From assembly GCA_002255925.1 (NCBI GenBank), contig NKIH01000002.1, positions 372,001-436,000 on the forward strand: 64,000 nucleotides of DNA, written 5' to 3'. The stretch comes from Burkholderiales bacterium PBB6. Lineage in GTDB: Bacteria; Pseudomonadota; Gammaproteobacteria; Burkholderiales; Burkholderiaceae_C. A program made the position numbers and the translations under genes. Positions 1 through 64,000 of the stretch are shown in pieces. How positions within the stretch are numbered: position 1 is the stretch's first letter; every line of letters starts with the position of its first letter. Below the pieces are notes generated by a model. It was given only the letters and a program-made list of their open reading frames with translations. It did not search any database and was not told the origin of the DNA.

Positions 1-88
1 GGGTCAGCGTCCAGCTGTCCACCGGCTTGCGCCGGGACAGCAACCACTGGCGCAGCCGCAGGCTCACCGAAGCAAAGACACCGGGCAT
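1..88 (-). CDS. DUF58 family protein, 5' end only
   Basis: Only the first 29 codons are in the window; the gene continues past the left edge. The N-terminus has a basic LRLRQWLLSRRK stretch followed by a Trp-Thr-Leu-Thr segment, which is how DUF58 proteins (with a von Willebrand-like domain) usually begin before their two membrane helices. It lies directly downstream of, and on the same strand as, the MoxR ATPase, the standard MoxR-DUF58 arrangement. The ATG at 86-88 was chosen; the frame is open further upstream into the moxR stop, so an earlier overlapping start is possible. No clear ribosome binding site. The family call rests on a short stretch plus context. Confidence 0.6.
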   Translation of the reverse strand, partial: MPGVFASVSLRLRQWLLSRRKPVDSWTLT

Positions 89-125
89 CAGCGTGGGCGG
101 CGATCGGTTGAGAGCACCGGCGCGC

Positions 126-1064
126 TCAAGGCAGCGGCACGGCTTCGATCATGGCGCGCACCTGTTCGCGGCGCCCGCGGCCGGCACCCGCCACCGGCAC
201 CAGCCGGTGCGCAATGGCCTGGGGCAGCAGCAGTTGCAGGTCCTCGGGCACGACGTGGTCGCGGCCTTGCAGCAAGGCGCGGGCGCGGGCCAGGCGTAGC
301 ACGGCAATGCCGGCGCGCGGCGACAGGCCGGCTGAGAACCAGCGGCCGTTGCGGGTGGCTGCAATCAGGGCCTGCAGGTAATCAAGCAAGGGCTCGGACA
401 CATGCACCTGGCGAACGGCGTCCATGGCGGCGATCAGCTCGTCGGGTGTCATCACCGGCTTCAGGGCCGCCACGGCGCTGCGGCGATCAATGCCGCTCAG
501 CAGCTCGCGCTCCGAGCGCTGATCGGGGTAGCCCAGGCTGATGCACATCAGGAAGCGGTCGAGCTGGCTTTCGGGCAGCGGGTAGGTGCCCAGCTGTTCG
601 CTCGGGTTCTGCGTGGCGATCACGAAGAAGGGCTTGGGCAGGCGACGGGTGCGGCCGTCAATCGACACCTGCTGCTCTTCCATGGCCTCCAGCAGTGCGC
701 TCTGGGTTTTGGGCCCGGCGCGGTTGATCTCGTCAGCCAGCAGCACCTGCGCGAACACCGGGCCCGGGTGGAAGACGAAGGCGTCTTTCTGGCGCTCGAA
801 GACGCTGACACCGACCAGGTCGCTCGGCATCAGATCGGCCGTGAATTGCACGCGCGAAAAGTGCAGGCCCAGCGACACCGCCAGCGCCTGGGCCAGGGTG
901 GTCTTGCCGACCCCGGGCACGTCTTCGATCAGCAAGTGCCCGCCAGCCAGCAGGCAGGCGATGCTGTCCTCGATCTGCGTCGGCTTGCCGACGATGATCG
1001 TGCTAATCTGACTCTTGAGTTGAGTCAATCGATGTTGCAGCTGTTGGCTCATGATGAGGGGCAC
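126..1064 (-). CDS. MoxR-family AAA+ ATPase
   Basis: MoxR ATPases are cytoplasmic chaperone-like AAA+ proteins that usually work with a partner having a von Willebrand-type domain, often DUF58. The Walker A motif GVGKTTL is near residues 51-57, Walker B LLADEINR near 108-115, and a sensor ATQNP segment near 149. The length of about 312 residues is normal for the family. The longest start is GTG at 1062-1064; an ATG four codons later (1050-1052) is equally plausible and neither has a strong Shine-Dalgarno. The DUF58 gene follows at once on the same strand, so the two probably form an operon. The substrate cannot be told from sequence. Confidence 0.9.
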   Translation of the reverse strand: MPLIMSQQLQHRLTQLKSQISTIIVGKPTQIEDSIACLLAGGHLLIEDVPGVGKTTLAQALAVSLGLHFSRVQFTADLMPSDLVGVSVFERQKDAFVFHPGPVFAQVLLADEINRAGPKTQSALLEAMEEQQVSIDGRTRRLPKPFFVIATQNPSEQLGTYPLPESQLDRFLMCISLGYPDQRSERELLSGIDRRSAVAALKPVMTPDELIAAMDAVRQVHVSEPLLDYLQALIAATRNGRWFSAGLSPRAGIAVLRLARARALLQGRDHVVPEDLQLLLPQAIAHRLVPVAGAGRGRREQVRAMIEAVPLP

Positions 1065-1087
1065 GATAGCTCAGATTCCGGAGACAA

Positions 1088-2047
1088 ATGCCGACTGCCC
1101 GGCATGAACCCATGACCACGGCCTACTATTCACACCCCGATTGCCGCGCCCACGAAATGGGTGCAGGCCACCCCGAATGTCCGCAGCGGCTGGACGCCAT
1201 CGAAGACCACCTCCTGGCCACCGGCCTGGATGTGGCCCTGACGCGTGTGGAGGCCCCGCTGGCCCAGCACAGCGACCTGATGCTGGCCCACTCCGAAAGC
1301 TACTTGCTGGAGCTGGCCGAGTTCATGCAGCAGGCCGAAGCCACCGGTGAGCACCGCGCCCTTGACCCCGACACGATGGTCTGCCCGCACACCTGGCGCG
1401 CGGCCCTGCGCGCCGCCGGTGCGGCCGTGGCCGCCACCGACGCCGTGATCGATGGCCGTGCTGAAAACGCCTTCTGCGCCATTCGCCCGCCCGGCCACCA
1501 CGCCACGCGGTCGCAGACCATGGGCTTCTGCTTCTTCAACAACGTGGCCATCGCAGCGCGGCACGCCGTGGATGTGCGTGGCCTCAAGCGTGTCGCCATC
1601 GTCGACTTCGACGTACACCACGGCAATGGCACCGAAGACATCATCGCGGGCGACGACCGCATCCTGATGGTCAGCTTCTTCCAGGATCAGCTCTACCCGT
1701 ATTCCGGCGGCGTGCCGCTGGGCACCAACATGCTGAACCTGCCGATCCCGGCGTACACCCGGGGCGGCGAGATCCGCGAGCTGATCGAAGCCAACTGGAT
1801 GCCGCGGCTGGAGCAGTTCAAGCCCGAGATGATCTTCATCTCCGCCGGCTTTGATGCCCACCGCGAAGATGACCTGGGGCAGCTCGGCCTGGTCGAGGCC
1901 GACTACGAGTGGATCACCCGCCGCCTGGTCGACGCGGCCAAGCGCCACAGCAAGGGTCGCATCGTCTCTTGCCTGGAGGGCGGATATGCCCTGAGCGCAC
2001 TGGCGCGCAGCGTGGCCACCCACCTGCGGGTATTGGCCGACGTCTGA
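1088..2047 (+). CDS. Histone deacetylase family hydrolase
   Basis: A 319-residue member of the class II histone-deacetylase/acetoin-utilisation superfamily: zinc hydrolases that in bacteria cleave acetyl-amides such as acetylpolyamines or acetyl-lysine. Visible signatures are GHPECPQRL near residue 28, RPPGHHA near 133 (the active-site His pair), GFCFFNN near 146, DFDVHHGNG near 173 with the Asp and His zinc ligands, SAGFDAH near 252 with the third ligand Asp, and a C-terminal CLEGGY. The ATG at 1088 has GGAG five bases upstream (about 1079-1083); an in-frame ATG at 1112 starts closer to the conserved domain. It is divergent from moxR with 23 bp between start codons. The physiological substrate is unknown. 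Confidence 0.9.
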   Translation: MPTARHEPMTTAYYSHPDCRAHEMGAGHPECPQRLDAIEDHLLATGLDVALTRVEAPLAQHSDLMLAHSESYLLELAEFMQQAEATGEHRALDPDTMVCPHTWRAALRAAGAAVAATDAVIDGRAENAFCAIRPPGHHATRSQTMGFCFFNNVAIAARHAVDVRGLKRVAIVDFDVHHGNGTEDIIAGDDRILMVSFFQDQLYPYSGGVPLGTNMLNLPIPAYTRGGEIRELIEANWMPRLEQFKPEMIFISAGFDAHREDDLGQLGLVEADYEWITRRLVDAAKRHSKGRIVSCLEGGYALSALARSVATHLRVLADV

Positions 2048-2078
2048 GTTGTCATGCCCGGCGGGTGACAATCAGCCC

Positions 2079-3398
2079 ATGCTGATGACTGACCTGCCTG
2101 TGCTGACCCTGAATGAATTTTTTGCTGCGCTGACCCACCCCAGCGCCCTGGTGGAGGCCGCGACCTTGCTGGCCTGCCTGGGCGTGGCCTGGCTGGCTGT
2201 GCGCCTGCTGCGGGGCCCCACGGCGGAGGCCGGTTCGGTCTGGTTCGGCCGCAACATCATCGACGGCGTGCTGTTTCCGGTGCTGGCACTGGCGCTGGCC
2301 TATGCCGCCCGAACATTGCTGCACCGCCTCGGCGTGCCACTGGCGGTGTTCAAGATCGTCATTCCGGTGCTGCTGTCGCTGGCGGTGATTCGCCTGTCGG
2401 TGCGGGTGCTGCGTGCCGCCTTTCCTGATTCGCGCCTGGTGCGGGTGGCTGAGCGCACGATCTCGTGGCTGGCCTGGGCGACCATGGTCAGCTGGACCAC
2501 GGGCGTGCTGCCACAGATCCTCGACGAGCTCGACCAGATCCAGTGGAAGATGGGCAACAGCCACGTCTCGGTGCGCACCTTGCTGGAAGGTGCGTTGTCG
2601 GCCGGCTTCGTGCTGATGCTGTCGCTGTGGGTGTCTTCGGCCATCGAGGCCCGGCTGCTGAAGGGCGCCTCGGGCGGGCAGCTCTCTCTGCGCAAGGCCG
2701 CGGCCAACGCCGTGCGCGCCTTGCTGACCTTCGTGGGTTTGCTGCTGGCGCTGTCTGCGGTGGGCATTGATCTGACCGCGCTCTCGGTGCTCGGTGGCGC
2801 GATTGGCGTGGGTGTGGGCCTGGGCTTGCAGAAGCTGGCGGCCAACTATGTGTCGGGCTTTGTCATCCTCGCCGAGCGTTCGCTGCGCATCGGCGACACC
2901 GTGCGGGTCGACAACTTTGAAGGCCGCATCACCGACATCGCCACCCGCTACACCGTGATCCGCGCACTGAACGGCCGCGAGGCCATCGTGCCCAACGAGA
3001 TGCTGATCACCCAGCGGGTCGAGAACTCCTCGCTGGCCGACCCGCGCGTGCTGGTCTCGACGCTGGTGCAGGTGGGCTACGACACCGACGTGGACACCCT
3101 GATGCCGCAGATCTGCGACGAGGTGGCGAAGGTGGCGCGGGTGCTGCCTGACCCCGGCCCGTCGGTGCAGTTGTCGAACTTCGCGGCCGACGGCCTGGAG
3201 CTGACGATCAACTTCTGGATCATCGATCCGGAAAACGGCCTGGGCAGCGTGCGCTCCGAGGTCAACCTCGCGGTCTGGCGCCTGCTCAAGCGCTTGAAAG
3301 TGGAAATTCCGTTCCCGCAGCGCGTGCTGCGGGTCGAAGGCCCGGCGCTGCCGAGCCCGGCCGATCAGCTGAAATCAGCGTCGAGCAGCACCCTGTAA
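2079..3398 (+). CDS. MscS-family mechanosensitive channel
   Basis: An inner-membrane channel of the small-conductance mechanosensitive type, expected to release solutes on hypo-osmotic shock. Several hydrophobic segments precede a pore-lining Gly/Ala helix (LGGAIGVGVGLGLQKLAANY) and the beta-domain segment ending GDTVRVDNFEGRITDI, which is diagnostic for MscS. At about 439 residues it is longer than E. coli MscS (286) owing to extra N-terminal helices. The reading frame extends to a TTG at 2049, but the ATG at 2079 (or 2085) is the likelier start, with GGTGA about ten bases upstream. Its 3' end overlaps the convergent alcohol dehydrogenase gene by 34 bases. Confidence 0.9.
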   Translation: MLMTDLPVLTLNEFFAALTHPSALVEAATLLACLGVAWLAVRLLRGPTAEAGSVWFGRNIIDGVLFPVLALALAYAARTLLHRLGVPLAVFKIVIPVLLSLAVIRLSVRVLRAAFPDSRLVRVAERTISWLAWATMVSWTTGVLPQILDELDQIQWKMGNSHVSVRTLLEGALSAGFVLMLSLWVSSAIEARLLKGASGGQLSLRKAAANAVRALLTFVGLLLALSAVGIDLTALSVLGGAIGVGVGLGLQKLAANYVSGFVILAERSLRIGDTVRVDNFEGRITDIATRYTVIRALNGREAIVPNEMLITQRVENSSLADPRVLVSTLVQVGYDTDVDTLMPQICDEVAKVARVLPDPGPSVQLSNFAADGLELTINFWIIDPENGLGSVRSEVNLAVWRLLKRLKVEIPFPQRVLRVEGPALPSPADQLKSASSSTL

Positions 3399-4381
3399 CG
3401 CGCAGCGCCTGAGCGCAGGTGGTCAAGCGCGTCGTTCACGCGGCTCATCGGGAAGCGCTCCACCTGCGGCTTGATCTGGTGGCGTGCCGCGAAATCCAGC
3501 ATTCGGCCCAGCAGCGCCGGAGAGGGTGTCGGCGACGCTGACAGATCACGCTGCCAGCTCAGCAGGGCGCCGGCCCGCAGCTGCAGGCTCTCCGTCACCA
3601 CGCCCACCAGGTGCAGGCGGCCTTGCGGCGCCAGGGTGTTGATCAGCGCGTCCCAGTCGAGCTTGGCGCCGGCGGTCACGAGCAGGAAGTCGAGGGAGCC
3701 GGCGGCGGCTTTCAGTTCGGCCTTGTCGACACTCGACACGGTGCGGTGCGCTCCGAGCCGCAGCGCCTCTTCGCGTTTGCTGGCGCTAGAGGTGAACGCG
3801 GTCACCTCGCAACCCCAGGCCCGCGCGAACTGCAGCGCCATGTGGCCCAGGCCACCAATGCCCACCACGCCGACACGGCTGGTCGGGCTGATCTCTTTCT
3901 TCACGAAGGGCAGGAAGACCGTGCCGCCACCGCACATCAGCGGGCCGGCACTGGCCGCGTCCAGCGTGTCTGGAATGGGCACAGCCCAGCTCCAGTGGGC
4001 GCGCAGGCGGTCCGCAAAGCCGCCGTGCCGGCCGACGATGGTGGGTTGGCGCTGGCCGCACAGGTTCTGGTCGCCGCCCAGGCAGAGGCGGCAATGCATG
4101 CAGCTGCCGGTGTGCCAGCCCACGCCCACGCGCTGGCCGAGCTGCCGGCCCTTGGCGCGCGGGCCCATGGCCGTGATCACGCCAACCACTTCATGGCCCG
4201 GCACCACCGGGTAGGTGGCCGGGAACCACTCGCTGTCGATCATCGCCAGGTCAGAGTGGCAGATGCCGCAATGCTCGACCTTGATCTCGATGTCTTCGTC
4301 GCCAAGCGGGCCCGGGTCGAACTCGAAGGCTTGCAGCGGCGCGCCTGCGGACAGGGCGGCGTAGGCTTGAATGGGGCGCAT
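3365..4381 (-). CDS. Zinc-dependent alcohol dehydrogenase (CAD/YahK type)
   Basis: A 338-residue medium-chain dehydrogenase that should interconvert alcohols and aldehydes with NAD(P)H. The catalytic zinc site is visible as HCGICHSD (Cys38, His42 region) and GHE at 62-64; the structural zinc uses the four cysteines near 94, 97, 100 and 108. The Rossmann motif GIGGLGHMAL lies near residue 172. The spacing and the WHTGSC segment place it with the cinnamyl-alcohol-dehydrogenase/YahK branch, generally NADPH-dependent aldehyde reductases. It is transcribed alone; its last 34 bases overlap the convergent MscS gene. The substrate is not predictable. The 5' region holds an inverted repeat (GATGCG 4416-4421 with CGCATC 4440-4445) of unknown role. 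Confidence 0.9.
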   Translation of the reverse strand: MRPIQAYAALSAGAPLQAFEFDPGPLGDEDIEIKVEHCGICHSDLAMIDSEWFPATYPVVPGHEVVGVITAMGPRAKGRQLGQRVGVGWHTGSCMHCRLCLGGDQNLCGQRQPTIVGRHGGFADRLRAHWSWAVPIPDTLDAASAGPLMCGGGTVFLPFVKKEISPTSRVGVVGIGGLGHMALQFARAWGCEVTAFTSSASKREEALRLGAHRTVSSVDKAELKAAAGSLDFLLVTAGAKLDWDALINTLAPQGRLHLVGVVTESLQLRAGALLSWQRDLSASPTPSPALLGRMLDFAARHQIKPQVERFPMSRVNDALDHLRSGAARYRVLLDADFS

Positions 4382-4483
4382 CAGGGACTCCTTGTTCGCT
4401 GCATGCTAGACCGCCGATGCGCTACCTGACTGTCGCCTGCGCATCACGGCGACGGCCATTTCCCTCAGGATCTACCCGACATG

Positions 4484-4506
4484 AAAAAGCCGCCCGGAGG
4501 CGGCTT
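4484..4506 (-). terminator. Intrinsic terminator after fumarase
   Basis: A 7-bp GC stem (4488-4494 with 4499-4505) closes a CGGA tetraloop and reads into a U-run on the minus strand (A-run 4484-4488 on the plus strand). It lies about 47 bases beyond the fumarase stop codon. The same stem and loop recur after ilvC at 40973. Confidence 0.85.
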
Positions 4507-4552
4507 GGTGCTGCACTCAGGCGTGCAGGTGTGCGTGAGTGCGCCGGGCTGA

Positions 4553-6076
4553 TCAGCCTTCGACTACCGGGATCTTGCCGATCTTGGCTTGCCAGATCTT
4601 CGGGCCGGTGATGTGCGCGCTCGTGCCGCCGGCGTCCACCGCCACCGTCACGGGCATGTCGACCACGTCGAACTCGTAGATGGCTTCCATGCCCAGGTCG
4701 GCAAAACCCACCACCTTGGCGGCCTTGATCGCCTTGGACACCAGGTAGGCGCTGCCGCCCACGGCCATCAGGTAGGCCGACTTGTGCTGCTTGATCGACT
4801 CGATGGCGACCGGGCCGCGCTCGGCCTTGCCCACCATCGCAATCAGGCCGGTCTGGGCCAGCATCATGTCGGTGAACTTGTCCATGCGGGTGGCGGTGGT
4901 CGGGCCGGCCGGGCCCACCACTTCGTCGCGCACCGGATCGACCGGGCCGACGTAGTAGATGACGCGGTTGGTGAAGTCCACGGGCAGCTTTTCGCCCTTG
5001 GCCAGCATGTCCTGGATGCGCTTGTGCGCAGCGTCACGGCCGGTCAGCATCTTGCCGTTCAGCAGCAGGGTCTGGCCCGGGGTCCAGCTGGCCACTTCAG
5101 CTGGGGTCAGCGTGTTCAGGTCAACGCGCTTGCTCTTGTTGTAATCGGGCGCCCAGTTGACGTCCGGCCACAGATCGAGGCTCGGCGGCGTCATGAACGA
5201 CGGGCCGGAGCCGTCGAGCACGAAGTGGCCATGGCGGGTGGCGGCGCAGTTCGGGATCATCGCGATCGGCTTGCTGGCGGCGTGGGTCGGCCAGGTCTTG
5301 ATCTTCACGTCGAGCACGGTGGTCAGGCCACCCAGGCCCTGCGCGCCGATGCCCAGTGCGTTCACCTTCTCGTACAGCTCGATGCGCATCTCTTCGAGCT
5401 TGTTCTGCGGACCGCGCTCCAGCAGCTCATACATGTCGATGTCGTCCATCAACGATTCCTTGGCCAGCAGGGCGGCCTTCTCGGCCGTGCCACCCACGCC
5501 GATACCCAGGATGCCAGGCGGGCACCAGCCGGCGCCCATCGTCGGCACTGTCTTGAGCACCCAGTCGACGATGTTGTCGCTCGGGTTCAGCATGTAGACC
5601 TTCGACTTGTTTTCCGAGCCGCCGCCCTTGGCCGCCACGATCACGTCGACCGTGTTGCCGGGCACCACCTCCATGAAGACCACGGCCGGCGTGTTGTCGC
5701 GGGTGTTCTTGCGTTCGAAGATCGGGTCGGCCAGCACAGACGCGCGCAGCTTGTTGTCCGGGTTGTTGTAGCCCTGGCGCACGCCTTCGTTGATGGCGTC
5801 TTCGATCGAGCCGGTGAAGCCTTCCCAGCGCACGTCCATGCCGATCTTCAGGAACACGTTGACGATGCCGGTGTCCTGGCAGATCGGGCGCTTGCCCTCG
5901 GCGCACATGCGCGAGTTGGTCAGGATCTGCGCGATCGCGTCCTTGGCCGCCACGCTCTCTTCACGGTCGTAGGCGCGGGCCAGGTGGGCGATGTAGTCGG
6001 CAGGGTGGTAGTAGCTGATGTACTGCAGCGCGGCTGCAATGGATTCGATCAGGTCTGCCTGGCGGATGGTGGTCAT
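4553..6076 (-). CDS. Fumarate hydratase class I (4Fe-4S)
   Basis: Interconverts fumarate and L-malate in the TCA cycle. At 507 residues it has the single-chain class I layout of FumA/FumB. The three cysteines expected to bind the 4Fe-4S cluster sit in RPICQDTG, GAGWCPPGILG and IPNCAATRHGHF; the C-terminal domain has the TSAHITGPKIW segment. The frame extends upstream, but the ATG at 6074-6076 starts exactly at the conserved MTTIRQADLIES N-terminus and has a weak GAAG upstream. A membrane-protein gene on the same strand ends 90 bases upstream, so co-transcription is possible. Class I enzymes are oxygen-sensitive; no class II fumC is in this window. Confidence 0.95.
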   Translation of the reverse strand: MTTIRQADLIESIAAALQYISYYHPADYIAHLARAYDREESVAAKDAIAQILTNSRMCAEGKRPICQDTGIVNVFLKIGMDVRWEGFTGSIEDAINEGVRQGYNNPDNKLRASVLADPIFERKNTRDNTPAVVFMEVVPGNTVDVIVAAKGGGSENKSKVYMLNPSDNIVDWVLKTVPTMGAGWCPPGILGIGVGGTAEKAALLAKESLMDDIDMYELLERGPQNKLEEMRIELYEKVNALGIGAQGLGGLTTVLDVKIKTWPTHAASKPIAMIPNCAATRHGHFVLDGSGPSFMTPPSLDLWPDVNWAPDYNKSKRVDLNTLTPAEVASWTPGQTLLLNGKMLTGRDAAHKRIQDMLAKGEKLPVDFTNRVIYYVGPVDPVRDEVVGPAGPTTATRMDKFTDMMLAQTGLIAMVGKAERGPVAIESIKQHKSAYLMAVGGSAYLVSKAIKAAKVVGFADLGMEAIYEFDVVDMPVTVAVDAGGTSAHITGPKIWQAKIGKIPVVEG

Positions 6077-6166
6077 GGTGGTGTCTTCGGTGAAGGGCGT
6101 CACAACGGGAACAACTGCCGATGATGCCAACGCTGGCTTGCAGCAGGCTGGCGGCAGCGTCCGGAT

Positions 6167-6772
6167 TCAGTGGTCGTTCTGGGCGGGGCTGTGCAGCAGA
6201 CGGTCGGTGGCCGCGATGGCCAGGGCCGAGAGCAGGAACGCGATGTGGATCAGTGTCTGCCAGAGCAGGGCCTTCTCGCTGTAGCTCTCGGCATTGATGA
6301 AGGTCTTGAGCAGGTGGATCGAGCTGATGCCGATGATGGCCGTGCCCAGCTTCACTTTCAGCACCGAGGCGTTCACATGGCTCAGCCATTCCGGCTGGTC
6401 CGGGTGGTTCTCGAGGTTCAGGCGCGAGACGAAGGTTTCGTAGCCACCCACGATCACCATGATCAGCAGGTTGGAGATCATCACCACGTCGATCAGGCCC
6501 AGCACCACCAGCATGATGATGGTTTCGTTCAGGCCGGTGAGCGGCACCTTGCTGGCGTCATAACCGACGCTGCGCACCAGGATTTCCAGTGCGTGGGTGT
6601 TGCCGAAGGCGGCCTCGATCAGGTGAACCAGCTCCACCCAGAAGTGGAAGACATACACGGCCTGGGCGAGGATCAAGCCCAGGTAGAGCGGCAACTGCAG
6701 CCAGCGGCTGGCGAAAATCAGCTGGGCCAGCGGTTGCAGTTTGACGGTGCGTTGGTCGGGTTGTCGGTTCAT
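6167..6772 (-). CDS. YqhA/UPF0114 family membrane protein
   Basis: A 201-residue inner-membrane protein matching UPF0114 (E. coli YqhA, also TIGR00645). Hydrophobic segments lie near residues 25-47, 85-110, 140-158 and 170-190. The characteristic polar loop GGYETFVSRL and the ESASRWL-like N-terminal segment (here FASRWLQLPLYLGL) are recognisable. No biochemical function is established for the family. It is upstream of and codirectional with the fumarase gene. Confidence 0.85.
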   Translation of the reverse strand: MNRQPDQRTVKLQPLAQLIFASRWLQLPLYLGLILAQAVYVFHFWVELVHLIEAAFGNTHALEILVRSVGYDASKVPLTGLNETIIMLVVLGLIDVVMISNLLIMVIVGGYETFVSRLNLENHPDQPEWLSHVNASVLKVKLGTAIIGISSIHLLKTFINAESYSEKALLWQTLIHIAFLLSALAIAATDRLLHSPAQNDH

Positions 6773-6941
6773 GTCCGGCAGCTCTGTGTCAGTGGAAACA
6801 CGCGTATTCTAGGTTTGCGCAGCGTCAAGGCGGTGTGGTGTGGGTGTAGCGAGTAAGGCGGTCGTCAGACGCTCGGCACACAGTGCTGCTCGGAAGCACC
6901 GCGAGTGCCGCAGATCACATTGAGCATCGAGGAGACAAACC

Positions 6942-8909
6942 ATGAGTGAAGAACTCAAGACCTATGCCCCTGACATGGTGGCTGGCGCCAACGCGCACGT
7001 CGCCGGTATCGCGGCGTACGACGCCCTGTGCAAGGAAGCGGAAACCGATTACGAAGGTTTCTGGGCCCGCCAGGCCCGTGAGCTGATCAGCTGGAAGACG
7101 CCTTTCACCAAGGTGCTCAATGAATCCGAGGCCCCGTTCTTCAAGTGGTTCGAGGACGGCACGCTGAATGCGTCGTACAACTGTCTGGACCGCAACATCG
7201 AGCGCGGCCTGGGCGACAAGACGGCGCTGATCTTCGAAGCCGACGGCGGCGAAGTCACCAAGATCACCTACAGCGAACTGCTGGCCAAGACCTGCCAGAT
7301 CGCCAACGGCCTGAAGAGCCTGGGCATCGGCAAGGGTGACCGCGTGGTCATCTACATCTCGATGTCGATCGACGGCGTGGCCGCCATGCAGGCCTGCGCC
7401 CGCATCGGCGCCACCCACTCGGTGGTGTTCGGCGGCTTCTCGGCACAAAGCCTGCGCGACCGCATCGAAGACACCGGCGCCAAGGCCGTCATCACCGCCG
7501 ACTGCCAGGTGCGCGGCGGCAAGCAGCTCCCGCTCAAGGCCATCGTGGATGAAGCCCTGACGCTGGGCGGCTGCGAATCGGTGAAAACCGTGCTGGTGGT
7601 GAACCGCGCCAACGCCCCCGTGACCATGAAGGCCGGCCGCGATGTGTGGATGAGCGACGTGGTGGCCAGCCAGCCCACCACCTGCGAGCCGGAATGGGTG
7701 GATGCCGAGCATCCGCTGTTCCTGCTGTACACCTCCGGCTCGACCGGCAAGCCCAAGGGCGTGCAGCACTCGACCGGCGGCTACCTGCTGCATGCCGCAC
7801 TCACCACCAAGCTGACCTTCGACCTGAAGGCCGACGATGTGTTCTGGTGCACGGCCGACATCGGCTGGGTGACGGGCCACACCTACATCACCTACGGACC
7901 GCTGGCCCTGGGCGGCACGGAAATCGTGTTCGAAGGCGTGCCCACCTATCCGGACGCCGGCCGCTTCTGGAAGATGATCCAGGACCACAAGGTCAGCATC
8001 TTCTACACGGCCCCCACCGCCATCCGCTCACTGATCAAGGCCGCGGAAGCCAACGACGCGGTGCACCCGAAGAGCTACGACCTGAGCAGCCTGCGCATCC
8101 TGGGCTCGGTGGGTGAGCCCATCAACCCGGCCGCGTGGGAGTGGTATCACAAGCATGTGGGCGGCGGCCGCTGCCCGATCGTCGACACCTTCTGGCAGAC
8201 CGAAACCGGCGGCCACATGATCACGCCGCTGCCCTACGCCACCACGCTGGTGCCAGGCTCGTGCACGCTGCCCTTCCCGGGCATCATGGCCGCGATCGTG
8301 GACGAAACCGGCAAGGACGTGCCGAACGGGCAGGGCGGCATCCTGGTCGTGAAGCGTCCGTGGCCGTCGATGATCCGCACCATCTGGGGTGATCCGGAGC
8401 GTTTCAAGAAGAGCTACTACCCGGATGACTTCAAGGGCAAGTACTACCTGGCGGGCGACGGTGCCATCCGTGATGCCAAGACCGGCTACTTCACCATCAC
8501 CGGCCGCATCGACGACGTGCTGAACGTGTCGGGCCACCGCATGGGCACGATGGAAATCGAATCCGCGCTGGTGAGCTGCACCGAGCTGGTGGCTGAAGCG
8601 GCGGTGGTCGGTCGTCCGGACGACACCACCGGTGAGGCCATCTGCGCCTTCGTGGTGCTCAAGCGTCCTCGCCCGACGGGTGAGGAAGCCAAGCAGATCG
8701 CCAAGATCCTGCGTGACCACGTCGGCAAGGAAATCGGTCCGATCGCCAAACCCAAGGACATCCGTTTCGGCGACAACCTGCCGAAGACGCGTTCGGGCAA
8801 GATCATGCGCCGTCTGCTGCGCTCGCTGGCCAAGGGTGAGGCCATCACCCAGGACACCAGCACGCTGGAGAACCCGGCTATCCTCGACCAGCTCGGCGAA
8901 AACAACTGA
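6942..8909 (+). CDS. acsA: Acetyl-CoA synthetase
   Basis: AMP-forming acetate:CoA ligase, 655 residues, the usual Acs length. It activates acetate through acetyl-AMP and releases pyrophosphate. The adenylate-forming P-loop [13 protein letters not shown] is near residues 264-276, the [12 protein letters not shown] acetate-pocket segment near 302, the hinge/A8 region [13 protein letters not shown] near 524, and the regulatory/catalytic lysine in RSGKIMRR at about residue 620, the site that is reversibly acetylated in this family. The ATG is preceded by GGAG seven bases upstream. It is monocistronic, ending at a strong bidirectional terminator. The pyrophosphate it makes links it to the pyrophosphatases at 24.7-27.5 kb. 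Confidence 0.96.
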
Positions 8910-8947
8910 GTGGGTCAAGCCCGGCGAATGTCCGGGTTGCGCACAGC

Positions 8948-8977
8948 AAAAAGCCCCGCAGTGCGGGGCTTTTTTTG
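8948..8977. terminator. Bidirectional intrinsic terminator
   Basis: A 9-bp perfect stem (8951-8959 with 8963-8971) with a 3-base loop is flanked by A5 on the left and T7 on the right. It can end acsA on the plus strand and the cytochrome c gene, whose stop is at 8997, on the minus strand. Confidence 0.93.
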
Positions 8978-8996
8978 GTGCCGGCTGGCGGGGCGA

Positions 8997-9296
8997 TCAC
9001 TTGATCGACAGCACCCAGGTGGCCAGTTGCTTGGCTTCTTCCGGGGTCACGGCGTTGGCAGGCATCGGGATCTGGCCCCAGGTACCCACGCCGCCCTTCT
9101 GGATCTTGGTGGCCAGCATGGCCACGGCGCCCTTGTCCTTGGCGTACTTGGCAGCAACGTCCTTGTACGATGGGCCGACGACCTTCTTGTCGACGGCGTG
9201 GCAGGCCAGGCAGTTTTTCTTCGCGGCCAGTTCCTGGTTGGCGAAGGCGGGCGCCGAAACGGCGGCAACGGCGATCAATGCGAGCAGAGCTTTCAT
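8997..9296 (-). CDS. Class I cytochrome c (c551/c552 type)
   Basis: A 99-residue periplasmic electron carrier. A signal peptide ends at Ala-Phe-Ala near residue 19; the haem-binding motif CLACH is at 29-33 and the likely axial methionine is Met78 in QIPMPA. The mature size of about 80 residues is typical of the c551/c552 (c8) group, which carries electrons to terminal oxidases or nitrite reductase. The ATG at 9294-9296 has a good AAGGAA ribosome site; the open frame further upstream is not coding. It is a single gene facing acsA across the shared terminator. Confidence 0.93.
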   Translation of the reverse strand: MKALLALIAVAAVSAPAFANQELAAKKNCLACHAVDKKVVGPSYKDVAAKYAKDKGAVAMLATKIQKGGVGTWGQIPMPANAVTPEEAKQLATWVLSIK

Positions 9297-9414
9297 GGTT
9301 CCTTCCAGCTGGTAACGATAAAAATGTGAGAACTCGTTTAGAGTTTGACTGATTCTAGGTAACAGGGTTGACGTGCGGCTTGCGATACCGCATTCGCTCC
9401 AAGGAGATGTTGCG

Positions 9415-9660
9415 ATGGTGTTTGTGCTTATCGGCGTTCTGTTGTTGGTCCTGAAGCTGCTTGAGGTGGGCGCGGTGGCTACCTGGGCCTGGTGGTGGGT
9501 CTTGTCGCCGTTTGGCGTGGCCCTGGCTTGGTGGGCCTGGTCTGATGCCAGCGGCCTGACGCGCAAGCGCGAAATGATGCGCGACGAAGAGCGCAAGGAG
9601 GCGCGGCGCAAACGCAACGTGGAGAACATGGGCATGAGCCCGACGCAGCGTCGGCGCTGA
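9415..9660 (+). CDS. Small Trp-rich protein (TIGR04438 type)
   Basis: An 81-residue protein with one long hydrophobic N-terminal half rich in tryptophan (WAWWW near 24-28, WWAW near 39-42) and a highly charged Arg/Lys/Glu C-terminal tail. It matches the 'small Trp-rich protein' family TIGR04438, which I recall as restricted to Burkholderiales; no function is known. The ATG at 9415 has a perfect AAGGAG at 9401-9406, which rules out the longer GTG-initiated frame from 9373. It stands alone and is followed at once by a strong terminator. Confidence 0.85.
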   Translation: MVFVLIGVLLLVLKLLEVGAVATWAWWWVLSPFGVALAWWAWSDASGLTRKREMMRDEERKEARRKRNVENMGMSPTQRRR

Positions 9661-9667
9661 GTGAACG

Positions 9668-9695
9668 AAAAAAGGGGCCCCGCGGGGCCCCTTTG
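9668..9695. terminator. Bidirectional intrinsic terminator
   Basis: An 11-bp perfect inverted repeat (9671-9681 with 9684-9694) flanked by A and T runs. It lies between the small Trp-rich protein gene (+) and the end of ilvD (-), so it can serve both. Confidence 0.9.
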
Positions 9696-9702
9696 CATGA
9701 TG

Positions 9703-9747
9703 GCGCCGGCTCAGCGGCGTGAAAGCGAATGCGCCGGCTCAGCGGCG
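9703..9747. repeat. 17-bp direct repeat
   Basis: Two identical copies of a 17-base unit (9703-9719 and 9731-9747, beginning GCGCCGGCTC) separated by 11 bases, just beyond the ilvD stop codon. It may be a local duplication of the 3' untranslated region; no function is evident. Confidence 0.6.
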
Positions 9748-9754
9748 CTGAGCA

Positions 9755-11614
9755 TCAGTCACCGAGCAGCGACAGATCGCGCACGGCGCCCTTGTCGGCC
9801 GAGGTGGCCAGCATCGCGTAGGCCTTCAGGGCGGCCGTCACCTTGCGCGGGCGCGGCAGCACCGGCTTCCAGCCCTCGGCGTCCTGCTCGACGCGGCGAG
9901 CAGCCAGCTCCTCATCGCTCACCAGCAGATTGATGCTGCGGTTCGGGATGTCGATGCGGATCCGGTCGCCCTGGCGCACCAGGCCGATGGCGCCACCCGC
10001 TGCCGCTTCCGGCGACACATGGCCGATCGACAGACCGGACGTGCCACCCGAGAAGCGACCGTCCGTCAGCAGGGCGCAGGCCTTGCCCAGGCCCTTCGAC
10101 TTGATGTAGCTGGTGGGGTAGAGCATTTCCTGCATGCCGGGGCCACCCTTCGGGCCTTCGTAGCGCACGATGACCACATCGCCTGCCTTGACCTTGTCGG
10201 CCAGGATGTCGGCCACGGCCTCGTCCTGCGATTCGGTCACGTAGGCCGTGCCTTCGAACACGTGGATCGATTCGTCGACACCGGCGGTCTTCACCACGCA
10301 GCCGTCGATGGCGATGTTGCCGCGCAGCACGGCCAGGCCACCTTCCTGCGAGAACGCATGCTCGTTCGAGCGGATGCAGCCTTCGGCGCGGTCGGTGTCC
10401 AGGCTGGGCCAGCGGGTGTTCTGGCTGAATGCAACCTGGGTCGGGATGCCGGCCGGGCCAGCCATGTAGAACGTCTTGACGACGTCAGACGGCTGGCGGG
10501 CGATGTCCCACTCATCCAGCGCGTCCTTCATGGTCTTGGCATGCACGGTGGGCACGTCGGTGTGCAGCTTGCCGGCGCGGTCGAGCTCACCCAGGATGGC
10601 CATGATGCCGCCGGCGCGATGCACGTCTTCGATGTGGTACTTGTTGGTGTTCGGCGCCACCTTGCACAGCTGAGGCACCACCAGCGAGAGCCGGTTGATG
10701 TCGGCCATGGTGAAGTCGATGCCGGCTTCCTGGGCGATGGCCAGGATGTGCAGGATGGTGTTGGTCGAGCCGCCCATGGCGATGTCGAGCGTGATGGCGT
10801 TCTCAAACGCCTTGAAGCCCATCGAGCGCGGCAGCACCGATTCATCTTCCTGCTCGTAGTAGCGGCGGCACAGGTCCACCGCCAGGCGGCCGGCGCGCTT
10901 GAACAGCTGCTCGCGGTCAGCGTGGGTGGCCACCACCGTGCCATTGCCCGGCAGGCTCAGGCCCAGCGCTTCGGTCAGGCAGTTCATCGAGTTGGCGGTG
11001 AACATGCCCGAGCAAGAGCCGCAGGTCGGGCAAGCCGAGCGTTCCACTTCGGCCAGGTCGGCGTCGCTGACCTTGTCGTCCACGGCCATCACCATCGCGT
11101 CCACCAGGTCGAGCTTCTTGAACTCCATCACCTGGGTTTGCGGGTTGGCCAGGCGCACCTTGCCGGCTTCCATCGGGCCACCCGACACGAACACCACGGG
11201 GATGTTCAGGCGCATCGCGGCCATCAGCATGCCGGGGGTGATCTTGTCGCAGTTGGAGATGCACACCAGCGCGTCGGCGCAGTGGGCATTGACCATGTAC
11301 TCGACCGAGTCGGCGATCAGGTCACGGCTGGGCAGCGAATACAGCATGCCGTCGTGGCCCATCGCAATGCCGTCGTCCACCGCGATGGTGTTGAATTCCT
11401 TGGCCACGCCGCCTGCGGCTTCGATCTCGCGGGCCACCAGCTGCCCCAGGTCCTTCAGGTGCACATGGCCGGGCACGAACTGGGTGAACGAGTTGGCGAT
11501 GGCGATGATCGGCTTCTCGAAGTCGCCGTCCTTCATGCCGGTGGCACGCCACAGCGAACGTGCGCCCGCCATGTTGCGGCCGGCGGTGGAAGTCTTGGAG
11601 CGATAGGCAGGCAT
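9755..11614 (-). CDS. ilvD: Dihydroxy-acid dehydratase
   Basis: Dehydrates 2,3-dihydroxy-isovalerate and 2,3-dihydroxy-3-methylvalerate to the 2-keto acids in valine, isoleucine and leucine synthesis. At 619 residues it is the E. coli-type IlvD. Cysteines for the Fe-S cluster are visible in [10 protein letters not shown] and in the [19 protein letters not shown] segment. The C-terminal [15 protein letters not shown] and the [14 protein letters not shown] segments are typical. The start at 11612-11614 (MPAYRSKT) has GAGGG upstream. It is about 26 kb from ilvBNC, so this pathway is split between loci. No neighbour on its strand is close enough to suggest an operon. Confidence 0.96.
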
Positions 11615-11766
11615 TGGGAAACCCTCTTGTTCAGACCGGATGGGGGAGTGCGGGCGGTGCAGCACCTCGGTGCCGCACGCAACCCCCGGATTCTCGCTCA
11701 GCCGGTGACCTGATCAACGCAGGAAGGCGCAAGCCCCCGGTGGCCGGGCGCTTATGATCCCGCCCC

Positions 11767-12591
11767 ATGCTGACGCACCCGCAATTCAATCCGGTCGCCC
11801 TCGACCTGACGCCCCTGGGCCTGCCCATCCAGATTCACTGGTACGGCATCACCTATCTGGTCGCTTTTGGCCTGTTCCTCTACCTGGCTGGCCGACGCGT
11901 GCGCCTGCCCTGGTTCGCCAATGCCGGCTGGCAGCGCCGTGACGTTGAAGACCTGCTGTTCTTCGGTGTGCTCGGCGTGGTGCTGGGTGGCCGCCTGGGC
12001 TATGTGTTCTTCTACAAGCCCGCGTATTACCTGCAGCATCCGCTGGAGATCTTCCATGTGTGGAAGGGCGGCATGGCTTTTCACGGTGGCCTGCTGGGCG
12101 TGATGGTCGCCATGGCCTTGTTCGCCTGGTTGCGCAAGCGCCCGTTCCTGCAGTTGATGGACCTGATTGCACCTTGCGTGCCGACGGGCCTGGCCAGCGG
12201 ACGCATCGGCAATTTCATCAACGGTGAGTTGTGGGGCCGCCAGGCGGATCCGTCATTGCCGTGGGCCATGGTGTTTCCGCAGTCGGGCCTCGACATCGCG
12301 CGCCACCCCTCGCAGCTCTACCAGTTCGGGCTGGAGGGCCTGGCCTTGTTCGTGCTGCTGTGGCTGTATGCCCGCACCGAGCGCGCGCAGGGCCAGGTGG
12401 CTGCGGCTTTCCTGTTTGGCTACGGCGTGTTTCGTTTCATCGCCGAGTATTTCAGGGAGCCCGATGGCTTCCTGGGCTTGCTGACGTTCAGCCTCAGCAT
12501 GGGGCAATGGTTGTGTGTGCCGATGATCGTGGGCGGTGCGGCACTATGGGTGTGGTGTGGCCAGCGGGCCGGTGCAGGGGTGAAAGCATGA
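11767..12591 (+). CDS. lgt: Prolipoprotein diacylglyceryl transferase
   Basis: Inner-membrane enzyme that moves diacylglycerol from phosphatidylglycerol to the lipobox cysteine of prolipoproteins, the first step of lipoprotein maturation. 274 residues with seven hydrophobic segments. The family motif HGGLLG starts at His106, and the Lgt signature [14 protein letters not shown] is near residues 145-158, including the essential arginine. The ATG at 11767 has no Shine-Dalgarno. A TATGAT hexamer (11753-11758) ends only eight bases before it. Its last four bases overlap dnaQ (ATGA). Confidence 0.95.
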
Positions 12592-13301
12592 GACAGGTGT
12601 TCTTCGACACGGAAACCACGGGCCTGTCGCCCGAGACCGGTGACCGCCTGGTGGAAATCGGCTGCGTCGAGATGATCGACCGCCGCCTGACCGGCAACAA
12701 CAAGCACTTCTACGTCAACCCCGAGCGCAAGAACAGCGAAGAGGCTTTCCGCGTGCACGGGCTGAGCGACGATTTCCTGTCGGGCCAGCCGATCTTTGCC
12801 CAGGTGGCCGACGAGTTGATGGAGTACCTGGCCGGCGCCGAGGTGATCATCCACAACGCCGCGTTCGACGTGGGCTTCATGAACGAAGAGCTGCGGCGCA
12901 TCGGGCGCCCGCGGTTTGGCGAACAGGTGGGCAAGGTCACCGACTCGCTGCTGATGGCGCGTGAGCTGTTCCCCGGCAAGGCCAATTCGCTGGACGCCCT
13001 GTGCAAGCGGCTGGAAGTGGACAACTCCAACCGCACGCTGCACGGCGCCTTGCTGGACGCGGGCCTGCTGGCGGACGTCTACATCAACATGACCCGCGGC
13101 CAGCACTCGCTGGTGATGGACAGTGGCGCCGATGAGCGCAAGCAGGGCGCGGGGCTGACCGTGCAGCAGATCGACCTCACCACCTTCACGCTGCTGGTGC
13201 CGGCGCTCTCGGACGAAGAGACCGCCGCACACGACCGCGTTCTGGGTGAGTTGGATAAATCGAGTGGTGGCAAGACACTCTGGCGAAATGTTGTGGCATA
13301 A
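12588..13301 (+). CDS. dnaQ: DNA polymerase III epsilon subunit (proofreading exonuclease)
   Basis: 3'-5' exonuclease subunit of the replicative polymerase core. 237 residues. The Exo I motif FDTETTGL carries the metal-binding Asp7 and Glu9; Exo II is in [12 protein letters not shown] near residue 86, and Exo III is the HGALLDA segment with the catalytic His and Asp near 150. The C-terminal tail should contact the alpha subunit. Its start codon overlaps the lgt stop codon, so the two are translationally coupled. In E. coli dnaQ is beside rnhA instead; the lgt pairing is a local arrangement. Confidence 0.95.
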
Positions 13302-13341
13302 TTCGAAGTTCACCGGGGACGACTGGTTCCAACAGATTCCC

Positions 13342-13416
13342 GGGCGGTTAGCTCAGCGGTAGAGCACTGCCTTCACACGGCAGGGGTCGCAGGTTCGAAC
13401 CCTGCACCGCCCACCA
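13342..13416 (+). tRNA. tRNA-Val(CAC), copy 1
   Basis: A 75-base cloverleaf with encoded CCA. The acceptor stem pairs GGGCGGT with ACCGCCC, the anticodon stem CTGCC/GGCAG encloses TTCACAC giving anticodon CAC (codon GUG), and the T-loop reads TTCGAAC. It lies 40 bases beyond dnaQ and 59 bases before an identical second copy. A hairpin (CAACAC 13422-13427 with GTGTTG 13445-13450) sits in the spacer, possibly a processing signal. Confidence 0.97.
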
Positions 13417-13475
13417 ATCACCAACACTTGGCCCACCGCGCCGGGTGTTGCAGGAACCAGTACCGCCAGAATCCC

Positions 13476-13550
13476 GGGCGGTTAGCTCAGCGGTAGAGCA
13501 CTGCCTTCACACGGCAGGGGTCGCAGGTTCGAACCCTGCACCGCCCACCA
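13476..13550 (+). tRNA. tRNA-Val(CAC), copy 2
   Basis: Identical over all 75 bases to the copy at 13342-13416, again with encoded CCA. The short shared flank (TCCC before the gene) suggests tandem duplication of the tRNA unit. It is followed after about ten bases by a strong terminator, so both copies are probably one transcript. Confidence 0.97.
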
Positions 13551-13559
13551 GGAAATGAA

Positions 13560-13591
13560 GCCCTCAGCAGCGATGCTGGGGGCTTTTTTTT
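13560..13591 (+). terminator. Intrinsic terminator of the tRNA-Val unit
   Basis: A 10-bp stem (13560-13569 with 13574-13583, one G-T pair) with a GCGA loop is followed by eight T residues. Confidence 0.93.
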
Positions 13592-13724
13592 CGCTCATCA
13601 ACGAGCTTTTTCGAAGAGTTCCGCGGCGACGCCCTGTTGCCTGCAAGGCCTCCCCGGCGCCGCTGACGGCGGCGACGCACCGCGTCCTAAACTCGGCTTC
13701 GTCATGTTGGACAAGGATGTCGAG

Positions 13725-14123
13725 ATGAACGCCCCCGCCGCGCCTGAAGCGCTGACCGTGCTCTACGACGGCGCCTGCCCGCTGTGCCAGCGCGAGATCA
13801 GCTACATGCAGGGCTTGGCGGAGGGCAGTGCCGGCAGTGGCCTGTGTTTCCGGGATGTCAGCGCGGCCGATGTCCAGATGCCCGAGGCTGAGCGGGCTGC
13901 ACTGCTGGCGCGCTTCCATGTGCAGCGCGCTGACGGCAGTCGCCTGAGTGGTGCTGCCGCGTTCGTGGCCATGTGGGCGCGCTTGCCGGGTTGGCGCTGG
14001 TTGGCGCGCTTGGCCCGCGTGCCCGGCATCACGCCCTTGCTCGAGGTGGCTTACCGCGGCTTCCTTCGCCTGCGGCCGCGTTTGCAGGCGCTGGCGCGCC
14101 GCGCGGGTTCCGGCCCCAATTGA
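13725..14123 (+). CDS. DCC-family (DUF393) thiol-disulfide oxidoreductase-like protein
   Basis: A 132-residue protein with the signature YDGACPLCQREISY near the N-terminus, the DxxCxxC-type motif that defines the DCC/DUF393 family, predicted to be thioredoxin-fold redox proteins. The C-terminal half is rich in Leu, Trp and Arg, and ends with amphipathic helices. The ATG at 13725 has AAGGA at 13713-13717; the ATG at 13704, 21 bases upstream in frame, lacks a ribosome site. It converges with the FolB-like gene, seven bases apart. No substrate is known. Confidence 0.85.
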   Translation: MNAPAAPEALTVLYDGACPLCQREISYMQGLAEGSAGSGLCFRDVSAADVQMPEAERAALLARFHVQRADGSRLSGAAAFVAMWARLPGWRWLARLARVPGITPLLEVAYRGFLRLRPRLQALARRAGSGPN

Positions 14124-14130
14124 ATCTGCG

Positions 14131-14523
14131 TCAGGCTGCCGTGCGCAGCCTCGCCAGCGTGGCGCCGTCCACATGGGCCCGCACACCCAGCGAGCCTGAG
14201 CCTCGCCGCACGGGGGATTTGCGCAGGGCAATCTCCACCGCCTCGATGGCCGGGCAGCGGGCACAGGCACCCATGATGCGGGTCATCAGGCGCTCCTGCG
14301 TTTCGTAATGTCCGTCCGCTGCCAGCCGTTCAATGTCGACGATGAGCGGGTCGTAGTCGAAGACGTGCTGCATGCCGTCTTCCGCGATCAGCACCAGGGC
14401 CGGGCTGATCCACAGCGTCAGGTCCAGCGCATGGGCGTCGGGCACGATGTCGCCCGGGCCGTAGGTGCCGATGTCCGTCTGGATCACCAGGTCCTTCAAT
14501 TCCACCGTGCAGTTGTTTGACAT
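14131..14523 (-). CDS. Dihydroneopterin aldolase-like (FolB-family) protein
   Basis: A 130-residue protein that aligns by pattern with dihydroneopterin aldolase: an N-terminal strand ELKDLVIQTDIGTYG, a mid segment FDYDPLIVDIERL where the family's conserved Tyr falls, and a C-terminal IEAVEIALRKSP with the catalytic-lysine position kept. The acidic residue that follows the IGxY motif in typical FolB (IGVYDWE in E. coli) appears replaced by IGTYGPGD. FolB makes 6-hydroxymethyl-dihydropterin for folate. This could be FolB or a diverged paralogue; the gene is monocistronic and beside modC, not folate genes. Confidence 0.7.
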   Translation of the reverse strand: MSNNCTVELKDLVIQTDIGTYGPGDIVPDAHALDLTLWISPALVLIAEDGMQHVFDYDPLIVDIERLAADGHYETQERLMTRIMGACARCPAIEAVEIALRKSPVRRGSGSLGVRAHVDGATLARLRTAA

Positions 14524-14640
14524 GGGTGCTCCAGGCTCATCAAGGGCTGCCAGTCTGGCACGGGGTGCACAAACCCACAGCTTGTCGGGCCAAGGCGGGT
14601 ACGGCAGATTGGCGCCTGCGTCGCGGCGGTCAATGCCCGG

Positions 14641-15315
14641 TCAGCGGCTGTCAGCCACGCGTCCGTTCACCACCAGCAGGCGGGTGTCGCCGAATCGTTC
14701 CAGGTCTTCCGGGTCGTGGGTGATCATCACCATGGGCAAGGCGAGCTTGGCCAGCAGCTGCTGCAACTCGTCGCGCATGCGGCCGCGCAGGGCAGGGTCC
14801 AGCGCAGAGAAGGGCTCGTCCAGCAGCAAGGCGCGCGGCTCGTTCACCAGTGCACGGGCCAGGGCCGTGCGCTGGCGCTGGCCGCCGGACAAGGTGTGCG
14901 GCGATTGCTCGGCCACCTCCGTCAGCTCGAAGGCGTCGAGCCAGCGTGCAACGCGTCGGTCGGTGGTGGTGCGGGCGGGGTTGAGCCACCCGCGCTGCAG
15001 ACCAAACGCCACGTTCTGGCGCACGGTCAGTTTCGGGAACAGCGCGTAGTCCTGGAACAGGTAGCCGAACTGGCGCGCGCGGGCCGGCAGGTTCTGCTGG
15101 CTGCTTGAATCGAACAAGGTCGCGCCATTGAAACGAATGTGACCCTGGTCGGGCTGCAGCAGGCCGGCCAGCGCTTGCAGCAGCAGGCTCTTGCCGGCGC
15201 CCGACGGGCCGTGGATGACGGTGCTGCGGCTGGTGGTAAAAAACTGGATGTCGAGCTCGAAATGGCGACCACCATCGCTGCGCACCTGCTTCGTGAACCG
15301 GGCTTCGAAGCTCAT
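14641..15315 (-). CDS. modC: Molybdate ABC transporter ATP-binding protein (short form)
   Basis: ATPase of the molybdate importer. Walker A is GPSGAGKS near residues 36-43, the ABC signature LSGGQRQR near 143, Walker B ALLLDEPFSALD near 162, and the switch His in MITHDPEDL near 198. At 224 residues it ends right after the ATPase domain and lacks the C-terminal TOBE/MOP molybdate-binding domain that makes classical ModC about 350 residues. Its ATG overlaps the modB stop by four bases, so it is the last gene of modABC. The assignment to molybdate rests on the operon partners. Confidence 0.9.
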   Translation of the reverse strand: MSFEARFTKQVRSDGGRHFELDIQFFTTSRSTVIHGPSGAGKSLLLQALAGLLQPDQGHIRFNGATLFDSSSQQNLPARARQFGYLFQDYALFPKLTVRQNVAFGLQRGWLNPARTTTDRRVARWLDAFELTEVAEQSPHTLSGGQRQRTALARALVNEPRALLLDEPFSALDPALRGRMRDELQQLLAKLALPMVMITHDPEDLERFGDTRLLVVNGRVADSR

Positions 15316-15986
15316 CGCCGCACCTCCGGTTGGCGTGACAGCCTGCCCGCCGCCAGCAGCACCACCACGCAGGTGAGGGAGGTGATCAGCACGAGCAGGT
15401 TGGCTTGGTCGTCCTGCCCGGCCTGCACCGCTTCATACACGGCGATCGACAGCGTTTGTGTCTTGCCCGGAATGCTGCCCGCCACCATCAAGGTGGCACC
15501 GAATTCGCCCAACGCCCGCGCGAAAGCCAGCAGCAGCCCGGCCAGCACGCCCGGCCAGGCCATGGGCAAGGTCACGCGGAAGAACACGGCCCACTCGCCC
15601 AGACCCAGCGCGCGCGCGGCCTGTTCGAGCTGGGTGTCTACCCCTTCAAACGCTGCACGTGCAGACCGCATGACGAGCGGAAACGCCACCAGCGCAGCGG
15701 CGATCACCGCGCCTTGCCAGCTGAAGATCAGCGTGATGCCGAAGGTGTCGTGCAGCCAGGCGCCCAGCCAGCCGCGTTTGCCGATGAGCACCAGCAGGTA
15801 ATAGCCCAGCACGGTGGGCGGCAGCACCATGGGCAGGGTCAACAGCGCTTCCAGCAGGTTGCGACCCGGAAAGCGCTTGCGGGCCAGCAGCCAGCCAGCG
15901 GCCACGCCCAGAAACAGATTGAGCGCGGTGGCCCACCCCGCCACCTTGAGCGACAGGGCAAGCGGAATCAGCGCAGACGTCTCCAC
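15312..15986 (-). CDS. modB: Molybdate ABC transporter permease
   Basis: Inner-membrane permease of the molybdate importer, 224 residues, about five to six hydrophobic helices. The LPMVLPPTVLGYYLL segment near residue 51 is typical of ModB, and the EAA cytoplasmic loop (EQAARALGLGEWAVFFRVTL) near 142 contacts ModC. It lies nine bases after modA and overlaps modC by ATGA, so modA-modB-modC is one transcript. Confidence 0.95.
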   Translation of the reverse strand: METSALIPLALSLKVAGWATALNLFLGVAAGWLLARKRFPGRNLLEALLTLPMVLPPTVLGYYLLVLIGKRGWLGAWLHDTFGITLIFSWQGAVIAAALVAFPLVMRSARAAFEGVDTQLEQAARALGLGEWAVFFRVTLPMAWPGVLAGLLLAFARALGEFGATLMVAGSIPGKTQTLSIAVYEAVQAGQDDQANLLVLITSLTCVVVLLAAGRLSRQPEVRR

Positions 15987-15995
15987 AGACCGGCT

Positions 15996-16757
15996 TCAGG
16001 GCTGTGTGAAGCCGTGCCGAGCCAGCACGGCCTGGCCGGCTGGCGAACGCACGAAGGCCACGAACTTGCGGGCGTCTGTGGCGTTTGGGCTGCCGTTGAT
16101 CACCGCCAGTGGGTAGGTGATGGGCTGGGCGGTGGGCACCACGAACGCCGTGCCGACCTTGTCCTTCTGCGTCAGCGCATCGGTGGCATAGACGAAGCCG
16201 GCTTCCACTTCGCCGCGGGCCACGTAGTCCAGCGCCTGGCGCACGTTCTGCGCATACACCGCCTTGGGCTCGATGGCTGTCCAGAGTTTGGCGGCGTCCA
16301 GCGCGCCGCGTGCATAGCGGCCGGCCGGCACGCCTTCAGGGCGTCCGAGCGCCACACGTCGCACCTTGGCCTGTTGCAGGTCTGCCAGTTGTTTCAGGGG
16401 CAGGCCACCCGCCAGCGGCGTGATGAGCACGAGGCGGTTGCTGGCGAAGTTCTGCCGTGTGCCGCCCAACAGCAGGCGCTGCTGCTCGGCCTTGTCCATG
16501 GTGTCCTGATCGGCTGATGCAAAGACATCAACCGGGGCGCCCTTGGCAATCTGGCTCAACAGCGCATCAGAGGCCGCGAAGTTGAATAGCAGCTTGGTGC
16601 CGGGGTGGGCCGCCTCAAACGAGGGTGCCATGTCCCTGAAGGCATTCGACAGGCTGGCGGCGGCAGATACGGTCAGCTCGGCCGCATGACCGGTGATGCT
16701 GACCAGCGTGAGCGCCGTGGCAAGGGCAGCAGCGACGGTGTACGTTCGTGGAGGCAT
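15996..16757 (-). CDS. modA: Molybdate ABC transporter substrate-binding protein
   Basis: Periplasmic molybdate-binding protein. After a cleavable signal peptide (residues 1 to about 25, ending Gly-His-Ala-Ala) comes the ModA start LTVSAAASLSNAF, whose serines bind the oxyanion, then FNFAASDALLSQI and GAPVDVFASAD. The C-terminus RKFVAFVRSPAGQAVLARHGF is typical. The ATG at 16755-16757 was preferred over an upstream TTG because it starts exactly at a signal peptide; no clear Shine-Dalgarno is seen. A ModE-like palindrome at 16826-16855 is 69 bases upstream, indicating repression when molybdate is plentiful. Confidence 0.94.
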   Translation of the reverse strand: MPPRTYTVAAALATALTLVSITGHAAELTVSAAASLSNAFRDMAPSFEAAHPGTKLLFNFAASDALLSQIAKGAPVDVFASADQDTMDKAEQQRLLLGGTRQNFASNRLVLITPLAGGLPLKQLADLQQAKVRRVALGRPEGVPAGRYARGALDAAKLWTAIEPKAVYAQNVRQALDYVARGEVEAGFVYATDALTQKDKVGTAFVVPTAQPITYPLAVINGSPNATDARKFVAFVRSPAGQAVLARHGFTQP

Positions 16758-16825
16758 GGCGCGAGGTCGGGGCCAACAGCCCCGGGCACCATGCGCCGCG
16801 GCTGACGTGCGCAAGGCACGTGGCG

Positions 16826-16855
16826 GAGCGTAATGTACTTCACGACATAACGCTC
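16826..16855 (-). promoter_or_regulatory. ModE-type operator upstream of modABC
   Basis: A 30-bp near-perfect palindrome: 11-base arms (16826-16836 and 16845-16855) with one mismatch around an 8-base spacer. On the modA strand the core is CGTTATGT-N8-ACATTACG. This closely matches the ModE site of the E. coli modA promoter as I remember it (CGTTATAT-N8-ACATAACG). It lies between modA and the upstream DUF3237 gene. No modE gene is in the window. Confidence 0.8.
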
Positions 16856-16872
16856 CTGCCGGAGCGCGGTTT

Positions 16873-17367
16873 TCAGCTGACGCGGTAGACGTCCAACAGC
16901 ACCCGGTCGGCTTCGCGTCGGCCCACGGCCAGCGCCAGCACCTTGTTCAGGTGCAGCCAGGCCGGCGCACCCGTGGTGAAGCGCATGACGGTGCGGAAGT
17001 AGTAGCTGCTGGCCGGCACGTCTTCGCCGCGGGCCAGTTGCGCCATCACCTCCGGCGGGCCGTGTCGCAGCCCGTTGCTCTGCACCTCGATCAGGTCGCC
17101 GTCGTTGGTGCGGATCACGTAGTGCGCCGCGATGTCCAGCGCGCCGTCCTGACGCAGCACCTGCCAATCCACGCCACCCGGCACCAACTCGCCATTGAGC
17201 TCGGGCCCTCGGGCCGTGCCGCCACCGAGCGGCACATAGCGGCGTTCACCGTGCGGCCCGGCACCGAGGCTGACCAGCCCCGCCACCTCGCAGCGGATCT
17301 GCGTCATCAGCGGCAAGGCCGGTGGTGCTGGGGTGTCGTGGTGCGGGGCGGTATTGGCAGCAGGCAT
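16873..17367 (-). CDS. DUF3237 domain protein
   Basis: A small soluble protein of the DUF3237 family, thought to form a beta-barrel. The family pattern is clear: a GERRYVPLGGGTARGPEL segment, then LVPGGVDWQ, DIAAHYVIRTNDGDLIEV, NGLRHGPPEVM and SYYFRT near the C-terminus. The function of the family is unknown. The start is uncertain: ATG at 17365-17367 is given, ATG at 17305-17307 begins closer to the domain, and the frame is open to 17445; none has a good ribosome site. The low-complexity Pro/Ala/His N-terminus favours a shorter protein. It lies upstream of modABC, separated by the ModE-like site. Confidence 0.8.
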   Translation of the reverse strand: MPAANTAPHHDTPAPPALPLMTQIRCEVAGLVSLGAGPHGERRYVPLGGGTARGPELNGELVPGGVDWQVLRQDGALDIAAHYVIRTNDGDLIEVQSNGLRHGPPEVMAQLARGEDVPASSYYFRTVMRFTTGAPAWLHLNKVLALAVGRREADRVLLDVYRVS

Positions 17368-17526
17368 GGCGTGTGTGGTGATGGGGCTTGGGGCGGGTGC
17401 GCAGTGGGTCTGGTGACAGACGGGTGGGGCATGCAGGCCAACCACTATTTACAGCGGTTCAACCGGTGCTGATAGTCAGGCCATCGATCTGCGTTGCCAG
17501 CTTAGGCCCGTCCGGGCTGGCGCCGG

Positions 17527-17544
17527 GTCATCCCTGAAGATGAC
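17527..17544. promoter_or_regulatory. Inverted repeat at the LuxR gene start
   Basis: GTCATC-N6-GATGAC, a perfect 6-bp inverted repeat that includes the annotated ATG (17540) of the LuxR-type gene. Its reverse complement matches 16 of 18 positions of a site at 18439-18456 before the next gene. A candidate operator for the adjacent regulator. Confidence 0.5.
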
Positions 17545-18412
17545 GTCTGCCAATGCCGGGCCCGCCATGTCACGCATTCTTGAACTGCCCATCCGCCCCG
17601 CCCAAGCGTCCACGCCCAGCCTCGTCGGGCTGGTGGATGCCTTGGGTGATGCCGCCTTCGCCGAGGTGGCGCTGGCGCGCTTGAACGAGTCTTTGCGGGC
17701 CGCGTCCTGGTCGGTGTATCAGGTGTGGCAGCCCGGCGCTCGTCAACAGGCTGATGCGCGTCAGCCGGTGCTGCACCTGTCAGCCAGTCTGGGTGTGCCC
17801 GACACCACACGGGATTGCTTCGAAGCCTATCGCCAGGGGCTCTACCGGAACGACACCAGCTTCGACGTGGTCAGCCAGCAGCGCGCCGGGCAAATGGCCC
17901 TGATGCGCATGGGCGCCGACGAGGTGAACAACGCCGCCCACCGGGAGGCCATCTACCGCCGGCATGGTGTGCGCGAGCGGCTGTCGGCGGTACAGCAGGA
18001 GGCCGATGGCTCGCTGTTTGCCGTCAACCTGTATGCGCATGTCCATCAACCTGGTTTCGAAGCCGGCGAGCTTGAGCGCTTCGCCGACATGGCCGCCGTG
18101 GTGGTGGCCTGCGTGCGTCGGCATGTGGCCTTGAGCGCACGACTGCTGGCGCTGCAGCCCGAGACCGCAGCGCTGTTGCCAACGGTGTTGCCGCTCACCC
18201 CGCGTGAGCGCCTGCAGCGCGCCTGTGCCGAGCTCACCCCGCGTGAGCTGGATGTGTGCGAGCGGCTGCTGCGGGGCTGGAGCTTCGACGGGGTGGCGGC
18301 TGATCTGGGGCTGAGCGTGCCGACGGTGAAAACCTACCGCACCCGGGCGTTTGATCGCCTCGGCATCCACTTCCGCAATGAGTTGTTCGCGCGGTTCGCC
18401 GTGGCTGCCTGA
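17540..18412 (+). CDS. LuxR-family transcriptional regulator
   Basis: A 290-residue DNA-binding regulator. The C-terminal 60 residues form a LuxR/GerE helix-turn-helix: LTPRELDVCERLLRGWSFDG, then ADLGLSVPTVKTYRTRAFDRLGI, with the conserved recognition-helix SxxTVKTY. The N-terminal 220 residues have no motif I recognise; they lack the acyl-homoserine-lactone pocket signature and a clear receiver domain. An in-frame ATG at 17567 would also serve and would place the inverted repeat fully upstream of the gene. It lies 95 bases before a Bug-type receptor gene on the same strand, its likely regulatory target. Ligand unknown. Confidence 0.9.
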   Translation: MTSANAGPAMSRILELPIRPAQASTPSLVGLVDALGDAAFAEVALARLNESLRAASWSVYQVWQPGARQQADARQPVLHLSASLGVPDTTRDCFEAYRQGLYRNDTSFDVVSQQRAGQMALMRMGADEVNNAAHREAIYRRHGVRERLSAVQQEADGSLFAVNLYAHVHQPGFEAGELERFADMAAVVVACVRRHVALSARLLALQPETAALLPTVLPLTPRERLQRACAELTPRELDVCERLLRGWSFDGVAADLGLSVPTVKTYRTRAFDRLGIHFRNELFARFAVAA

Positions 18413-18438
18413 GCGATTGTCGGATCAGGGTTGTGCCT

Positions 18439-18456
18439 GTCGTCCTCAGGGATGAC
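18439..18456. promoter_or_regulatory. Inverted repeat upstream of the Bug receptor gene
   Basis: GTCGTC-N6-GATGAC, 27 bases after the luxR stop and 51 bases before the receptor ATG. It matches the reverse complement of the repeat at 17527-17544 at 16 of 18 positions, including the spacer apart from its first base. Confidence 0.5.
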
Positions 18457-18507
18457 GAGGCCTTGAGGCGCTCGGGCTCACACTGTGTGCAACAACGGAG
18501 ACCACCC

Positions 18508-19497
18508 ATGCCACGACACCACACAGCCCGCCGACAACTGCTCGCCCTCGGTGCCATGCCCCTGCTGGGCTTGCCAGCCGTGTCGGCATGGGCCCAGGCC
18601 TTTCCGGATCGGCAACTCAAGCTCACCGTCGGCTTCCCGCCGGGCACCGGCCCCGATGTGGTGGCCCGGCTGATCGGCCAGAAACTGGGCGAAAACCTGA
18701 AGCAGACCCTGGTCATCGACAACCGGGCGGGTGCGGGTGGCCAGATCGGCACGCAGGCCGTGGCCAAGAGCGCCCCGGACGGCTACAGCCTGCTGCTGGG
18801 CGAGGTGGGCTCCATCAGCATCGCGCCGCCCGCGTTCAGCAAGCTGCCGTACGACCCCGCCAGGGAATTGACGGTGCTGAGTGAAGTGGTGCGCGCCGAC
18901 TTCCTGCTGGTGGTGCCGGCCACGTCGCCGCTGAAGACGGTGGCGGAGTTCGTCAAGGCCGCCAAGGGCGCGGGCGACCGGGTCAACATGGCCACCTTCG
19001 GTGCGGGCACGCCCGGACACTTCGGTGCCGAGATGCTGTCGGAGCAGGCGGGATTCCCGGTGGAGCCGATTCACTATCGCAGCACGGGCGACGCCGTCAC
19101 GGCCATCATCGCCGGTGACGTGAAGGGTGCGTTCGTGTCTACCGCCCTGGGCGTGGCGCAGATCAAGGGCGGCAAGATGCGCGCACTGGCCACCACGGCG
19201 CCGGTGCGGTCCAGCCTGCTGCCAGACGTGCCTACCTTCGCCGAGTCCGGCCTGCCGAAGGTGGACTTCTCGTCGTGGTTCGCCATCTTTGCCCCGGCCG
19301 GCACGCCTGCGCCGGTGCTGGATCTGCTCAACCGGCAGATCGTGGCGGCTGTGCAGGCGCCCGAGGTGCGCCAGAAGCTGGTGGAGGCGGGCTTCACCGT
19401 GCTGGGCACGGCGCGGGCGGATGCCGAGCGCATGGTCAAGGCTGAATCTGCCCGCTGGGCGGCGGTGGTCAAGGCCACCGGCTTCAAGGGCGATTGA
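18508..19497 (+). CDS. Bug/TctC-family solute receptor
   Basis: A 329-residue periplasmic binding protein of the Bug (tripartite tricarboxylate transporter receptor) family, which is greatly expanded in Burkholderiales and binds carboxylates and related small acids. A twin-arginine-like signal (RRQLLALGAMPLLGLPAVSA) precedes the mature start at about residue 30. Family landmarks are LKLTVGFPPGTGPDVVARL, VIDNRAGAGGQIG, AKSAPDGYSLLLG and a late VPTFAESG. The ATG at 18508 has ACGGAG upstream; the longer frame from 18433 is not supported. No transporter membrane genes (tctAB) adjoin it, as is common for this family. The ligand is unknown. Confidence 0.93.
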   Translation: MPRHHTARRQLLALGAMPLLGLPAVSAWAQAFPDRQLKLTVGFPPGTGPDVVARLIGQKLGENLKQTLVIDNRAGAGGQIGTQAVAKSAPDGYSLLLGEVGSISIAPPAFSKLPYDPARELTVLSEVVRADFLLVVPATSPLKTVAEFVKAAKGAGDRVNMATFGAGTPGHFGAEMLSEQAGFPVEPIHYRSTGDAVTAIIAGDVKGAFVSTALGVAQIKGGKMRALATTAPVRSSLLPDVPTFAESGLPKVDFSSWFAIFAPAGTPAPVLDLLNRQIVAAVQAPEVRQKLVEAGFTVLGTARADAERMVKAESARWAAVVKATGFKGD

Positions 19498-19505
19498 GCT
19501 TGGGC

Positions 19506-19533
19506 GTTGCGCTGCCCTGCGGGGCGGCGCAAC
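19506..19533. terminator. Hairpin between convergent genes
   Basis: A 12-bp stem (19506-19517 with 19522-19533, one G-T pair) with a TGCG loop lies between the Bug receptor stop (19497) and the GIN-domain gene stop (19555). It has no T-run on either side, so it is a weak or factor-dependent terminator candidate. Confidence 0.5.
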
Positions 19534-19554
19534 AGCCAGACGCTTCAGCTCAAC

Positions 19555-20322
19555 TCAGCGCATCGGATCGATGCTGCCCGAGCCGGCCACACTCTTCTTC
19601 AACTGCTTCGGCTGGCCGGCGTAACGCACATCGCCTGAGCCGGCGATGCTGACGTTCAGCGCTTCCGTGGCGTGCACGGCCGCATCACCGCTGCCGGCGA
19701 TGGACACCTTGGCCTGGGCGGCCAGCATCTTGTCGGCATGCACATCGCCCGAGCCGGCGATGTTGTATTCGGCGCTGTCTGCCGTGCCTTGCGCGGTCAC
19801 ATCGCCCGAGCCCGCAATCGAGACCTTCAGCTGCTTGAGGCTGGCGCGGGCCAGGCGTGCATCGCCGGCGCCGCTGATGCCCATCTCGAAGCGTTCACCC
19901 GTGAGGTCATTGACGGTGAGGTCACCGCTGCCCTTGATGGACGCCGACTTCAGCACCTGGAAGCCCACCGTGACAGTGATGGGTGAGCGGCTGTTGAAGC
20001 TCTGGTTCGACGTTGGCCGAACCAGCAGCACATCGCCATCCACCACTTCGGTGGTGACCAGCGCCTGCAGGTTGTCATCAGCGCGCACCATCACGCTGGC
20101 GGCCGCGCTGGGTTGGGCGATCACGTTGAACGGGCCTTCCAGCCGGAGCCGCTGAAAACCAGTGACCGTGCGGGCCTGCTCCACCACCTTGCCCGAGCCC
20201 TCGACGCGCGGGCCGCTGGTCCAGCTCCAGTTCCAGCCGTCTGCGGCCTGCGCCGTGGGGGTCAGCAGCGCCAGGCCGGCGGTCAGGGTGGTGGCGATCA
20301 GCCAGGTGCGACGTGGGTGCAT
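19555..20322 (-). CDS. GIN-domain (DUF2807) beta-helix protein
   Basis: A 255-residue exported protein: signal peptide to about residue 26, then a DUF2807/GIN domain. The domain has at least seven short repeats centred on Gly-Ser-Gly-Asp (or GAGD), for example IKGSGDLTV, ISGAGDARL, IAGSGDVTA, IAGSGDVHA, IAGSGDAAV and IAGSGDVRY, which build a right-handed beta-solenoid. The family occurs in many Gram-negative exported proteins of unknown role. The ATG has GGAG upstream. It is monocistronic and ends 57 bases from the convergent Bug receptor gene. Confidence 0.88.
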   Translation of the reverse strand: MHPRRTWLIATTLTAGLALLTPTAQAADGWNWSWTSGPRVEGSGKVVEQARTVTGFQRLRLEGPFNVIAQPSAAASVMVRADDNLQALVTTEVVDGDVLLVRPTSNQSFNSRSPITVTVGFQVLKSASIKGSGDLTVNDLTGERFEMGISGAGDARLARASLKQLKVSIAGSGDVTAQGTADSAEYNIAGSGDVHADKMLAAQAKVSIAGSGDAAVHATEALNVSIAGSGDVRYAGQPKQLKKSVAGSGSIDPMR

Positions 20323-20459
20323 GGAGAACTCCGCTTCGTTGATTGAATGCCTGGATGCTAGGGCTGCCAGCCCGCCAACCGAAGTGGCGTGCGATGAGCG
20401 GGCTGACTCGCCGACCAGTGGCGTTTGGCGCCGACGAGCCGCTGTGGCGCCAGGCAGTG

Positions 20460-21209
20460 TCAGGCGGGTGGGGTGGCGTCTGCCCAGTGCCCGTCACGCA
20501 GCAGCTGGTACGGGTGGAACTGCACCTTGTAGGCCATCTTCGGGCTCTCGGCAATCCAATAGCCCAGGTAGAGGTGCGGCAGCTTCAGCAGGCGGGTCTG
20601 CTCGATCTGCCAGAGCACGCCGTAGGTGCCGTAGCTGGCTTTCACGTCGGGGTCGTAATAGGTGTAGACCGCCGACAGGCCGTCGTTGAGGATGTCGATG
20701 ATCGACACCATGCGCAGCGCACCCAGCGTCTGCCCTTCGGCCGGTGGTTCGCGGAACTCCACCAGCCGTGAGTTGACGCGGCTCTGCAGCAGGAACTGCG
20801 TGTATTGGTCGACGCTGTCCTGGTCCATGCCGCCACCGGCGTGGCGCCGGGCCTGGTAGCGCAGGTACAGCGCGTAATGCTCGGCATCAAATCCGAGCCG
20901 CATCACCCGGGTTTGCAGGTGCTCGTGGGCCGCCAAGGCGCGCCGCTGGCTGCGATTGGGCTGGAACCGCGCGACCGGCACACGCAGGGCCTGGCAAGAC
21001 TGGCACTCGTCGCACAGTGGACGGTAGGTGAACAGCCCGCTGCGCCGGAAGCCGGTGGCCACCAGCGCCGAATAGGCCTCGGCCTGGATCAGGTGGCCGG
21101 GCGTGGCCACTTGCGACCGCGCCTGGCGTTCGGGCAGGTAACTGCAGGCATAAGGCGCCGTGGCGTAAAACTGCAGCGCCGCGAAGGGAAGTTCTTTCGG
21201 ATGGGTCAC
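20460..21209 (-). CDS. bpt: Aspartate/glutamate leucyltransferase
   Basis: Bpt attaches leucine from Leu-tRNA to proteins that begin with Asp or Glu, creating an N-degron for ClpS/ClpAP. At 249 residues it is the bacterial ATE1-like form. The N-terminal cysteine-rich region ACSYLPER ... [11 protein letters not shown] and the C-terminal [24 protein letters not shown] are diagnostic. The start is GTG at 21207-21209, overlapping the aat stop by four bases (GTGA) and beginning at the conserved THPKELPF; the longer frame to 21260 would overlap aat by 55 bases. It is the second gene of an aat-bpt operon. Confidence 0.95.
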
Positions 21210-21973
21210 GGTGACAGCGAAGCGACCTGGGGACCTGGCGGAATGCCCAGCAGGGTCCAATGTTCTGCATCATAGGCCCAGCGATTTGGGCCGGGCAGGG
21301 CGACCGTGGCGGCCAGGTGGGCTTCAAAGCGCGTGCGGCTGACCGGTGCAGCCCCGAGGCTCGCCAGGTGGCCGGTGTGCTGCTGGCAATCGATCTGCTC
21401 GATTTGGTGGGCGCGGCAGAAGGCCACCAGTGCGGCCAGGGCGATCTTGGAGGCATCGGTGCGGTGCGCGAACATCGACTCGCCGAACACCATCCTGCCC
21501 AAGCCCAGCCCGTACAGGCCGCCCACCAGTTCGCCGTCGATCCAGGTCTCGACGCTGTGGGCCACGCCAGCTTCATGCAGCCGGACATAGGCGTCGACCA
21601 TCTCGGGCACGATCCAGGTGCCGGGCTGACCCAGCCGCGGCGTGTTCGCGCAGGCGTCGATCACCCGGCGGAAGGCGCTGTCAAAGCGGACTTCGCAGCC
21701 CGGCGTGCGCAGGAAGCGCTGCAGGGTCTTGCGCAGGGAGCGGTGCAGCCGGAAGTCGGCCACCGGCAGCAGCATGCGTGGGTCAGGTGTCCACCACAGC
21801 ACGGGCTGGCCGTCGGCATACCAGGGGAAGATGCCGCGACGGTAGGCATTGACCAGCCGGTCAACGCTCAACCCGCCACCGGCCGCCAGCAAGCCTGGCG
21901 CATCGCTGCCGGGGCCCAGCGCCGAGGCGCTGGGCGGGAAGGGGGCCAGTTCGTCAAGCCATGGCAGCTTCAT
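21206..21973 (-). CDS. aat: Leucyl/phenylalanyl-tRNA-protein transferase
   Basis: Aat adds Leu or Phe from tRNA to N-terminal Arg or Lys of proteins, making them ClpS-dependent degrons. 255 residues, slightly longer than E. coli Aat. Signatures are [22 protein letters not shown] near 44-65, [18 protein letters not shown] near 150-168 and the [15 protein letters not shown] segment near 190-206. It is the first gene of the aat-bpt operon, so both branches of the bacterial N-degron pathway are encoded together. No strong ribosome site is visible. Confidence 0.95.
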
Positions 21974-22003
21974 GGGACTTGAGCATAACCCGGCCCCCGC
22001 GGC

Positions 22004-24145
22004 TCAGGCGCGCTTCAACGTGGTGGTGTCGAAGGGCAACTGGCGCAGGCGCTTGCCGGTGGCTGCAAACAGCGCGTTGGCCACGGCCGGGGCGATCGGC
22101 GGCGTGCCCGGCTCACCGATGCCGCCCGGGTTCTCCGTGCTCGGCAGGATGTGCACTTCCACCTTGGGCATCTCGTTCATGCGCAGCACCGGGTAGTCGT
22201 GGAAGTTGCCTTGCTCCACGCGGCCGTCCTTGAAGCTGATGCGGCCATACAGCGCCGCGCTCAGGCCGTAGACGATGGCGCCCTCGATCTGCCGGGCGAT
22301 GGTCTGCGGGTTGACGGTCATGCCGCAATCCACGGCCGCCACCACGCGGTGCACCTTCGGCGTGCCATCTGCGGCCACCGAGACTTCGGCCACCTCGGCC
22401 ACGTAGCTGCCAAAGCTTTGTGCCACCGCGATGCCGTGGAAGCGGCCCTTCGGCAACGGCTTGCCCCAGCCCGCCTTCTGGGCCGCGGCTTGCAGCACAG
22501 CCTTGTAGCGCGGCTGGGCGTCCAGCAGGCTCAGGCGGAACTCCAGCGGGTTCTTGCCCGCCGCAGCGGCCATCTCATCAACGAAGCTTTCGATGAAGAA
22601 GATGTTCTGCGAATGGCCGACCGAGCGCCAGAACCAGACCTGCGGGCCAGGCTCGCGGCGGCCGTAGGCAATGCGCATGTTCGGAATGCCGTACGGGTTG
22701 TCTTCCAGGCCTTCGACGGCCATGCTGTCAACGCCGTTGTCGGGCACCTTCATGAAGCCTGAGCCGCCCATGATGGACGGCGAGGCCACATCGGCCCGCA
22801 GCATCGTGGCCTGGCCCTTGGCGTCCAGCGCGGCTTCAAAGTTCACCAGCGCGGGCGGGCGGTAGAAGCCTGCCGCCATGTCGTCTTCGCGGGTGTAGAT
22901 GAGCTTCACCGGGCGGCCGCTGATCTTCGACAGCAGCGTGGCGTCGATGGTGAAGTCAGGCGCGAAGCGGCGACCGAAGCCGCCACCCAGCATCATCGTG
23001 TTGACCTTCACCTTGCCCGGGCTGACCTGTGCCACCTGGCCCAGGATGCCCTGTGACGGGCCCTGGCTCTGCGTGCCTGCCCAGATCTCGACCTCGTCGC
23101 CACGCACCCACGCCGTGCAGTTCAGCGGCTCCATGCAGGCATGGGCCAGGTAGGGCGCTTCGTAGGTGGCCGACAGCGTCTTGGCGCTGTTGGCGGCGGC
23201 GTCCTTCAGGTTGCCGGTGTCCTTGGCCACGGCATCGGCGTTGGCCGCGCCTTCGCGCAGCATCTCGGTCACGCTCGCCGACGACAGCTTGGCCGCCGCG
23301 CCCAGATCCCAGTCGATCTTCAGCGCGTCACGGCCCTTCTTCGCGGCCCAGTAGCCGCTGGCCAGCACCGCCACGCCGTGCGGGATGGTGATGACCTGCT
23401 GCACACCCTTGACGGCCTTGGCGGCGGTGTCGTCCACCTTCACCGGCTTGGCGCCGGGCTGCGGCGCGCGGGCCATTACGGCCACCAGCATGCCGGGCAC
23501 CTGGGCATCGATGCCGAAGCGCGCGGTGCCGTTGATCTTCGATGCGCTGTCAAGGCGCTTGGTCGGCTTGCCCAGCAGCTTGAACTGCGCGGGCGATTTC
23601 AGTTGCGGCTTGGCCGGCACGGCTTGTTTTGCCGCGGCCTCCACCAGCTCGCCATAACGCAGGCGCTTGCCGCTGGCATGGAGCACGGCGCTGGCGTCGG
23701 TGCGGCATTCACCAACGGGCACACCCCATTGCGCGGCAGCAGCGGCCACCAGCATTTCGCGGGCTGCGGCGCCGGCCTGGCGCATCGGCAGCCAGAAGGC
23801 GCGCACGGTGGTCGAGCCGCCGGTGGCCTGCATGCCGAACATCGGGTTGTTGAAGGCGGCATCGGCCGGGGACTGCTCCACCCCGACCATGCGCCAATCA
23901 GCGTCCAGCTCTTCAGCCACCAGCATCGGGATGGCGGTCAGCACGCCCTGGCCCATTTCGGCAGAGCCGCAGACCACGGTGATGCGGTCATCGGGCGTGA
24001 TGCGCAGGAAAGCGTTGGGGGCGAAGCTGGCGGGCGTGGCGGCGCTCAGGCGGCCGTGCGGCACCAGCGTGAAGCCCAGGGTGAGGGCGGGCAGGGCGGC
24101 AGTGGCGCCGGTGGCCTGCAGAAACTTGCGGCGGGTCGTGCTCAT
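22004..24145 (-). CDS. Molybdenum hydroxylase large subunit (IorB-like)
   Basis: A 713-residue molybdopterin-binding subunit of the xanthine dehydrogenase superfamily, closest in layout to isoquinoline 1-oxidoreductase beta and related aldehyde or heterocycle hydroxylases. A twin-arginine signal ([12 protein letters not shown]) predicts export to the periplasm in folded form with its small subunit. Recognisable segments include [35 protein letters not shown], and the C-terminal [17 protein letters not shown] with the catalytic glutamate. The ATG at 24143-24145 overlaps the small-subunit stop by four bases. The substrate is not predictable. No cytochrome c subunit follows it. Confidence 0.9.
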
Positions 24146-24615
24146 GCCTTGGCCCCCTTGCGCAGCTGGACCGACGCGTCCTGGATGGCCGCGCGGATCT
24201 GGTTGTAGGTGCCGCAGCGGCAGATGTTGCCGCTCATGGCGTTGTCGATGTCGGCTTCCTTCGGGGCCTTGTTCTTGGCCAGCAGCGCACAGGCGCTCAT
24301 GATCTGGCCGGACTGGCAGTAGCCGCACTGCGGCACGTCCTGCGCCAGCCAGGCGGCCTGAACCACCTTGCCGGTGGTCGTGGCGCCCACGCCTTCAATC
24401 GTGGTCACCTTGCGGCCGGCCACCGAGGAGATCGGCGTCGAGCAAGACCGCACGGCCTGGCCATCCACATGCACGGTGCAGGCGCCACACAGGGCCATGC
24501 CACAACCGAACTTGGTGCCCGTCAGGGCCAGGTCTTCGCGCAGCACCCACAGCAGCGGGGTGTCAGGTTCGGCATTCACCGACATCGGTTTGCCGTTGAC
24601 GTTCAACGTGATCAT
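24142..24615 (-). CDS. Molybdenum hydroxylase 2Fe-2S subunit (IorA-like)
   Basis: A 157-residue iron-sulfur subunit with two 2Fe-2S clusters. The plant-ferredoxin-type cluster uses the cysteines in [16 protein letters not shown] and VRSC; the C-terminal all-helical domain carries [10 protein letters not shown] and [11 protein letters not shown]. It passes electrons from the molybdenum site of the following gene. It is the first gene of the two-gene operon and is translationally coupled to the large subunit. An in-frame start at 24613-24615 gives MITLNVNG, typical for the family. Confidence 0.94.
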
Positions 24616-24660
24616 CTTGTCTCCTGTGGGTGTTTCAACCGAACATGATCGGCGGGAACG

Positions 24661-24686
24661 ATCAACGGGCCCGCAGGCCCGTTGAT
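24661..24686 (-). terminator. Hairpin after hppA
   Basis: An 11-bp perfect stem (24661-24671 with 24676-24686) with a 4-base loop, about 30 bases beyond the hppA stop codon. There is no T-run on the hppA strand, so termination may need Rho or the hairpin may protect the 3' end. Confidence 0.5.
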
Positions 24687-24714
24687 TGCCCGACTAATTC
24701 GCAGGGCGTTGCAG

Positions 24715-26769
24715 TCAGATCGGCAGCAACGGCACGATCAGCAGCGCCACGATATTGATGATCTTGATCAGCGGATTGATGGCCGGGCCGGCGGTGTCCT
24801 TGTAGGGGTCGCCCACCGTGTCGCCCGTGACGGCGGCCTTGTGGGCCTCGCTGCCCTTGCCGCCGTGGTGGCCGTCTTCGATGTATTTCTTGGCGTTGTC
24901 CCAGGCGCCGCCGCCGGTGCACATCGAAATGGCCACGAACAACCCGGTCACGATCGTGCCCATCAGCAGGCCACCCAGGGCTGCCGGCCCCAGCAGCAGG
25001 CCGACCACCACCGGTGCCACCACCGGCAGCAGGGAAGGAATCACCATTTCCTTGATGGCAGCACCCGTCAGCATGTCGACCGCGCGGCCATATTCCGGCT
25101 TGCCCGTGCCTTCCATGATGCCGGGGATGTCGCGGAACTGGCGGCGAACTTCCTCGACCACCGCACCGGCCGCGCGGCCCACCGCTTCCATCGCCATGGC
25201 ACCGAACAGGTAGGGAATCAGGCCACCGATGAACAGGCCGACGATGACCATGTGGTTCGACAAGTCGAAGCTCACGTGCATGCCTCGGGCTTCAAGCGCG
25301 TGGGTGTAGTCAGCAAACAGCACCAGCGCGGCCAGGCCGGCTGAGCCGATGGCATAACCCTTGGTGACGGCCTTGGTGGTGTTGCCCACCGCGTCCAGCG
25401 GGTCGGTGATGTCGCGAACGCTGGCCGGCAACTCGGCCATCTCGGCGATGCCACCTGCGTTGTCGGTGATCGGGCCGTAGGCATCCAGGGCCACGACGAT
25501 GCCGGCCATGCTCAACATGGCGGTGGCTGCAATCGCAATGCCGTAAAGGCCTGCCAGCTGAAAGGCGCCCACGATGGCCAGACACACGAATACCACCGGC
25601 CACGCGGTGGAGCGCATCGACACACCGAGGCCGGCAATGATGTTGGTGCCATGCCCCGTGGTGGAGGCCTGCGCCACGTGCTGCACCGGCTTGAAGTTGG
25701 TGCCCGTGTAGTACTCCGTGATCCAGACCATGCCGGCCGTCAGCAGCAGGCCCACCACGCACGCGCCCAGCAGGCGCATCTGGGTGTTGGCGCCGAGGGC
25801 GTCGTCGGGCATCACCAGCTTGGTCACGCCGACAAAGAACACCAGCGACAGCACACCGGCCACGATCAGGCCCTTGTACAGCGCGGGCATCACGTTCTTC
25901 ATGCCGGGCGTGGCCTTGACGGCGCCGCAACCGATGATGGAGGCAATGATGGACACGCCGCCCAGCAGCAGCGGGTAGACGATGGCGGCGCCCGGTGCGG
26001 CCGTCACCATCAGCGCTCCCAGGGCCATGGTGGCGATGAGCGTGACGGCGTAGGTCTCGAACAGGTCGGCGGCCATGCCGGCGCAGTCGCCGACGTTGTC
26101 ACCCACGTTGTCGGCAATGACGGCCGGGTTGCGTGGGTCGTCTTCCGGGATGCCGGCTTCCACCTTGCCTACCAGGTCGGCGCCCACATCGGCGCCCTTG
26201 GTGAAGATGCCACCGCCCAGTCGGGCGAAGATGGAAATCAGCGAGGAGCCGAAGGCCAGGCCAAGCAGGGGTTTCAGCACCGTCGACAGGCTCTTGTCGG
26301 GGGTGATGTTGCCGTTGCCGGTGATGAATAGGGTGAAGATGCCGACGCCGAGCAAGCCCAGGCCCACCACCAGCATGCCGGTGATGGCGCCGCCCTTGAA
26401 GGCGACATCGAGTGCGGCGGCCATGCCCTTGGTGGCGGCCTGCGCGGTGCGCACATTCGCCCGCACAGACACGTTCATGCCGATGAAGCCGCAGGCCCCT
26501 GACAAAAACGCGCCGAGCACGAAGCCGGCGGCGGTGGTGCCGTCAAGGAACGTGGCGATCAAGACAGTGAGCACCACGCCGACGATGGCGATGGTGCGGT
26601 ACTGGCGGGCCAGGTAAGCGGCGGCCCCTTGCTGGATGGCGCCCGCAATCTCCTGCATGCGGGCGTTGCCGGCGTCTTGCGCCAGGATCCATCGTCGTTG
26701 AACAAACCCGTAGATGACGGCAATCAGGCCGCACACCAGCGCCGCATACAGCGCATAGCTCGTTGACAT
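24715..26769 (-). CDS. hppA: Membrane-bound proton-translocating pyrophosphatase
   Basis: An integral-membrane H+-PPase that couples pyrophosphate hydrolysis to proton export. 684 residues with about 16 hydrophobic helices. The catalytic loops are visible: [53 protein letters not shown] and [16 protein letters not shown]. The segment [10 protein letters not shown] has lysine and threonine where K+-dependent enzymes have alanine and glycine, which marks a K+-independent proton pump. The start at ATG 26767-26769 has AAGGAG eight bases upstream; the preceding TTG codon is not the start. It is divergent from the soluble pyrophosphatase, ppa. Confidence 0.96.
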
Positions 26770-26880
26770 CAAGGTGTCTCCTTCCGCTCACAGACCTGTG
26801 GATGATCTGCGCCCAGGTATTTCGGGGCCTGCTTCGGGCTCTCCCGGGTCGCCGGATCATGCTATTTGCAACACCTGTCG

Positions 26881-26893
26881 CACCATCATGGTG
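26881..26893. promoter_or_regulatory. Palindrome in the hppA-ppa intergenic region
   Basis: CACCAT-C-ATGGTG, a perfect 6-bp inverted repeat with a 1-base centre, roughly midway between the divergent hppA (26769) and ppa (27005) starts. It is a candidate shared operator. A TAGAAT hexamer at 26950-26955 could be the ppa -10 box, but no properly spaced -35 was found. Confidence 0.3.
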
Positions 26894-27004
26894 TTTTCCA
26901 GCGCGGGTCTACCCGTGGGCGCTTGTCAGGGCAGGGCAAGCGCTGTCTTTAGAATGCATCCCAATTCGTACTTTTCCTGACCAACCGCTCAACCCGAGAC
27001 AACC

Positions 27005-27538
27005 ATGAGTCTGAACAACGTGCCCGCCGGCGCCAAGGCGCCTGAACAGTTCAACGTGATCATCGAAATCCCGATGAACGCGGACCCGATCAAGTATGAA
27101 GTGGACAAGGAGTCCGGCGCGCTGTTCGTCGACCGCTTCATGACCACGGCCATGCACTACCCGTGCAACTACGGCTACATCCCGCAGACCCTGTCGGACG
27201 ACGGCGACCCGGTCGACGTGCTCGTCATCACCCCGTACGCCCTGACCCCGGGTGTGGTCGTGACCTGCCGTCCGATCGGCGTGCTGAAGATGGAAGACGA
27301 AGCTGGCGTGGACGCCAAGCTGCTGGCCGTGCCGATCGACAAGGTGCTGCCGATCTACACCCACTGGCAAAAGCCGGAAGACATCAACCAGATGCGCCTG
27401 AAGGCCATCCAGCATTTCTTCGAGCACTACAAGGACCTGGAAGCCGGCAAGTGGGTCAAGATCACGGGCTGGGAAGGCCCGGAATCGGCCAAGCAGGAAA
27501 TTCTTGATGGCCTGAAGAACTTCCAGGCTGGCAAGTAA
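27005..27538 (+). CDS. ppa: Soluble inorganic pyrophosphatase (family I)
   Basis: Cytoplasmic hydrolase that splits pyrophosphate into two phosphates and pulls biosynthetic reactions forward. 177 residues, the hexameric bacterial family I size. The active-site signature [10 protein letters not shown] is near residues 65-74, with further conserved [22 protein letters not shown] and KPEDINQMR segments. It is divergent from the membrane pyrophosphatase across 235 bases, so pyrophosphate can be either wasted as heat or used for proton pumping from one locus. A hairpin terminator follows. Confidence 0.97.
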
Positions 27539-27617
27539 AGCGACAACGGATCGGGTATCGTCGGTTTTGGTGGTTCGGAAGAACCGCCGGAGCTGCGGCC
27601 AGACCCGTTCCCCGCAC

Positions 27618-27646
27618 CGCCGCCTTCGGGCGGCGTTGTCATTTCT
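27618..27646 (+). terminator. Likely terminator after ppa
   Basis: A 7-bp GC stem (27618-27624 with 27629-27635) with a UUCG tetraloop, followed by a short T-rich tract (TTGTCATTTCT). It is 80 bases beyond ppa. Confidence 0.65.
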
Positions 27647-27705
27647 GCGTGGGGAACTTGTGTCCATCCGTCAGTTCTGTGAAGAACCTGTTCACGGGAG
27701 AGACC

Positions 27706-30450
27706 ATGTTGAAGACCCTGCGCCAGCCCGAAGCCTGGCTGTTGTGCCTCGTGGCGTTGAGCCCCCTGGCGACGTCCTCGATCGCCGCGACCGCGCCTGC
27801 GGCCAAGCCACCCGCCGCGGTGCACACCGTTGAAGGCATCACCGAATACCGGCTGCCCAACGGTTTGCAAGTGTTGCTGGCGCCTGATGACAGCAAGCCC
27901 ACCACCACCGTCAACCTGACGTATCGGGTGGGCTCGCGGCATGAGAACTACGGTGAGACCGGCATGGCCCACTTGCTGGAACACCTGCTGTTCAAGGGCA
28001 CGCCGTCGAACCCGAAGGTCTGGGCTGAATTCAGCCGCCGCGGGCTGCGGGCCAATGGCAGCACCTGGCTGGACCGCACCAACTACTTCGCCAGCTTCAC
28101 GGCCAACGAGGACAACCTGCGCTGGTTCCTCAGCTGGCACGCGGACGCGATGATCAACAGCTTCATCGCCCGCAAGGACCTCGACACCGAGATGACGGTG
28201 GTCCGCAACGAGATGGAAATGGGCGAGAACGACCCGGGTGGCGTATTGCTCGACAAGACCACGGCCACGATGTACCAGTGGCACAACTACGGGAAGACGA
28301 CGATCGGCGCGCGCACCGACGTTGAAAACGTCGACATCGCCCGGCTGCAGGCCTTCTACCGGACGTACTACCAGCCGGACAACGCCACGCTGATCGTCAG
28401 CGGCAAGTTTGACGTCGCCAAGGTGATGGCCTGGGTGATGCAGGACTTCGGCAAGCTGCCCAAACCCAAGCGCGTGCTGCCAACGCTCTACACCCTCGAC
28501 CCCGTGCAGGACGGTGACCGCAGCGTCACGCTGCGCCGCCAGGGCGGTGTGCCCATGATCTACAGCGCGTACCACGTGACGCCCGGCGCCCACCCCGACA
28601 GCGCGCCCCTGCAGTTGCTTGAGCGCGTGATGGCCGAGGCCCCGGCGGGCCGTCTGCACAAGCGGCTGGTGGAAACCGGCAAGGCATCGGCAGTGTTCGC
28701 CTTCGGTGCGCAGCTGTTTGATCCGGGCTTCCTGCTGTTCGGCACCCAGCTTGCGCCGGGCCAGTCGACGGATGCGGCACGCCAGGAGTTGCTGGCCACG
28801 CTGGAAGGGGTTGCCGCGAACCCGATCACCGCGGAAGAGCTGGAGCGGGCCCGCGCACGCTGGCTGACCGACTGGAACCAGCAGTTCTCGAACCCCGAGA
28901 CCGTGGGCGTGGCCTTGTCGGAAACCGTGGCCCTGGGCGATTGGCGCCTGTACTTCCTGCAGCGCGATCGCGTGAAGACCGTCACCGTGGCCGACGTGAA
29001 CCGCGTGGCCACCCAGCGCCTGCTGCGTGACAACCGCACCCTGGCCATCTACGAGCCCACCGAAAAGCCGGTGCGCGCCCCGGCGCCGCAGGTGGTTGAT
29101 GCGGCCACCCAGCTGAAAGACTTCAAGCCGGTGACCACCCTGGCTGCGGTGGAAGCCTTTGAAGCCACGCCCGCCAACATCGTCAAGCGCACGCGTACCG
29201 CGGAGCCCGCCCCCGGCCTCAAGCTGGCGCTGCTGGCCAAGGGCTCGCGTGGCGACATGGTGGAAGCCACGATGGCCCTGCACATGGGCGATGAGCCGTC
29301 GCTGCGTGGCACCGAAGCCGCGGCCGATCTGATGATTGGCTTGCTGGACAAGGGCACGACGCGCCTGGACCGTCAGCAATTGCAAGACCGCCTGACGGCG
29401 CTGAAGGCGGAAGTCGGCTTCAGTGGCAATGCCACGAAGGTCAATGTGCGCATCACCACCACCAAGGCCAACTTGCCCGAGGTGGTGGCGCTGGTCGGCG
29501 AGATGCTGCGCCAGCCAACCTTCCCCGACAGCGTGTTGAACGAGCTGCGCCAGGCCCAGCTGACCAACATCGAAGCGATGCGCAAGGAGCCCGGCGCCAT
29601 CCTCGGTGACGCGCTTGAGCGTCATCGCAGCCCGTATCCGCGTGGTGATGTGCGCCACGTCCGTGGCTTCGACGAGCAGGTGGAAGACCTGAAGCGCGTG
29701 AGCGCGGCGGACGTGCGCAGCTTCCACCAGCGCTTCCTCGGTGCAGCGCAGGCGGAGTTTGCCGCCGTGGGCGCGATGGACGATGCCGCTGTTGAGGCGG
29801 CTGTGGCCAAGGCTCTGGCTGGTTGGCGTGCCCCGCAGGCTGTGCAGCGCGTGCCTGACCCGCTGGTGAATGTGCCGCCGGTGCGCCTGGTGTTCGAGAC
29901 GCCGGACAAGCAGAACGCCGTGATGTCGGCCTCGCTGGCCCTGCCGATCAAGGACCTGGATGCTGACCAGGCCGCCCTGATGGTGGCGGACTTTGCCTTT
30001 GGCAGCGGCGGCAATTCACGCCTCTGGAAGCGCATCCGTGAAGGCGAGGGCCTGAGCTACGGCGTGGGTAGCCGCATCACCTGGAATTCGCTCGAAGCCA
30101 ACAGCCGCTGGAGTGCCGGCGCCATCTTTGCGCCGGGCAACCGCGCCAAGGTGGAAGCGGCCTTCCAGGAAGAGCTGGCCCGCTCGGTGAAAGACGGTTT
30201 CACCGCCAGCGAGGTGGACCAGGCGCGCAACGGCCTGTTGAACTTCCGCCGTCTGGGCCGCGCGCAAGACGGCAATCTGGCCGGTGGCCTGGCCAACAAC
30301 CTGTACCTGAACCGCAGCTACGCGGTGTCGGAAACGGTGGACAAGGCGATCGCCGCCGTCACCGCCGAACAGGCCAGCGCGGCCTGGCGCAAATACATCC
30401 AGCCGGCCCAGTTGGTGCTGGGCGTGGCGGGTGATTTCAAGGGCCAGTGA
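27706..30450 (+). CDS. M16 family zinc metallopeptidase (two-domain)
   Basis: A 914-residue exported pitrilysin-type protease. A signal peptide (to about Ala28) is followed by the inverted zinc motif HLLEH in GMAHLLEHLLF near residue 91, and the downstream zinc-ligand glutamate region VVRNEMEMGEN near 168. The second half has another M16 fold (ALPIKDLDADQAALMVADFAFG) without an HxxEH motif, as in active/inactive fused M16 enzymes. ATG 27706 has GGGAG upstream; the frame from 27649 lacks a signal. It overlaps the convergent DUF482 gene by 14 bases. Substrates are probably periplasmic peptides. Confidence 0.92.
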   Translation: MLKTLRQPEAWLLCLVALSPLATSSIAATAPAAKPPAAVHTVEGITEYRLPNGLQVLLAPDDSKPTTTVNLTYRVGSRHENYGETGMAHLLEHLLFKGTPSNPKVWAEFSRRGLRANGSTWLDRTNYFASFTANEDNLRWFLSWHADAMINSFIARKDLDTEMTVVRNEMEMGENDPGGVLLDKTTATMYQWHNYGKTTIGARTDVENVDIARLQAFYRTYYQPDNATLIVSGKFDVAKVMAWVMQDFGKLPKPKRVLPTLYTLDPVQDGDRSVTLRRQGGVPMIYSAYHVTPGAHPDSAPLQLLERVMAEAPAGRLHKRLVETGKASAVFAFGAQLFDPGFLLFGTQLAPGQSTDAARQELLATLEGVAANPITAEELERARARWLTDWNQQFSNPETVGVALSETVALGDWRLYFLQRDRVKTVTVADVNRVATQRLLRDNRTLAIYEPTEKPVRAPAPQVVDAATQLKDFKPVTTLAAVEAFEATPANIVKRTRTAEPAPGLKLALLAKGSRGDMVEATMALHMGDEPSLRGTEAAADLMIGLLDKGTTRLDRQQLQDRLTALKAEVGFSGNATKVNVRITTTKANLPEVVALVGEMLRQPTFPDSVLNELRQAQLTNIEAMRKEPGAILGDALERHRSPYPRGDVRHVRGFDEQVEDLKRVSAADVRSFHQRFLGAAQAEFAAVGAMDDAAVEAAVAKALAGWRAPQAVQRVPDPLVNVPPVRLVFETPDKQNAVMSASLALPIKDLDADQAALMVADFAFGSGGNSRLWKRIREGEGLSYGVGSRITWNSLEANSRWSAGAIFAPGNRAKVEAAFQEELARSVKDGFTASEVDQARNGLLNFRRLGRAQDGNLAGGLANNLYLNRSYAVSETVDKAIAAVTAEQASAAWRKYIQPAQLVLGVAGDFKGQ

Positions 30451-31636
30451 TCGAGGCCTCGGGGCCTGGCTTGAACGGGTTGCGCTCGCGCAGTTCGTCC
30501 ATCCAGGCCTCAACGCCTGCGCCTTCGCGCTGCAGGAATTCTTCCACCGCACGCGCGAATTGCGGATGGGCCAACCAGTGGGCTGAGGCGGTGGGAACCG
30601 GCAGCAGTCCGCGCGCCATCTTGTGCTCACCCTGGGCACCGCCTTCAAAGCGGCTCAGGCCTTCGGTGATGCACCACTGCAGCGGCTGGTAATAACAGGC
30701 CTCGAAATGCAGGCAGGGGATGTGCTCGGTGCAGCCCCAGTAGCGGCCCCAGGCAGTGCCGCGTTCGCGGTCGATGCCCACCAGTGACACGGCCACGCGC
30801 TCATCGCCCCGCAGGGCGACAAACATCACCCAGTGCTCGGGCATCTGCGCTGCCATCTGCTCGAAGAAGGCGCGGCTCAGGTAGGGCGTGGAGTGGTGCG
30901 CGGCGTAGGTCAGGGTGTAGCAATGGTGAAAGTAGTCCCACAGGTCGGACGTGATCTGCCGGCCCTCGAACACCTCGAAACGCACGCCAGCCTCGCCCAC
31001 CTTGCGACGCTCCTGCTGAATCTTCTTGCGCTTCTCGCGCTGCAGGCTGGCGAGGTAGTCGGGGAAGTCGGTCCAGGGCTGCTCAGGCCGTTGCTGCCAA
31101 TGGAACTGCACGCCCTGGCGCATCAGCCACCCGGCCTCACGGGCGGCCTGCGCATCTTCCGGGCTCGGGAACAGCAGGTGCACCGATGACAAACCCGCCT
31201 GCCGCGCCAGCGCCACCAGCGCTTCCAGCATCAGGCGGCGGGCGGCGTCGTCCACCGCCAGCAGGCGGCTGCCCGGCACTGGTGTGAAGGGCACGGCGCT
31301 CAGCAGCTTCGGGTAGTAGGCCAGGCCGTGGCGCTGGTAGGCATCGGCCCAGGCCCAGTCGAACACGTACTCGCCGTAGGAATGGGTTTTTTGCCAGGCC
31401 ACGGTGGCGCAGAGCAGTTGCTCGCCGTGGTGCACGGTGATGAATTGCGGCAGCCAGCCCGTGGCCTCGGTGGCACTGCCGGAGGCGTGCATCGCGGCCA
31501 GATAGGCATGCCGCATGAACGGCGTGGGCTCGCTCTGCGCGGCCAGCAGTGCGTCCCACGCCACAGCGTCCACACTGGCCGGGTCGGCATGCACCCCGAT
31601 GAGATAATCAGCCGCTTCGTCTACGGTGTGCTTCAT
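30437..31636 (-). CDS. DUF482 / GNAT-like protein (putative peptidoglycan-related)
   Basis: A protein of about 399 residues of the DUF482 family (often labelled 'peptidogalycan biosynthesis protein' or GNAT-like, with a FemAB-type fold). Recognisable segments are PFMRHAYLAAM near residue 40, SYGEYVFDWAWADAYQRHG, KRKKIQQERRKV, and the C-terminal FEGGAQGEHKMARGLLPVPT that is highly conserved in the family. The true function is unsettled. The ATG at 31634-31636 overlaps the ATG of divergent nadE; a GTG at 31592-31594 is an alternative start. Its stop codon overlaps the M16 gene. Confidence 0.85.
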   Translation of the reverse strand: MKHTVDEAADYLIGVHADPASVDAVAWDALLAAQSEPTPFMRHAYLAAMHASGSATEATGWLPQFITVHHGEQLLCATVAWQKTHSYGEYVFDWAWADAYQRHGLAYYPKLLSAVPFTPVPGSRLLAVDDAARRLMLEALVALARQAGLSSVHLLFPSPEDAQAAREAGWLMRQGVQFHWQQRPEQPWTDFPDYLASLQREKRKKIQQERRKVGEAGVRFEVFEGRQITSDLWDYFHHCYTLTYAAHHSTPYLSRAFFEQMAAQMPEHWVMFVALRGDERVAVSLVGIDRERGTAWGRYWGCTEHIPCLHFEACYYQPLQWCITEGLSRFEGGAQGEHKMARGLLPVPTASAHWLAHPQFARAVEEFLQREGAGVEAWMDELRERNPFKPGPEASITGP

Positions 31637-33335
31637 GTCAAGCCCGGTTACCGTGCCAGTCGCACTGGCCCAGATCAATGCCACGGTGGGCGATTTGCCC
31701 GGCAACGCCCGGCTGATTGCCGACGCTGCCCGTGCCGCCCACGCCCAAGGCGCACGCCTGGTGCTGGCGCCCGAGTTGGCCCTGACCGGCTACCCCCCCG
31801 AAGACCTGCTGCTGAGGCCGGCGTTCATGAGCGCCTGCGATGACGCCTTGAAGGCCCTCGCGGCCGATCTGGCGGCCTGTGACGGCCTGCATGTGGTGGT
31901 GGGACATCCGACGCGGTGGGAGCATGCGGCCGATGTTAGGTCGAAGTCCTTGTCCCTGCCGCAGCGCTTCAATTCAGCCTCGGTGCTGGCAGGGGGCAAG
32001 GTGCTCGCCACCTATCACAAGCGCGAGTTGCCGAACTACCAGGTGTTCGATGAGCGGCGCTACTTCGCCTCTGGCCGCGATGCCGGCCATGGGCCCGTGG
32101 TATTCGAGGTTGACGGGTTGAAGTTCGGCCTGCTGATCTGCGAAGACGCCTGGTTCGAAGAGCCCGCCCAGGCGGCGTGTGAGGCCGGTGCGCAGGTGCT
32201 GTGTGTCCTGAATGCCTCGCCCTTCCATGTCGACAAGCATGGCGAGCGCGAAGCGCGCATGTCGCGTCGGGCTGCATCGCTGGGCGTGCCGGTGCTCTAT
32301 GCCCACCTGGTGGGTGGCCAGGACGAGGTGGTGTTTGACGGCGCGTCGTTCGCGGTCGATGCACAGGGTGTGGTGCAGGCCCGGGCCGCGAGCTTCGAGC
32401 CTGACCTGCTCGCGCTGAGCGTTACTGCAGGCGGGGCCGTGCACGGTGTGGTGCAAGCCATTCCCGAGCCCGAAGCGCAGGTCTGGTCCGCCCTGGTGCT
32501 GGGTGTGCGTGACTACCTCGGCAAGAACGGTTTCCCCGGCGCCATCATCGGCTTGTCGGGTGGGGTGGATTCCGCCCTGGTGCTGGCAATTGCCGTTGAT
32601 GCGCTGGGCGCAGACAAGGTCCGCACGGTGATGATGCCGTCGCCATACACCGCCGACATTTCGTGGCTCGATGCCCGCGACATGGCCGAGCGCCTGGGCG
32701 TGCGCCACGACGAGATTGGCATCACCCCGATGTTTGACGCCTTCAAGGGCGCACTGGCAGATCAGTTCGCTGGCCTGGCCGAAGACACGACGGAGGAGAA
32801 CATCCAGGCGCGGGTTCGCGGCACGCTGCTGATGGCCCTGTCGAACAAGACCGGAGACATCGTGCTGACCACCGGCAACAAGAGCGAAATGGCCACGGGC
32901 TATTGCACGCTGTACGGTGACATGGCCGGCGGCTTTGCGGTGATCAAGGACGTCGCCAAGACCCTGGTCTACCGCCTGTGCGAATGGAAGAACCGCCAGC
33001 CCACGGTGCGTGCCGACGGCAGCATCGGTCCGGTGATTCCTGAGCGCATCATCACCCGTCCGCCTTCGGCGGAATTGCGCCCCGACCAGAAGGACCAGGA
33101 CAGCCTGCCGGCCTATGAAGTGCTCGACGCGATCCTGTCGGGCTACATGGAAGATGACCGCAGCATCGAGGACCTGGTGGCCGCCGGATTTGCCCGGGCC
33201 GACGTGGAGCGCGTCACCCGCCTCATCAAGATCAATGAGTACAAGCGGCGCCAGGCGCCCATCGGCATCCGCATCACCCACCGGGCTTTCGGGCGTGATT
33301 GGCGATACCCGATCACCTCAAAGTTCCGTGCTTAA
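31635..33335 (+). CDS. nadE: Glutamine-dependent NAD+ synthetase
   Basis: Final step of NAD synthesis: amidates nicotinate adenine dinucleotide with glutamine-derived ammonia, using ATP and releasing pyrophosphate. 566 residues in two domains. The N-terminal nitrilase-type glutaminase has its Glu in LVLAPELALTGYPPEDLLL, Lys in TYHKRELPNY and catalytic Cys in LLICEDAWFEE. The C-terminal synthetase has the P-loop IIGLSGGVDSAL near residue 298 and TTGNKSEMATGY. Start ATG 31635 lacks a ribosome site and overlaps the divergent gene's start codon. glnB follows after 47 bases, a pairing common in Burkholderiales. Confidence 0.96.
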   Translation: MSSPVTVPVALAQINATVGDLPGNARLIADAARAAHAQGARLVLAPELALTGYPPEDLLLRPAFMSACDDALKALAADLAACDGLHVVVGHPTRWEHAADVRSKSLSLPQRFNSASVLAGGKVLATYHKRELPNYQVFDERRYFASGRDAGHGPVVFEVDGLKFGLLICEDAWFEEPAQAACEAGAQVLCVLNASPFHVDKHGEREARMSRRAASLGVPVLYAHLVGGQDEVVFDGASFAVDAQGVVQARAASFEPDLLALSVTAGGAVHGVVQAIPEPEAQVWSALVLGVRDYLGKNGFPGAIIGLSGGVDSALVLAIAVDALGADKVRTVMMPSPYTADISWLDARDMAERLGVRHDEIGITPMFDAFKGALADQFAGLAEDTTEENIQARVRGTLLMALSNKTGDIVLTTGNKSEMATGYCTLYGDMAGGFAVIKDVAKTLVYRLCEWKNRQPTVRADGSIGPVIPERIITRPPSAELRPDQKDQDSLPAYEVLDAILSGYMEDDRSIEDLVAAGFARADVERVTRLIKINEYKRRQAPIGIRITHRAFGRDWRYPITSKFRA

Positions 33336-33364
33336 ATCCGGCACAAACGCATTCATTTCCCTGA

Positions 33365-33721
<357 letters not shown>

Positions 33722-33795
33722 TTCCGCTGCAGCCGGAACGCTGAGCCGGCTGAAGACTCCGGCTGGCCCGAGCGGCCACCGGAACAAAACGCTGC

Positions 33796-34383
33796 CTAGA
33801 TGCGACGGAAATCGTCGGACTGGGTGGCGTTTTTGCTTTGTGCGGCCAACTCGCTCAGCAAGCGCGCCGGTTCGGCATCGACCGTCAGCATGCGCTGCTG
33901 CTCGCCGTCGATGAAGCCTGAAGCCAGCGTGTGCTTCATGAAGGTCAGCAGCGGGTCATAGAAGCCGCTGGTGTTGAGCAGGCCGATCGGCTGGTCGTGA
34001 TAGCCGATGTGCCGCCAGGTCCAGACCTCGAAGAGTTCTTCAAAGGTGCCGATGCCGCCGGGCAGCGCCACGAAGGCATCCGCCAGTTCAGCCATGCGCT
34101 GCTTGCGCTGGTGCATGGTTTGAACCACCTCCAGCTCGGTCAATTGCCGATGGCCCACTTCCTTTTGCAGCAGCAGTTCGGGGATCACGCCGATCACCTG
34201 TCCGCCCGCGGCCAGCGTGGCGTCTGCCACTTCGCCCATCAGACCCACATTGCCGCCGCCATACACCAGGCGCCAGCCACGCTCGCCGATCAGCTGGCCA
34301 ACGGCGCGGGCTGCCGCGGTGAAGGCCGGATCGGTGCCGTGCCGTGAGCCGCAGTAGACGCAGAGGGTGAACGGCGTGCTCAT
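33796..34383 (-). CDS. LOG family protein (TIGR00730)
   Basis: A 195-residue lysine-decarboxylase-like protein of the LOG family: nucleoside-5'-monophosphate phosphoribohydrolases, called cytokinin-activating in plants. The signature PGGIGTFEELFE is near residues 104-115, and GGGNVGLMGEVADA near 46. Bacterial members remove ribose phosphate from modified or damaged nucleotides; the true substrate is not known. The start at 34381-34383 overlaps the dgkA stop by ATGA, so it is the last gene of the operon that starts with dgkA or further upstream. Confidence 0.9.
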   Translation of the reverse strand: MSTPFTLCVYCGSRHGTDPAFTAAARAVGQLIGERGWRLVYGGGNVGLMGEVADATLAAGGQVIGVIPELLLQKEVGHRQLTELEVVQTMHQRKQRMAELADAFVALPGGIGTFEELFEVWTWRHIGYHDQPIGLLNTSGFYDPLLTFMKHTLASGFIDGEQQRMLTVDAEPARLLSELAAQSKNATQSDDFRRI

Positions 34384-34763
34384 GGCAGGAACCTGTGCCA
34401 CAGAGCCGCACCCCAGATGCCGGCGCACAGGGTGAGCGACAGCAGCACGGCGGCGCTGGCGATGTCTTTCGCGCGGGCCGACAGGTCGTGCATCTCGAAG
34501 CCGATGCGGTCGATGGCAGCTTCGATGGCAGAGTTGAGCAGCTCGACGATCATCACGATCAGCACCGAACCCGCCAGCAGCGCGACCTCGATCCAGGTCT
34601 GACCGACCCAGAACGCCAGCGGCACCAGCACGACGGCCAGCCAGGTTTCCTGGCGGAACGCGCTTTCACCGTTGTAGGCCGCCTTCAAGCCGGCCATGGA
34701 GTAGCCGGCGGCGTGAATGATGCGGTTCAGGCCGGTTCGGCCCTTGTGTGGATTGCTCTTCAT
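34380..34763 (-). CDS. dgkA: Diacylglycerol kinase (DgkA type)
   Basis: A small trimeric integral-membrane kinase that phosphorylates diacylglycerol to phosphatidate and so recycles lipid from membrane-derived oligosaccharide or LPS modification. 127 residues, three membrane helices. The family motif VELLNSAIEAAIDRIG near residues 72-87 contains the catalytic Glu and metal-binding residues; E(T/S)AFRQE near 34-40 is also typical. It lies 31 bases downstream of the RDD gene on the same strand and overlaps the LOG gene, so it may belong to the sigma-factor operon. Confidence 0.95.
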   Translation of the reverse strand: MKSNPHKGRTGLNRIIHAAGYSMAGLKAAYNGESAFRQETWLAVVLVPLAFWVGQTWIEVALLAGSVLIVMIVELLNSAIEAAIDRIGFEMHDLSARAKDIASAAVLLSLTLCAGIWGAALWHRFLP

Positions 34764-34794
34764 CGGGGCTGGATTGTGCCAGCCCCGGCCGCCT

Positions 34795-35337
34795 TCACGA
34801 CTTGCGTGCGGGCGGGGCAGGGCGCCAGGTCACCAGGCGGGTGCCGCAGACGGCGTCGTGCCAGTACTGGCGCTGCGGGTGCAGCCGGGTCAGCAGGGCA
34901 TAGGCCACGATGCCCGTGAGCATCAGGCCGAACACGGCAGCACCCGAATGCAGGTCGGCCACCCACGCGGTCAGCAGCGCGGGCACGAACCAGATCCAGG
35001 ACAGCACGTACCGGGCGAGTGCACGGGGTTGGCTGAGGGCGTTGCCGTGGATGTCGACCACGCGGATGTCCCAGGCCTTCATGGCCACGGTTTGGCCGCC
35101 ACGCGACCAGAACCAGGTGAAGTACACCGCCAGCACGACGAACAGGAACATCTGCAGCCCCAAGGTGCCGTGCAGCGCATGGCGCATCTGGGTCAAACTG
35201 GAGTACAGGTAGCCGGCGATCATCAGGACGCCGAACAGCAGCACGCCTTCATAGATGAAGGCGGCGAGGCGGCGCATCAAGGCCGGCGCAACGGTGGGCA
35301 CCGGCGCCGTCGCCGGGGTGGCTGCAGTCGCTTCCAT
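34795..35337 (-). CDS. RDD family membrane protein
   Basis: A 180-residue inner-membrane protein of the RDD family (PF06271), with helices near residues 25-45, 60-78 and 105-150. The domain start ALMRRLAAFIYEGVLLFG has Arg-Arg in place of the family's first Arg-x-x-Asp pattern. The conserved second part MKAWDIRVVD and the closing QYWHDAVCGTRLV are clear. RDD proteins have been linked to ion transport, but the substrate here is unknown. The ATG at 35335-35337 overlaps the DUF3106 stop by one base (TGATG), indicating translational coupling. Confidence 0.88.
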   Translation of the reverse strand: MEATAATPATAPVPTVAPALMRRLAAFIYEGVLLFGVLMIAGYLYSSLTQMRHALHGTLGLQMFLFVVLAVYFTWFWSRGGQTVAMKAWDIRVVDIHGNALSQPRALARYVLSWIWFVPALLTAWVADLHSGAAVFGLMLTGIVAYALLTRLHPQRQYWHDAVCGTRLVTWRPAPPARKS

Positions 35338-36170
35338 CACGGGGCGACCGAGGACGCCGACGTGGCTGCAGCGGCGACCGGGACGGTAGGCGCCACCGGC
35401 AAGGCGGGCAGTGTGGGCACCGGCGAGGGCTTGGCGCTGGCCGGCTTCAGGTTCGGCGTGCCAGCGGCTTGAGGGCCACCCTTTGGCAGCAGCGTCGCCT
35501 TGTCGACCATGCCGGAGCCAGCCGAGATCTTCGGCATGCCAGCAGGTTGATGCGCCGGCGGCATGGGCTTTGCTGTGACCAGCGATGTGGTGGCGCCAGG
35601 GTTGCCTTGCACCAGCGTCGGGGCAACGGGCTTGGGGCCTGCTGCCGGAGCGGCGCCTGCACCCACGATGTTCTGCTTGGGTGCCTGTGCGTCCAGGGGG
35701 GCGTTGCGCAGGGCACGCGCTCCAGTGGCCGGTGGCTTGGCAGGCGTTTCAGGCTGCGCGCGCGCAGCCAGCTCGGCCTTTTCAGCCGGCGGCAGGGAGC
35801 GATAGGCTTCCCATTGCGCCTGGCGGTCTGTGGCGGGGCGCTGCTGGGTCTGCTGGAAGTTGACGCGGGCCTGGCCTCGCTCGGCCGGGGTCATGCGCGC
35901 CCAGGCGGACATGCGCTCTTGCATGCGTTGTTGCTGGTCAGCTGGCAGGTTGGGGTAGCGCTGGGCGATTTCCAGCCACTTGCGTCGGCTGTCGGGCGTC
36001 AGCTGGGGCCAGTCTTTGGCCAGCGGCGCCAGCACCTTCTGGCTCGCGGGGGGCACGGCTTGCCAGGTGGGATCCGGCGTCTGGGCGAATGCAGGCGAAA
36101 CGACACTCACCAGGCCCGTCAGGGCCAGCGAAGTCACGGCAAAACGCCAGGAACGGAACACAGCGACCAC
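35337..36170 (-). CDS. DUF3106 domain exported protein
   Basis: A 277-residue protein with a signal peptide (to about Ala29) and a DUF3106 helical region at roughly 36-140 containing repeated W-x-x-L-x-P-x-x-R-x-x-W units (DWPQLTPDSRRKWLEIA, RMSAWARMTPAERGQAR). The pattern recalls periplasmic helical Spy/CpxP-like proteins, but that is analogy only. The rest is low-complexity Pro/Ala-rich. The start is GTG at 36168-36170 with GGGAG five bases upstream; the stop of DUF3619 lies one base before it. Third gene of the sigma-factor operon. Function unknown. Confidence 0.85.
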   Translation of the reverse strand: MVAVFRSWRFAVTSLALTGLVSVVSPAFAQTPDPTWQAVPPASQKVLAPLAKDWPQLTPDSRRKWLEIAQRYPNLPADQQQRMQERMSAWARMTPAERGQARVNFQQTQQRPATDRQAQWEAYRSLPPAEKAELAARAQPETPAKPPATGARALRNAPLDAQAPKQNIVGAGAAPAAGPKPVAPTLVQGNPGATTSLVTAKPMPPAHQPAGMPKISAGSGMVDKATLLPKGGPQAAGTPNLKPASAKPSPVPTLPALPVAPTVPVAAAATSASSVAP

Positions 36171-36171
36171 C

Positions 36172-36618
36172 TTACTCCCGGGATTTCAGAAATTCGACAA
36201 AACCAGCGTCACGGTAGGCATCTGGGGGCAATTCGTCGCCCAGCAAGGCCACGTCAACCTCGGCAGCAGCTTGAATTTGCTGACGATCATGCAATTCGTC
36301 AATCACCATCAGCCCCACCACCAGCAGCAGCAGCGGCAGCGCAGTGGCCAGACGGCTGAACCAGGGGTTGCCGCCGCCCAGCATCAGGGCATTTCCGGCG
36401 CGGCCCAGGCGCTGCGTGGCGGTGGCCGGTGCAGCGGCCAGCTGGCGGCTGGTGCGTGCACGGGCAATCGCCTGCTCGCGGGCGACCCGAAGGCGCTCGG
36501 AGATGTCGTGGGGAGTGCGATCAGCCTGCTCGTTGAGCATGGCGGCCATCCGCAAGCCAAAGCGCGCTTCGATGCCGCTGGCGTCCACCGGGCTGGAGAA
36601 GGACTTGAGTTGCGTCAT
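36172..36618 (-). CDS. DUF3619 single-pass membrane protein (possible anti-sigma factor)
   Basis: A 148-residue protein: a soluble N-terminal part of about 85 residues, one membrane segment near 88-108 (ATALPLLLLVVGLMVIDEL), then a short periplasmic tail ending with the DUF3619 hallmark LPPDAYRDAGFVEFLK. Its ATG overlaps the sigma-factor stop codon (ATGA). The topology and coupling are what one expects for an anti-sigma factor, but no zinc-binding HxxxCxxC motif is present, so that role is inference. Confidence 0.85.
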   Translation of the reverse strand: MTQLKSFSSPVDASGIEARFGLRMAAMLNEQADRTPHDISERLRVAREQAIARARTSRQLAAAPATATQRLGRAGNALMLGGGNPWFSRLATALPLLLLVVGLMVIDELHDRQQIQAAAEVDVALLGDELPPDAYRDAGFVEFLKSRE

Positions 36619-37181
36619 GGCGTAATTCCCTTGGCTTTCAATGCTTTAGCGAGCGCGTGGACGGCGCGGGAGCAATGCGTTTTCACGCTGCCTTCCGAGC
36701 AACCCATGGCGGCGGCCGTCTCTGCGACGTCCATTTCCTCCCAGTAACGCAGCAGGAACGCTTCCCGTTGACGTCCCGGCAGTTGAGCGATCTCAGATTC
36801 GATCAAAAGCAATATTTGTTCCCTTCCGACCGTGTCGGCGGCGCTCTCGGCGCCCATGCTGCCCTCGATGGTTTCAAGCATCTCCAGCAGGTCGAAGTCG
36901 CCGTCCTCGTCGCTGCCTTCGAACTCCGACATGTTCTGCATGACGCCCCGGCGCACCTTCTGGCGCCGGAACCAGTCCATCGTGGCGTTCGACAGGATGC
37001 GCTGAAACACCAGCGGCAACTCCGCCGCCGGTCGGTCGGCGTACTTCTCGGCCAGCCGGATCATGGCGTCCTGAACGATGTCAAGTGCCGCATCTTCGTC
37101 ACGCACCGTGTAGACGGTGCGCTTGAAGGCGCGCTTTTCGACGCTCTTGAGGAAGTCGGAGAGTTCTTTGTCAGTGGCCAA
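36615..37181 (-). CDS. ECF-type RNA polymerase sigma factor
   Basis: A 188-residue sigma-70 family factor with only regions 2 and 4. Region 2 is DEDAALDIVQDAMIRLAEKY through LSNATMDWFRRQK near 27-72; region 4 is LPGRQREAFLLRYWEEMDVAETAAAMGCSEGSVKTHCSRA near 133-172, with the helix-turn-helix. An acidic linker (SEFEGSDEDGDFDLLE) lies between. It is the first gene of an operon with DUF3619, DUF3106 and RDD genes. Its regulon and inducing signal are unknown. Divergent from ilvB with 248 bases between. Confidence 0.92.
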   Translation of the reverse strand: MATDKELSDFLKSVEKRAFKRTVYTVRDEDAALDIVQDAMIRLAEKYADRPAAELPLVFQRILSNATMDWFRRQKVRRGVMQNMSEFEGSDEDGDFDLLEMLETIEGSMGAESAADTVGREQILLLIESEIAQLPGRQREAFLLRYWEEMDVAETAAAMGCSEGSVKTHCSRAVHALAKALKAKGITP

Positions 37182-37429
37182 GGGGTGGGCGAGGCGTGAT
37201 GCGCTCGACGGGAAACGCGCCGGATTATGTCACCGTGCACCACAAGGGAACGAAAAGCGCCCATAAGAATGCAATAATGCTGCTTCGCACAATTAGCGAG
37301 TTGATCTTAAGGCCGCCCCGACCGCGGGTGTCGGCAGTTGTTGATCGCGCAGGTTCCGATTCCGCCTCACGAGGGCGCGAGAAGGGGCACCGAAGGTTTT
37401 TCGTCAGAGAAATTCACAGAGGTTCGAAA

Positions 37430-39214
37430 ATGGACATGTCTGCCGCGGATTCCAGACGCGCCGCCACGGCGCAGCCGCAAACCAATTCCCACGCCACCGC
37501 CAAGGAGCCCAACGGCTCCCAGATTCTCGTGCGCTGCCTGCAGGCCGAGAACGTCAAGTACATCTGGGGTTACCCGGGTGGCTCGGTGCTCTACATCTAC
37601 GACGCGCTCTACGAGCAGGAAACCATCCAGCACGTGCTCGTCCGCCATGAGCAAGCCGCCGTGCATGCCGCTGACGGCTACGCCCGTGCCACCGGCGATG
37701 TCGGTGTGGCGCTGGTCACGTCCGGCCCGGGTGTCACGAATGCCGTGACCGGCATCGCCACCGCGTACATGGACTCCATCCCGATGGTGATCATCACCGG
37801 GCAGGTGCCAACGCCGGCCATCGGCCTTGATGCCTTCCAGGAGTGCGACACCGTCGGCATCACCCGCCCGATCGTCAAGCACAACTTCCTGGTGAAGGAT
37901 GTTCGCGACCTGGCCAGCACGCTGAAGAAGGCTTTCCACATTGCCCGCACCGGTCGTCCCGGTCCGGTCGTGGTCGACATCCCGAAGGATGTCTCGCTGA
38001 AGACCGCGCCCTATCATTACCCGGACCATGTCGAGATGCGCTCGTACAACCCGGTGAAGAAGGGCCACGGCGGGCAGATTCGCAAGGCCGTGCAGCTGCT
38101 GCTGGGCGCCAAGCGCCCGTACATCTACACCGGCGGCGGCGTGATCCTCGGCAACGCCACGGCAGAGCTGCGCGAGTTGTGCGACATGCTGGGCTTCCCG
38201 GTCACCAACACGCTGATGGGCCTGGGCGCCACGGCGGCGTCTGACCCGAAGTTCCTGGGCATGCTGGGCATGCACGGCACCTACGAAGCCAACATGACGA
38301 TGCAGAACTGCGACGTCCTGCTGGCGGTGGGCGCCCGTTTTGATGACCGCGTGATCGGCAACCCGAAGCACTTCGCATCGGTGGAGCGCAAGATCATCCA
38401 CATCGACATCGATCCGTCGTCCATCTCCAAGCGCGTGAAGGTCGACATTCCGATCGTCGGCGACGTGAAGGATGTGCTGCAGGAGATGATCTCCCAGGTC
38501 CGCGAGGCGCAAGCCAAGCCGGATTCGGCCGTGATCTCCCAGTGGTGGAGCCAGGTCAACGAGTGGCGCAAGCGCGACTGCCTGAAGTTCAAGCTCAGCC
38601 CGGACGTGATCAAGCCGCAACAGGTGGTCGAGACCCTGTGGGAGATGACCCGCGGCACCGACGCCTACGTCACCTCCGACGTCGGTCAGCACCAGATGTG
38701 GGCCGCGCAGTACTACCGCTTCGAAGAGCCGCGTCGCTGGATCAACTCCGGCGGCCTGGGCACGATGGGCGTGGGCCTGCCGTACGCGATGGGCATCAAG
38801 CTGGCCAAGCCGGACGCGGACGTGTTCTGCATCACCGGTGAAGGCTCGATCCAGATGAACATCCAGGAGCTCTCCACCTGCCAGCAGTACAAGACGCCGG
38901 TGAAGGTGATTGCCCTGAACAACCGCTACCTGGGCATGGTGCGTCAGTGGCAGGAACTGGATTACCAGGGCCGCTACTCGCACAGCTACATGGACGCGCT
39001 GCCTGACTTCGTCAAGCTGGCCGAGGCCTATGGCCACATCGGCTTGAAGATCGAGAAGCCGTCCGAGGTGGAGCCGGCCCTGCGCGAGATGATTCGCATC
39101 AAGGACCGCACCGTGTTCCTCGACGTGCGCACCGATCAGACGGAAAACGTCTGGCCGATGGTCAAGGCAGGCAAGGGCATCTCCGAGATGCTGCTGGGAT
39201 CAGAGGATCTGTGA
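37430..39214 (+). CDS. ilvB: Acetolactate synthase large subunit
   Basis: Thiamine-diphosphate enzyme that condenses two pyruvates to acetolactate (or pyruvate plus 2-ketobutyrate to acetohydroxybutyrate), the committed step of branched-chain amino-acid synthesis. 594 residues. The ThDP-activating Glu is in VRHEQAAVHAADGYARA near residue 75; the ThDP-binding motif GEGSIQMNIQELSTCQQY...NN is near 470-500. ATG 37430 has AGAGG upstream. The frame is open back to 37196, but that part is not family-like. It is followed by ilvN after an unusually long 159-base gap with hairpins. Confidence 0.95.
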   Translation: MDMSAADSRRAATAQPQTNSHATAKEPNGSQILVRCLQAENVKYIWGYPGGSVLYIYDALYEQETIQHVLVRHEQAAVHAADGYARATGDVGVALVTSGPGVTNAVTGIATAYMDSIPMVIITGQVPTPAIGLDAFQECDTVGITRPIVKHNFLVKDVRDLASTLKKAFHIARTGRPGPVVVDIPKDVSLKTAPYHYPDHVEMRSYNPVKKGHGGQIRKAVQLLLGAKRPYIYTGGGVILGNATAELRELCDMLGFPVTNTLMGLGATAASDPKFLGMLGMHGTYEANMTMQNCDVLLAVGARFDDRVIGNPKHFASVERKIIHIDIDPSSISKRVKVDIPIVGDVKDVLQEMISQVREAQAKPDSAVISQWWSQVNEWRKRDCLKFKLSPDVIKPQQVVETLWEMTRGTDAYVTSDVGQHQMWAAQYYRFEEPRRWINSGGLGTMGVGLPYAMGIKLAKPDADVFCITGEGSIQMNIQELSTCQQYKTPVKVIALNNRYLGMVRQWQELDYQGRYSHSYMDALPDFVKLAEAYGHIGLKIEKPSEVEPALREMIRIKDRTVFLDVRTDQTENVWPMVKAGKGISEMLLGSEDL

Positions 39215-39222
39215 TCGTTGAA

Positions 39223-39269
39223 GGTCTGCAGGGCCGACGTCGTTACCGCGACGCCAGCAGCTGCAGGCC
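39223..39269 (+). promoter_or_regulatory. Extended stem-loop I in the ilvB-ilvN gap
   Basis: A 9-bp outer stem (39223-39231 with 39261-39269, one G-T pair) encloses an inner hairpin CGTCG-TTACCG-CGACG at 39238-39253. The hexaloop TTACCG is the same as in the second hairpin at 39328-39345. It begins eight bases after the ilvB stop. It could terminate, stabilise or regulate the ilvBN message. Confidence 0.55.
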
Positions 39270-39327
39270 GGACACCCTCACAGCCCTGATCATTTGATTC
39301 CCTGGTTCACACGGGGTGGTCAAGGTG

Positions 39328-39345
39328 CAGTGGTTACCGCCACTG
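39328..39345 (+). promoter_or_regulatory. Hairpin II in the ilvB-ilvN gap
   Basis: CAGTGG-TTACCG-CCACTG, a 6-bp stem with loop TTACCG, 18 bases before the ilvN ribosome site. Outer segments CCTGG (39301-39305) and CCAGG (39361-39365) can pair, and the latter overlaps the Shine-Dalgarno AGGAG (39363-39367). Confidence 0.5.
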
Positions 39346-39373
39346 GGCCGAAGAGCCATCCCAGGAGATATCC

Positions 39374-40944
<1,571 letters not shown>

Positions 40945-40972
40945 TCGAGCCGGCTTGTCCGGTCTGACCTCG

Positions 40973-40994
40973 AGCCGCCTCCGGGCGGCTTTTT
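40973..40994 (+). terminator. Intrinsic terminator after ilvC
   Basis: A 7-bp stem (40973-40979 with 40984-40990) with a TCCG loop, followed by T5. The stem-loop is identical to that after the fumarase gene at 4484-4506. Confidence 0.92.
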
Positions 40995-41045
40995 ACTTGG
41001 TGCGGTGAGGTATCCTCAGCGCATCGATCGAACCTTTCCTGGTCC

Positions 41046-41882
41046 ATGAGCAGCAACGAACCCGAAATTTCTGACGACGACAACGAGCTGGAAGTGGTGT
41101 CCACCCCGCGGCCGCGCCGCAAAGGCATCTACATCCTGCCCAACCTGTTCACGTTGGCAGCGTTGTTTGGCGGCTTCTACGCCATCGTCATGGCCATGAA
41201 TGGCCGTTTCGAGCAGGCCGCCATCGGCATCTTTTGCGCCATGGTGCTGGACAGTCTGGACGGCCGCGTGGCCCGCATGACCAACACCCAGAGCGCGTTC
41301 GGCGAGCAGATGGACAGCCTGTCCGACATGGTCAGCTTCGGTGCCGCGCCTGCGCTCATCATCTACGAGTGGGCCTTGAAGGGCCTGGGCAAGGCCGGCT
41401 GGATTGCCGCATTCGTGTACTGCGCCTGTGCTGCCCTGCGGCTGGCGCGCTTCAACACCAACATCGGCATCGTCGACAAGCGCTTCTTCCAGGGCATGCC
41501 CAGCCCGGCCGCCGCGGCGATGCTGGTTGGCTTCATCTGGGTGGCTGATGACGCCGGCTTGAAGGATGTGTACGCGCTGCCGGTCTGGCCGTGGGTGGCT
41601 TTTGCCTTTGCGCTGTATGCCGGCTTGACGATGGTCACCAACGTGCCGTTCTACAGCTTCAAGGACGTGAGCCTCAAGCGCACGGTGCCTTTCGCGGTGA
41701 TCGTGCTGATTGCGCTGGGCATCGCGGTGATCAACCTGCACGTGCCCGGCATGCTGTTCGGCCTGTTCTGCATCTACGGCCTGTCCGGCTACGGCGTGTA
41801 CGTGTGGCGACGCATGAAGGGCCGCCCGGTGAGCGTGATTGCCACGTCGACTGACGAGCCCGACGAGCGCGGTTTGCACTGA
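41046..41882 (+). CDS. pssA: CDP-diacylglycerol-serine O-phosphatidyltransferase
   Basis: Membrane enzyme that makes phosphatidylserine, the precursor of phosphatidylethanolamine, from CDP-diacylglycerol and serine. 278 residues with eight or so hydrophobic helices. The CDP-alcohol phosphotransferase motif is complete: DSLDGRVARMTN...FGEQMDSLSD near residues 75-100, that is D-x2-D-G-x2-A-R-x8-G-x3-D-x3-D. It has an acidic N-terminal extension. It lies between ilvC and leuA. An 11-base tandem repeat covers its stop codon, and the leuA leader starts 33 bases later. Confidence 0.95.
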   Translation: MSSNEPEISDDDNELEVVSTPRPRRKGIYILPNLFTLAALFGGFYAIVMAMNGRFEQAAIGIFCAMVLDSLDGRVARMTNTQSAFGEQMDSLSDMVSFGAAPALIIYEWALKGLGKAGWIAAFVYCACAALRLARFNTNIGIVDKRFFQGMPSPAAAAMLVGFIWVADDAGLKDVYALPVWPWVAFAFALYAGLTMVTNVPFYSFKDVSLKRTVPFAVIVLIALGIAVINLHVPGMLFGLFCIYGLSGYGVYVWRRMKGRPVSVIATSTDEPDERGLH

Positions 41883-41895
41883 AATTTGCACTGAA
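41873..41895. repeat. Tandem 11-bp repeat over the pssA stop
   Basis: TTTGCACTGAA occurs at 41873-41883 and again at 41885-41895, a 12-base period. The first copy encodes the last codons and stop of pssA; the second lies at the -20 to -30 position relative to the leader of leuA. It could be a chance duplication or a regulator site. Confidence 0.6.
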
Positions 41896-41899
41896 CTTG

Positions 41900-41908
41900 T
41901 GCTACATT
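41900..41908 (+). promoter_or_regulatory. Candidate extended -10 promoter of the leuA leader
   Basis: TG-C-TACATT fits an extended -10 element. No good -35 is present at 17 bases (TGAAAT). The predicted start of transcription is close to the leader-peptide ATG at 41915, so the leader could be translated from a leaderless transcript. Confidence 0.4.
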
Positions 41909-41914
41909 AGAAGC

Positions 41915-41980
41915 ATGTTCTCGAACGTCTGCACCACTCTGTCGCTAATTGCGGCCCTAGGTTCCACCTGGGCTGAGTGA
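41915..41980 (+). CDS. leuA leader peptide
   Basis: A 21-codon open frame in the 213-base gap before leuA. It starts MFSNVCTTL and ends with a Trp-Ala-Glu-stop. Leucine codons are at positions 9 (CTG), 11 (CTA) and 15 (CTA); CTA is very rare in this GC-rich sequence, so two in five codons is striking. Segment 41952-41957, at the second CTA, can pair with 42003-42008, which competes with an antiterminator pairing. An intrinsic terminator follows at 42033-42074. The layout is that of a ribosome-mediated attenuator sensing leucyl-tRNA. No strong Shine-Dalgarno is seen. Confidence 0.7.
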
Positions 41981-42041
41981 TCGCACGCACCTGAACATCG
42001 CCGGGCTGGTCCCGAGCAAGTTTCCTCCGATCAACGGCCCG
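41955..42041 (+). promoter_or_regulatory. Alternative leader RNA pairings of leuA
   Basis: Three competing pairings are visible. A pause-type hairpin (41955-41957 with 41970-41972 plus 41959-41962 with 41966-41969) lies over the second CTA codon. Segment 41952-41957 can pair with 42003-42008. Segment 42002-42008 can pair instead with 42035-42041 (7 bp, one G-T pair), which removes the 5' arm of the terminator. Confidence 0.6.
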
Positions 42042-42074
42042 CATTGCGTACAGCAGCGGGCCGTTTTTGTTTTT
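42033..42074 (+). terminator. Attenuator terminator before leuA
   Basis: A 10-bp perfect stem (42033-42042 with 42056-42065) is followed by TTTTTGTTTTT, ending only 21 bases before the leuA ATG. It sits after the leader peptide and cannot serve pssA alone, whose stop is 150 bases upstream. Confidence 0.9.
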
Positions 42075-42095
42075 GCAGCCAAACGAAAGAAGCAC

Positions 42096-43637
42096 ATGGC
42101 CGACAAGCTGATCATTTTCGACACCACCTTGCGCGACGGCGAACAGTCGCCCGGCGCCTCCATGACGCGCGATGAAAAGCTGCGCATCGCTCGCCAACTG
42201 GAGCGACTGCGCGTGGACGTGATCGAAGCCGGTTTTGCGGCATCGTCCAACGGCGATTTCGAAGCGGTCAAGCTGATTGCCGACAACATCCGTGAATCCA
42301 CGGTTTGCTCGCTGGCCCGTGCCAATGACCGCGACATCGCCCGTGCTGCCGAAGCCCTCAAGGGCGCGGCGCAGGCCCGCATCCACACCTTCATCGCCAC
42401 CAGTGCCCTGCACATGGAGAAGAAGCTGCGCATGACGCCGGACCAGGTGCTGGAGCAGGCCCGCCAATCGGTGCGTTTCGCCCGGAACCTGTGCGGCGAC
42501 ATCGAGTTCTCGCCGGAAGACGGCTACCGCTCGGATGTCGACTTCCTCTGCCGCGTGCTGGAAGCCGTGATCAACGAAGGCGCCACGACCCTGAACATTC
42601 CGGACACGGTGGGCTACGCCATTCCGGAGTTGTATGGCGATTTCATCCGCACCCTGCGTGAGCGCGTGCCGAACTCCGACAAGGCGATCTGGAGCGTGCA
42701 CTGCCACAACGACCTGGGCATGGCGGTTGCCAACTCGCTGGCCGGTGTGAAGATCGGCGGTGCCCGCCAGATCGAATGCACGATCAACGGCCTGGGCGAG
42801 CGTGCTGGCAATTGCGCACTTGAAGAAGTGGTGATGGCCTTGCGCACCCGCCGCGACTATTTCGGTCTGGACGTGGGCATTGATGCCAGCCAGATCGTGC
42901 CGGCTTCGCGCATGGTGAGCCAGACCACCGGTTTCGTGGTGCAGCCTAACAAGGCCGTGGTGGGGGCGAACGCCTTCGCCCACGCGTCCGGCATTCACCA
43001 GGACGGCGTGCTGAAGGCCCGCGACACCTACGAGATCATGCGCGCGGAAGACGTGGGCTGGTCGGCCAACAAGATCGTGCTGGGCAAGCTGTCGGGCCGC
43101 AACGCGTTCAAGCAGCGCTTGCAAGAGCTGGGCGTGTCGCTGGCGTCGGAGGCTGAAGTCAATGCAGCGTTTGCACGCTTCAAGGACCTGGCCGACCGCA
43201 AGAGCGAGATCTTTGACGAAGACATCATCGCGCTGGTGGGTGATGAAAGCGTCTCGGCCGAGCAGGAGCATTTCCGCTTCCTGTCGCTGTCGCAGCGTTC
43301 GGAAACGGGTGAGCGTCCGCATGCCCGGGTCACGTTCTCCGTGGGTGCCAACGAGTTCACCACCGAGAGCGATGGCAACGGTCCGGTGGACGCGAGCCTG
43401 AAGGCGATCGAATCCCAGGTGCAAAGTGGCGCTGAAATGCTGCTGTATTCCGTCAATGCCATCACGTCCGGAAGCACAGAATCGCAGGGCGAGGTGACGG
43501 TTCGGCTGCAGCATGGTGGCCGGGTGGTGAACGGCGTTGGTGCCGACCCTGATATCGTCATCGCGTCAGCCAAGGCTTACCTGTCGGCGCTGAACAAGCT
43601 CCACGGCAACGTTGATCGGGTGGCCGCCCAAGGCTGA
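42096..43637 (+). CDS. leuA: 2-isopropylmalate synthase
   Basis: First committed enzyme of leucine synthesis, condensing acetyl-CoA with 2-ketoisovalerate. 513 residues, the E. coli-type length with a C-terminal LeuA allosteric domain for leucine feedback. The N-terminal [16 protein letters not shown] has the metal- and substrate-binding Arg-Asp; [16 protein letters not shown] near residue 202 carries the metal-ligand histidines; [14 protein letters not shown] follows. The ribosome site is a weak GAAAGAAG. Expression is probably controlled by the leader attenuator directly upstream. It is followed by its own strong terminator; leuBCD are not in the window. Confidence 0.96.
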
Positions 43638-43683
43638 AGACCCGTCTCTGGAGGGGCAGGGCTAACCCTCTGCCCACTTTAGG

Positions 43684-43719
43684 AAAGACATGCAAGTTTT
43701 TGATCTTGCATGTCTTTTT
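43684..43719 (+). terminator. Intrinsic terminator after leuA
   Basis: A 13-bp perfect stem (43684-43696 with 43705-43717) with a T-rich 8-base loop and a trailing T-run, 46 bases after the leuA stop. A smaller GC hairpin (43654-43659 with 43670-43675) precedes it. Confidence 0.93.
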
Positions 43720-43771
43720 CGTTTCCAATAGACTCGGGACAACGTTGTTGGAGCGACGAAAGCTGTTGCAA

Positions 43772-44863
43772 ATGAATAAAACCGGAATGCGTGCCGCCTG
43801 GGCTTTCGTGCTGACCTGCACGATGTGCCTGTCTGCGGTCGAAGCTGCCTCAGCTGCCGCCCCCAAAAACACCCGCCAGAAGGCCGCCGCCGCGCCTGTG
43901 TCGAAGGTTGCGAAGGCCCCGGCCAAGTCCGCCAAGACCGCTGTTGCGCGCAAGCCGGTGGCTGTGAGCACCCGCTCGGTGGTGCGCAAGCCCGCCGTTC
44001 GTGCCGTGGCAGAACCCGCCCGCAGCTCCTTCGGCCAGATGTACGGCCTGCACGGCACGGCTGATCCGCTGGCCCTGAAGTCCAGCGTGGCGTTTGTGCT
44101 TGACCAGGACACCAACGAAATTCTGCTGAGCAAGAACTCGCAAGCCGTGTTGCCGATTGCCTCCATCACCAAGCTGATGACGGCGCTGGTCATCACCGAG
44201 GCGCACCAGTCGCTGGATGATGTGCTGTCGATCACCCAGGACGATGTGGACACCGAAAAGGGCAGCTCGTCGCGTCTGCAGGTGGGCACACAGCTCACCC
44301 GCGGTGAAATGCTGCACCTGGCACTGATGTCGTCCGAGAACCGCGCAGCCAATGCCCTGGGGCGCAACTATCCGGGTGGCCTGGCCACCTTCGTGAACGC
44401 CATGAATGCCAAGGCCCGTGCCTTGAGCATGCACGACACGCGCTATGTCGAGCCGACCGGCTTGTCGAGCCAGAACCAATCGAGCGCGCGTGACCTGGCG
44501 GCCCTGGTGAAGACGGCCTACACCGTGCCCTTGATCCGCGAGTTGTCCACGTCGCCGGAATACCAGGTGTCGGTGGGTTCGCGCCAGCTGCAGTACCACA
44601 CCACCAACCGTCTGGTGAAGAGCCCGGAGTGGGACATCGGCCTGCAGAAGACCGGCTACATCAGCGAGGCCGGCCAGTGTCTGGTCATGCAGGCGCGCCT
44701 GGCTGGCCGCAAGCTCATCCTGGTGCTGCTAGATTCGGCTGGCAAGTATTCGCGCATCGGTGATGCCGAGCGCATCCGCAAGTGGCTGATCTCCAACCCG
44801 GTCACGCCGGTGGGCGCTTTGACGACGCCGCCTGCCGTGGTGGCTGTGCGAGTGGCCGGCTGA
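43772..44863 (+). CDS. pbpG: D-alanyl-D-alanine endopeptidase (PBP7 type)
   Basis: Periplasmic S11-family serine peptidase that cuts D-Ala-mDAP crosslinks in peptidoglycan. About 363 residues. A signal peptide (to about residue 30) is followed by a Lys/Ala/Pro/Val-rich linker of 60 residues, then the catalytic domain. The three penicillin-binding motifs are ASITKLMTA (SxxK) near 131, SSEN (SxN) near 189 and QKTGYI (KTG) near 294. ATG 43772 starts a clean signal peptide; the open frame upstream begins inside the leuA terminator. No C-terminal amphipathic anchor is seen, which favours PBP7 over PBP5. Confidence 0.88.
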   Translation: MNKTGMRAAWAFVLTCTMCLSAVEAASAAAPKNTRQKAAAAPVSKVAKAPAKSAKTAVARKPVAVSTRSVVRKPAVRAVAEPARSSFGQMYGLHGTADPLALKSSVAFVLDQDTNEILLSKNSQAVLPIASITKLMTALVITEAHQSLDDVLSITQDDVDTEKGSSSRLQVGTQLTRGEMLHLALMSSENRAANALGRNYPGGLATFVNAMNAKARALSMHDTRYVEPTGLSSQNQSSARDLAALVKTAYTVPLIRELSTSPEYQVSVGSRQLQYHTTNRLVKSPEWDIGLQKTGYISEAGQCLVMQARLAGRKLILVLLDSAGKYSRIGDAERIRKWLISNPVTPVGALTTPPAVVAVRVAG

Positions 44864-44884
44864 CACCAGCCGTCTGCGGACGTG

Positions 44885-44913
44885 AAAAAGGCAACCCTCG
44901 GGTTGCCTTTTTT
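44885..44913. terminator. Bidirectional intrinsic terminator
   Basis: A 12-bp stem (44885-44896 with 44901-44912) with a CTCG loop, A5 on the left and T6 on the right, between the PBP7 gene (+) and the IclR gene (-). Confidence 0.93.
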
Positions 44914-44944
44914 CATGGCGCGCCGCGCTTGTCGGCGCGTCGGC

Positions 44945-45721
44945 TCAGGGCGTTTGCCCCTGGTGCCCCAGTGACGCCGAGATGCTTGCCGCTGTGGCCT
45001 TGACCCGCTCCATCCAGGCTTCTTCCAGACGGTCGGCGGGCGACGAAATCGACAGGCCGGCGATCAGTTTGCCCTGGTCGTCGAAGATGCCGGCAGCCAT
45101 GCAACGCACGCCCAGCTCCAGCTCTTCGTCGTCGCGCGCCGCGGCCTGACGTCGAACCTGAGCCAGTTCGCGCTCGAGCGAGGGCAGGTCGGTCAGGCTG
45201 TTGCGGGTGTGTCCCGTCAGGCCGGTGCGGGTGGCGTAGGCGCGCACCCGTTGAGGATCGTCATAGGCCAGGAAGAGCTTGCCGACGGAGGTGAGGTGCA
45301 GCGGCGCCCGTCCGCCCACGGCACGCACCACCTGCATGCCTGATCGCTCGCTGTACGTGCGCTCGATGTAGACGATTTCATCGCCTTGCCGAACCGAGAG
45401 ATTGACCGGTTGGTGGGTGAGCTTGTGCAGCTCGCGCATCGGGCCGATGGCCGCGTCGCGCACATCCAGACGCGCCTTCACCAGGTTGCCCAATTCCAGC
45501 AGGCGCATACCCAAGCGGTAGCTTCCGGCCTCCGGGCGATCAACATAGCGGCCTGCTGCCAGGTCGTTCAAGATGCGGTGGGCCGTGGACGGGTGCAGCC
45601 CGGTGCGTTCGCTGAGGTCTTTGAGTGGCACTGGATCTTGATGGGCTGCCAGCACGTCGAGCAGTGAAAAGGCACGCGCCAGCACCTGGATGCTGGGGGT
45701 TTGTGAGTCCTTCTTGGTCAT
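44945..45721 (-). CDS. IclR-family transcriptional regulator
   Basis: A 258-residue regulator. The N-terminal winged helix (QVLARAFSLLDVLAAHQDPVPLKDLSERTGLHPSTAHRILNDL) binds DNA, and the C-terminal IclR effector domain has the typical GGRAPLHLTSVGKLFLAY and CMAAGIFDDQGKLIAGLSIS segments. IclR proteins usually respond to small organic acids and control their catabolism. There is no catabolic operon beside it, so its target is elsewhere; the effector is unknown. It is monocistronic and ends at the shared terminator. Confidence 0.93.
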   Translation of the reverse strand: MTKKDSQTPSIQVLARAFSLLDVLAAHQDPVPLKDLSERTGLHPSTAHRILNDLAAGRYVDRPEAGSYRLGMRLLELGNLVKARLDVRDAAIGPMRELHKLTHQPVNLSVRQGDEIVYIERTYSERSGMQVVRAVGGRAPLHLTSVGKLFLAYDDPQRVRAYATRTGLTGHTRNSLTDLPSLERELAQVRRQAAARDDEELELGVRCMAAGIFDDQGKLIAGLSISSPADRLEEAWMERVKATAASISASLGHQGQTP

Positions 45722-45820
45722 GGGTATCGCCGATCTCAGTTCATTCTATTTTTGCATGGCGAAATGACTTGTGGCCATGTGGCGGCCAAAACGAAGCCAA
45801 CGACAACGATTGCAGACGCT

Positions 45821-47128
45821 TCAAAGGCTGCGCGCTGCGGCCAGCCCGGACCTCACCGCGCCTTCCAGCGTGGCAGGGTAGGGCCCTGCCAGGTAATCAC
45901 CAGCGGCCACCAAGCCCGCAGAAATCAGCATGCCGGGCCGGTCCAGGCCAGGCGTGCAGGCAAAGGTCGCGCGCTTTTCGGTGCGCACGGCCAGCACCTC
46001 GGTGCGCTCTGTCGACCAGGCCGCATCGTTCACAAACGCCGCAGCCATTTGACGTCGCACGGCTTCTGCCGCGGCTTGCGCGCCTTGGTCGACCCAGCTG
46101 GCTGCGCCACTCACCACCAGTGCGTACAAGCCGGCCTCTCCGCCGAGTTGCGCCAGATCGAAGCCGAACTGTGCGGGCGCATCGTCGCCTGCGCGCAGGG
46201 CCATCATCGCTTGCGGCCAACCGCTGGTCGGGCCGCGCAGCCAGACGGTGATGATGGGCTGATACCGCATCGCGGCAGCGCGGCCTGACCATGCGGGATG
46301 GATGCCTGCCGTCAGCCGGGCGGCTTCGGCAGCGCTGCAGGCCAGCACCACGCGGTCAAAAGGTTCGCCTTCGACCAGCCAGCCAGCGTCTTGACCCGGG
46401 TTGGCCGTCAGGTGCTGCACACGTCGGCCCGTGTGCAGCACCGCGCCTTTGTCTTGCAGCCAGCGCAGGGCGGGTTCAGGCAGCAGTTGCGCCAGCGGCA
46501 GCTTGGGCAGCAGCAAGTCGGCTGAGCCTGCCGGGCCGAAGAGGGCGTCTTTCAACACCGTGAGCAATACCTGCGCGCTGGCCTGATCAGCCGGCGTGTT
46601 CAGTGCGGCAACACACAGCGGCTCGATCAGGTCCTGCCAGATCCGCGGATGCGCGCTCTGGCAGAGCTGCGCCACGGTCAGCGAGGGCGCGCAGCGAAAG
46701 CCCTTCAATTGCCAGCCGGTAGCCATGCGCAGCAGGCTCCACCGCGCTGACCAAGGCATGCCCTGCCAGTTCAGCACCGCCCACAGAAAGGCCGGCAGGG
46801 CAGGGCCGCGCGGCAGTTTCAGTCCGTCGCCCGACGGGTAGGCCAGGCAGAGCGGCAAACGCACCAAGCCATCACGCTCGTTCACGCCGACCTGCGCCAT
46901 GAGACGCAGGGTGTCGCGGTAGGCGCCGATCAGGATGTGCTGGCCGTTGTCCAGCCACAGGCTTTTCTGGTGCAGCGACGAGGTGGCCCGGCCGCCCGCC
47001 CGCTGGCCCATCTCGAACACCGTGACCTGCGCACCGCGCTGGGTGGCCTCTACCGCGGCAGCCAGGCCCGACCACCCGGCCCCCACCACCGCCACACGCG
47101 GTGCTGCGCCGGCCCGCGCCTGGCTCAC
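45821..47128 (-). CDS. hpnE: Hydroxysqualene dehydroxylase
   Basis: FAD-dependent amine-oxidase-fold enzyme that reduces hydroxysqualene to squalene, the last step of the HpnCDE route. 435 residues. The N-terminal FAD-binding motif VAVVGAGWSGLAAAVEATQRG and the following ERGRR-like GQRAGGRATS are clear, as is a C-terminal GDYLAGPYPATLEGAVRSGLAAA that closes the FAD site. It overlaps hpnD by ATGA and is the last gene of the operon. It could also be called a squalene-associated FAD desaturase. Confidence 0.92.
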   Translation of the reverse strand: MSQARAGAAPRVAVVGAGWSGLAAAVEATQRGAQVTVFEMGQRAGGRATSSLHQKSLWLDNGQHILIGAYRDTLRLMAQVGVNERDGLVRLPLCLAYPSGDGLKLPRGPALPAFLWAVLNWQGMPWSARWSLLRMATGWQLKGFRCAPSLTVAQLCQSAHPRIWQDLIEPLCVAALNTPADQASAQVLLTVLKDALFGPAGSADLLLPKLPLAQLLPEPALRWLQDKGAVLHTGRRVQHLTANPGQDAGWLVEGEPFDRVVLACSAAEAARLTAGIHPAWSGRAAAMRYQPIITVWLRGPTSGWPQAMMALRAGDDAPAQFGFDLAQLGGEAGLYALVVSGAASWVDQGAQAAAEAVRRQMAAAFVNDAAWSTERTEVLAVRTEKRATFACTPGLDRPGMLISAGLVAAGDYLAGPYPATLEGAVRSGLAAARSL

Positions 47129-47973
47129 CGGCCGCGCCAGTAGGTGCGCACCGCGATCCAGAGCTTGCGGATCGGGGTCAGCGAGGTGCGTTGGTGCAGC
47201 ACTTGGAACTGCTGTGATTCGATCTCGCGCAGCAGCGTGCGGTAGATGTTGGCCATCATCAGGCCGGGCTTCTGGGCTTCACGGTCAGCATCAGGCAGCA
47301 GTGCAAACGCTTCGTCGTACAGCTGGTGGGCCCGCTGGGCCTGGAAGGCCATCAAGGCCTGAAAGCGCTCGCTGTAACCCCAGGGCGATTCGCGCTTGAG
47401 GATCTCGTGCGCCTTCACGTCGAATTGCTGCAACTCGTTGACCGGCAGGTAGATGCGGCCCCGGCGGGCATCGTCACCCACGTCCCGGATGATGTTGGTC
47501 AGTTGCATGGCCAGCCCGAGCTTGTGGGCATAGGCGAGGGTGCCGCCTTCGGTGCGGCCGAAGATGTTGCAGGCCACTTCGCCCACTTCGCCGGCCACCA
47601 GGTGGCAGTAGCGCTGCAATCCGGGGAAGTCGAGAAACCGGGTTTGTTCGAGGTCGGTCTGGCAGCCTTCGATCACCGCATTGAGGTGGCGTTGCTCGAT
47701 GCCGAACTCCTTGGTCCAGGGCATCAAGGCCTTCATCACCGGGTGCGTGGCCTGGCCACCAAACGACTGCGCGACTTCCTTGCGCCACCAGGCCAGCTTG
47801 GTGGCAGCCACCTGCAAGTCCTGCACCTCATCGACCACGTCGTCGACTTCCCGGCAGAACGCATAGAACGCCGTGATGGCTGCGCGCCGGGGGGCCGGCA
47901 GGAACATGAAGGCGTAATAGAACGACGAGCCACTGGCGGCCGCCTTGTCTTGCACGTATTGCTCGGGGCTCAT
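47125..47973 (-). CDS. hpnD: Presqualene diphosphate synthase
   Basis: Condenses two farnesyl diphosphates to presqualene diphosphate. 282 residues, squalene/phytoene-synthase fold. The first Asp-rich motif is AFCREVDDVVDE near residue 38, and the second is TNIIRDVGDDARRGRIYLP near 160. The YCHLVAGEVGEVACNIFG segment is typical of HpnD. The start ATG 47971-47973 overlaps the hpnC stop by ATGA. It is placed as HpnD rather than HpnC by its position and the DD(x)2E pattern. Confidence 0.92.
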   Translation of the reverse strand: MSPEQYVQDKAAASGSSFYYAFMFLPAPRRAAITAFYAFCREVDDVVDEVQDLQVAATKLAWWRKEVAQSFGGQATHPVMKALMPWTKEFGIEQRHLNAVIEGCQTDLEQTRFLDFPGLQRYCHLVAGEVGEVACNIFGRTEGGTLAYAHKLGLAMQLTNIIRDVGDDARRGRIYLPVNELQQFDVKAHEILKRESPWGYSERFQALMAFQAQRAHQLYDEAFALLPDADREAQKPGLMMANIYRTLLREIESQQFQVLHQRTSLTPIRKLWIAVRTYWRGR

Positions 47974-48809
47974 CGTGCAGGCATCCGGGCAGCGCGCCAC
48001 AACATCAGCGGCACATCTGCTGCGCCCACGGTGGGGCGGCGCTCAAAGGTCGAAAAATTCATGTGTTCGATTTTCTCAAGAATCCGAAGGCCACCCTGCA
48101 CGACGAGGCGCAATTCCCACGCCACGCGGCCGTGCAGTTGGTGCACCAGGGGCGCGCCTTCCAGCATCAGGGTACGGGCTTGTTCCACCAGCGCCTTCAC
48201 CAGCGCACGGCTGGCAGCGCTGCCCTGCAGTTGGCATGCCTGCATCAGCTCCTCCGGCGCAGGCAGGCCGTGCGTGGCCAGATCTTGCCGGGTGAGGTAG
48301 CAGCGCCCGCGCGACAGATCGACCTGGATGTCTTGCCAGAAGTTGATCAGCTGCAGGGCACTGCAGATGGCATCTGAGCGGCGCAGTGCCACCGCATCGG
48401 TGATGCCGTAGAGGTGCAGCAACAGGCGGCCCACCGGGTTGGCCGACCGGCTGCAATAGTCGAGCAGGCTGGCTTGGTCGTCGTGCACCGGGTTGGCGGT
48501 GTCTTGCATGAAGGCGCTGAGCAGCGCGTCCAGCAACGGCAGCGGCAATTGCCACTGGCGGATCTGCGCCTGCAGTGCGGCAAACACGCCCGGCCAGCGC
48601 ATGGTTGGCAGCTCGCCGCGGTCGGCGGCATGCAGGCATTGCTGGTAGAGCTTCAGGTCGGCCAGCCGCTGCTCAGCGCTGGCGTCGCCTTCATCGGCGA
48701 TGTCGTCTGCCGTGCGGGCGAAGTGGTAGATCGCGGTGATCGGTGGGCGCAATGCCGGAGGGCACAGCCAGGACGCGACGGGGAAGTTTTCGTAATGCTC
48801 GATGCTCAC
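47970..48809 (-). CDS. hpnC: Hydroxysqualene synthase
   Basis: Converts presqualene diphosphate to hydroxysqualene. About 279 residues, squalene/phytoene-synthase fold. The N-terminus SIEHYENFPVASWLCPP is the HpnC hallmark; Asp-rich motifs are FARTADDIADEGD near 44 and LINFWQDIQVDLSRGRCYLT near 165. The start is uncertain: GTG 48807-48809 begins at the family N-terminus, while the frame is open from GTG 48848. It is the first gene of hpnCDE. The three enzymes make squalene for hopanoids or related lipids, but no squalene-hopene cyclase is in the window. Confidence 0.9.
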   Translation of the reverse strand: MSIEHYENFPVASWLCPPALRPPITAIYHFARTADDIADEGDASAEQRLADLKLYQQCLHAADRGELPTMRWPGVFAALQAQIRQWQLPLPLLDALLSAFMQDTANPVHDDQASLLDYCSRSANPVGRLLLHLYGITDAVALRRSDAICSALQLINFWQDIQVDLSRGRCYLTRQDLATHGLPAPEELMQACQLQGSAASRALVKALVEQARTLMLEGAPLVHQLHGRVAWELRLVVQGGLRILEKIEHMNFSTFERRPTVGAADVPLMLWRAARMPAR

Positions 48810-48876
48810 CGCACCGATTGTGCACGGTGCCAGTGGCGCCTTCGTCACGCGCGTTGTGCGGTGCTTGAGCCGGTGA

Positions 48877-48905
48877 TTGACGCCCCCTTGATGAAAAACT
48901 ACATT
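48877..48905 (+). promoter_or_regulatory. Sigma-70 promoter of the RND operon
   Basis: TTGACG (48877-48882) and TACATT (48900-48905) with an ideal 17-base spacer. The -10 element overlaps the first two bases of an inverted repeat at 48904-48925. Confidence 0.65.
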
Positions 48906-48925
48906 ACTGACCAGTCAGTCAGTAA
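48904..48925. promoter_or_regulatory. TetR-type operator
   Basis: TTACTGAC-N6-GTCAGTAA, a perfect 8-bp inverted repeat. Its position over and just after the -10 box of the RND promoter is that of a repressor site. The TGAC/GTCA half-sites resemble sites of TetR/AcrR-type efflux repressors. No tetR gene is next to it. Confidence 0.7.
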
Positions 48926-48966
48926 GGCGCTCGCCGAGACCGCCCTGCTGATGCTTTGCCACGCAG

Positions 48967-50124
48967 ATGCCCAAGACCGCCATGAACAAGCCACGCCTCG
49001 CCCTTGCCCTTGCCTGCGCCTCCGTCTGGGCCCTGACCGGATGTTCGCGCCACGAGCCGCCGCCCGAGCCTGTTCGTGCCGTGCGCACGCAAGTGGTTGG
49101 CGGTGCTGTCAGCAGCAACGAGCAGAGTTTTGCCGCTGAAATCAAGGCCCGTACCGAGGCGCGCCTGTCGTTCCGTGTGGGCGGCAAGATGTTGAGTCGC
49201 CCGGTGAATGTGGGTGATGTGGTGCACGGTGGGCAAGTGCTGGCGCAGCTTGATCCGACGGACCTGAAGCTGGGCCAGGACGCTGCCCGCGCGGCGGTGG
49301 CGGCGGCGCAATCGGCCTACGACCAGTCTGCAGCAGACCACAAGCGCTCGCTCGAGTTGAAGCAGCAGGGCTTCATCGGCGCGGCCGCCATGGACCAGCG
49401 CGACGCAGCGCTCAAGGCGGCCAAGGCCCAGCTGGACCAGGCGCGTGCCCAGGCAGGCGTGCAGGTGAACCAGGCGGGGTATGCGAGCCTGACGGCCGAC
49501 GCTGGCGGCGTGGTCACGGCCGTAGAAGCCGAGCCGGGCCAGGTGTTGTCGGCCGGCACCCCGGTGGTGCGTCTGGCGCTGGACGGCCCTCGCGACGCGG
49601 TGTTCTCGGTGCCGGAGCACCGTGCATCTGCGCTGCGATCGCTGATCGGAAAGCGCGGTGCAGTGCGCCTGCGTCTGTGGGAGAGCAACGACACCACGCC
49701 CATCACGGTGCGTGAGGTGGCTGCAGCTGCCGACAGTGCCACCCGTACCTTCCTCGTGAAGGCCGACATCGGCGCCGTGGATGTGCGCCTGGGCCAGACG
49801 GCCACGGTGCTGCTGTCGGGGCCGGCACAGTCCGACACCATCCGCCTGCCATTGCCGGCGGTTGTTGAAGCGCAGGGCAAGTCGGCTGTGTGGCTGCTGG
49901 ACGGCGCTGCCATGACGGTGCGGCAACAGCCGGTTGCCGTGGCCACGGCTGATGGCAACACGGTCGTCATCGCGTCTGGCGTGAAGGCCGGTGATGAAGT
50001 GGTGGTGGCCGGCACGCATGTGCTGGTGCCAGGGCAGAAGGTGCGCCGTTTCGTTGAGCCGGGCCAGGCTGCGGTTGCGGCCCTGCCGGCTTCCGCCACC
50101 AAGCCTGCTTCGGCAGCGCGCTGA
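48967..50124 (+). CDS. RND efflux periplasmic adaptor (lipoprotein)
   Basis: A 385-residue membrane-fusion protein linking an RND pump to an outer-membrane channel. The lipobox ALTGC near residue 25 predicts an inner-membrane lipoprotein. The lipoyl half-motifs are near LSFRVGGKMLSRPVNVGDVVHGGQVLAQLD and ADAGGVVTAVEAEPGQVLSAGTPVVRL, with an alpha-hairpin between them (residues about 98-170). The ATG at 48967 is used; ATG 48982 is an alternative, and neither has a good ribosome site. The pump gene follows after 23 bases; no outer-membrane factor is present. Confidence 0.93.
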   Translation: MPKTAMNKPRLALALACASVWALTGCSRHEPPPEPVRAVRTQVVGGAVSSNEQSFAAEIKARTEARLSFRVGGKMLSRPVNVGDVVHGGQVLAQLDPTDLKLGQDAARAAVAAAQSAYDQSAADHKRSLELKQQGFIGAAAMDQRDAALKAAKAQLDQARAQAGVQVNQAGYASLTADAGGVVTAVEAEPGQVLSAGTPVVRLALDGPRDAVFSVPEHRASALRSLIGKRGAVRLRLWESNDTTPITVREVAAAADSATRTFLVKADIGAVDVRLGQTATVLLSGPAQSDTIRLPLPAVVEAQGKSAVWLLDGAAMTVRQQPVAVATADGNTVVIASGVKAGDEVVVAGTHVLVPGQKVRRFVEPGQAAVAALPASATKPASAAR

Positions 50125-50147
50125 TCAACGTGGTGGGAAAGCCCGAC

Positions 50148-53100
50148 ATGAACCAACACGACGACGTGCAGCCCAGCAAATTCAATATCTCGCGCTGGGC
50201 GCTGGAGCATGCCCCGCTGACGCGCTACCTGATGGTGGCGCTGATGCTGCTGGGCATGGTGGCGTACTTCCAGCTCGGGCAGGATGAGGACCCGCCGTTC
50301 ACCTTCCGGGCCATGGTGGTGCAGGCTTTCTGGCCCGGTGCCACGGCCCAGCAGATGGCCGAGCAGGTGACCGACAAGATCGAGCGCTCGCTGCAGGAAG
50401 TGCCGCACAGCGACGTGCTGCGCAGCTACACCAAGCCGGGCGAATCGCTGACGATCGTGCAGTTGAAGGACTCGACGCCGGGCAACGAAGTGACCGCCGT
50501 CTGGTACCAGGTGCGCAAGAAGATCGGCGACATGCGCTCCAGCCTGCCGGCCGGGGTCATCGGCCCGGTCTTCAATGACGATTTCGGCGACGTGTACGGC
50601 TCTATCTACGCGCTGTCGGCAGACGGCTTCTCGCCGGAAGACCTGCGGGTGCAGGCCGAAATCGTGCGTGGCCGCTTGTTGCGTGTGCCCTCGGTGGCCA
50701 AGGTCGAGTTGTTCGGCGTGCAAGCCGAGAAGCTGTTTGTCGAAATCTCGCAACGGCGTCTGGCCCAGCTGGGCATCGACATGACCCAAGTGATCGCGCA
50801 GATCGGTGCCCAGAACGCAGTGGAAGGGGCGGGCGTGCTGAATGCCGATACCCAGAACCTGCAGGTGCGCGTGGGTGGTCAGTTCCAGTCCATCGAGCAG
50901 CTGCGCCTGCTGCCGATCCGCGCCGTCAATCCGTCCACGGGGGCAGCGTCGTCCTTGCGTCTGGGCGACATCGCCCAGATCCGCCGCGACTACGTCGACC
51001 CGCCCACGGTGATGGTGCGTCACCAGGGCAAGCAGGTCATCGCGCTGGGTGTTTCCATGGCCAAGGGCGGCGACATCATCGCCCTGGGCAAGGCGCTGAC
51101 GGCGACGACCGATGGCCTGAAGGCCGAGTTGCCGGTGGGCATCGAGCTGTCGCAGATCCAGGATCAGCCCAAGGCGGTCAGCCGTTCCATCGGTGAGTTC
51201 GTGGGCGTGCTGATCGAGGCGGTGGTCATCGTGCTGGCCGTGAGCTTCATCAGCCTGGGCCTGCATTTCAAGCCGCTGCGCATCGACATCTGGCCGGGCC
51301 TGGTGGTGGGCATCACCATCCCGCTGGTGCTGGCCATCACCTTCATCACCATGTTCTATTGGGGCGTGGGGCTGCACAAGATCTCGCTGGGCTCGCTGAT
51401 CATCGCGCTGGGTTTGCTGGTGGACGACGCCATCATTGCGGTCGAGATGATGGTGCGCAAGCTCGAAGAGGGCTACGACCGCATGCATGCGGCCACCTAC
51501 GCCTATGAAGCCACCTCGATGCCGATGCTGACGGGCACGCTGATCACCGCGGCGGGTTTCCTGCCGATCGGCATGGCCAAGAGCTCGGTGGGTGAATACA
51601 CCTTCGCGATCTTTGCGGTGACGGCCGCCGCGCTGGTCATCTCCTGGGTGGTGTCTGTGTACTTCGTGCCCTACCTGGGCGCCTGGCTGCTGAAGACCCG
51701 CACGCACGCCGAAGGCGAGGCGCACGAGTTGTTCGACACGCCGTTTTACGCGCGCTTCCGGGCCACCGTGAACTGGTGCGTAGCGCACCGCTGGATCACC
51801 ATCGGCGCGACCTTGCTGATCTTCGCGCTGGGCATCGTCGGCATGGGCCGTGTGCAGCAGCAGTTCTTCCCCGACTCCAGCCGCCCTGAAATTCTGGTCG
51901 ACCTGTGGTTGCCTGAGGGCGCCACCATCCAGCAAAGCGAGGCGGTGGCCAAGCGCTTCGAGAAGCGCATGTCGGCCGAGCCGGGCATGGCCAGTGTCAC
52001 GACCTGGGTGGGCAGCGGCGTGCCGCGCTTCTACCTGCCGCTGGACCAGGTGTTTCCGCAGGCCAATGTGAGCCAGTTCATCCTGTTGCCGACTGATTTG
52101 AAGCAGCGCGAAGAATTGCGCCAACGCCTGCCTGAGTTGCTGGCCACCGAGTTTCCGGAAGTTCGTGGCCGCATCAAGCTGCTGCCGAATGGCCCGCCGG
52201 TGCCGTATCCGGTGCAGTTCCGCGTGGTGGGTGCCGACATGGCCGCCGTGCGCGCCTGGGGTGAAGAAGCCAAGGCGGTGCTGCGCACCAATCCGCGCAT
52301 GCGGGGTGTCAACGACAACTGGAATGAGCGCGTCAAGGCCTTGAAGCTGGAGGTGGACCAGGACAAGGCCCGGGCGCTGGGCGTGTCCAGCCAGTCCATT
52401 GCCCAAGCGGGCAAGGTGCTGCTGAGTGGCAGCACCATCGGCCAGTACCGCGAAGGTGATCGACTGATCGACATCGTGCTGCGCCAGCCCAAGGACGAGC
52501 GCGACAGCATTTCCGACATCGGCAACGCCTACGTGCCCACCAGCTCTGGCAAGTCCATTCCCCTGACCCAGATCGCCAAGATCGGGTTTGACTGGGAGCC
52601 GGGCGTGCTCTGGCGCGAAGGCCGGCAATACGCCATGACGGTTCAGGGCGATGTGGTGGAAGGCGTGCAGGGCGCCACCGTGACCGCTGAAATCTGGCCC
52701 GAGCTGCAAGCCATGCAGAAGCGCATGCCCGACGGCATGCACATTGAAGTGGCGGGCGCCGTGGCGGAAAGCTCGAAGGGCAGTGGCTCCATCGCGGCTG
52801 GATTGCCCATCATGGGCTTCATCATGCTGACGTTGCTGATGCTGCAGTTGCAGAGCTTCTCGCGGGCCATGCTGGTGGTGCTGACTGCGCCGCTGGGCAT
52901 CGCCGGTGTGGCGGGTGCGCTACTGCTGCTGAACCGCCCCTTCGGTTTCGTGGCGCTGCTCGGCTTCATTGCGCTGGTCGGCATGATCATGCGCAACTCG
53001 GTGATCCTGATCGACCAGATCGAGCAGGACCGTCGCCGTGGCGTGCCTGACTGGGAGGCCATCGTGGAGTCGGCCGTGCGCCGCTTCCGCCCGATCGTGC

Positions 53101-53288
53101 TGACGGCCGCCGCAGCCGTGCTGGCGATGATTCCGCTCTCGCGCAGTGCTTTCTGGGGGCCGATGGCGGTGGCCATCATGGGCGGCCTGATCGTGGCTAC
53201 CGTGCTGACCTTGCTGGCGCTGCCGGCCATGTACGCCGCCTGGTTCAGGGTGCGCCAAGCCCCGGATAAACCCGCGAGCCAGGCCTGA
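50148..53288 (+). CDS. RND efflux pump permease
   Basis: A 1046-residue inner-membrane proton antiporter of the RND superfamily, drug/hydrophobe (HAE) type. Twelve helices are arranged as one N-terminal, a large periplasmic loop (about 45-345), a cluster, a second loop (about 570-870) and the last cluster. The proton-relay acidic pair is in LGLLVDDAIIAVEMM near residue 415; the heavy-metal signature of CusA-type pumps is absent. ATG 50148 has GGGAAAG upstream; the GTG at 50130 is less likely. The sequence resembles poorly characterised AcrB-like pumps with the DEDPPFTFRAMVVQAFWPGA N-terminal segment. Substrates unknown. Confidence 0.94.
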   Translation: MNQHDDVQPSKFNISRWALEHAPLTRYLMVALMLLGMVAYFQLGQDEDPPFTFRAMVVQAFWPGATAQQMAEQVTDKIERSLQEVPHSDVLRSYTKPGESLTIVQLKDSTPGNEVTAVWYQVRKKIGDMRSSLPAGVIGPVFNDDFGDVYGSIYALSADGFSPEDLRVQAEIVRGRLLRVPSVAKVELFGVQAEKLFVEISQRRLAQLGIDMTQVIAQIGAQNAVEGAGVLNADTQNLQVRVGGQFQSIEQLRLLPIRAVNPSTGAASSLRLGDIAQIRRDYVDPPTVMVRHQGKQVIALGVSMAKGGDIIALGKALTATTDGLKAELPVGIELSQIQDQPKAVSRSIGEFVGVLIEAVVIVLAVSFISLGLHFKPLRIDIWPGLVVGITIPLVLAITFITMFYWGVGLHKISLGSLIIALGLLVDDAIIAVEMMVRKLEEGYDRMHAATYAYEATSMPMLTGTLITAAGFLPIGMAKSSVGEYTFAIFAVTAAALVISWVVSVYFVPYLGAWLLKTRTHAEGEAHELFDTPFYARFRATVNWCVAHRWITIGATLLIFALGIVGMGRVQQQFFPDSSRPEILVDLWLPEGATIQQSEAVAKRFEKRMSAEPGMASVTTWVGSGVPRFYLPLDQVFPQANVSQFILLPTDLKQREELRQRLPELLATEFPEVRGRIKLLPNGPPVPYPVQFRVVGADMAAVRAWGEEAKAVLRTNPRMRGVNDNWNERVKALKLEVDQDKARALGVSSQSIAQAGKVLLSGSTIGQYREGDRLIDIVLRQPKDERDSISDIGNAYVPTSSGKSIPLTQIAKIGFDWEPGVLWREGRQYAMTVQGDVVEGVQGATVTAEIWPELQAMQKRMPDGMHIEVAGAVAESSKGSGSIAAGLPIMGFIMLTLLMLQLQSFSRAMLVVLTAPLGIAGVAGALLLLNRPFGFVALLGFIALVGMIMRNSVILIDQIEQDRRRGVPDWEAIVESAVRRFRPIVLTAAAAVLAMIPLSRSAFWGPMAVAIMGGLIVATVLTLLALPAMYAAWFRVRQAPDKPASQA

Positions 53289-53369
53289 ACACGCAAGTTT
53301 TCGAGGCGCGCGGCGGGTAGTTGTCGCGTGTCCCGATAGAATACGCGGTTTACCGGTTCGCCGGGCGTG

Positions 53370-53388
53370 TGTCAGCTGATGGCTGACA
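53370..53388. other. Hairpin upstream of tRNA-Leu
   Basis: TGTCAGC-N5-GCTGACA, a perfect 7-bp inverted repeat in the 189-base gap between the RND pump and tRNA-Leu. There is no T-run. A TAGAAT hexamer at 53337-53342 might be the -10 box of the tRNA-tig region, without a matching -35. Confidence 0.4.
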
Positions 53389-53477
53389 GGCGCCATTTCA
53401 GTCGGTCTAAGCAGTTCAAGGGCGTTGCCTCGGCCCTGTCTGGTCTTTCGTAGATCAGCCAGAAGAGGGGCGGCCTT

Positions 53478-53564
53478 GCGCGGGTGGCGAAATTGGTAGA
53501 CGCACCAGGTTTAGGTCCTGACGCCTTCACGGGCGTGCCGGTTCGAGTCCGGCCCCGCGCACCA
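53478..53564 (+). tRNA. tRNA-Leu(UAG)
   Basis: An 87-base class II tRNA with encoded CCA. The acceptor stem GCGCGGG/CCCGCGC is perfect. The anticodon loop TTTAGGT gives UAG, reading CUA/CUN codons. The variable arm CGCC/GGGCG is long, as in all tRNA-Leu. The outermost anticodon-stem position shows C opposite A. It lies 44 bases before tig. This is the tRNA whose charging the leuA leader CTA codons would sense. Confidence 0.96.
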
Positions 53565-53608
53565 GCCGACATTCTCAAATCAGCAAACGCAACAGCAGAG
53601 TTCGCATC

Positions 53609-54916
53609 ATGGCAGTCAACGTTGAAATCCTCGAAAAGCTCGAACGCCGCATCACGCTGACGCTGGCGGCCACCGAGATCAACTCGGAAGTCGAGTCCCG
53701 CCTGAAGAAGCTGTCCCGCACGGTCAAGGCCGACGGCTTCCGTCCGGGCAAGGTGCCGATGTCGGTCGTGGCCCAGCGCCATGGCTACGCGGTCCAGTAC
53801 GAAGTGATGAACGACAAGCTGGGCCAGGCCTTCGCCCAGGCCGCCAACGAAGCGCAACTGCGCGTCGCCGGCACGCCCAACATCACGCAGAAGGACGAAG
53901 CACCGGAAGGCCAGATGGCCTTCGATGCCACCTTCGAGGTGTACCCGGAAGTCAAGATCGGTGATCTGGCCGGTGCCGAAGTCGAGCGCGTTGCCGCTGA
54001 CGTCGACGCTGCCGCCATCGACAAGACCGTCGAGATCCTGCGCAAGCAGCGTCGCACCTTCGCGCAGCGCGCTGCCGCTGAAGGCGCTGAAGCCGGCGAC
54101 CGCGTGACGATCGACTTCGAAGGCAAGATCGATGGCGAACCCTTCGCCGGCGGCAAGGCCGAAGGCTTCCAGTTCCTGGTCGGTGAAGGCCAGATGCTGG
54201 AGCAGTTCGATTCCGCCGTCCGTGGCATGAAGGTGGGCGAGTCGAAGACCTTCCCGCTGCAGTTCCCGGCCGACTATCACGGTGCTGACGTGGCCGGCAA
54301 GGAAGCCGACTTCCTCGTCACCATGAAGAAGATCGAATCGCAGAACCTGCCGGAAGTGAACGCCGAGTTCGCACAGTCCCTCGGCATCGCCGAAGGCACC
54401 GTCGACGGCCTGCGCGCTGACGTCAAGAAGAACCTGGAACGCGAAGTCAAGTTCCGCGTGCTGGCTCGCAACAAGGGCGCCGTGATGGAAGCCCTGGTCA
54501 AGGTGGCCGAGCTGGACCTGCCGAAGGCCCTGATCGACAACGAAGTCGAGCGTCTGGTGGAAGGTGCCCGCGCCGACCTGAAGCAGCGCGGTGTGAAGGA
54601 CGCTGAAAAGGCGCCGATCCCCGCCGAGATCTTCCAGCCGCAAGCTGAAAAGCGCGTGCGCCTGGGCCTGGTTGTTGCCGAGCTGGTGCGTGCCAACAAC
54701 CTGCAAGCCAAGCCTGAGCAGCTGCAAGCGCACATCGAAGAGATGGCGCAGAGCTACGAGAAGCCGGCCGAAGTGGTGCGTTGGTACCTGTCGGACCGTC
54801 AGCGCATGGCTGAAGTCGAAGCTGTCGTGATCGAAAACAACGTCACCGAGTTCGTGCTCGGCGCTGCCAAGATTGTCGACAAGACCCTGCCGTTCGACGA
54901 ACTGATGACGGCTTGA
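53609..54916 (+). CDS. tig: Trigger factor
   Basis: Ribosome-bound chaperone and peptidyl-prolyl isomerase. 435 residues. The N-terminal ribosome-binding domain has the signature GFRPGKVPM near residue 45 (GFRxGxxP loop that docks on L23); the FKBP-like PPIase domain runs from about 150 to 245 ([27 protein letters not shown]); the C-terminal helical arms follow. The first gene of the tig-clpP-clpX-lon block, although a terminator separates it from clpP. Confidence 0.97.
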
Positions 54917-54962
54917 GCTTGAATGGCTCCTGCTGCCATTTGCCCGTGTGGCGTGGCGGCTG

Positions 54963-54997
54963 AAAAAAACGCCCGTGCCATTGGCCGGGCTTTTTTT
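54963..54997 (+). terminator. Intrinsic terminator after tig
   Basis: Stem GCCCG/CGGGC (54971-54975 with 54986-54990), with an inner GCC/GGC extension, flanked by A7 and T7. Confidence 0.85.
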
Positions 54998-55073
54998 CGT
55001 CGATTCACCGGATTTGCAGCAGCGACATAATGGCTGCAGCAAATTGCTTTCAAGTTACCTGGGAAGGACCTCC

Positions 55074-55682
55074 ATGAGCGCACTGGAAACTCAAGCCCTC
55101 GGCATGGTGCCGATGGTGATCGAACAGTCAGGCCGCGGCGAGCGCGCGTATGACATCTATTCACGCCTGCTGCGCGAGCGCATCATTTTCCTGGTCGGCC
55201 CTGTCAATGACCAGAGCGCCAATCTGGTGGTGGCGCAGCTGCTGTTCCTGGAAAGCGAAAACCCGGACAAGGACATTTCGTTCTACATCAACTCGCCGGG
55301 CGGCAGCGTCAGCGCGGGCATGTCGATCTTCGACACGATGCAGTTCATCAAGCCGGACGTTTCGACCATGTGCATGGGCATGGCCGCCAGCATGGGCGCG
55401 TTCCTGCTGTCCGCTGGTGCCAAGGGCAAGCGCTTCGCACTGCCCAACAGCAAGATCATGATCCACCAGCCGCTGGGTGGCACGCAGGGTCAAGCCACGG
55501 ACATCGAGATTCACGCCCGTGAAATCCTCAAGACCCGTGAGCAGCTGAACCGCATCCTCGCGGAACGTTCAGGCCAGCCGCTGGAGAAGATCCAGGCCGA
55601 CACCGAGCGCGACTACTACATGTCGGCCGCCGAGGCGCAGTCCTACGGCCTCATCGACCAGGTGCTGGACAAGCGCGGTTGA
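55074..55682 (+). CDS. clpP: ATP-dependent Clp protease proteolytic subunit
   Basis: Serine peptidase that forms the tetradecameric ClpP chamber. 202 residues. The catalytic Ser is in [11 protein letters not shown] near residue 106 and His in IMIHQPLGG near 131; the Asp is in the following [16 protein letters not shown] region. The N-terminal propeptide region [18 protein letters not shown] is typical. ATG 55074 has GGAAGG upstream; the longer frame from 54948 runs through the tig terminator. It is 133 bases before clpX. Confidence 0.97.
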
Positions 55683-55689
55683 TGCCCAG

Positions 55690-55727
55690 GGCGGTGACTG
55701 TGCACCTTGGCACTCACCGCCTGTTTT
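55690..55727 (+). terminator. Likely terminator between clpP and clpX
   Basis: An 8-bp stem (55690-55697 with 55714-55721) plus an inner GTGC/GCAC stem, followed by TGTTTT. It would partly uncouple clpX from clpP. Confidence 0.7.
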
Positions 55728-55815
55728 CCTTGAATGACGGCTTGGCCGGGCAGGGTGCCCAGTTGGTCTATCATTCACGACAGCTTCTCATTGAACAGCC
55801 CAGGCTCTGACACAC

Positions 55816-57084
<1,269 letters not shown>

Positions 57085-57129
57085 TTCCGTCAGTTGTCCA
57101 CCAGCCGGTTGCGCTCTTGCGCCCGGCTC

Positions 57130-57157
57130 CTTGCAATCAACAACTCGGACCCCATGT
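57130..57157 (+). promoter_or_regulatory. Sigma-32 (heat-shock) promoter of lon
   Basis: CTTGCAA (57130-57136), a 13-base spacer and CCCCATGT (57150-57157). This differs from the sigma-32 consensus CTTGAAA-N13-15-CCCCATNT at one position. The predicted start is about 18 bases before the lon ATG at 57182. Confidence 0.8.
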
Positions 57158-57181
57158 GAGTTCGAGAAAGTGAGGCATCCC

Positions 57182-59626
57182 ATGTCAGGACATCCCATCC
57201 TCCCCCCGGAACCCATCACGCTGCCGCTGCTGCCGCTGCGCGACGTGGTCGTGTTCCCCCACATGGTCATTCCGCTGTTCGTCGGCCGCCCGAAGTCCAT
57301 CAAGGCGCTTGAGGCGGCGATGGAATCCGGCCGTCAGATCATGCTGGTGGCCCAGAAGGCTGCCGGCAAGGACGAGCCCCGCGCAGACGACATGTTCGAG
57401 ACCGGTTGCATCTCCAGCATCCTCCAGATGCTGAAGCTGCCCGACGGCACCGTGAAGGTGCTGGTGGAAGGCGTTCAACGCGCCAACACGGTCAGCATCA
57501 CCGACAGCGGTGAGCATTTTGTTTCCGAGGTGCTGCCGTTCGCTCCGGCTGGCGAGCCGTCGTCTGAAGTCGAGGCCCTGCGCCGCGCCGTGACGCAGCA
57601 GTTCGACCAGTACGTCAAGCTGAACAAGAAGATCCCTCCGGAGATCCTCACCTCGATCGCCGGCATCGACGATCCGGGCCGTCTGGCAGACACCATCGCA
57701 GCGCACCTGCCGCTGAAGCTGGAAGCCAAGCAGTCCGTGCTCGACCTGATCGACGTGGCCAAGCGGCTGGAAAAGCTGCTGGAGCTGCTCGAGCATGAAG
57801 TTGACATCCTCCAGGTTGAAAAGCGCATCCGTGGCCGCGTCAAGCGCCAGATGGAGAAGAGCCAGCGCGAGTACTACCTGAACGAGCAGGTCAAGGCGAT
57901 CCAGAAGGAACTTGGCGACGGCGAAGAGGGTGCTGATCTCGAGGAACTCGAGAAGAAGATCACCGCTGCCCGCATGCCCAAGGAAGCGCGCAAGAAGGCA
58001 GATGCCGAGCTGAAGAAGCTCAAGCTGATGTCGCCGATGTCGGCCGAAGCCACGGTGGTGCGCAACTACCTGGACACGATCATCAACTTGCCGTGGGCCA
58101 AGAAGACCAAGATCAAGCACGACCTGGGCAATGCCGAGGATGTGCTGAACGAGGACCACTACGGCCTCGACAAGGTCAAGGACCGTATCCTTGAGTATCT
58201 CGCGGTGCAACAACGCGTCGAGAAGGTCAAGGCGCCGATCCTGTGCCTGGTCGGCCCTCCGGGTGTCGGCAAGACCTCGCTGGGTCAGTCGGTGGCCCGC
58301 GCCACGGGCCGCAAATTCGTGCGCATGGCCCTGGGCGGCGTGCGTGACGAAGCCGAGATCCGCGGGCATCGCCGCACCTACATCGGCTCGATGCCGGGCA
58401 AGGTGTTGCAGAGCCTGTCGAAGGTCGGCACCCGCAATCCGCTGTTCCTGCTCGACGAAATCGACAAGCTCGGCATGGATTTCCGTGGTGACCCGTCTTC
58501 GGCGCTGCTGGAAGTGCTCGACCCCGAGCAGAACCACACCTTCGGCGACCATTACATCGAGCTGGATTTCGATCTGTCCGACGTGATGTTCGTGGCGACT
58601 TCGAACTCGATGAACATCCCGCCGGCCTTGCTGGACCGGATGGAAGTGATTCGTCTGGCGGGTTACACCGAAGACGAAAAGCTGCACATCGCGCAGAAGT
58701 ATCTGCTGCCCAAGCAGGCCAAGAACAACGGCGTCAAGGACGCCGAGATGGAAGTCACCGAGTCGGCCATCCGCGGCATCATTCGCTACTACACCCGCGA
58801 GGCTGGCGTGCGTTCGCTGGAACGCGAGATCTCGAAGATCTGCCGCAAGGTGGTCAAGGGCCTGCTGCTGAAGACTTACACCGGCAAGGTGGTGGTCACC
58901 GAGGACAACCTCAATGACTTCCTGGGTGTTCGCAAGTACGACTTTGGTCGTGCCGAGAAGACCAACCAGGTCGGTCAGGTGGTCGGCCTGGCGTGGACGG
59001 AAGTGGGCGGCGATCTGCTGACCATCGAAGCGACGTCGATGCCCGGCAAGGGCAACATCATCCGCACCGGCTCGCTGGGCGACGTGATGAAGGAGTCGGT
59101 CGAAGCTGCACGCACGGTGGTGCGCAGCCGCGCACGTCGCCTGGGCATCAAGGACGAGCTCTTCGAGAAGCGCGACGTGCACATCCACGTGCCCGACGGC
59201 GCAACGCCGAAGGATGGTCCGAGCGCCGGCGCTGCGATGACGACGGCCTTCGTGTCTGCGCTGACCGGCATTCCCGTCAAGGCCCACGTGGCGATGACGG
59301 GTGAAATCACCCTGCGTGGTGAGGTGACGGCCATCGGTGGTCTGAAGGAGAAGTTGCTGGCGGCCGCTCGTGGCGGCATCAAGCTGGTGATGATTCCGGA
59401 AGACAACGTCAAGGACCTCCAGGACATCCCGGACAACGTCAAGAGCCAGCTCGAGATCGTGCCGGTGCGCTGGATCGACAAGGTGCTGGAAGTGGCGCTG
59501 GAGAAGATGCCGCAGCCCTTGCCTGACGAAGAGCCGGTTGCTGCAGCTGCTGCTGTGGCCGCGACTGGCGCCGCTGCCGAGCCGGTGAAGGGTGCCGTGC
59601 CGGGCGGAGACGCCATCACGCATTGA
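57182..59626 (+). CDS. lon: ATP-dependent protease Lon
   Basis: Hexameric AAA+ serine protease for misfolded and regulatory proteins. 814 residues. The N-terminal LON domain starts [20 protein letters not shown]; Walker [13 protein letters not shown] is near residue 356; Walker [11 protein letters not shown] near 421; the protease active-site Ser is in DGPSAGAAM near 680 and Lys in the [27 protein letters not shown] region. The C-terminus has an Ala-rich tail. ATG 57182 has GAGG seven bases upstream. Transcribed with a heat-shock promoter just upstream. Confidence 0.97.
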
Positions 59627-59662
59627 GGGTTTGGCCAGTCACTTTGAAAAAATTCAGGGGGC

Positions 59663-59692
59663 TGGTCAAAACGATGAAAATCGCCCTATAAT
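59663..59692 (+). promoter_or_regulatory. Promoter of the tRNA-Gly transcript
   Basis: TGGTCA (59663-59668), an 18-base spacer and a perfect TATAAT (59687-59692), followed by the GC-rich discriminator GCGAGC typical of stable-RNA promoters. It lies 97 bases before the first tRNA-Gly. Confidence 0.7.
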
Positions 59693-59788
59693 GCGAGCTT
59701 CCTTGTTACGGGGCAAGACGCTTTAAACAGCATCAAGCCCTGAGCGACACCAAGCGCGAGAGCAGGGAAGTGTTCCGTAAGGAGCCAT

Positions 59789-59864
<76 letters not shown>

Positions 59865-59872
59865 GATATCCC

Positions 59873-59899
59873 AAAGGGAAGCTTCAGCTTCCTTTTTTT
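59873..59899 (+). terminator. Terminator between tRNA-Gly 1 and tRNA-Cys
   Basis: A 10-bp stem (59873-59882 with 59887-59896, one G-T pair) with a TTCA loop and a T7 tail. Confidence 0.85.
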
Positions 59900-59940
59900 A
59901 TCAGGCAGGCACTTTCGGATACACACTTTTGAATGCGTGC

Positions 59941-60014
59941 GGCGCGATAGCAAAGCGGTTATGCAACGGATTGCAAATCCGTCTAGTCCAGTTCGACTCT
60001 GGATCGCGCCTCCA
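59941..60014 (+). tRNA. tRNA-Cys(GCA)
   Basis: A 74-base cloverleaf with encoded CCA. Acceptor GGCGCGA/TCGCGCC; anticodon stem CGGAT/ATCCG around TGCAA gives GCA (Cys). It lies between the two tRNA-Gly copies, 41 bases after a terminator, so it needs read-through or its own promoter; none is obvious. Confidence 0.97.
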
Positions 60015-60032
60015 AACATTCAAGAGAACAAT

Positions 60033-60108
<76 letters not shown>

Positions 60109-60115
60109 AATAAAT

Positions 60116-60153
60116 CAAAGGGCTGCAGTGAAGACTGCGGCCCTTTGTGTTTT
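60116..60153 (+). terminator. Terminator after tRNA-Gly 2
   Basis: A 13-bp stem (60116-60128 with 60135-60147, one G-T pair) with a TGAAGA loop, followed by TGTTTT. Confidence 0.85.
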
Positions 60154-60183
60154 CTGGTGGCGATAATCAGTGCCGCCGTGCCC

Positions 60184-60272
60184 GCCCGGATGGCGAAACA
60201 GGCAGACGCAGCGGACTTAAAATCCGCCGCCCTTAATCGGGCATACCGGTTCGAACCCGGTTCCGGGCACCA
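60184..60272 (+). tRNA. tRNA-Leu(UAA)
   Basis: An 89-base class II tRNA with encoded CCA. Acceptor GCCCGGA/TCCGGGC; anticodon stem CGGA/TCCG around CTTAAAA gives UAA, reading UUA/UUG. Its 3' two-thirds (60217-60272) is antisense to the end of murI. It stands 31 bases after the terminator of the preceding tRNA group. Confidence 0.97.
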
Positions 60273-61104
60273 GGGCGCCATCCAGCTGCACGCGCTGTGC
60301 CTTCAGGGCCAATCCAAGGCCGTCGTGGGCCAGACGCTCCAGTACCGCCGGGTCCCCGGTGGACTGCAGCACCACCCGTCCGGCGGGCAAATCAGCCCCA
60401 TCCACCGGCATGCCCGTGCCGCTTGCCCCAGCGCCCAACTTCATCACCTGCCGCGCTACCGCAGGCCCGGTTTCCAGCAACGCCACCCCGGCGGGCAGTC
60501 GCATTTCAATTTGATCGCGCACGAACGGGTAGTGCGTGCAGCCCAGCACCACCGTGTCCACCTCGGCGGCTGCAATCGGTGCGCAGAACCTGTCCAGCAA
60601 TCGCAGCGTTTCCGATCGGCCTTCGTCGCCGCGCTCGATGGCGGCAGCCAGGCCGGGGCAGGGCTGGGCTAGCACCAGGCAATCCGGGGCGTGCCGCGCC
60701 ACCAGGCTGGCATAACGGGCACTTGTCAGCGTGCCCGGCGTTGCCATCACTGCAATTCGCTTGTTGCGGCTCTGCAGGGCTGCCGGCTTCACGCCGGGCT
60801 CAACGCCCACCAGCGGCAGGTGAGGAAATTGCTCCCGCAGGCTGTCGATCGCCATCGCGGTGGCCGTGTTGCAGGCCACCACCAGCATGCGGGCGCCTTG
60901 ATCCACCAGATGCCGGGCCACGATCAGTGACCGGGTGCGCACATGTTCCGGATCTCGATCACCATAAGGTGCGTAGGCCGAGTCCGCGACGTACAGAATC
61001 GGCGAAGTGGGGTGTGCCTGCCGCAGGGCGTGCAACACCGACAGGCCACCGACGCCCGAGTCAAAGATGCCGATCAATGGTGCGGAGTGGGGGGTGTCAT
61101 TCAT
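60217..61104 (-). CDS. murI: Glutamate racemase, 3' end antisense to tRNA-Leu
   Basis: Cofactor-independent racemase supplying D-glutamate for peptidoglycan. 295 residues. The N-terminal GIFDSGVGGLSVL, the first catalytic cysteine in VVACNTATAMA near residue 75, and the second in VLGCTHYPFV near 188 are all present. The reading frame has no stop until 60217, so about 18 C-terminal residues, including GTGFEPV, are encoded by the complement of tRNA-Leu(UAA). ATG 61102-61104 gives a normal N-terminus; upstream frame is unsupported. It is convergent with the tRNA gene. Confidence 0.94.
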   Translation of the reverse strand: MNDTPHSAPLIGIFDSGVGGLSVLHALRQAHPTSPILYVADSAYAPYGDRDPEHVRTRSLIVARHLVDQGARMLVVACNTATAMAIDSLREQFPHLPLVGVEPGVKPAALQSRNKRIAVMATPGTLTSARYASLVARHAPDCLVLAQPCPGLAAAIERGDEGRSETLRLLDRFCAPIAAAEVDTVVLGCTHYPFVRDQIEMRLPAGVALLETGPAVARQVMKLGAGASGTGMPVDGADLPAGRVVLQSTGDPAVLERLAHDGLGLALKAQRVQLDGALVPGTGFEPVCPIKGGGF

Positions 61105-61250
61105 CTCGGCGGCGAGTCTACTCGCCCGGGTGCCTGCCATCACTTTTAGTGGGGGTGTGGCTTGTGATTTCCAAGCTTGCATGCTTAAAATAGCACGACC
61201 GTTCGATTTAAGCTGCGGCAGGGCCCAACAGGCTCGCGCCGATGCTCGTG

Positions 61251-61270
61251 GTTGCAGTCATGGCTGCAAC
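61251..61270. promoter_or_regulatory. Inverted repeat upstream of etfB
   Basis: GTTGCAG-N6-CTGCAAC, a perfect 7-bp inverted repeat 78 bases before etfB, and just upstream of a TAGAAT hexamer (61286-61291) that could be the -10 box. A second possible promoter (TTGTGA 61162-61167, 18-base spacer, TAAAAT 61186-61191) lies further upstream. Confidence 0.4.
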
Positions 61271-61298
61271 ACATGACCTAGCCACTAGAATCCGGCAG

Positions 61299-61314
61299 TT
61301 TACGTAAACGTCAA
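61299..61314. promoter_or_regulatory. LiuR-like operator before etfBA
   Basis: TTTACGTAAACGTCAA: two ACGT half-sites separated by two bases within a TTKACGT-N2-ACGTMAA palindrome. As I recall, this matches the motif for LiuR-type MerR regulators of branched-chain and fatty-acid catabolism in proteobacteria. It is 33 bases before the etfB ATG and downstream of a TAGAAT box. Confidence 0.6.
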
Positions 61315-61347
61315 TTAAACCGACAGATCCGACAGGAGCAACGCGAT

Positions 61348-62097
61348 ATGAAGGTACTGGTACCCGTCAAGCGCGTCGTCGACTACAACGTGAAAGTTCG
61401 CGTGAAGTCTGACGGCACGGGGGTGGACATCGCCAACGTCAAGATGAGCATGAACCCCTTCGACGAAATCGCCGTCGAAGAGGCTGTTCGTCTCAAGGAA
61501 AAGGGTGCCGTCACTGAAGTCATCGCCGTGTCTTGCGGCGTTGCGCAGTGCCAGGAAACCCTGCGCACGGCGATGGCCATTGGTGCTGACCGCGCCATCC
61601 TGGTCGAGACCGATGTGGAACTCCAGCCGCTGGCCGTCGCCAAGCTGCTGAAGGCCTTGGTCGACAAGGAACAGCCGGGTCTGATCATCCTGGGCAAGCA
61701 GGCCATCGACGATGACTGCAACCAGACCGGTCAGATGCTGGCCGCCCTGGCTGATCTGCCTCAGGCCACCTTCGCCTCCAAGGTGGAAGTTGCCGACGGC
61801 GTCGCCACCGTGACCCGTGAAGTGGACGGCGGCCTGGAGACCCTGAAGGTGTCGCTGCCTGCGGTCATCACGACCGACTTGCGCCTGAACGAGCCGCGTT
61901 ACGTGACGCTGCCGAACATCATGAAGGCCAAGAAGAAGCCGCTGGAAACGATCAAGCCGGAAGACCTCGGCGTTGACGTGACCCCGCGCATCAAGACGCT
62001 GACCGTGTCGGAGCCGCCCAAGCGTGGCGCCGGCGTGAAGGTTGCCGATGTGGCCGCGCTGGTGGCCAAGCTGAAGAACGAAGCCAAGGTGATCTGA
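61348..62097 (+). CDS. etfB: Electron transfer flavoprotein beta subunit
   Basis: Small subunit of ETF, which accepts electrons from acyl-CoA dehydrogenases and passes them to ETF-ubiquinone oxidoreductase. 249 residues. The N-terminal [20 protein letters not shown], the AMP-binding region [25 protein letters not shown] near residue 118 and the ETF recognition loop [17 protein letters not shown] near 190 are all typical. AGGAG lies seven to twelve bases upstream. The start of etfA follows one base after its stop. Confidence 0.97.
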
Positions 62098-62098
62098 C

Positions 62099-63028
62099 AT
62101 GGCCATCCTCGTCATTGCTGAACACGACAACGCGTCCCTGAAGGGCGCAACCCTCAACACCGTGACGGCTGCTGCCGCCATCGGTGGCGACATCCACGTG
62201 CTGGTCGCGGGTCACAACGCCGGTGCCGCCGCTGCGGCTGCCGCGCAGGTGGCTGGCGTGGCCAAGGTGCTGCACGCCGACGACGCTGGTCTGGGTGCAA
62301 GCCTGGCCGAGAACGTTGCGGCCCAGGTGCTGGCTCTGGCCTCCGGCTACAGCCACATCCTGTTCCCGGCGACGGCCAGTGGCAAGAACGTGGCGCCTCG
62401 CGTTGCAGCCAAGCTGGACGTGGCGCAGATCAGCGACATCATCAAGGTGATCTCGGCTGACACGTTCGACCGGCCTGTGTACGCCGGCAACGCCATCGCC
62501 ACGGTGCAGAGCGCCGATGCAGTCAAGGTCATCACGGTGCGTACCACCGGTTTTGATCCGGCCGCAACGGGTGGCTCGGCAGCTGTTGAAGCGGTCGCCA
62601 CGGTGGCCGGCAACGGCAAGGCCAGCTTCGTGGGCCGCGAAGTCACTAAGAGCGATCGTCCTGAGCTGACCGCCGCCAAGATCATCGTGTCGGGTGGCCG
62701 CGCGCTGGGCTCGAGCGAGAAGTTCAACGAAGTGCTGACGCCCCTGGCTGACAAGCTGGGTGCTGCACTGGGCGCCAGCCGCGCCGCGGTGGACGCTGGC
62801 TACGCGCCGAACGACTGGCAGGTTGGCCAGACCGGCAAGATCGTCGCCCCCGGCCTGTATGTGGCCTGCGGCATCTCGGGCGCCATCCAGCATCTGGCTG
62901 GCATGAAGGACTCCAAGGTGATCGTCGCGATCAACAAGGACCCGGAAGCTCCGATCTTCAGCGTGGCCGACTACGGCCTCGAAGCCGACCTGTTCGTGGC
63001 TGTGCCCGAGCTGATCAGCGCTCTTTGA
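62099..63028 (+). CDS. etfA: Electron transfer flavoprotein alpha subunit
   Basis: FAD-binding large subunit of ETF. 309 residues. The C-terminal FAD domain has the signature [14 protein letters not shown] near residue 198 and [16 protein letters not shown] near 256, then [20 protein letters not shown]. The N-terminal domain shares the ETF beta fold. It begins one base after etfB, so the two are translationally linked. A strong terminator follows before the acyl-CoA dehydrogenase. Confidence 0.97.
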
Positions 63029-63074
63029 TCTGACGCGCCTGATGCGGCACCTCCGGGTGCTGCGAACACTCAGC

Positions 63075-63103
63075 AGGGCGCCCGACGAGGCGCCCTCTTT
63101 TTT
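63075..63103 (+). terminator. Intrinsic terminator after etfA
   Basis: An 8-bp perfect stem (63075-63082 with 63089-63096) with a CGACGA loop and a T6 tail. Confidence 0.92.
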
Positions 63104-63120
63104 GCCCTGGAGACAAATCC

Positions 63121-64000
63121 ATGACCTACCGTGCTCCTGTGAAGGACATGTTGTTCGCGATGAAGGAACTCGCGAACATCGACGCCGTGGCCCAACTGCC
63201 CGGCCTGGAAGACGCCGGCTTTGACACCGCGCAAGCCGTGCTCGAAGAGTGCGCCCGCCTCAACGAGGAAGTGATTGCGCCCCTGAACTGGGAAGGCGAC
63301 ATCAATCCGTCGTCCTTCAAGGACGGCAAGGTCAGCGCCACCCCCGGTTTCAAGGAGGCCTTCCAGCAGTTCTCCGCCGGTGGCTGGCAAGGTTTGCACC
63401 ACCCGACCGACTTTGGTGGCCAGGGCCTGCCCAAGCTGATCCATGCGGCGTGCATTGAGATGGTCAATGCCGCGAACACCAGCTTCGCGCTGTGCCCGCT
63501 GCTGACGGACGGCGCCATTGAAGCGCTGCTGACCGCCGGCACCGACGAGCAGCGTGCCACCTTCATCCCGAAGATGATCGACGGCACCTGGACCGGCACG
63601 ATGAACCTGACCGAACCGCAGGCCGGCTCGGACTTGTCGATGGTGCGTTCGCGCGCCGAGCCGCAGGCGGACGGCACCTACAAGATCTTCGGCACCAAGA
63701 TCTACATCACCTGGGGTGAGCACGACATGGCCGAGAACATCGTCCATCTGGTGCTGGCCCGGGTGACCGGCGCACCGGAAGGCGTGAAGGGCATTTCGCT
63801 GTTCATCGTGCCGAAGTTCCTGGTGAACGCCGATGGCTCGCTGGGTGAACGCAACGACGTGCACTGCGTGAGCATCGAGCACAAGATGGGCATCAAGGCC
63901 AGCCCGACCGCCGTGCTGCAGTACGGCGACAACGGCGGCGCCATCGGCACGCTGGTGGGCCAGGAAAACCGCGGCCTCGAGTACATGTTCATCATGATGA
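63121..64000 (+). CDS. Acyl-CoA dehydrogenase, partial (3' end outside window)
   Basis: The open frame runs from ATG 63121 to the right edge (293 codons) without a stop. The N-terminus MTYRAPVKDMLFAMKELANI is the acyl-CoA-dehydrogenase N-terminal extension of the larger (about 600-residue) family; then HHPTDFGGQGLPKLIH and the FAD-binding signature TMNLTEPQAGSDLSMVRSRAE near residue 160-180 follow, and ITWGEHDM near 198. GGAG lies eight bases before the ATG. Chain-length specificity is unknown. It lies behind etfBA, its likely electron acceptor. Confidence 0.93.
   Translation, partial: MTYRAPVKDMLFAMKELANIDAVAQLPGLEDAGFDTAQAVLEECARLNEEVIAPLNWEGDINPSSFKDGKVSATPGFKEAFQQFSAGGWQGLHHPTDFGGQGLPKLIHAACIEMVNAANTSFALCPLLTDGAIEALLTAGTDEQRATFIPKMIDGTWTGTMNLTEPQAGSDLSMVRSRAEPQADGTYKIFGTKIYITWGEHDMAENIVHLVLARVTGAPEGVKGISLFIVPKFLVNADGSLGERNDVHCVSIEHKMGIKASPTAVLQYGDNGGAIGTLVGQENRGLEYMFIMM

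Follow-up and report, generated by a model that had tools for sequence, protein, structure and literature searches.

The leuA gene of Burkholderiales bacterium PBB6 is probably controlled by a leucine-responsive, ribosome-mediated transcription attenuator that has its own promoter. The element lies within the 64,000-nt stretch of DNA analyzed here (the window). Its leader, CTA codons, promoter box, and terminator are conserved among relatives, and a switch is predicted computationally in most of these. From the sequence we infer the transcription start site, ribosome stalling, termination, and leucine control of leuA. Attenuation of this type, in which a Leu-rich leader is coupled through the ribosome to a stop-or-go hairpin, is a textbook principle.

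The regulated gene of this proposal, leuA (42096–43637, + strand), encodes 2-isopropylmalate synthase and matches the NCBIfam families NF002087 (901 bits, cut-off 729) and TIGR00973 (695 bits, cut-off 598.7). Its upstream neighbor is pssA (41046–41882, + strand; NCBIfam TIGR00473, 119 bits, cut-off 107). The gap between the two genes is filled by the attenuator element, which is located inside an operon-like gene row, ilvBHC-pssA-leuA. The leader peptide is encoded by an open reading frame of 21 codons plus TGA (41915–41980, + strand), and a Leu-rich leader occurs at the same place in relatives. Its leucine codons are CTG (41939), CTA (41945), and CTA (41957), at codons 9, 11, and 15, just as the initial annotation had read them. 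That annotation had also described CTA as very rare in neighboring genes, which the count confirms: none of the 150 leucine codons in ilvB, ilvH, ilvC, pssA, and leuA of the window is CTA. With three leucines in 21 codons, none adjacent, the window leader is Leu-poor and falls below the Leu-density test used for relatives (at least three or at least four Leu in six codons).

A comparison with relatives, which the initial annotation had proposed as a check, found both the leader frame and the CTA codons conserved. LeuA was searched for in 150 genomes of the window's family, and 129 of these were used. In the other 21, LeuA was unmatched, matched only weakly or by a paralog, or matched in part; a few of these partial matches did contain the 5' end of leuA. 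We applied a strict pattern consisting of a short open reading frame with at least two Leu in six codons and, 20–75 nt on, a GCCC..GGGC hairpin with a T-run. This combination occurs 5' of leuA in 72 of the 129 family genomes, a count in which elements with a terminator outside the strict pattern (e.g., L085, L198, L206, and L258) are scored as absent. With the upstream gene called by motif, the pattern is present in 54 of 63 family genomes having pssA at this position, in 18 of 31 having another or an unclear gene, and in none of 35 having a LeuA-like gene. In these last 35 of the 129 genomes, a LeuA-like C-terminus (recognized by motif) replaces pssA within the 500 nt 5' of leuA. Among 80 titled GTDB loci (Rubrivivax, Ideonella, Hydrogenophaga, Acidovorax, and others), 57 carry the strict pattern, and 16 of the remaining 23 have a LeuA-like gene upstream, again by motif. 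At 10 of these 16 loci, a Leu leader with a promoter box, scored on leader and box alone, is found ~1.8–1.9 kb upstream, about where the LeuA-like gene should begin.

Typical leaders of relatives are MNTFALALLLPPHGRRQ and MSFRPTLLLLLGVPRAR. An open reading frame with at least four Leu in six codons is present in 59 of the 129 family regions, and one with at least three in 79. The codon bias is pronounced: CTA accounts for 102 of 211 leucine codons across 46 GTDB leaders, as against 5 of 1677 in 45 of the leuA genes that follow those leaders. Altogether, 130 distinct elements (72 from the family, 46 from GTDB, and 12 from the genus, all with terminators conforming to the strict pattern) were available for the analyses below.

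An ordinary transcription terminator of pssA together with a chance open reading frame would also account for a hairpin positioned between pssA and leuA, and further GGCCCG hairpins do occur in the genome. However, the leader frame, the CTA bias, the promoter box, and a GGGC motif in the leader tail are conserved jointly, and the element recurs in front of a different LeuA, such that this explanation is hardly credible. The latter arrangement is seen at two loci, L277 (1440–1660; from another family of the order) and L278 (minus strand; from a genome of the window's family that has leuA downstream as well), where leader and terminator lie immediately 5' of a long-form 2-isopropylmalate synthase belonging to a different NCBIfam family; both long-form proteins are cut by the end of the locus. 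A covariance model, with the window included in its build, was also searched against the window's own genome. It gave 61.4 bits at the window site and 28.6 bits for the next match, among 150 of 3618 candidates scored, and the next four matches (L272–L275) resemble ordinary terminators by eye.

The attenuator reading gains a further component in an extended −10 promoter element, TGCTACATT (TG-n-TACATT; 41900–41908, + strand), located 6 nt before the leader ATG. The motif TGnTAnnnT occurs 4–9 nt 5' of the ATG in 113 of the 130 distinct elements, with a spacing of 6 nt in 53 and 7 nt in 50 (103 of 130 together). By eye, 13 of the 17 elements lacking the box have an earlier in-frame ATG within the 25 nt inspected. 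The usual distance between a −10 element and the start site would put the start of transcription at or beside the A of the leader ATG, and this is where transcription in the window is predicted to begin. Positions −14 to −4 were free of any Shine-Dalgarno-like motif in all 130 elements. Because the extended −10 box mostly lies 6–7 nt from the ATG and this motif is missing, the leader of the Burkholderiales leuA attenuator is probably leaderless, that is, translated from the very 5' end of its RNA. A consensus scan of the element's region for promoters and terminators recovered nothing, including no −35 element for the window promoter; the scan demands a −35 element and a loop of 3–8 nt, and the loop of the window terminator is 13 nt. 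Two copies of the sequence TTTGCACTGAA, with starts 12 nt apart (41873–41895), extend across the pssA stop codon just 5' of the predicted promoter.

The terminator is an intrinsic hairpin of 10 bp with a 13-nt loop (42033–42065, + strand; −22.9 kcal/mol). Its arms, AACGGCCCGC (42033–42042) and GCGGGCCGTT (42056–42065), are followed by the T-run TTTGTTTTT (42066–42074), in agreement with the hairpin delineated in the initial annotation. Over 50 aligned rows, none of 500 shuffles matched the terminator in paired cells, doubly changed cells, or covariation score; the count of doubly changed pairs was matched by 294 of 500 shuffles and further pair types by 339 of 500. Versions of the terminator slid along the alignment reached a covariation score of 0.118 at best, compared with 0.218 in the true register. 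Folding of the element's region alone is only modestly beyond shuffles (z −2.1; 6 of 200 shuffles as good), and the case therefore rests on the conserved leader, CTA codons, promoter box, and terminator. The completed terminator wins in every window fold that contains it. As the finished hairpin beats all alternatives in the window, the decision between termination and read-through would be kinetic.

Opposing the terminator is a predicted antiterminator that in relatives would be formed by the tail of the leader itself. In the window, its conserved 5' strand, GGGCTG-AG-TGATCG (41970–41983, + strand), overlaps the end of the leader frame, stop codon included, and has GGGC as its core. Its 3' strand, CGATCA-A-CGGCCC (42028–42040, + strand), was located through folds and the alignment and shares 42033–42040 with the 5' arm of the terminator. 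GGGC is found in the leader tail of 109 of the 130 elements, and elsewhere in the leader in only one (first 24 nt) and one (middle part) of 130. The distance from the last Leu codon to the start of GGGC is 9–10 nt in 55 of these 109. In a hand-picked alignment of 50 of the 130 elements (A2), the four GGGC:GCCC pairs are kept in 49, 48, 50, and 50 of the 50 rows. In the window's clade, the stop codon adds to the helix, with TGATC(G) pairing with (C)GATCA; all 12 of the 12 named antiterminator positions are paired in the window, the mean being 7.7 among 52 elements of the TGA type.

Tested as a rigid structure, the antiterminator had no covariation above shuffles (score, 62/500 in one test and 397/500 in another), because the GGGC:GCCC core hardly varies. 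When flexible duplexes were tested instead, without correction for kinship, the cognate strands were favored (0 of 2000 overall, 2 and 0 of 2000 within clades). We further modeled folding with a ribosome covering 12 nt, counted from the first nucleotide of the A-site codon; in the stalled state, the ribosome occupied the final Leu codon within the densest run. When only RNA downstream of the ribosome was allowed to pair, the mean probability (P) of upstream pairing of the terminator arm across the 130 elements was 0.82 in the stalled state versus 0.29 with the ribosome at the stop codon. A drop exceeding 0.3 was predicted for 110 of 130 elements versus 102 of 390 shuffles; the window is among the 20 elements without such a drop. 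Fewer elements show the drop as the assumed ribosome edge is lengthened (119 of 130 at 9 nt, 73 of 130 at 15 nt). When upstream RNA was allowed to take part, pairing of the arm with the leader tail itself still fell from 0.73 to 0.07, with a drop exceeding 0.3 in 111 of 130 elements. With all partners counted, the arm was paired at 0.82 in the stalled state versus 0.52 at the stop codon, and only 66 of 130 elements passed; upstream RNA could thus interfere with the switch of relatives. The model predicts for relatives that a stalled ribosome frees the leader-tail strand and a ribosome at the stop codon covers it, such that a segment-1 hairpin would not be needed.

The proposed mechanism would proceed as follows. 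From the extended −10 promoter, RNA polymerase would begin the transcript at the leader ATG or next to it, and a ribosome would load directly on this leaderless 5' end. Under a shortage of Leu-tRNA, this ribosome would stall at the last rare CTA codons, with its front edge ending just 5' of the leader-tail GGGC. The freed GGGC strand, which in this clade continues into the stop codon as TGATC(G), would pair with (C)GATCA-A-CGGCCC; this pairing would occupy the 5' arm of the terminator, and leuA would be transcribed. With ample leucine, the ribosome would instead reach the stop codon and cover the antiterminator strand, and the GGCCCG/CGGGCC hairpin would then end transcription.

According to these folding models, the copy in the window stands apart from the rest of its family. 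It contains another segment that could pair with the terminator arm, 42002–42008, which lies in a predicted hairpin, GCCGGGCTGGTCCCGAGC (42000–42017, + strand; −6.7 kcal/mol). The hairpin, which was not seen in the aligned relatives, carries what looks like a copy of the antiterminator strand at a location outside ribosome control; the columns of 42002–42008 are empty in 48–49 of the 50 aligned rows. Considering downstream RNA only, the conserved strand 41970–41983 pairs with the arm at P 0.77–0.89 with the ribosome on codon 11 or 15. With upstream RNA allowed, these values become 0.10–0.67 for codon 11 and 0.01–0.11 for codon 15, and 42002–42008 outcompetes the conserved strand in most folds. 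The predicted pairing of 42002–42008 with the arm has P 0.88 without a ribosome, 0.84–0.88 with the ribosome at the stop codon, and 0.67–0.88 in most stalled states with upstream RNA allowed; the exception (P 0.28) is a stall at codon 11 in a transcript that ends at 42041. Total arm pairing in the window is 0.85 with a stall at codon 11 and 1.00 at the stop codon, which leaves the copy without a switch at equilibrium.

The initial annotation had wired the element from three segments, with 41952–41957 sequestering 42003–42008 and a stalled ribosome freeing 42002–42008 to act as the antiterminator against 42035–42041. The complementarities are indeed present, and the pairing of 42002–42008 with 42035–42041 is among those predicted in most states, at P up to 0.88. 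However, the pairing of 41952–41957 with 42003–42008 has P 0.00–0.01 in all 12 folds, the segments rely on columns that almost all aligned relatives lack, and 42002–42008 pairs with the arm largely regardless of ribosome position, even when the ribosome has reached the stop codon. This wiring is therefore highly improbable. The annotation's leucine-type attenuator before leuA is strongly supported by the conserved leader frame, CTA codons, and terminator. Its wiring is not the conserved one, which is predicted to use the strand 41970–41983, and the annotation missed the extended −10 promoter and the outlier status of the window copy.

Another account of the outlier is that the attenuator is degenerating in this genome, with 42002–42008 having escaped ribosome control and leuA now largely constitutive. 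The full pairing of the arm at the stop codon is consistent with such decay, the associated gain of −8.0 kcal/mol being the strongest of the 130 elements, as are the dominance of 42002–42008 in most folds and the paucity of leucines in the window leader. A similar segment is also absent by eye from 14 loci of the genus. Against this, the local hairpin 42000–42017 forms first, at P 0.95–0.99 when the transcript ends at 42020, and the switch returns when 42000–42017 is held out as this hairpin (−5.9 kcal/mol at codon 11, −9.3 at codon 15, and −1.6 at the stop codon). The conserved strand pairs completely here, exceeding the clade mean, and the terminator and CTA codons are retained. We consider degeneration unlikely on balance, while giving it more weight than the other two alternatives. 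For the attenuator to switch in the window as it would in relatives, the hairpin 42000–42017 would have to form first and hold.

No Rfam 15 family matches at the gathering cut-off, and a search of the element's region up to E 10 returned only a weak suhB match and no leucine family. The relevant Rfam entry is presumably RF00512, the Leu leader (leu operon attenuator, leuL). Like leuL of Salmonella and E. coli, the Burkholderiales element has a Leu leader with rare CUA control codons before leuA and an antiterminator that competes with the terminator. Unlike leuL in its usual layout, it places the conserved antiterminator strand within the leader and stop codon and has no conserved segment-1 hairpin that we could see; it also has no Shine-Dalgarno-like motif. 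For the Salmonella leu leader, changing CUA to CUG is reported to cut sensitivity (PMC1183508).

Leaderless leaders have precedents. In Streptomyces lividans, leaderless Leu leaders are described, leuL1 before leuA and leuL2 before leuS, of which leuL2 has a terminator and leuL1 lacks a typical one (PMC8079986). As described there, leuL1 resembles the window element in being a leaderless Leu leader before leuA, a likeness of description only, and both leaders belong to another phylum. In Sinorhizobium meliloti, the trpL attenuator RNA begins at the leader AUG (PMC7298713, PMC10117765). This attenuator is likewise leaderless, but it responds to tryptophan and belongs to Alphaproteobacteria, and its 5' end and translation are reported from experiment, whereas the Burkholderiales start is predicted from sequence. 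For Campylobacter jejuni and other Epsilonproteobacteria, one study predicts a LeuL in front of leuABCD whose rare Leu codons include CUA (PMC3847290). The predicted leader reading frame with such codons is shared with the window, but the organisms belong to another class, and related leaders there were recognized partly by a ribosome binding site, with no terminator wiring seen described for them (PMC3847290). We found no Burkholderiales leuA attenuator described in the open-access papers searched; the work of Vitreschak and colleagues (2004, FEMS Microbiol Lett 234:357), which lies outside that scope, may predict one. The kind of element is thus already known, and the Burkholderiales version is probably new, being conserved, having its own wiring, and probably being leaderless.

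We also examined the sequences 5' of leuA in other Burkholderiales families. Forty such regions, mostly high scoring and from different families, were hand-picked from 105 genomes with a match; one was too short, leaving 39 (L211–L249). A Leu leader with a −10 box 4–9 nt before its ATG is present in 23 of the 39, compared with 4 of 195 shuffles and none of 39 opposite strands; the same test identifies 73 of 129 regions in the window's family. By our criterion, an intrinsic terminator follows the leader in only 2 of the 23. Nine of the 23 leaders end in LLLRxAR and 15 contain LLLR. The 40 nt after the leader stop are on average 38% C, and their C-over-G excess is 0.20. The scarcity of intrinsic terminators and this C-rich, G-poor stretch would suit Rho-dependent or translational control exerted through the same leucine-sensing ribosome.

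It is possible, if somewhat short of probable, that leuA has long carried the leaderless, Leu-rich upstream reading frame across Burkholderiales and that the output of this frame has changed by lineage, acting on a terminator through a stop-overlapping strand in the window's family and through Rho-dependent or translational control in the other families sampled. If true, such a sensor with different outputs across an order would open the evolution of attenuators to study. The −10 box, so near the leader start in most of the elements, provides a ready test of the coupling of leaderless translation to transcription. Having matched none of the Rfam 15 leader families, the element offers a concrete, testable switch for leucine synthesis in widely distributed bacteria.
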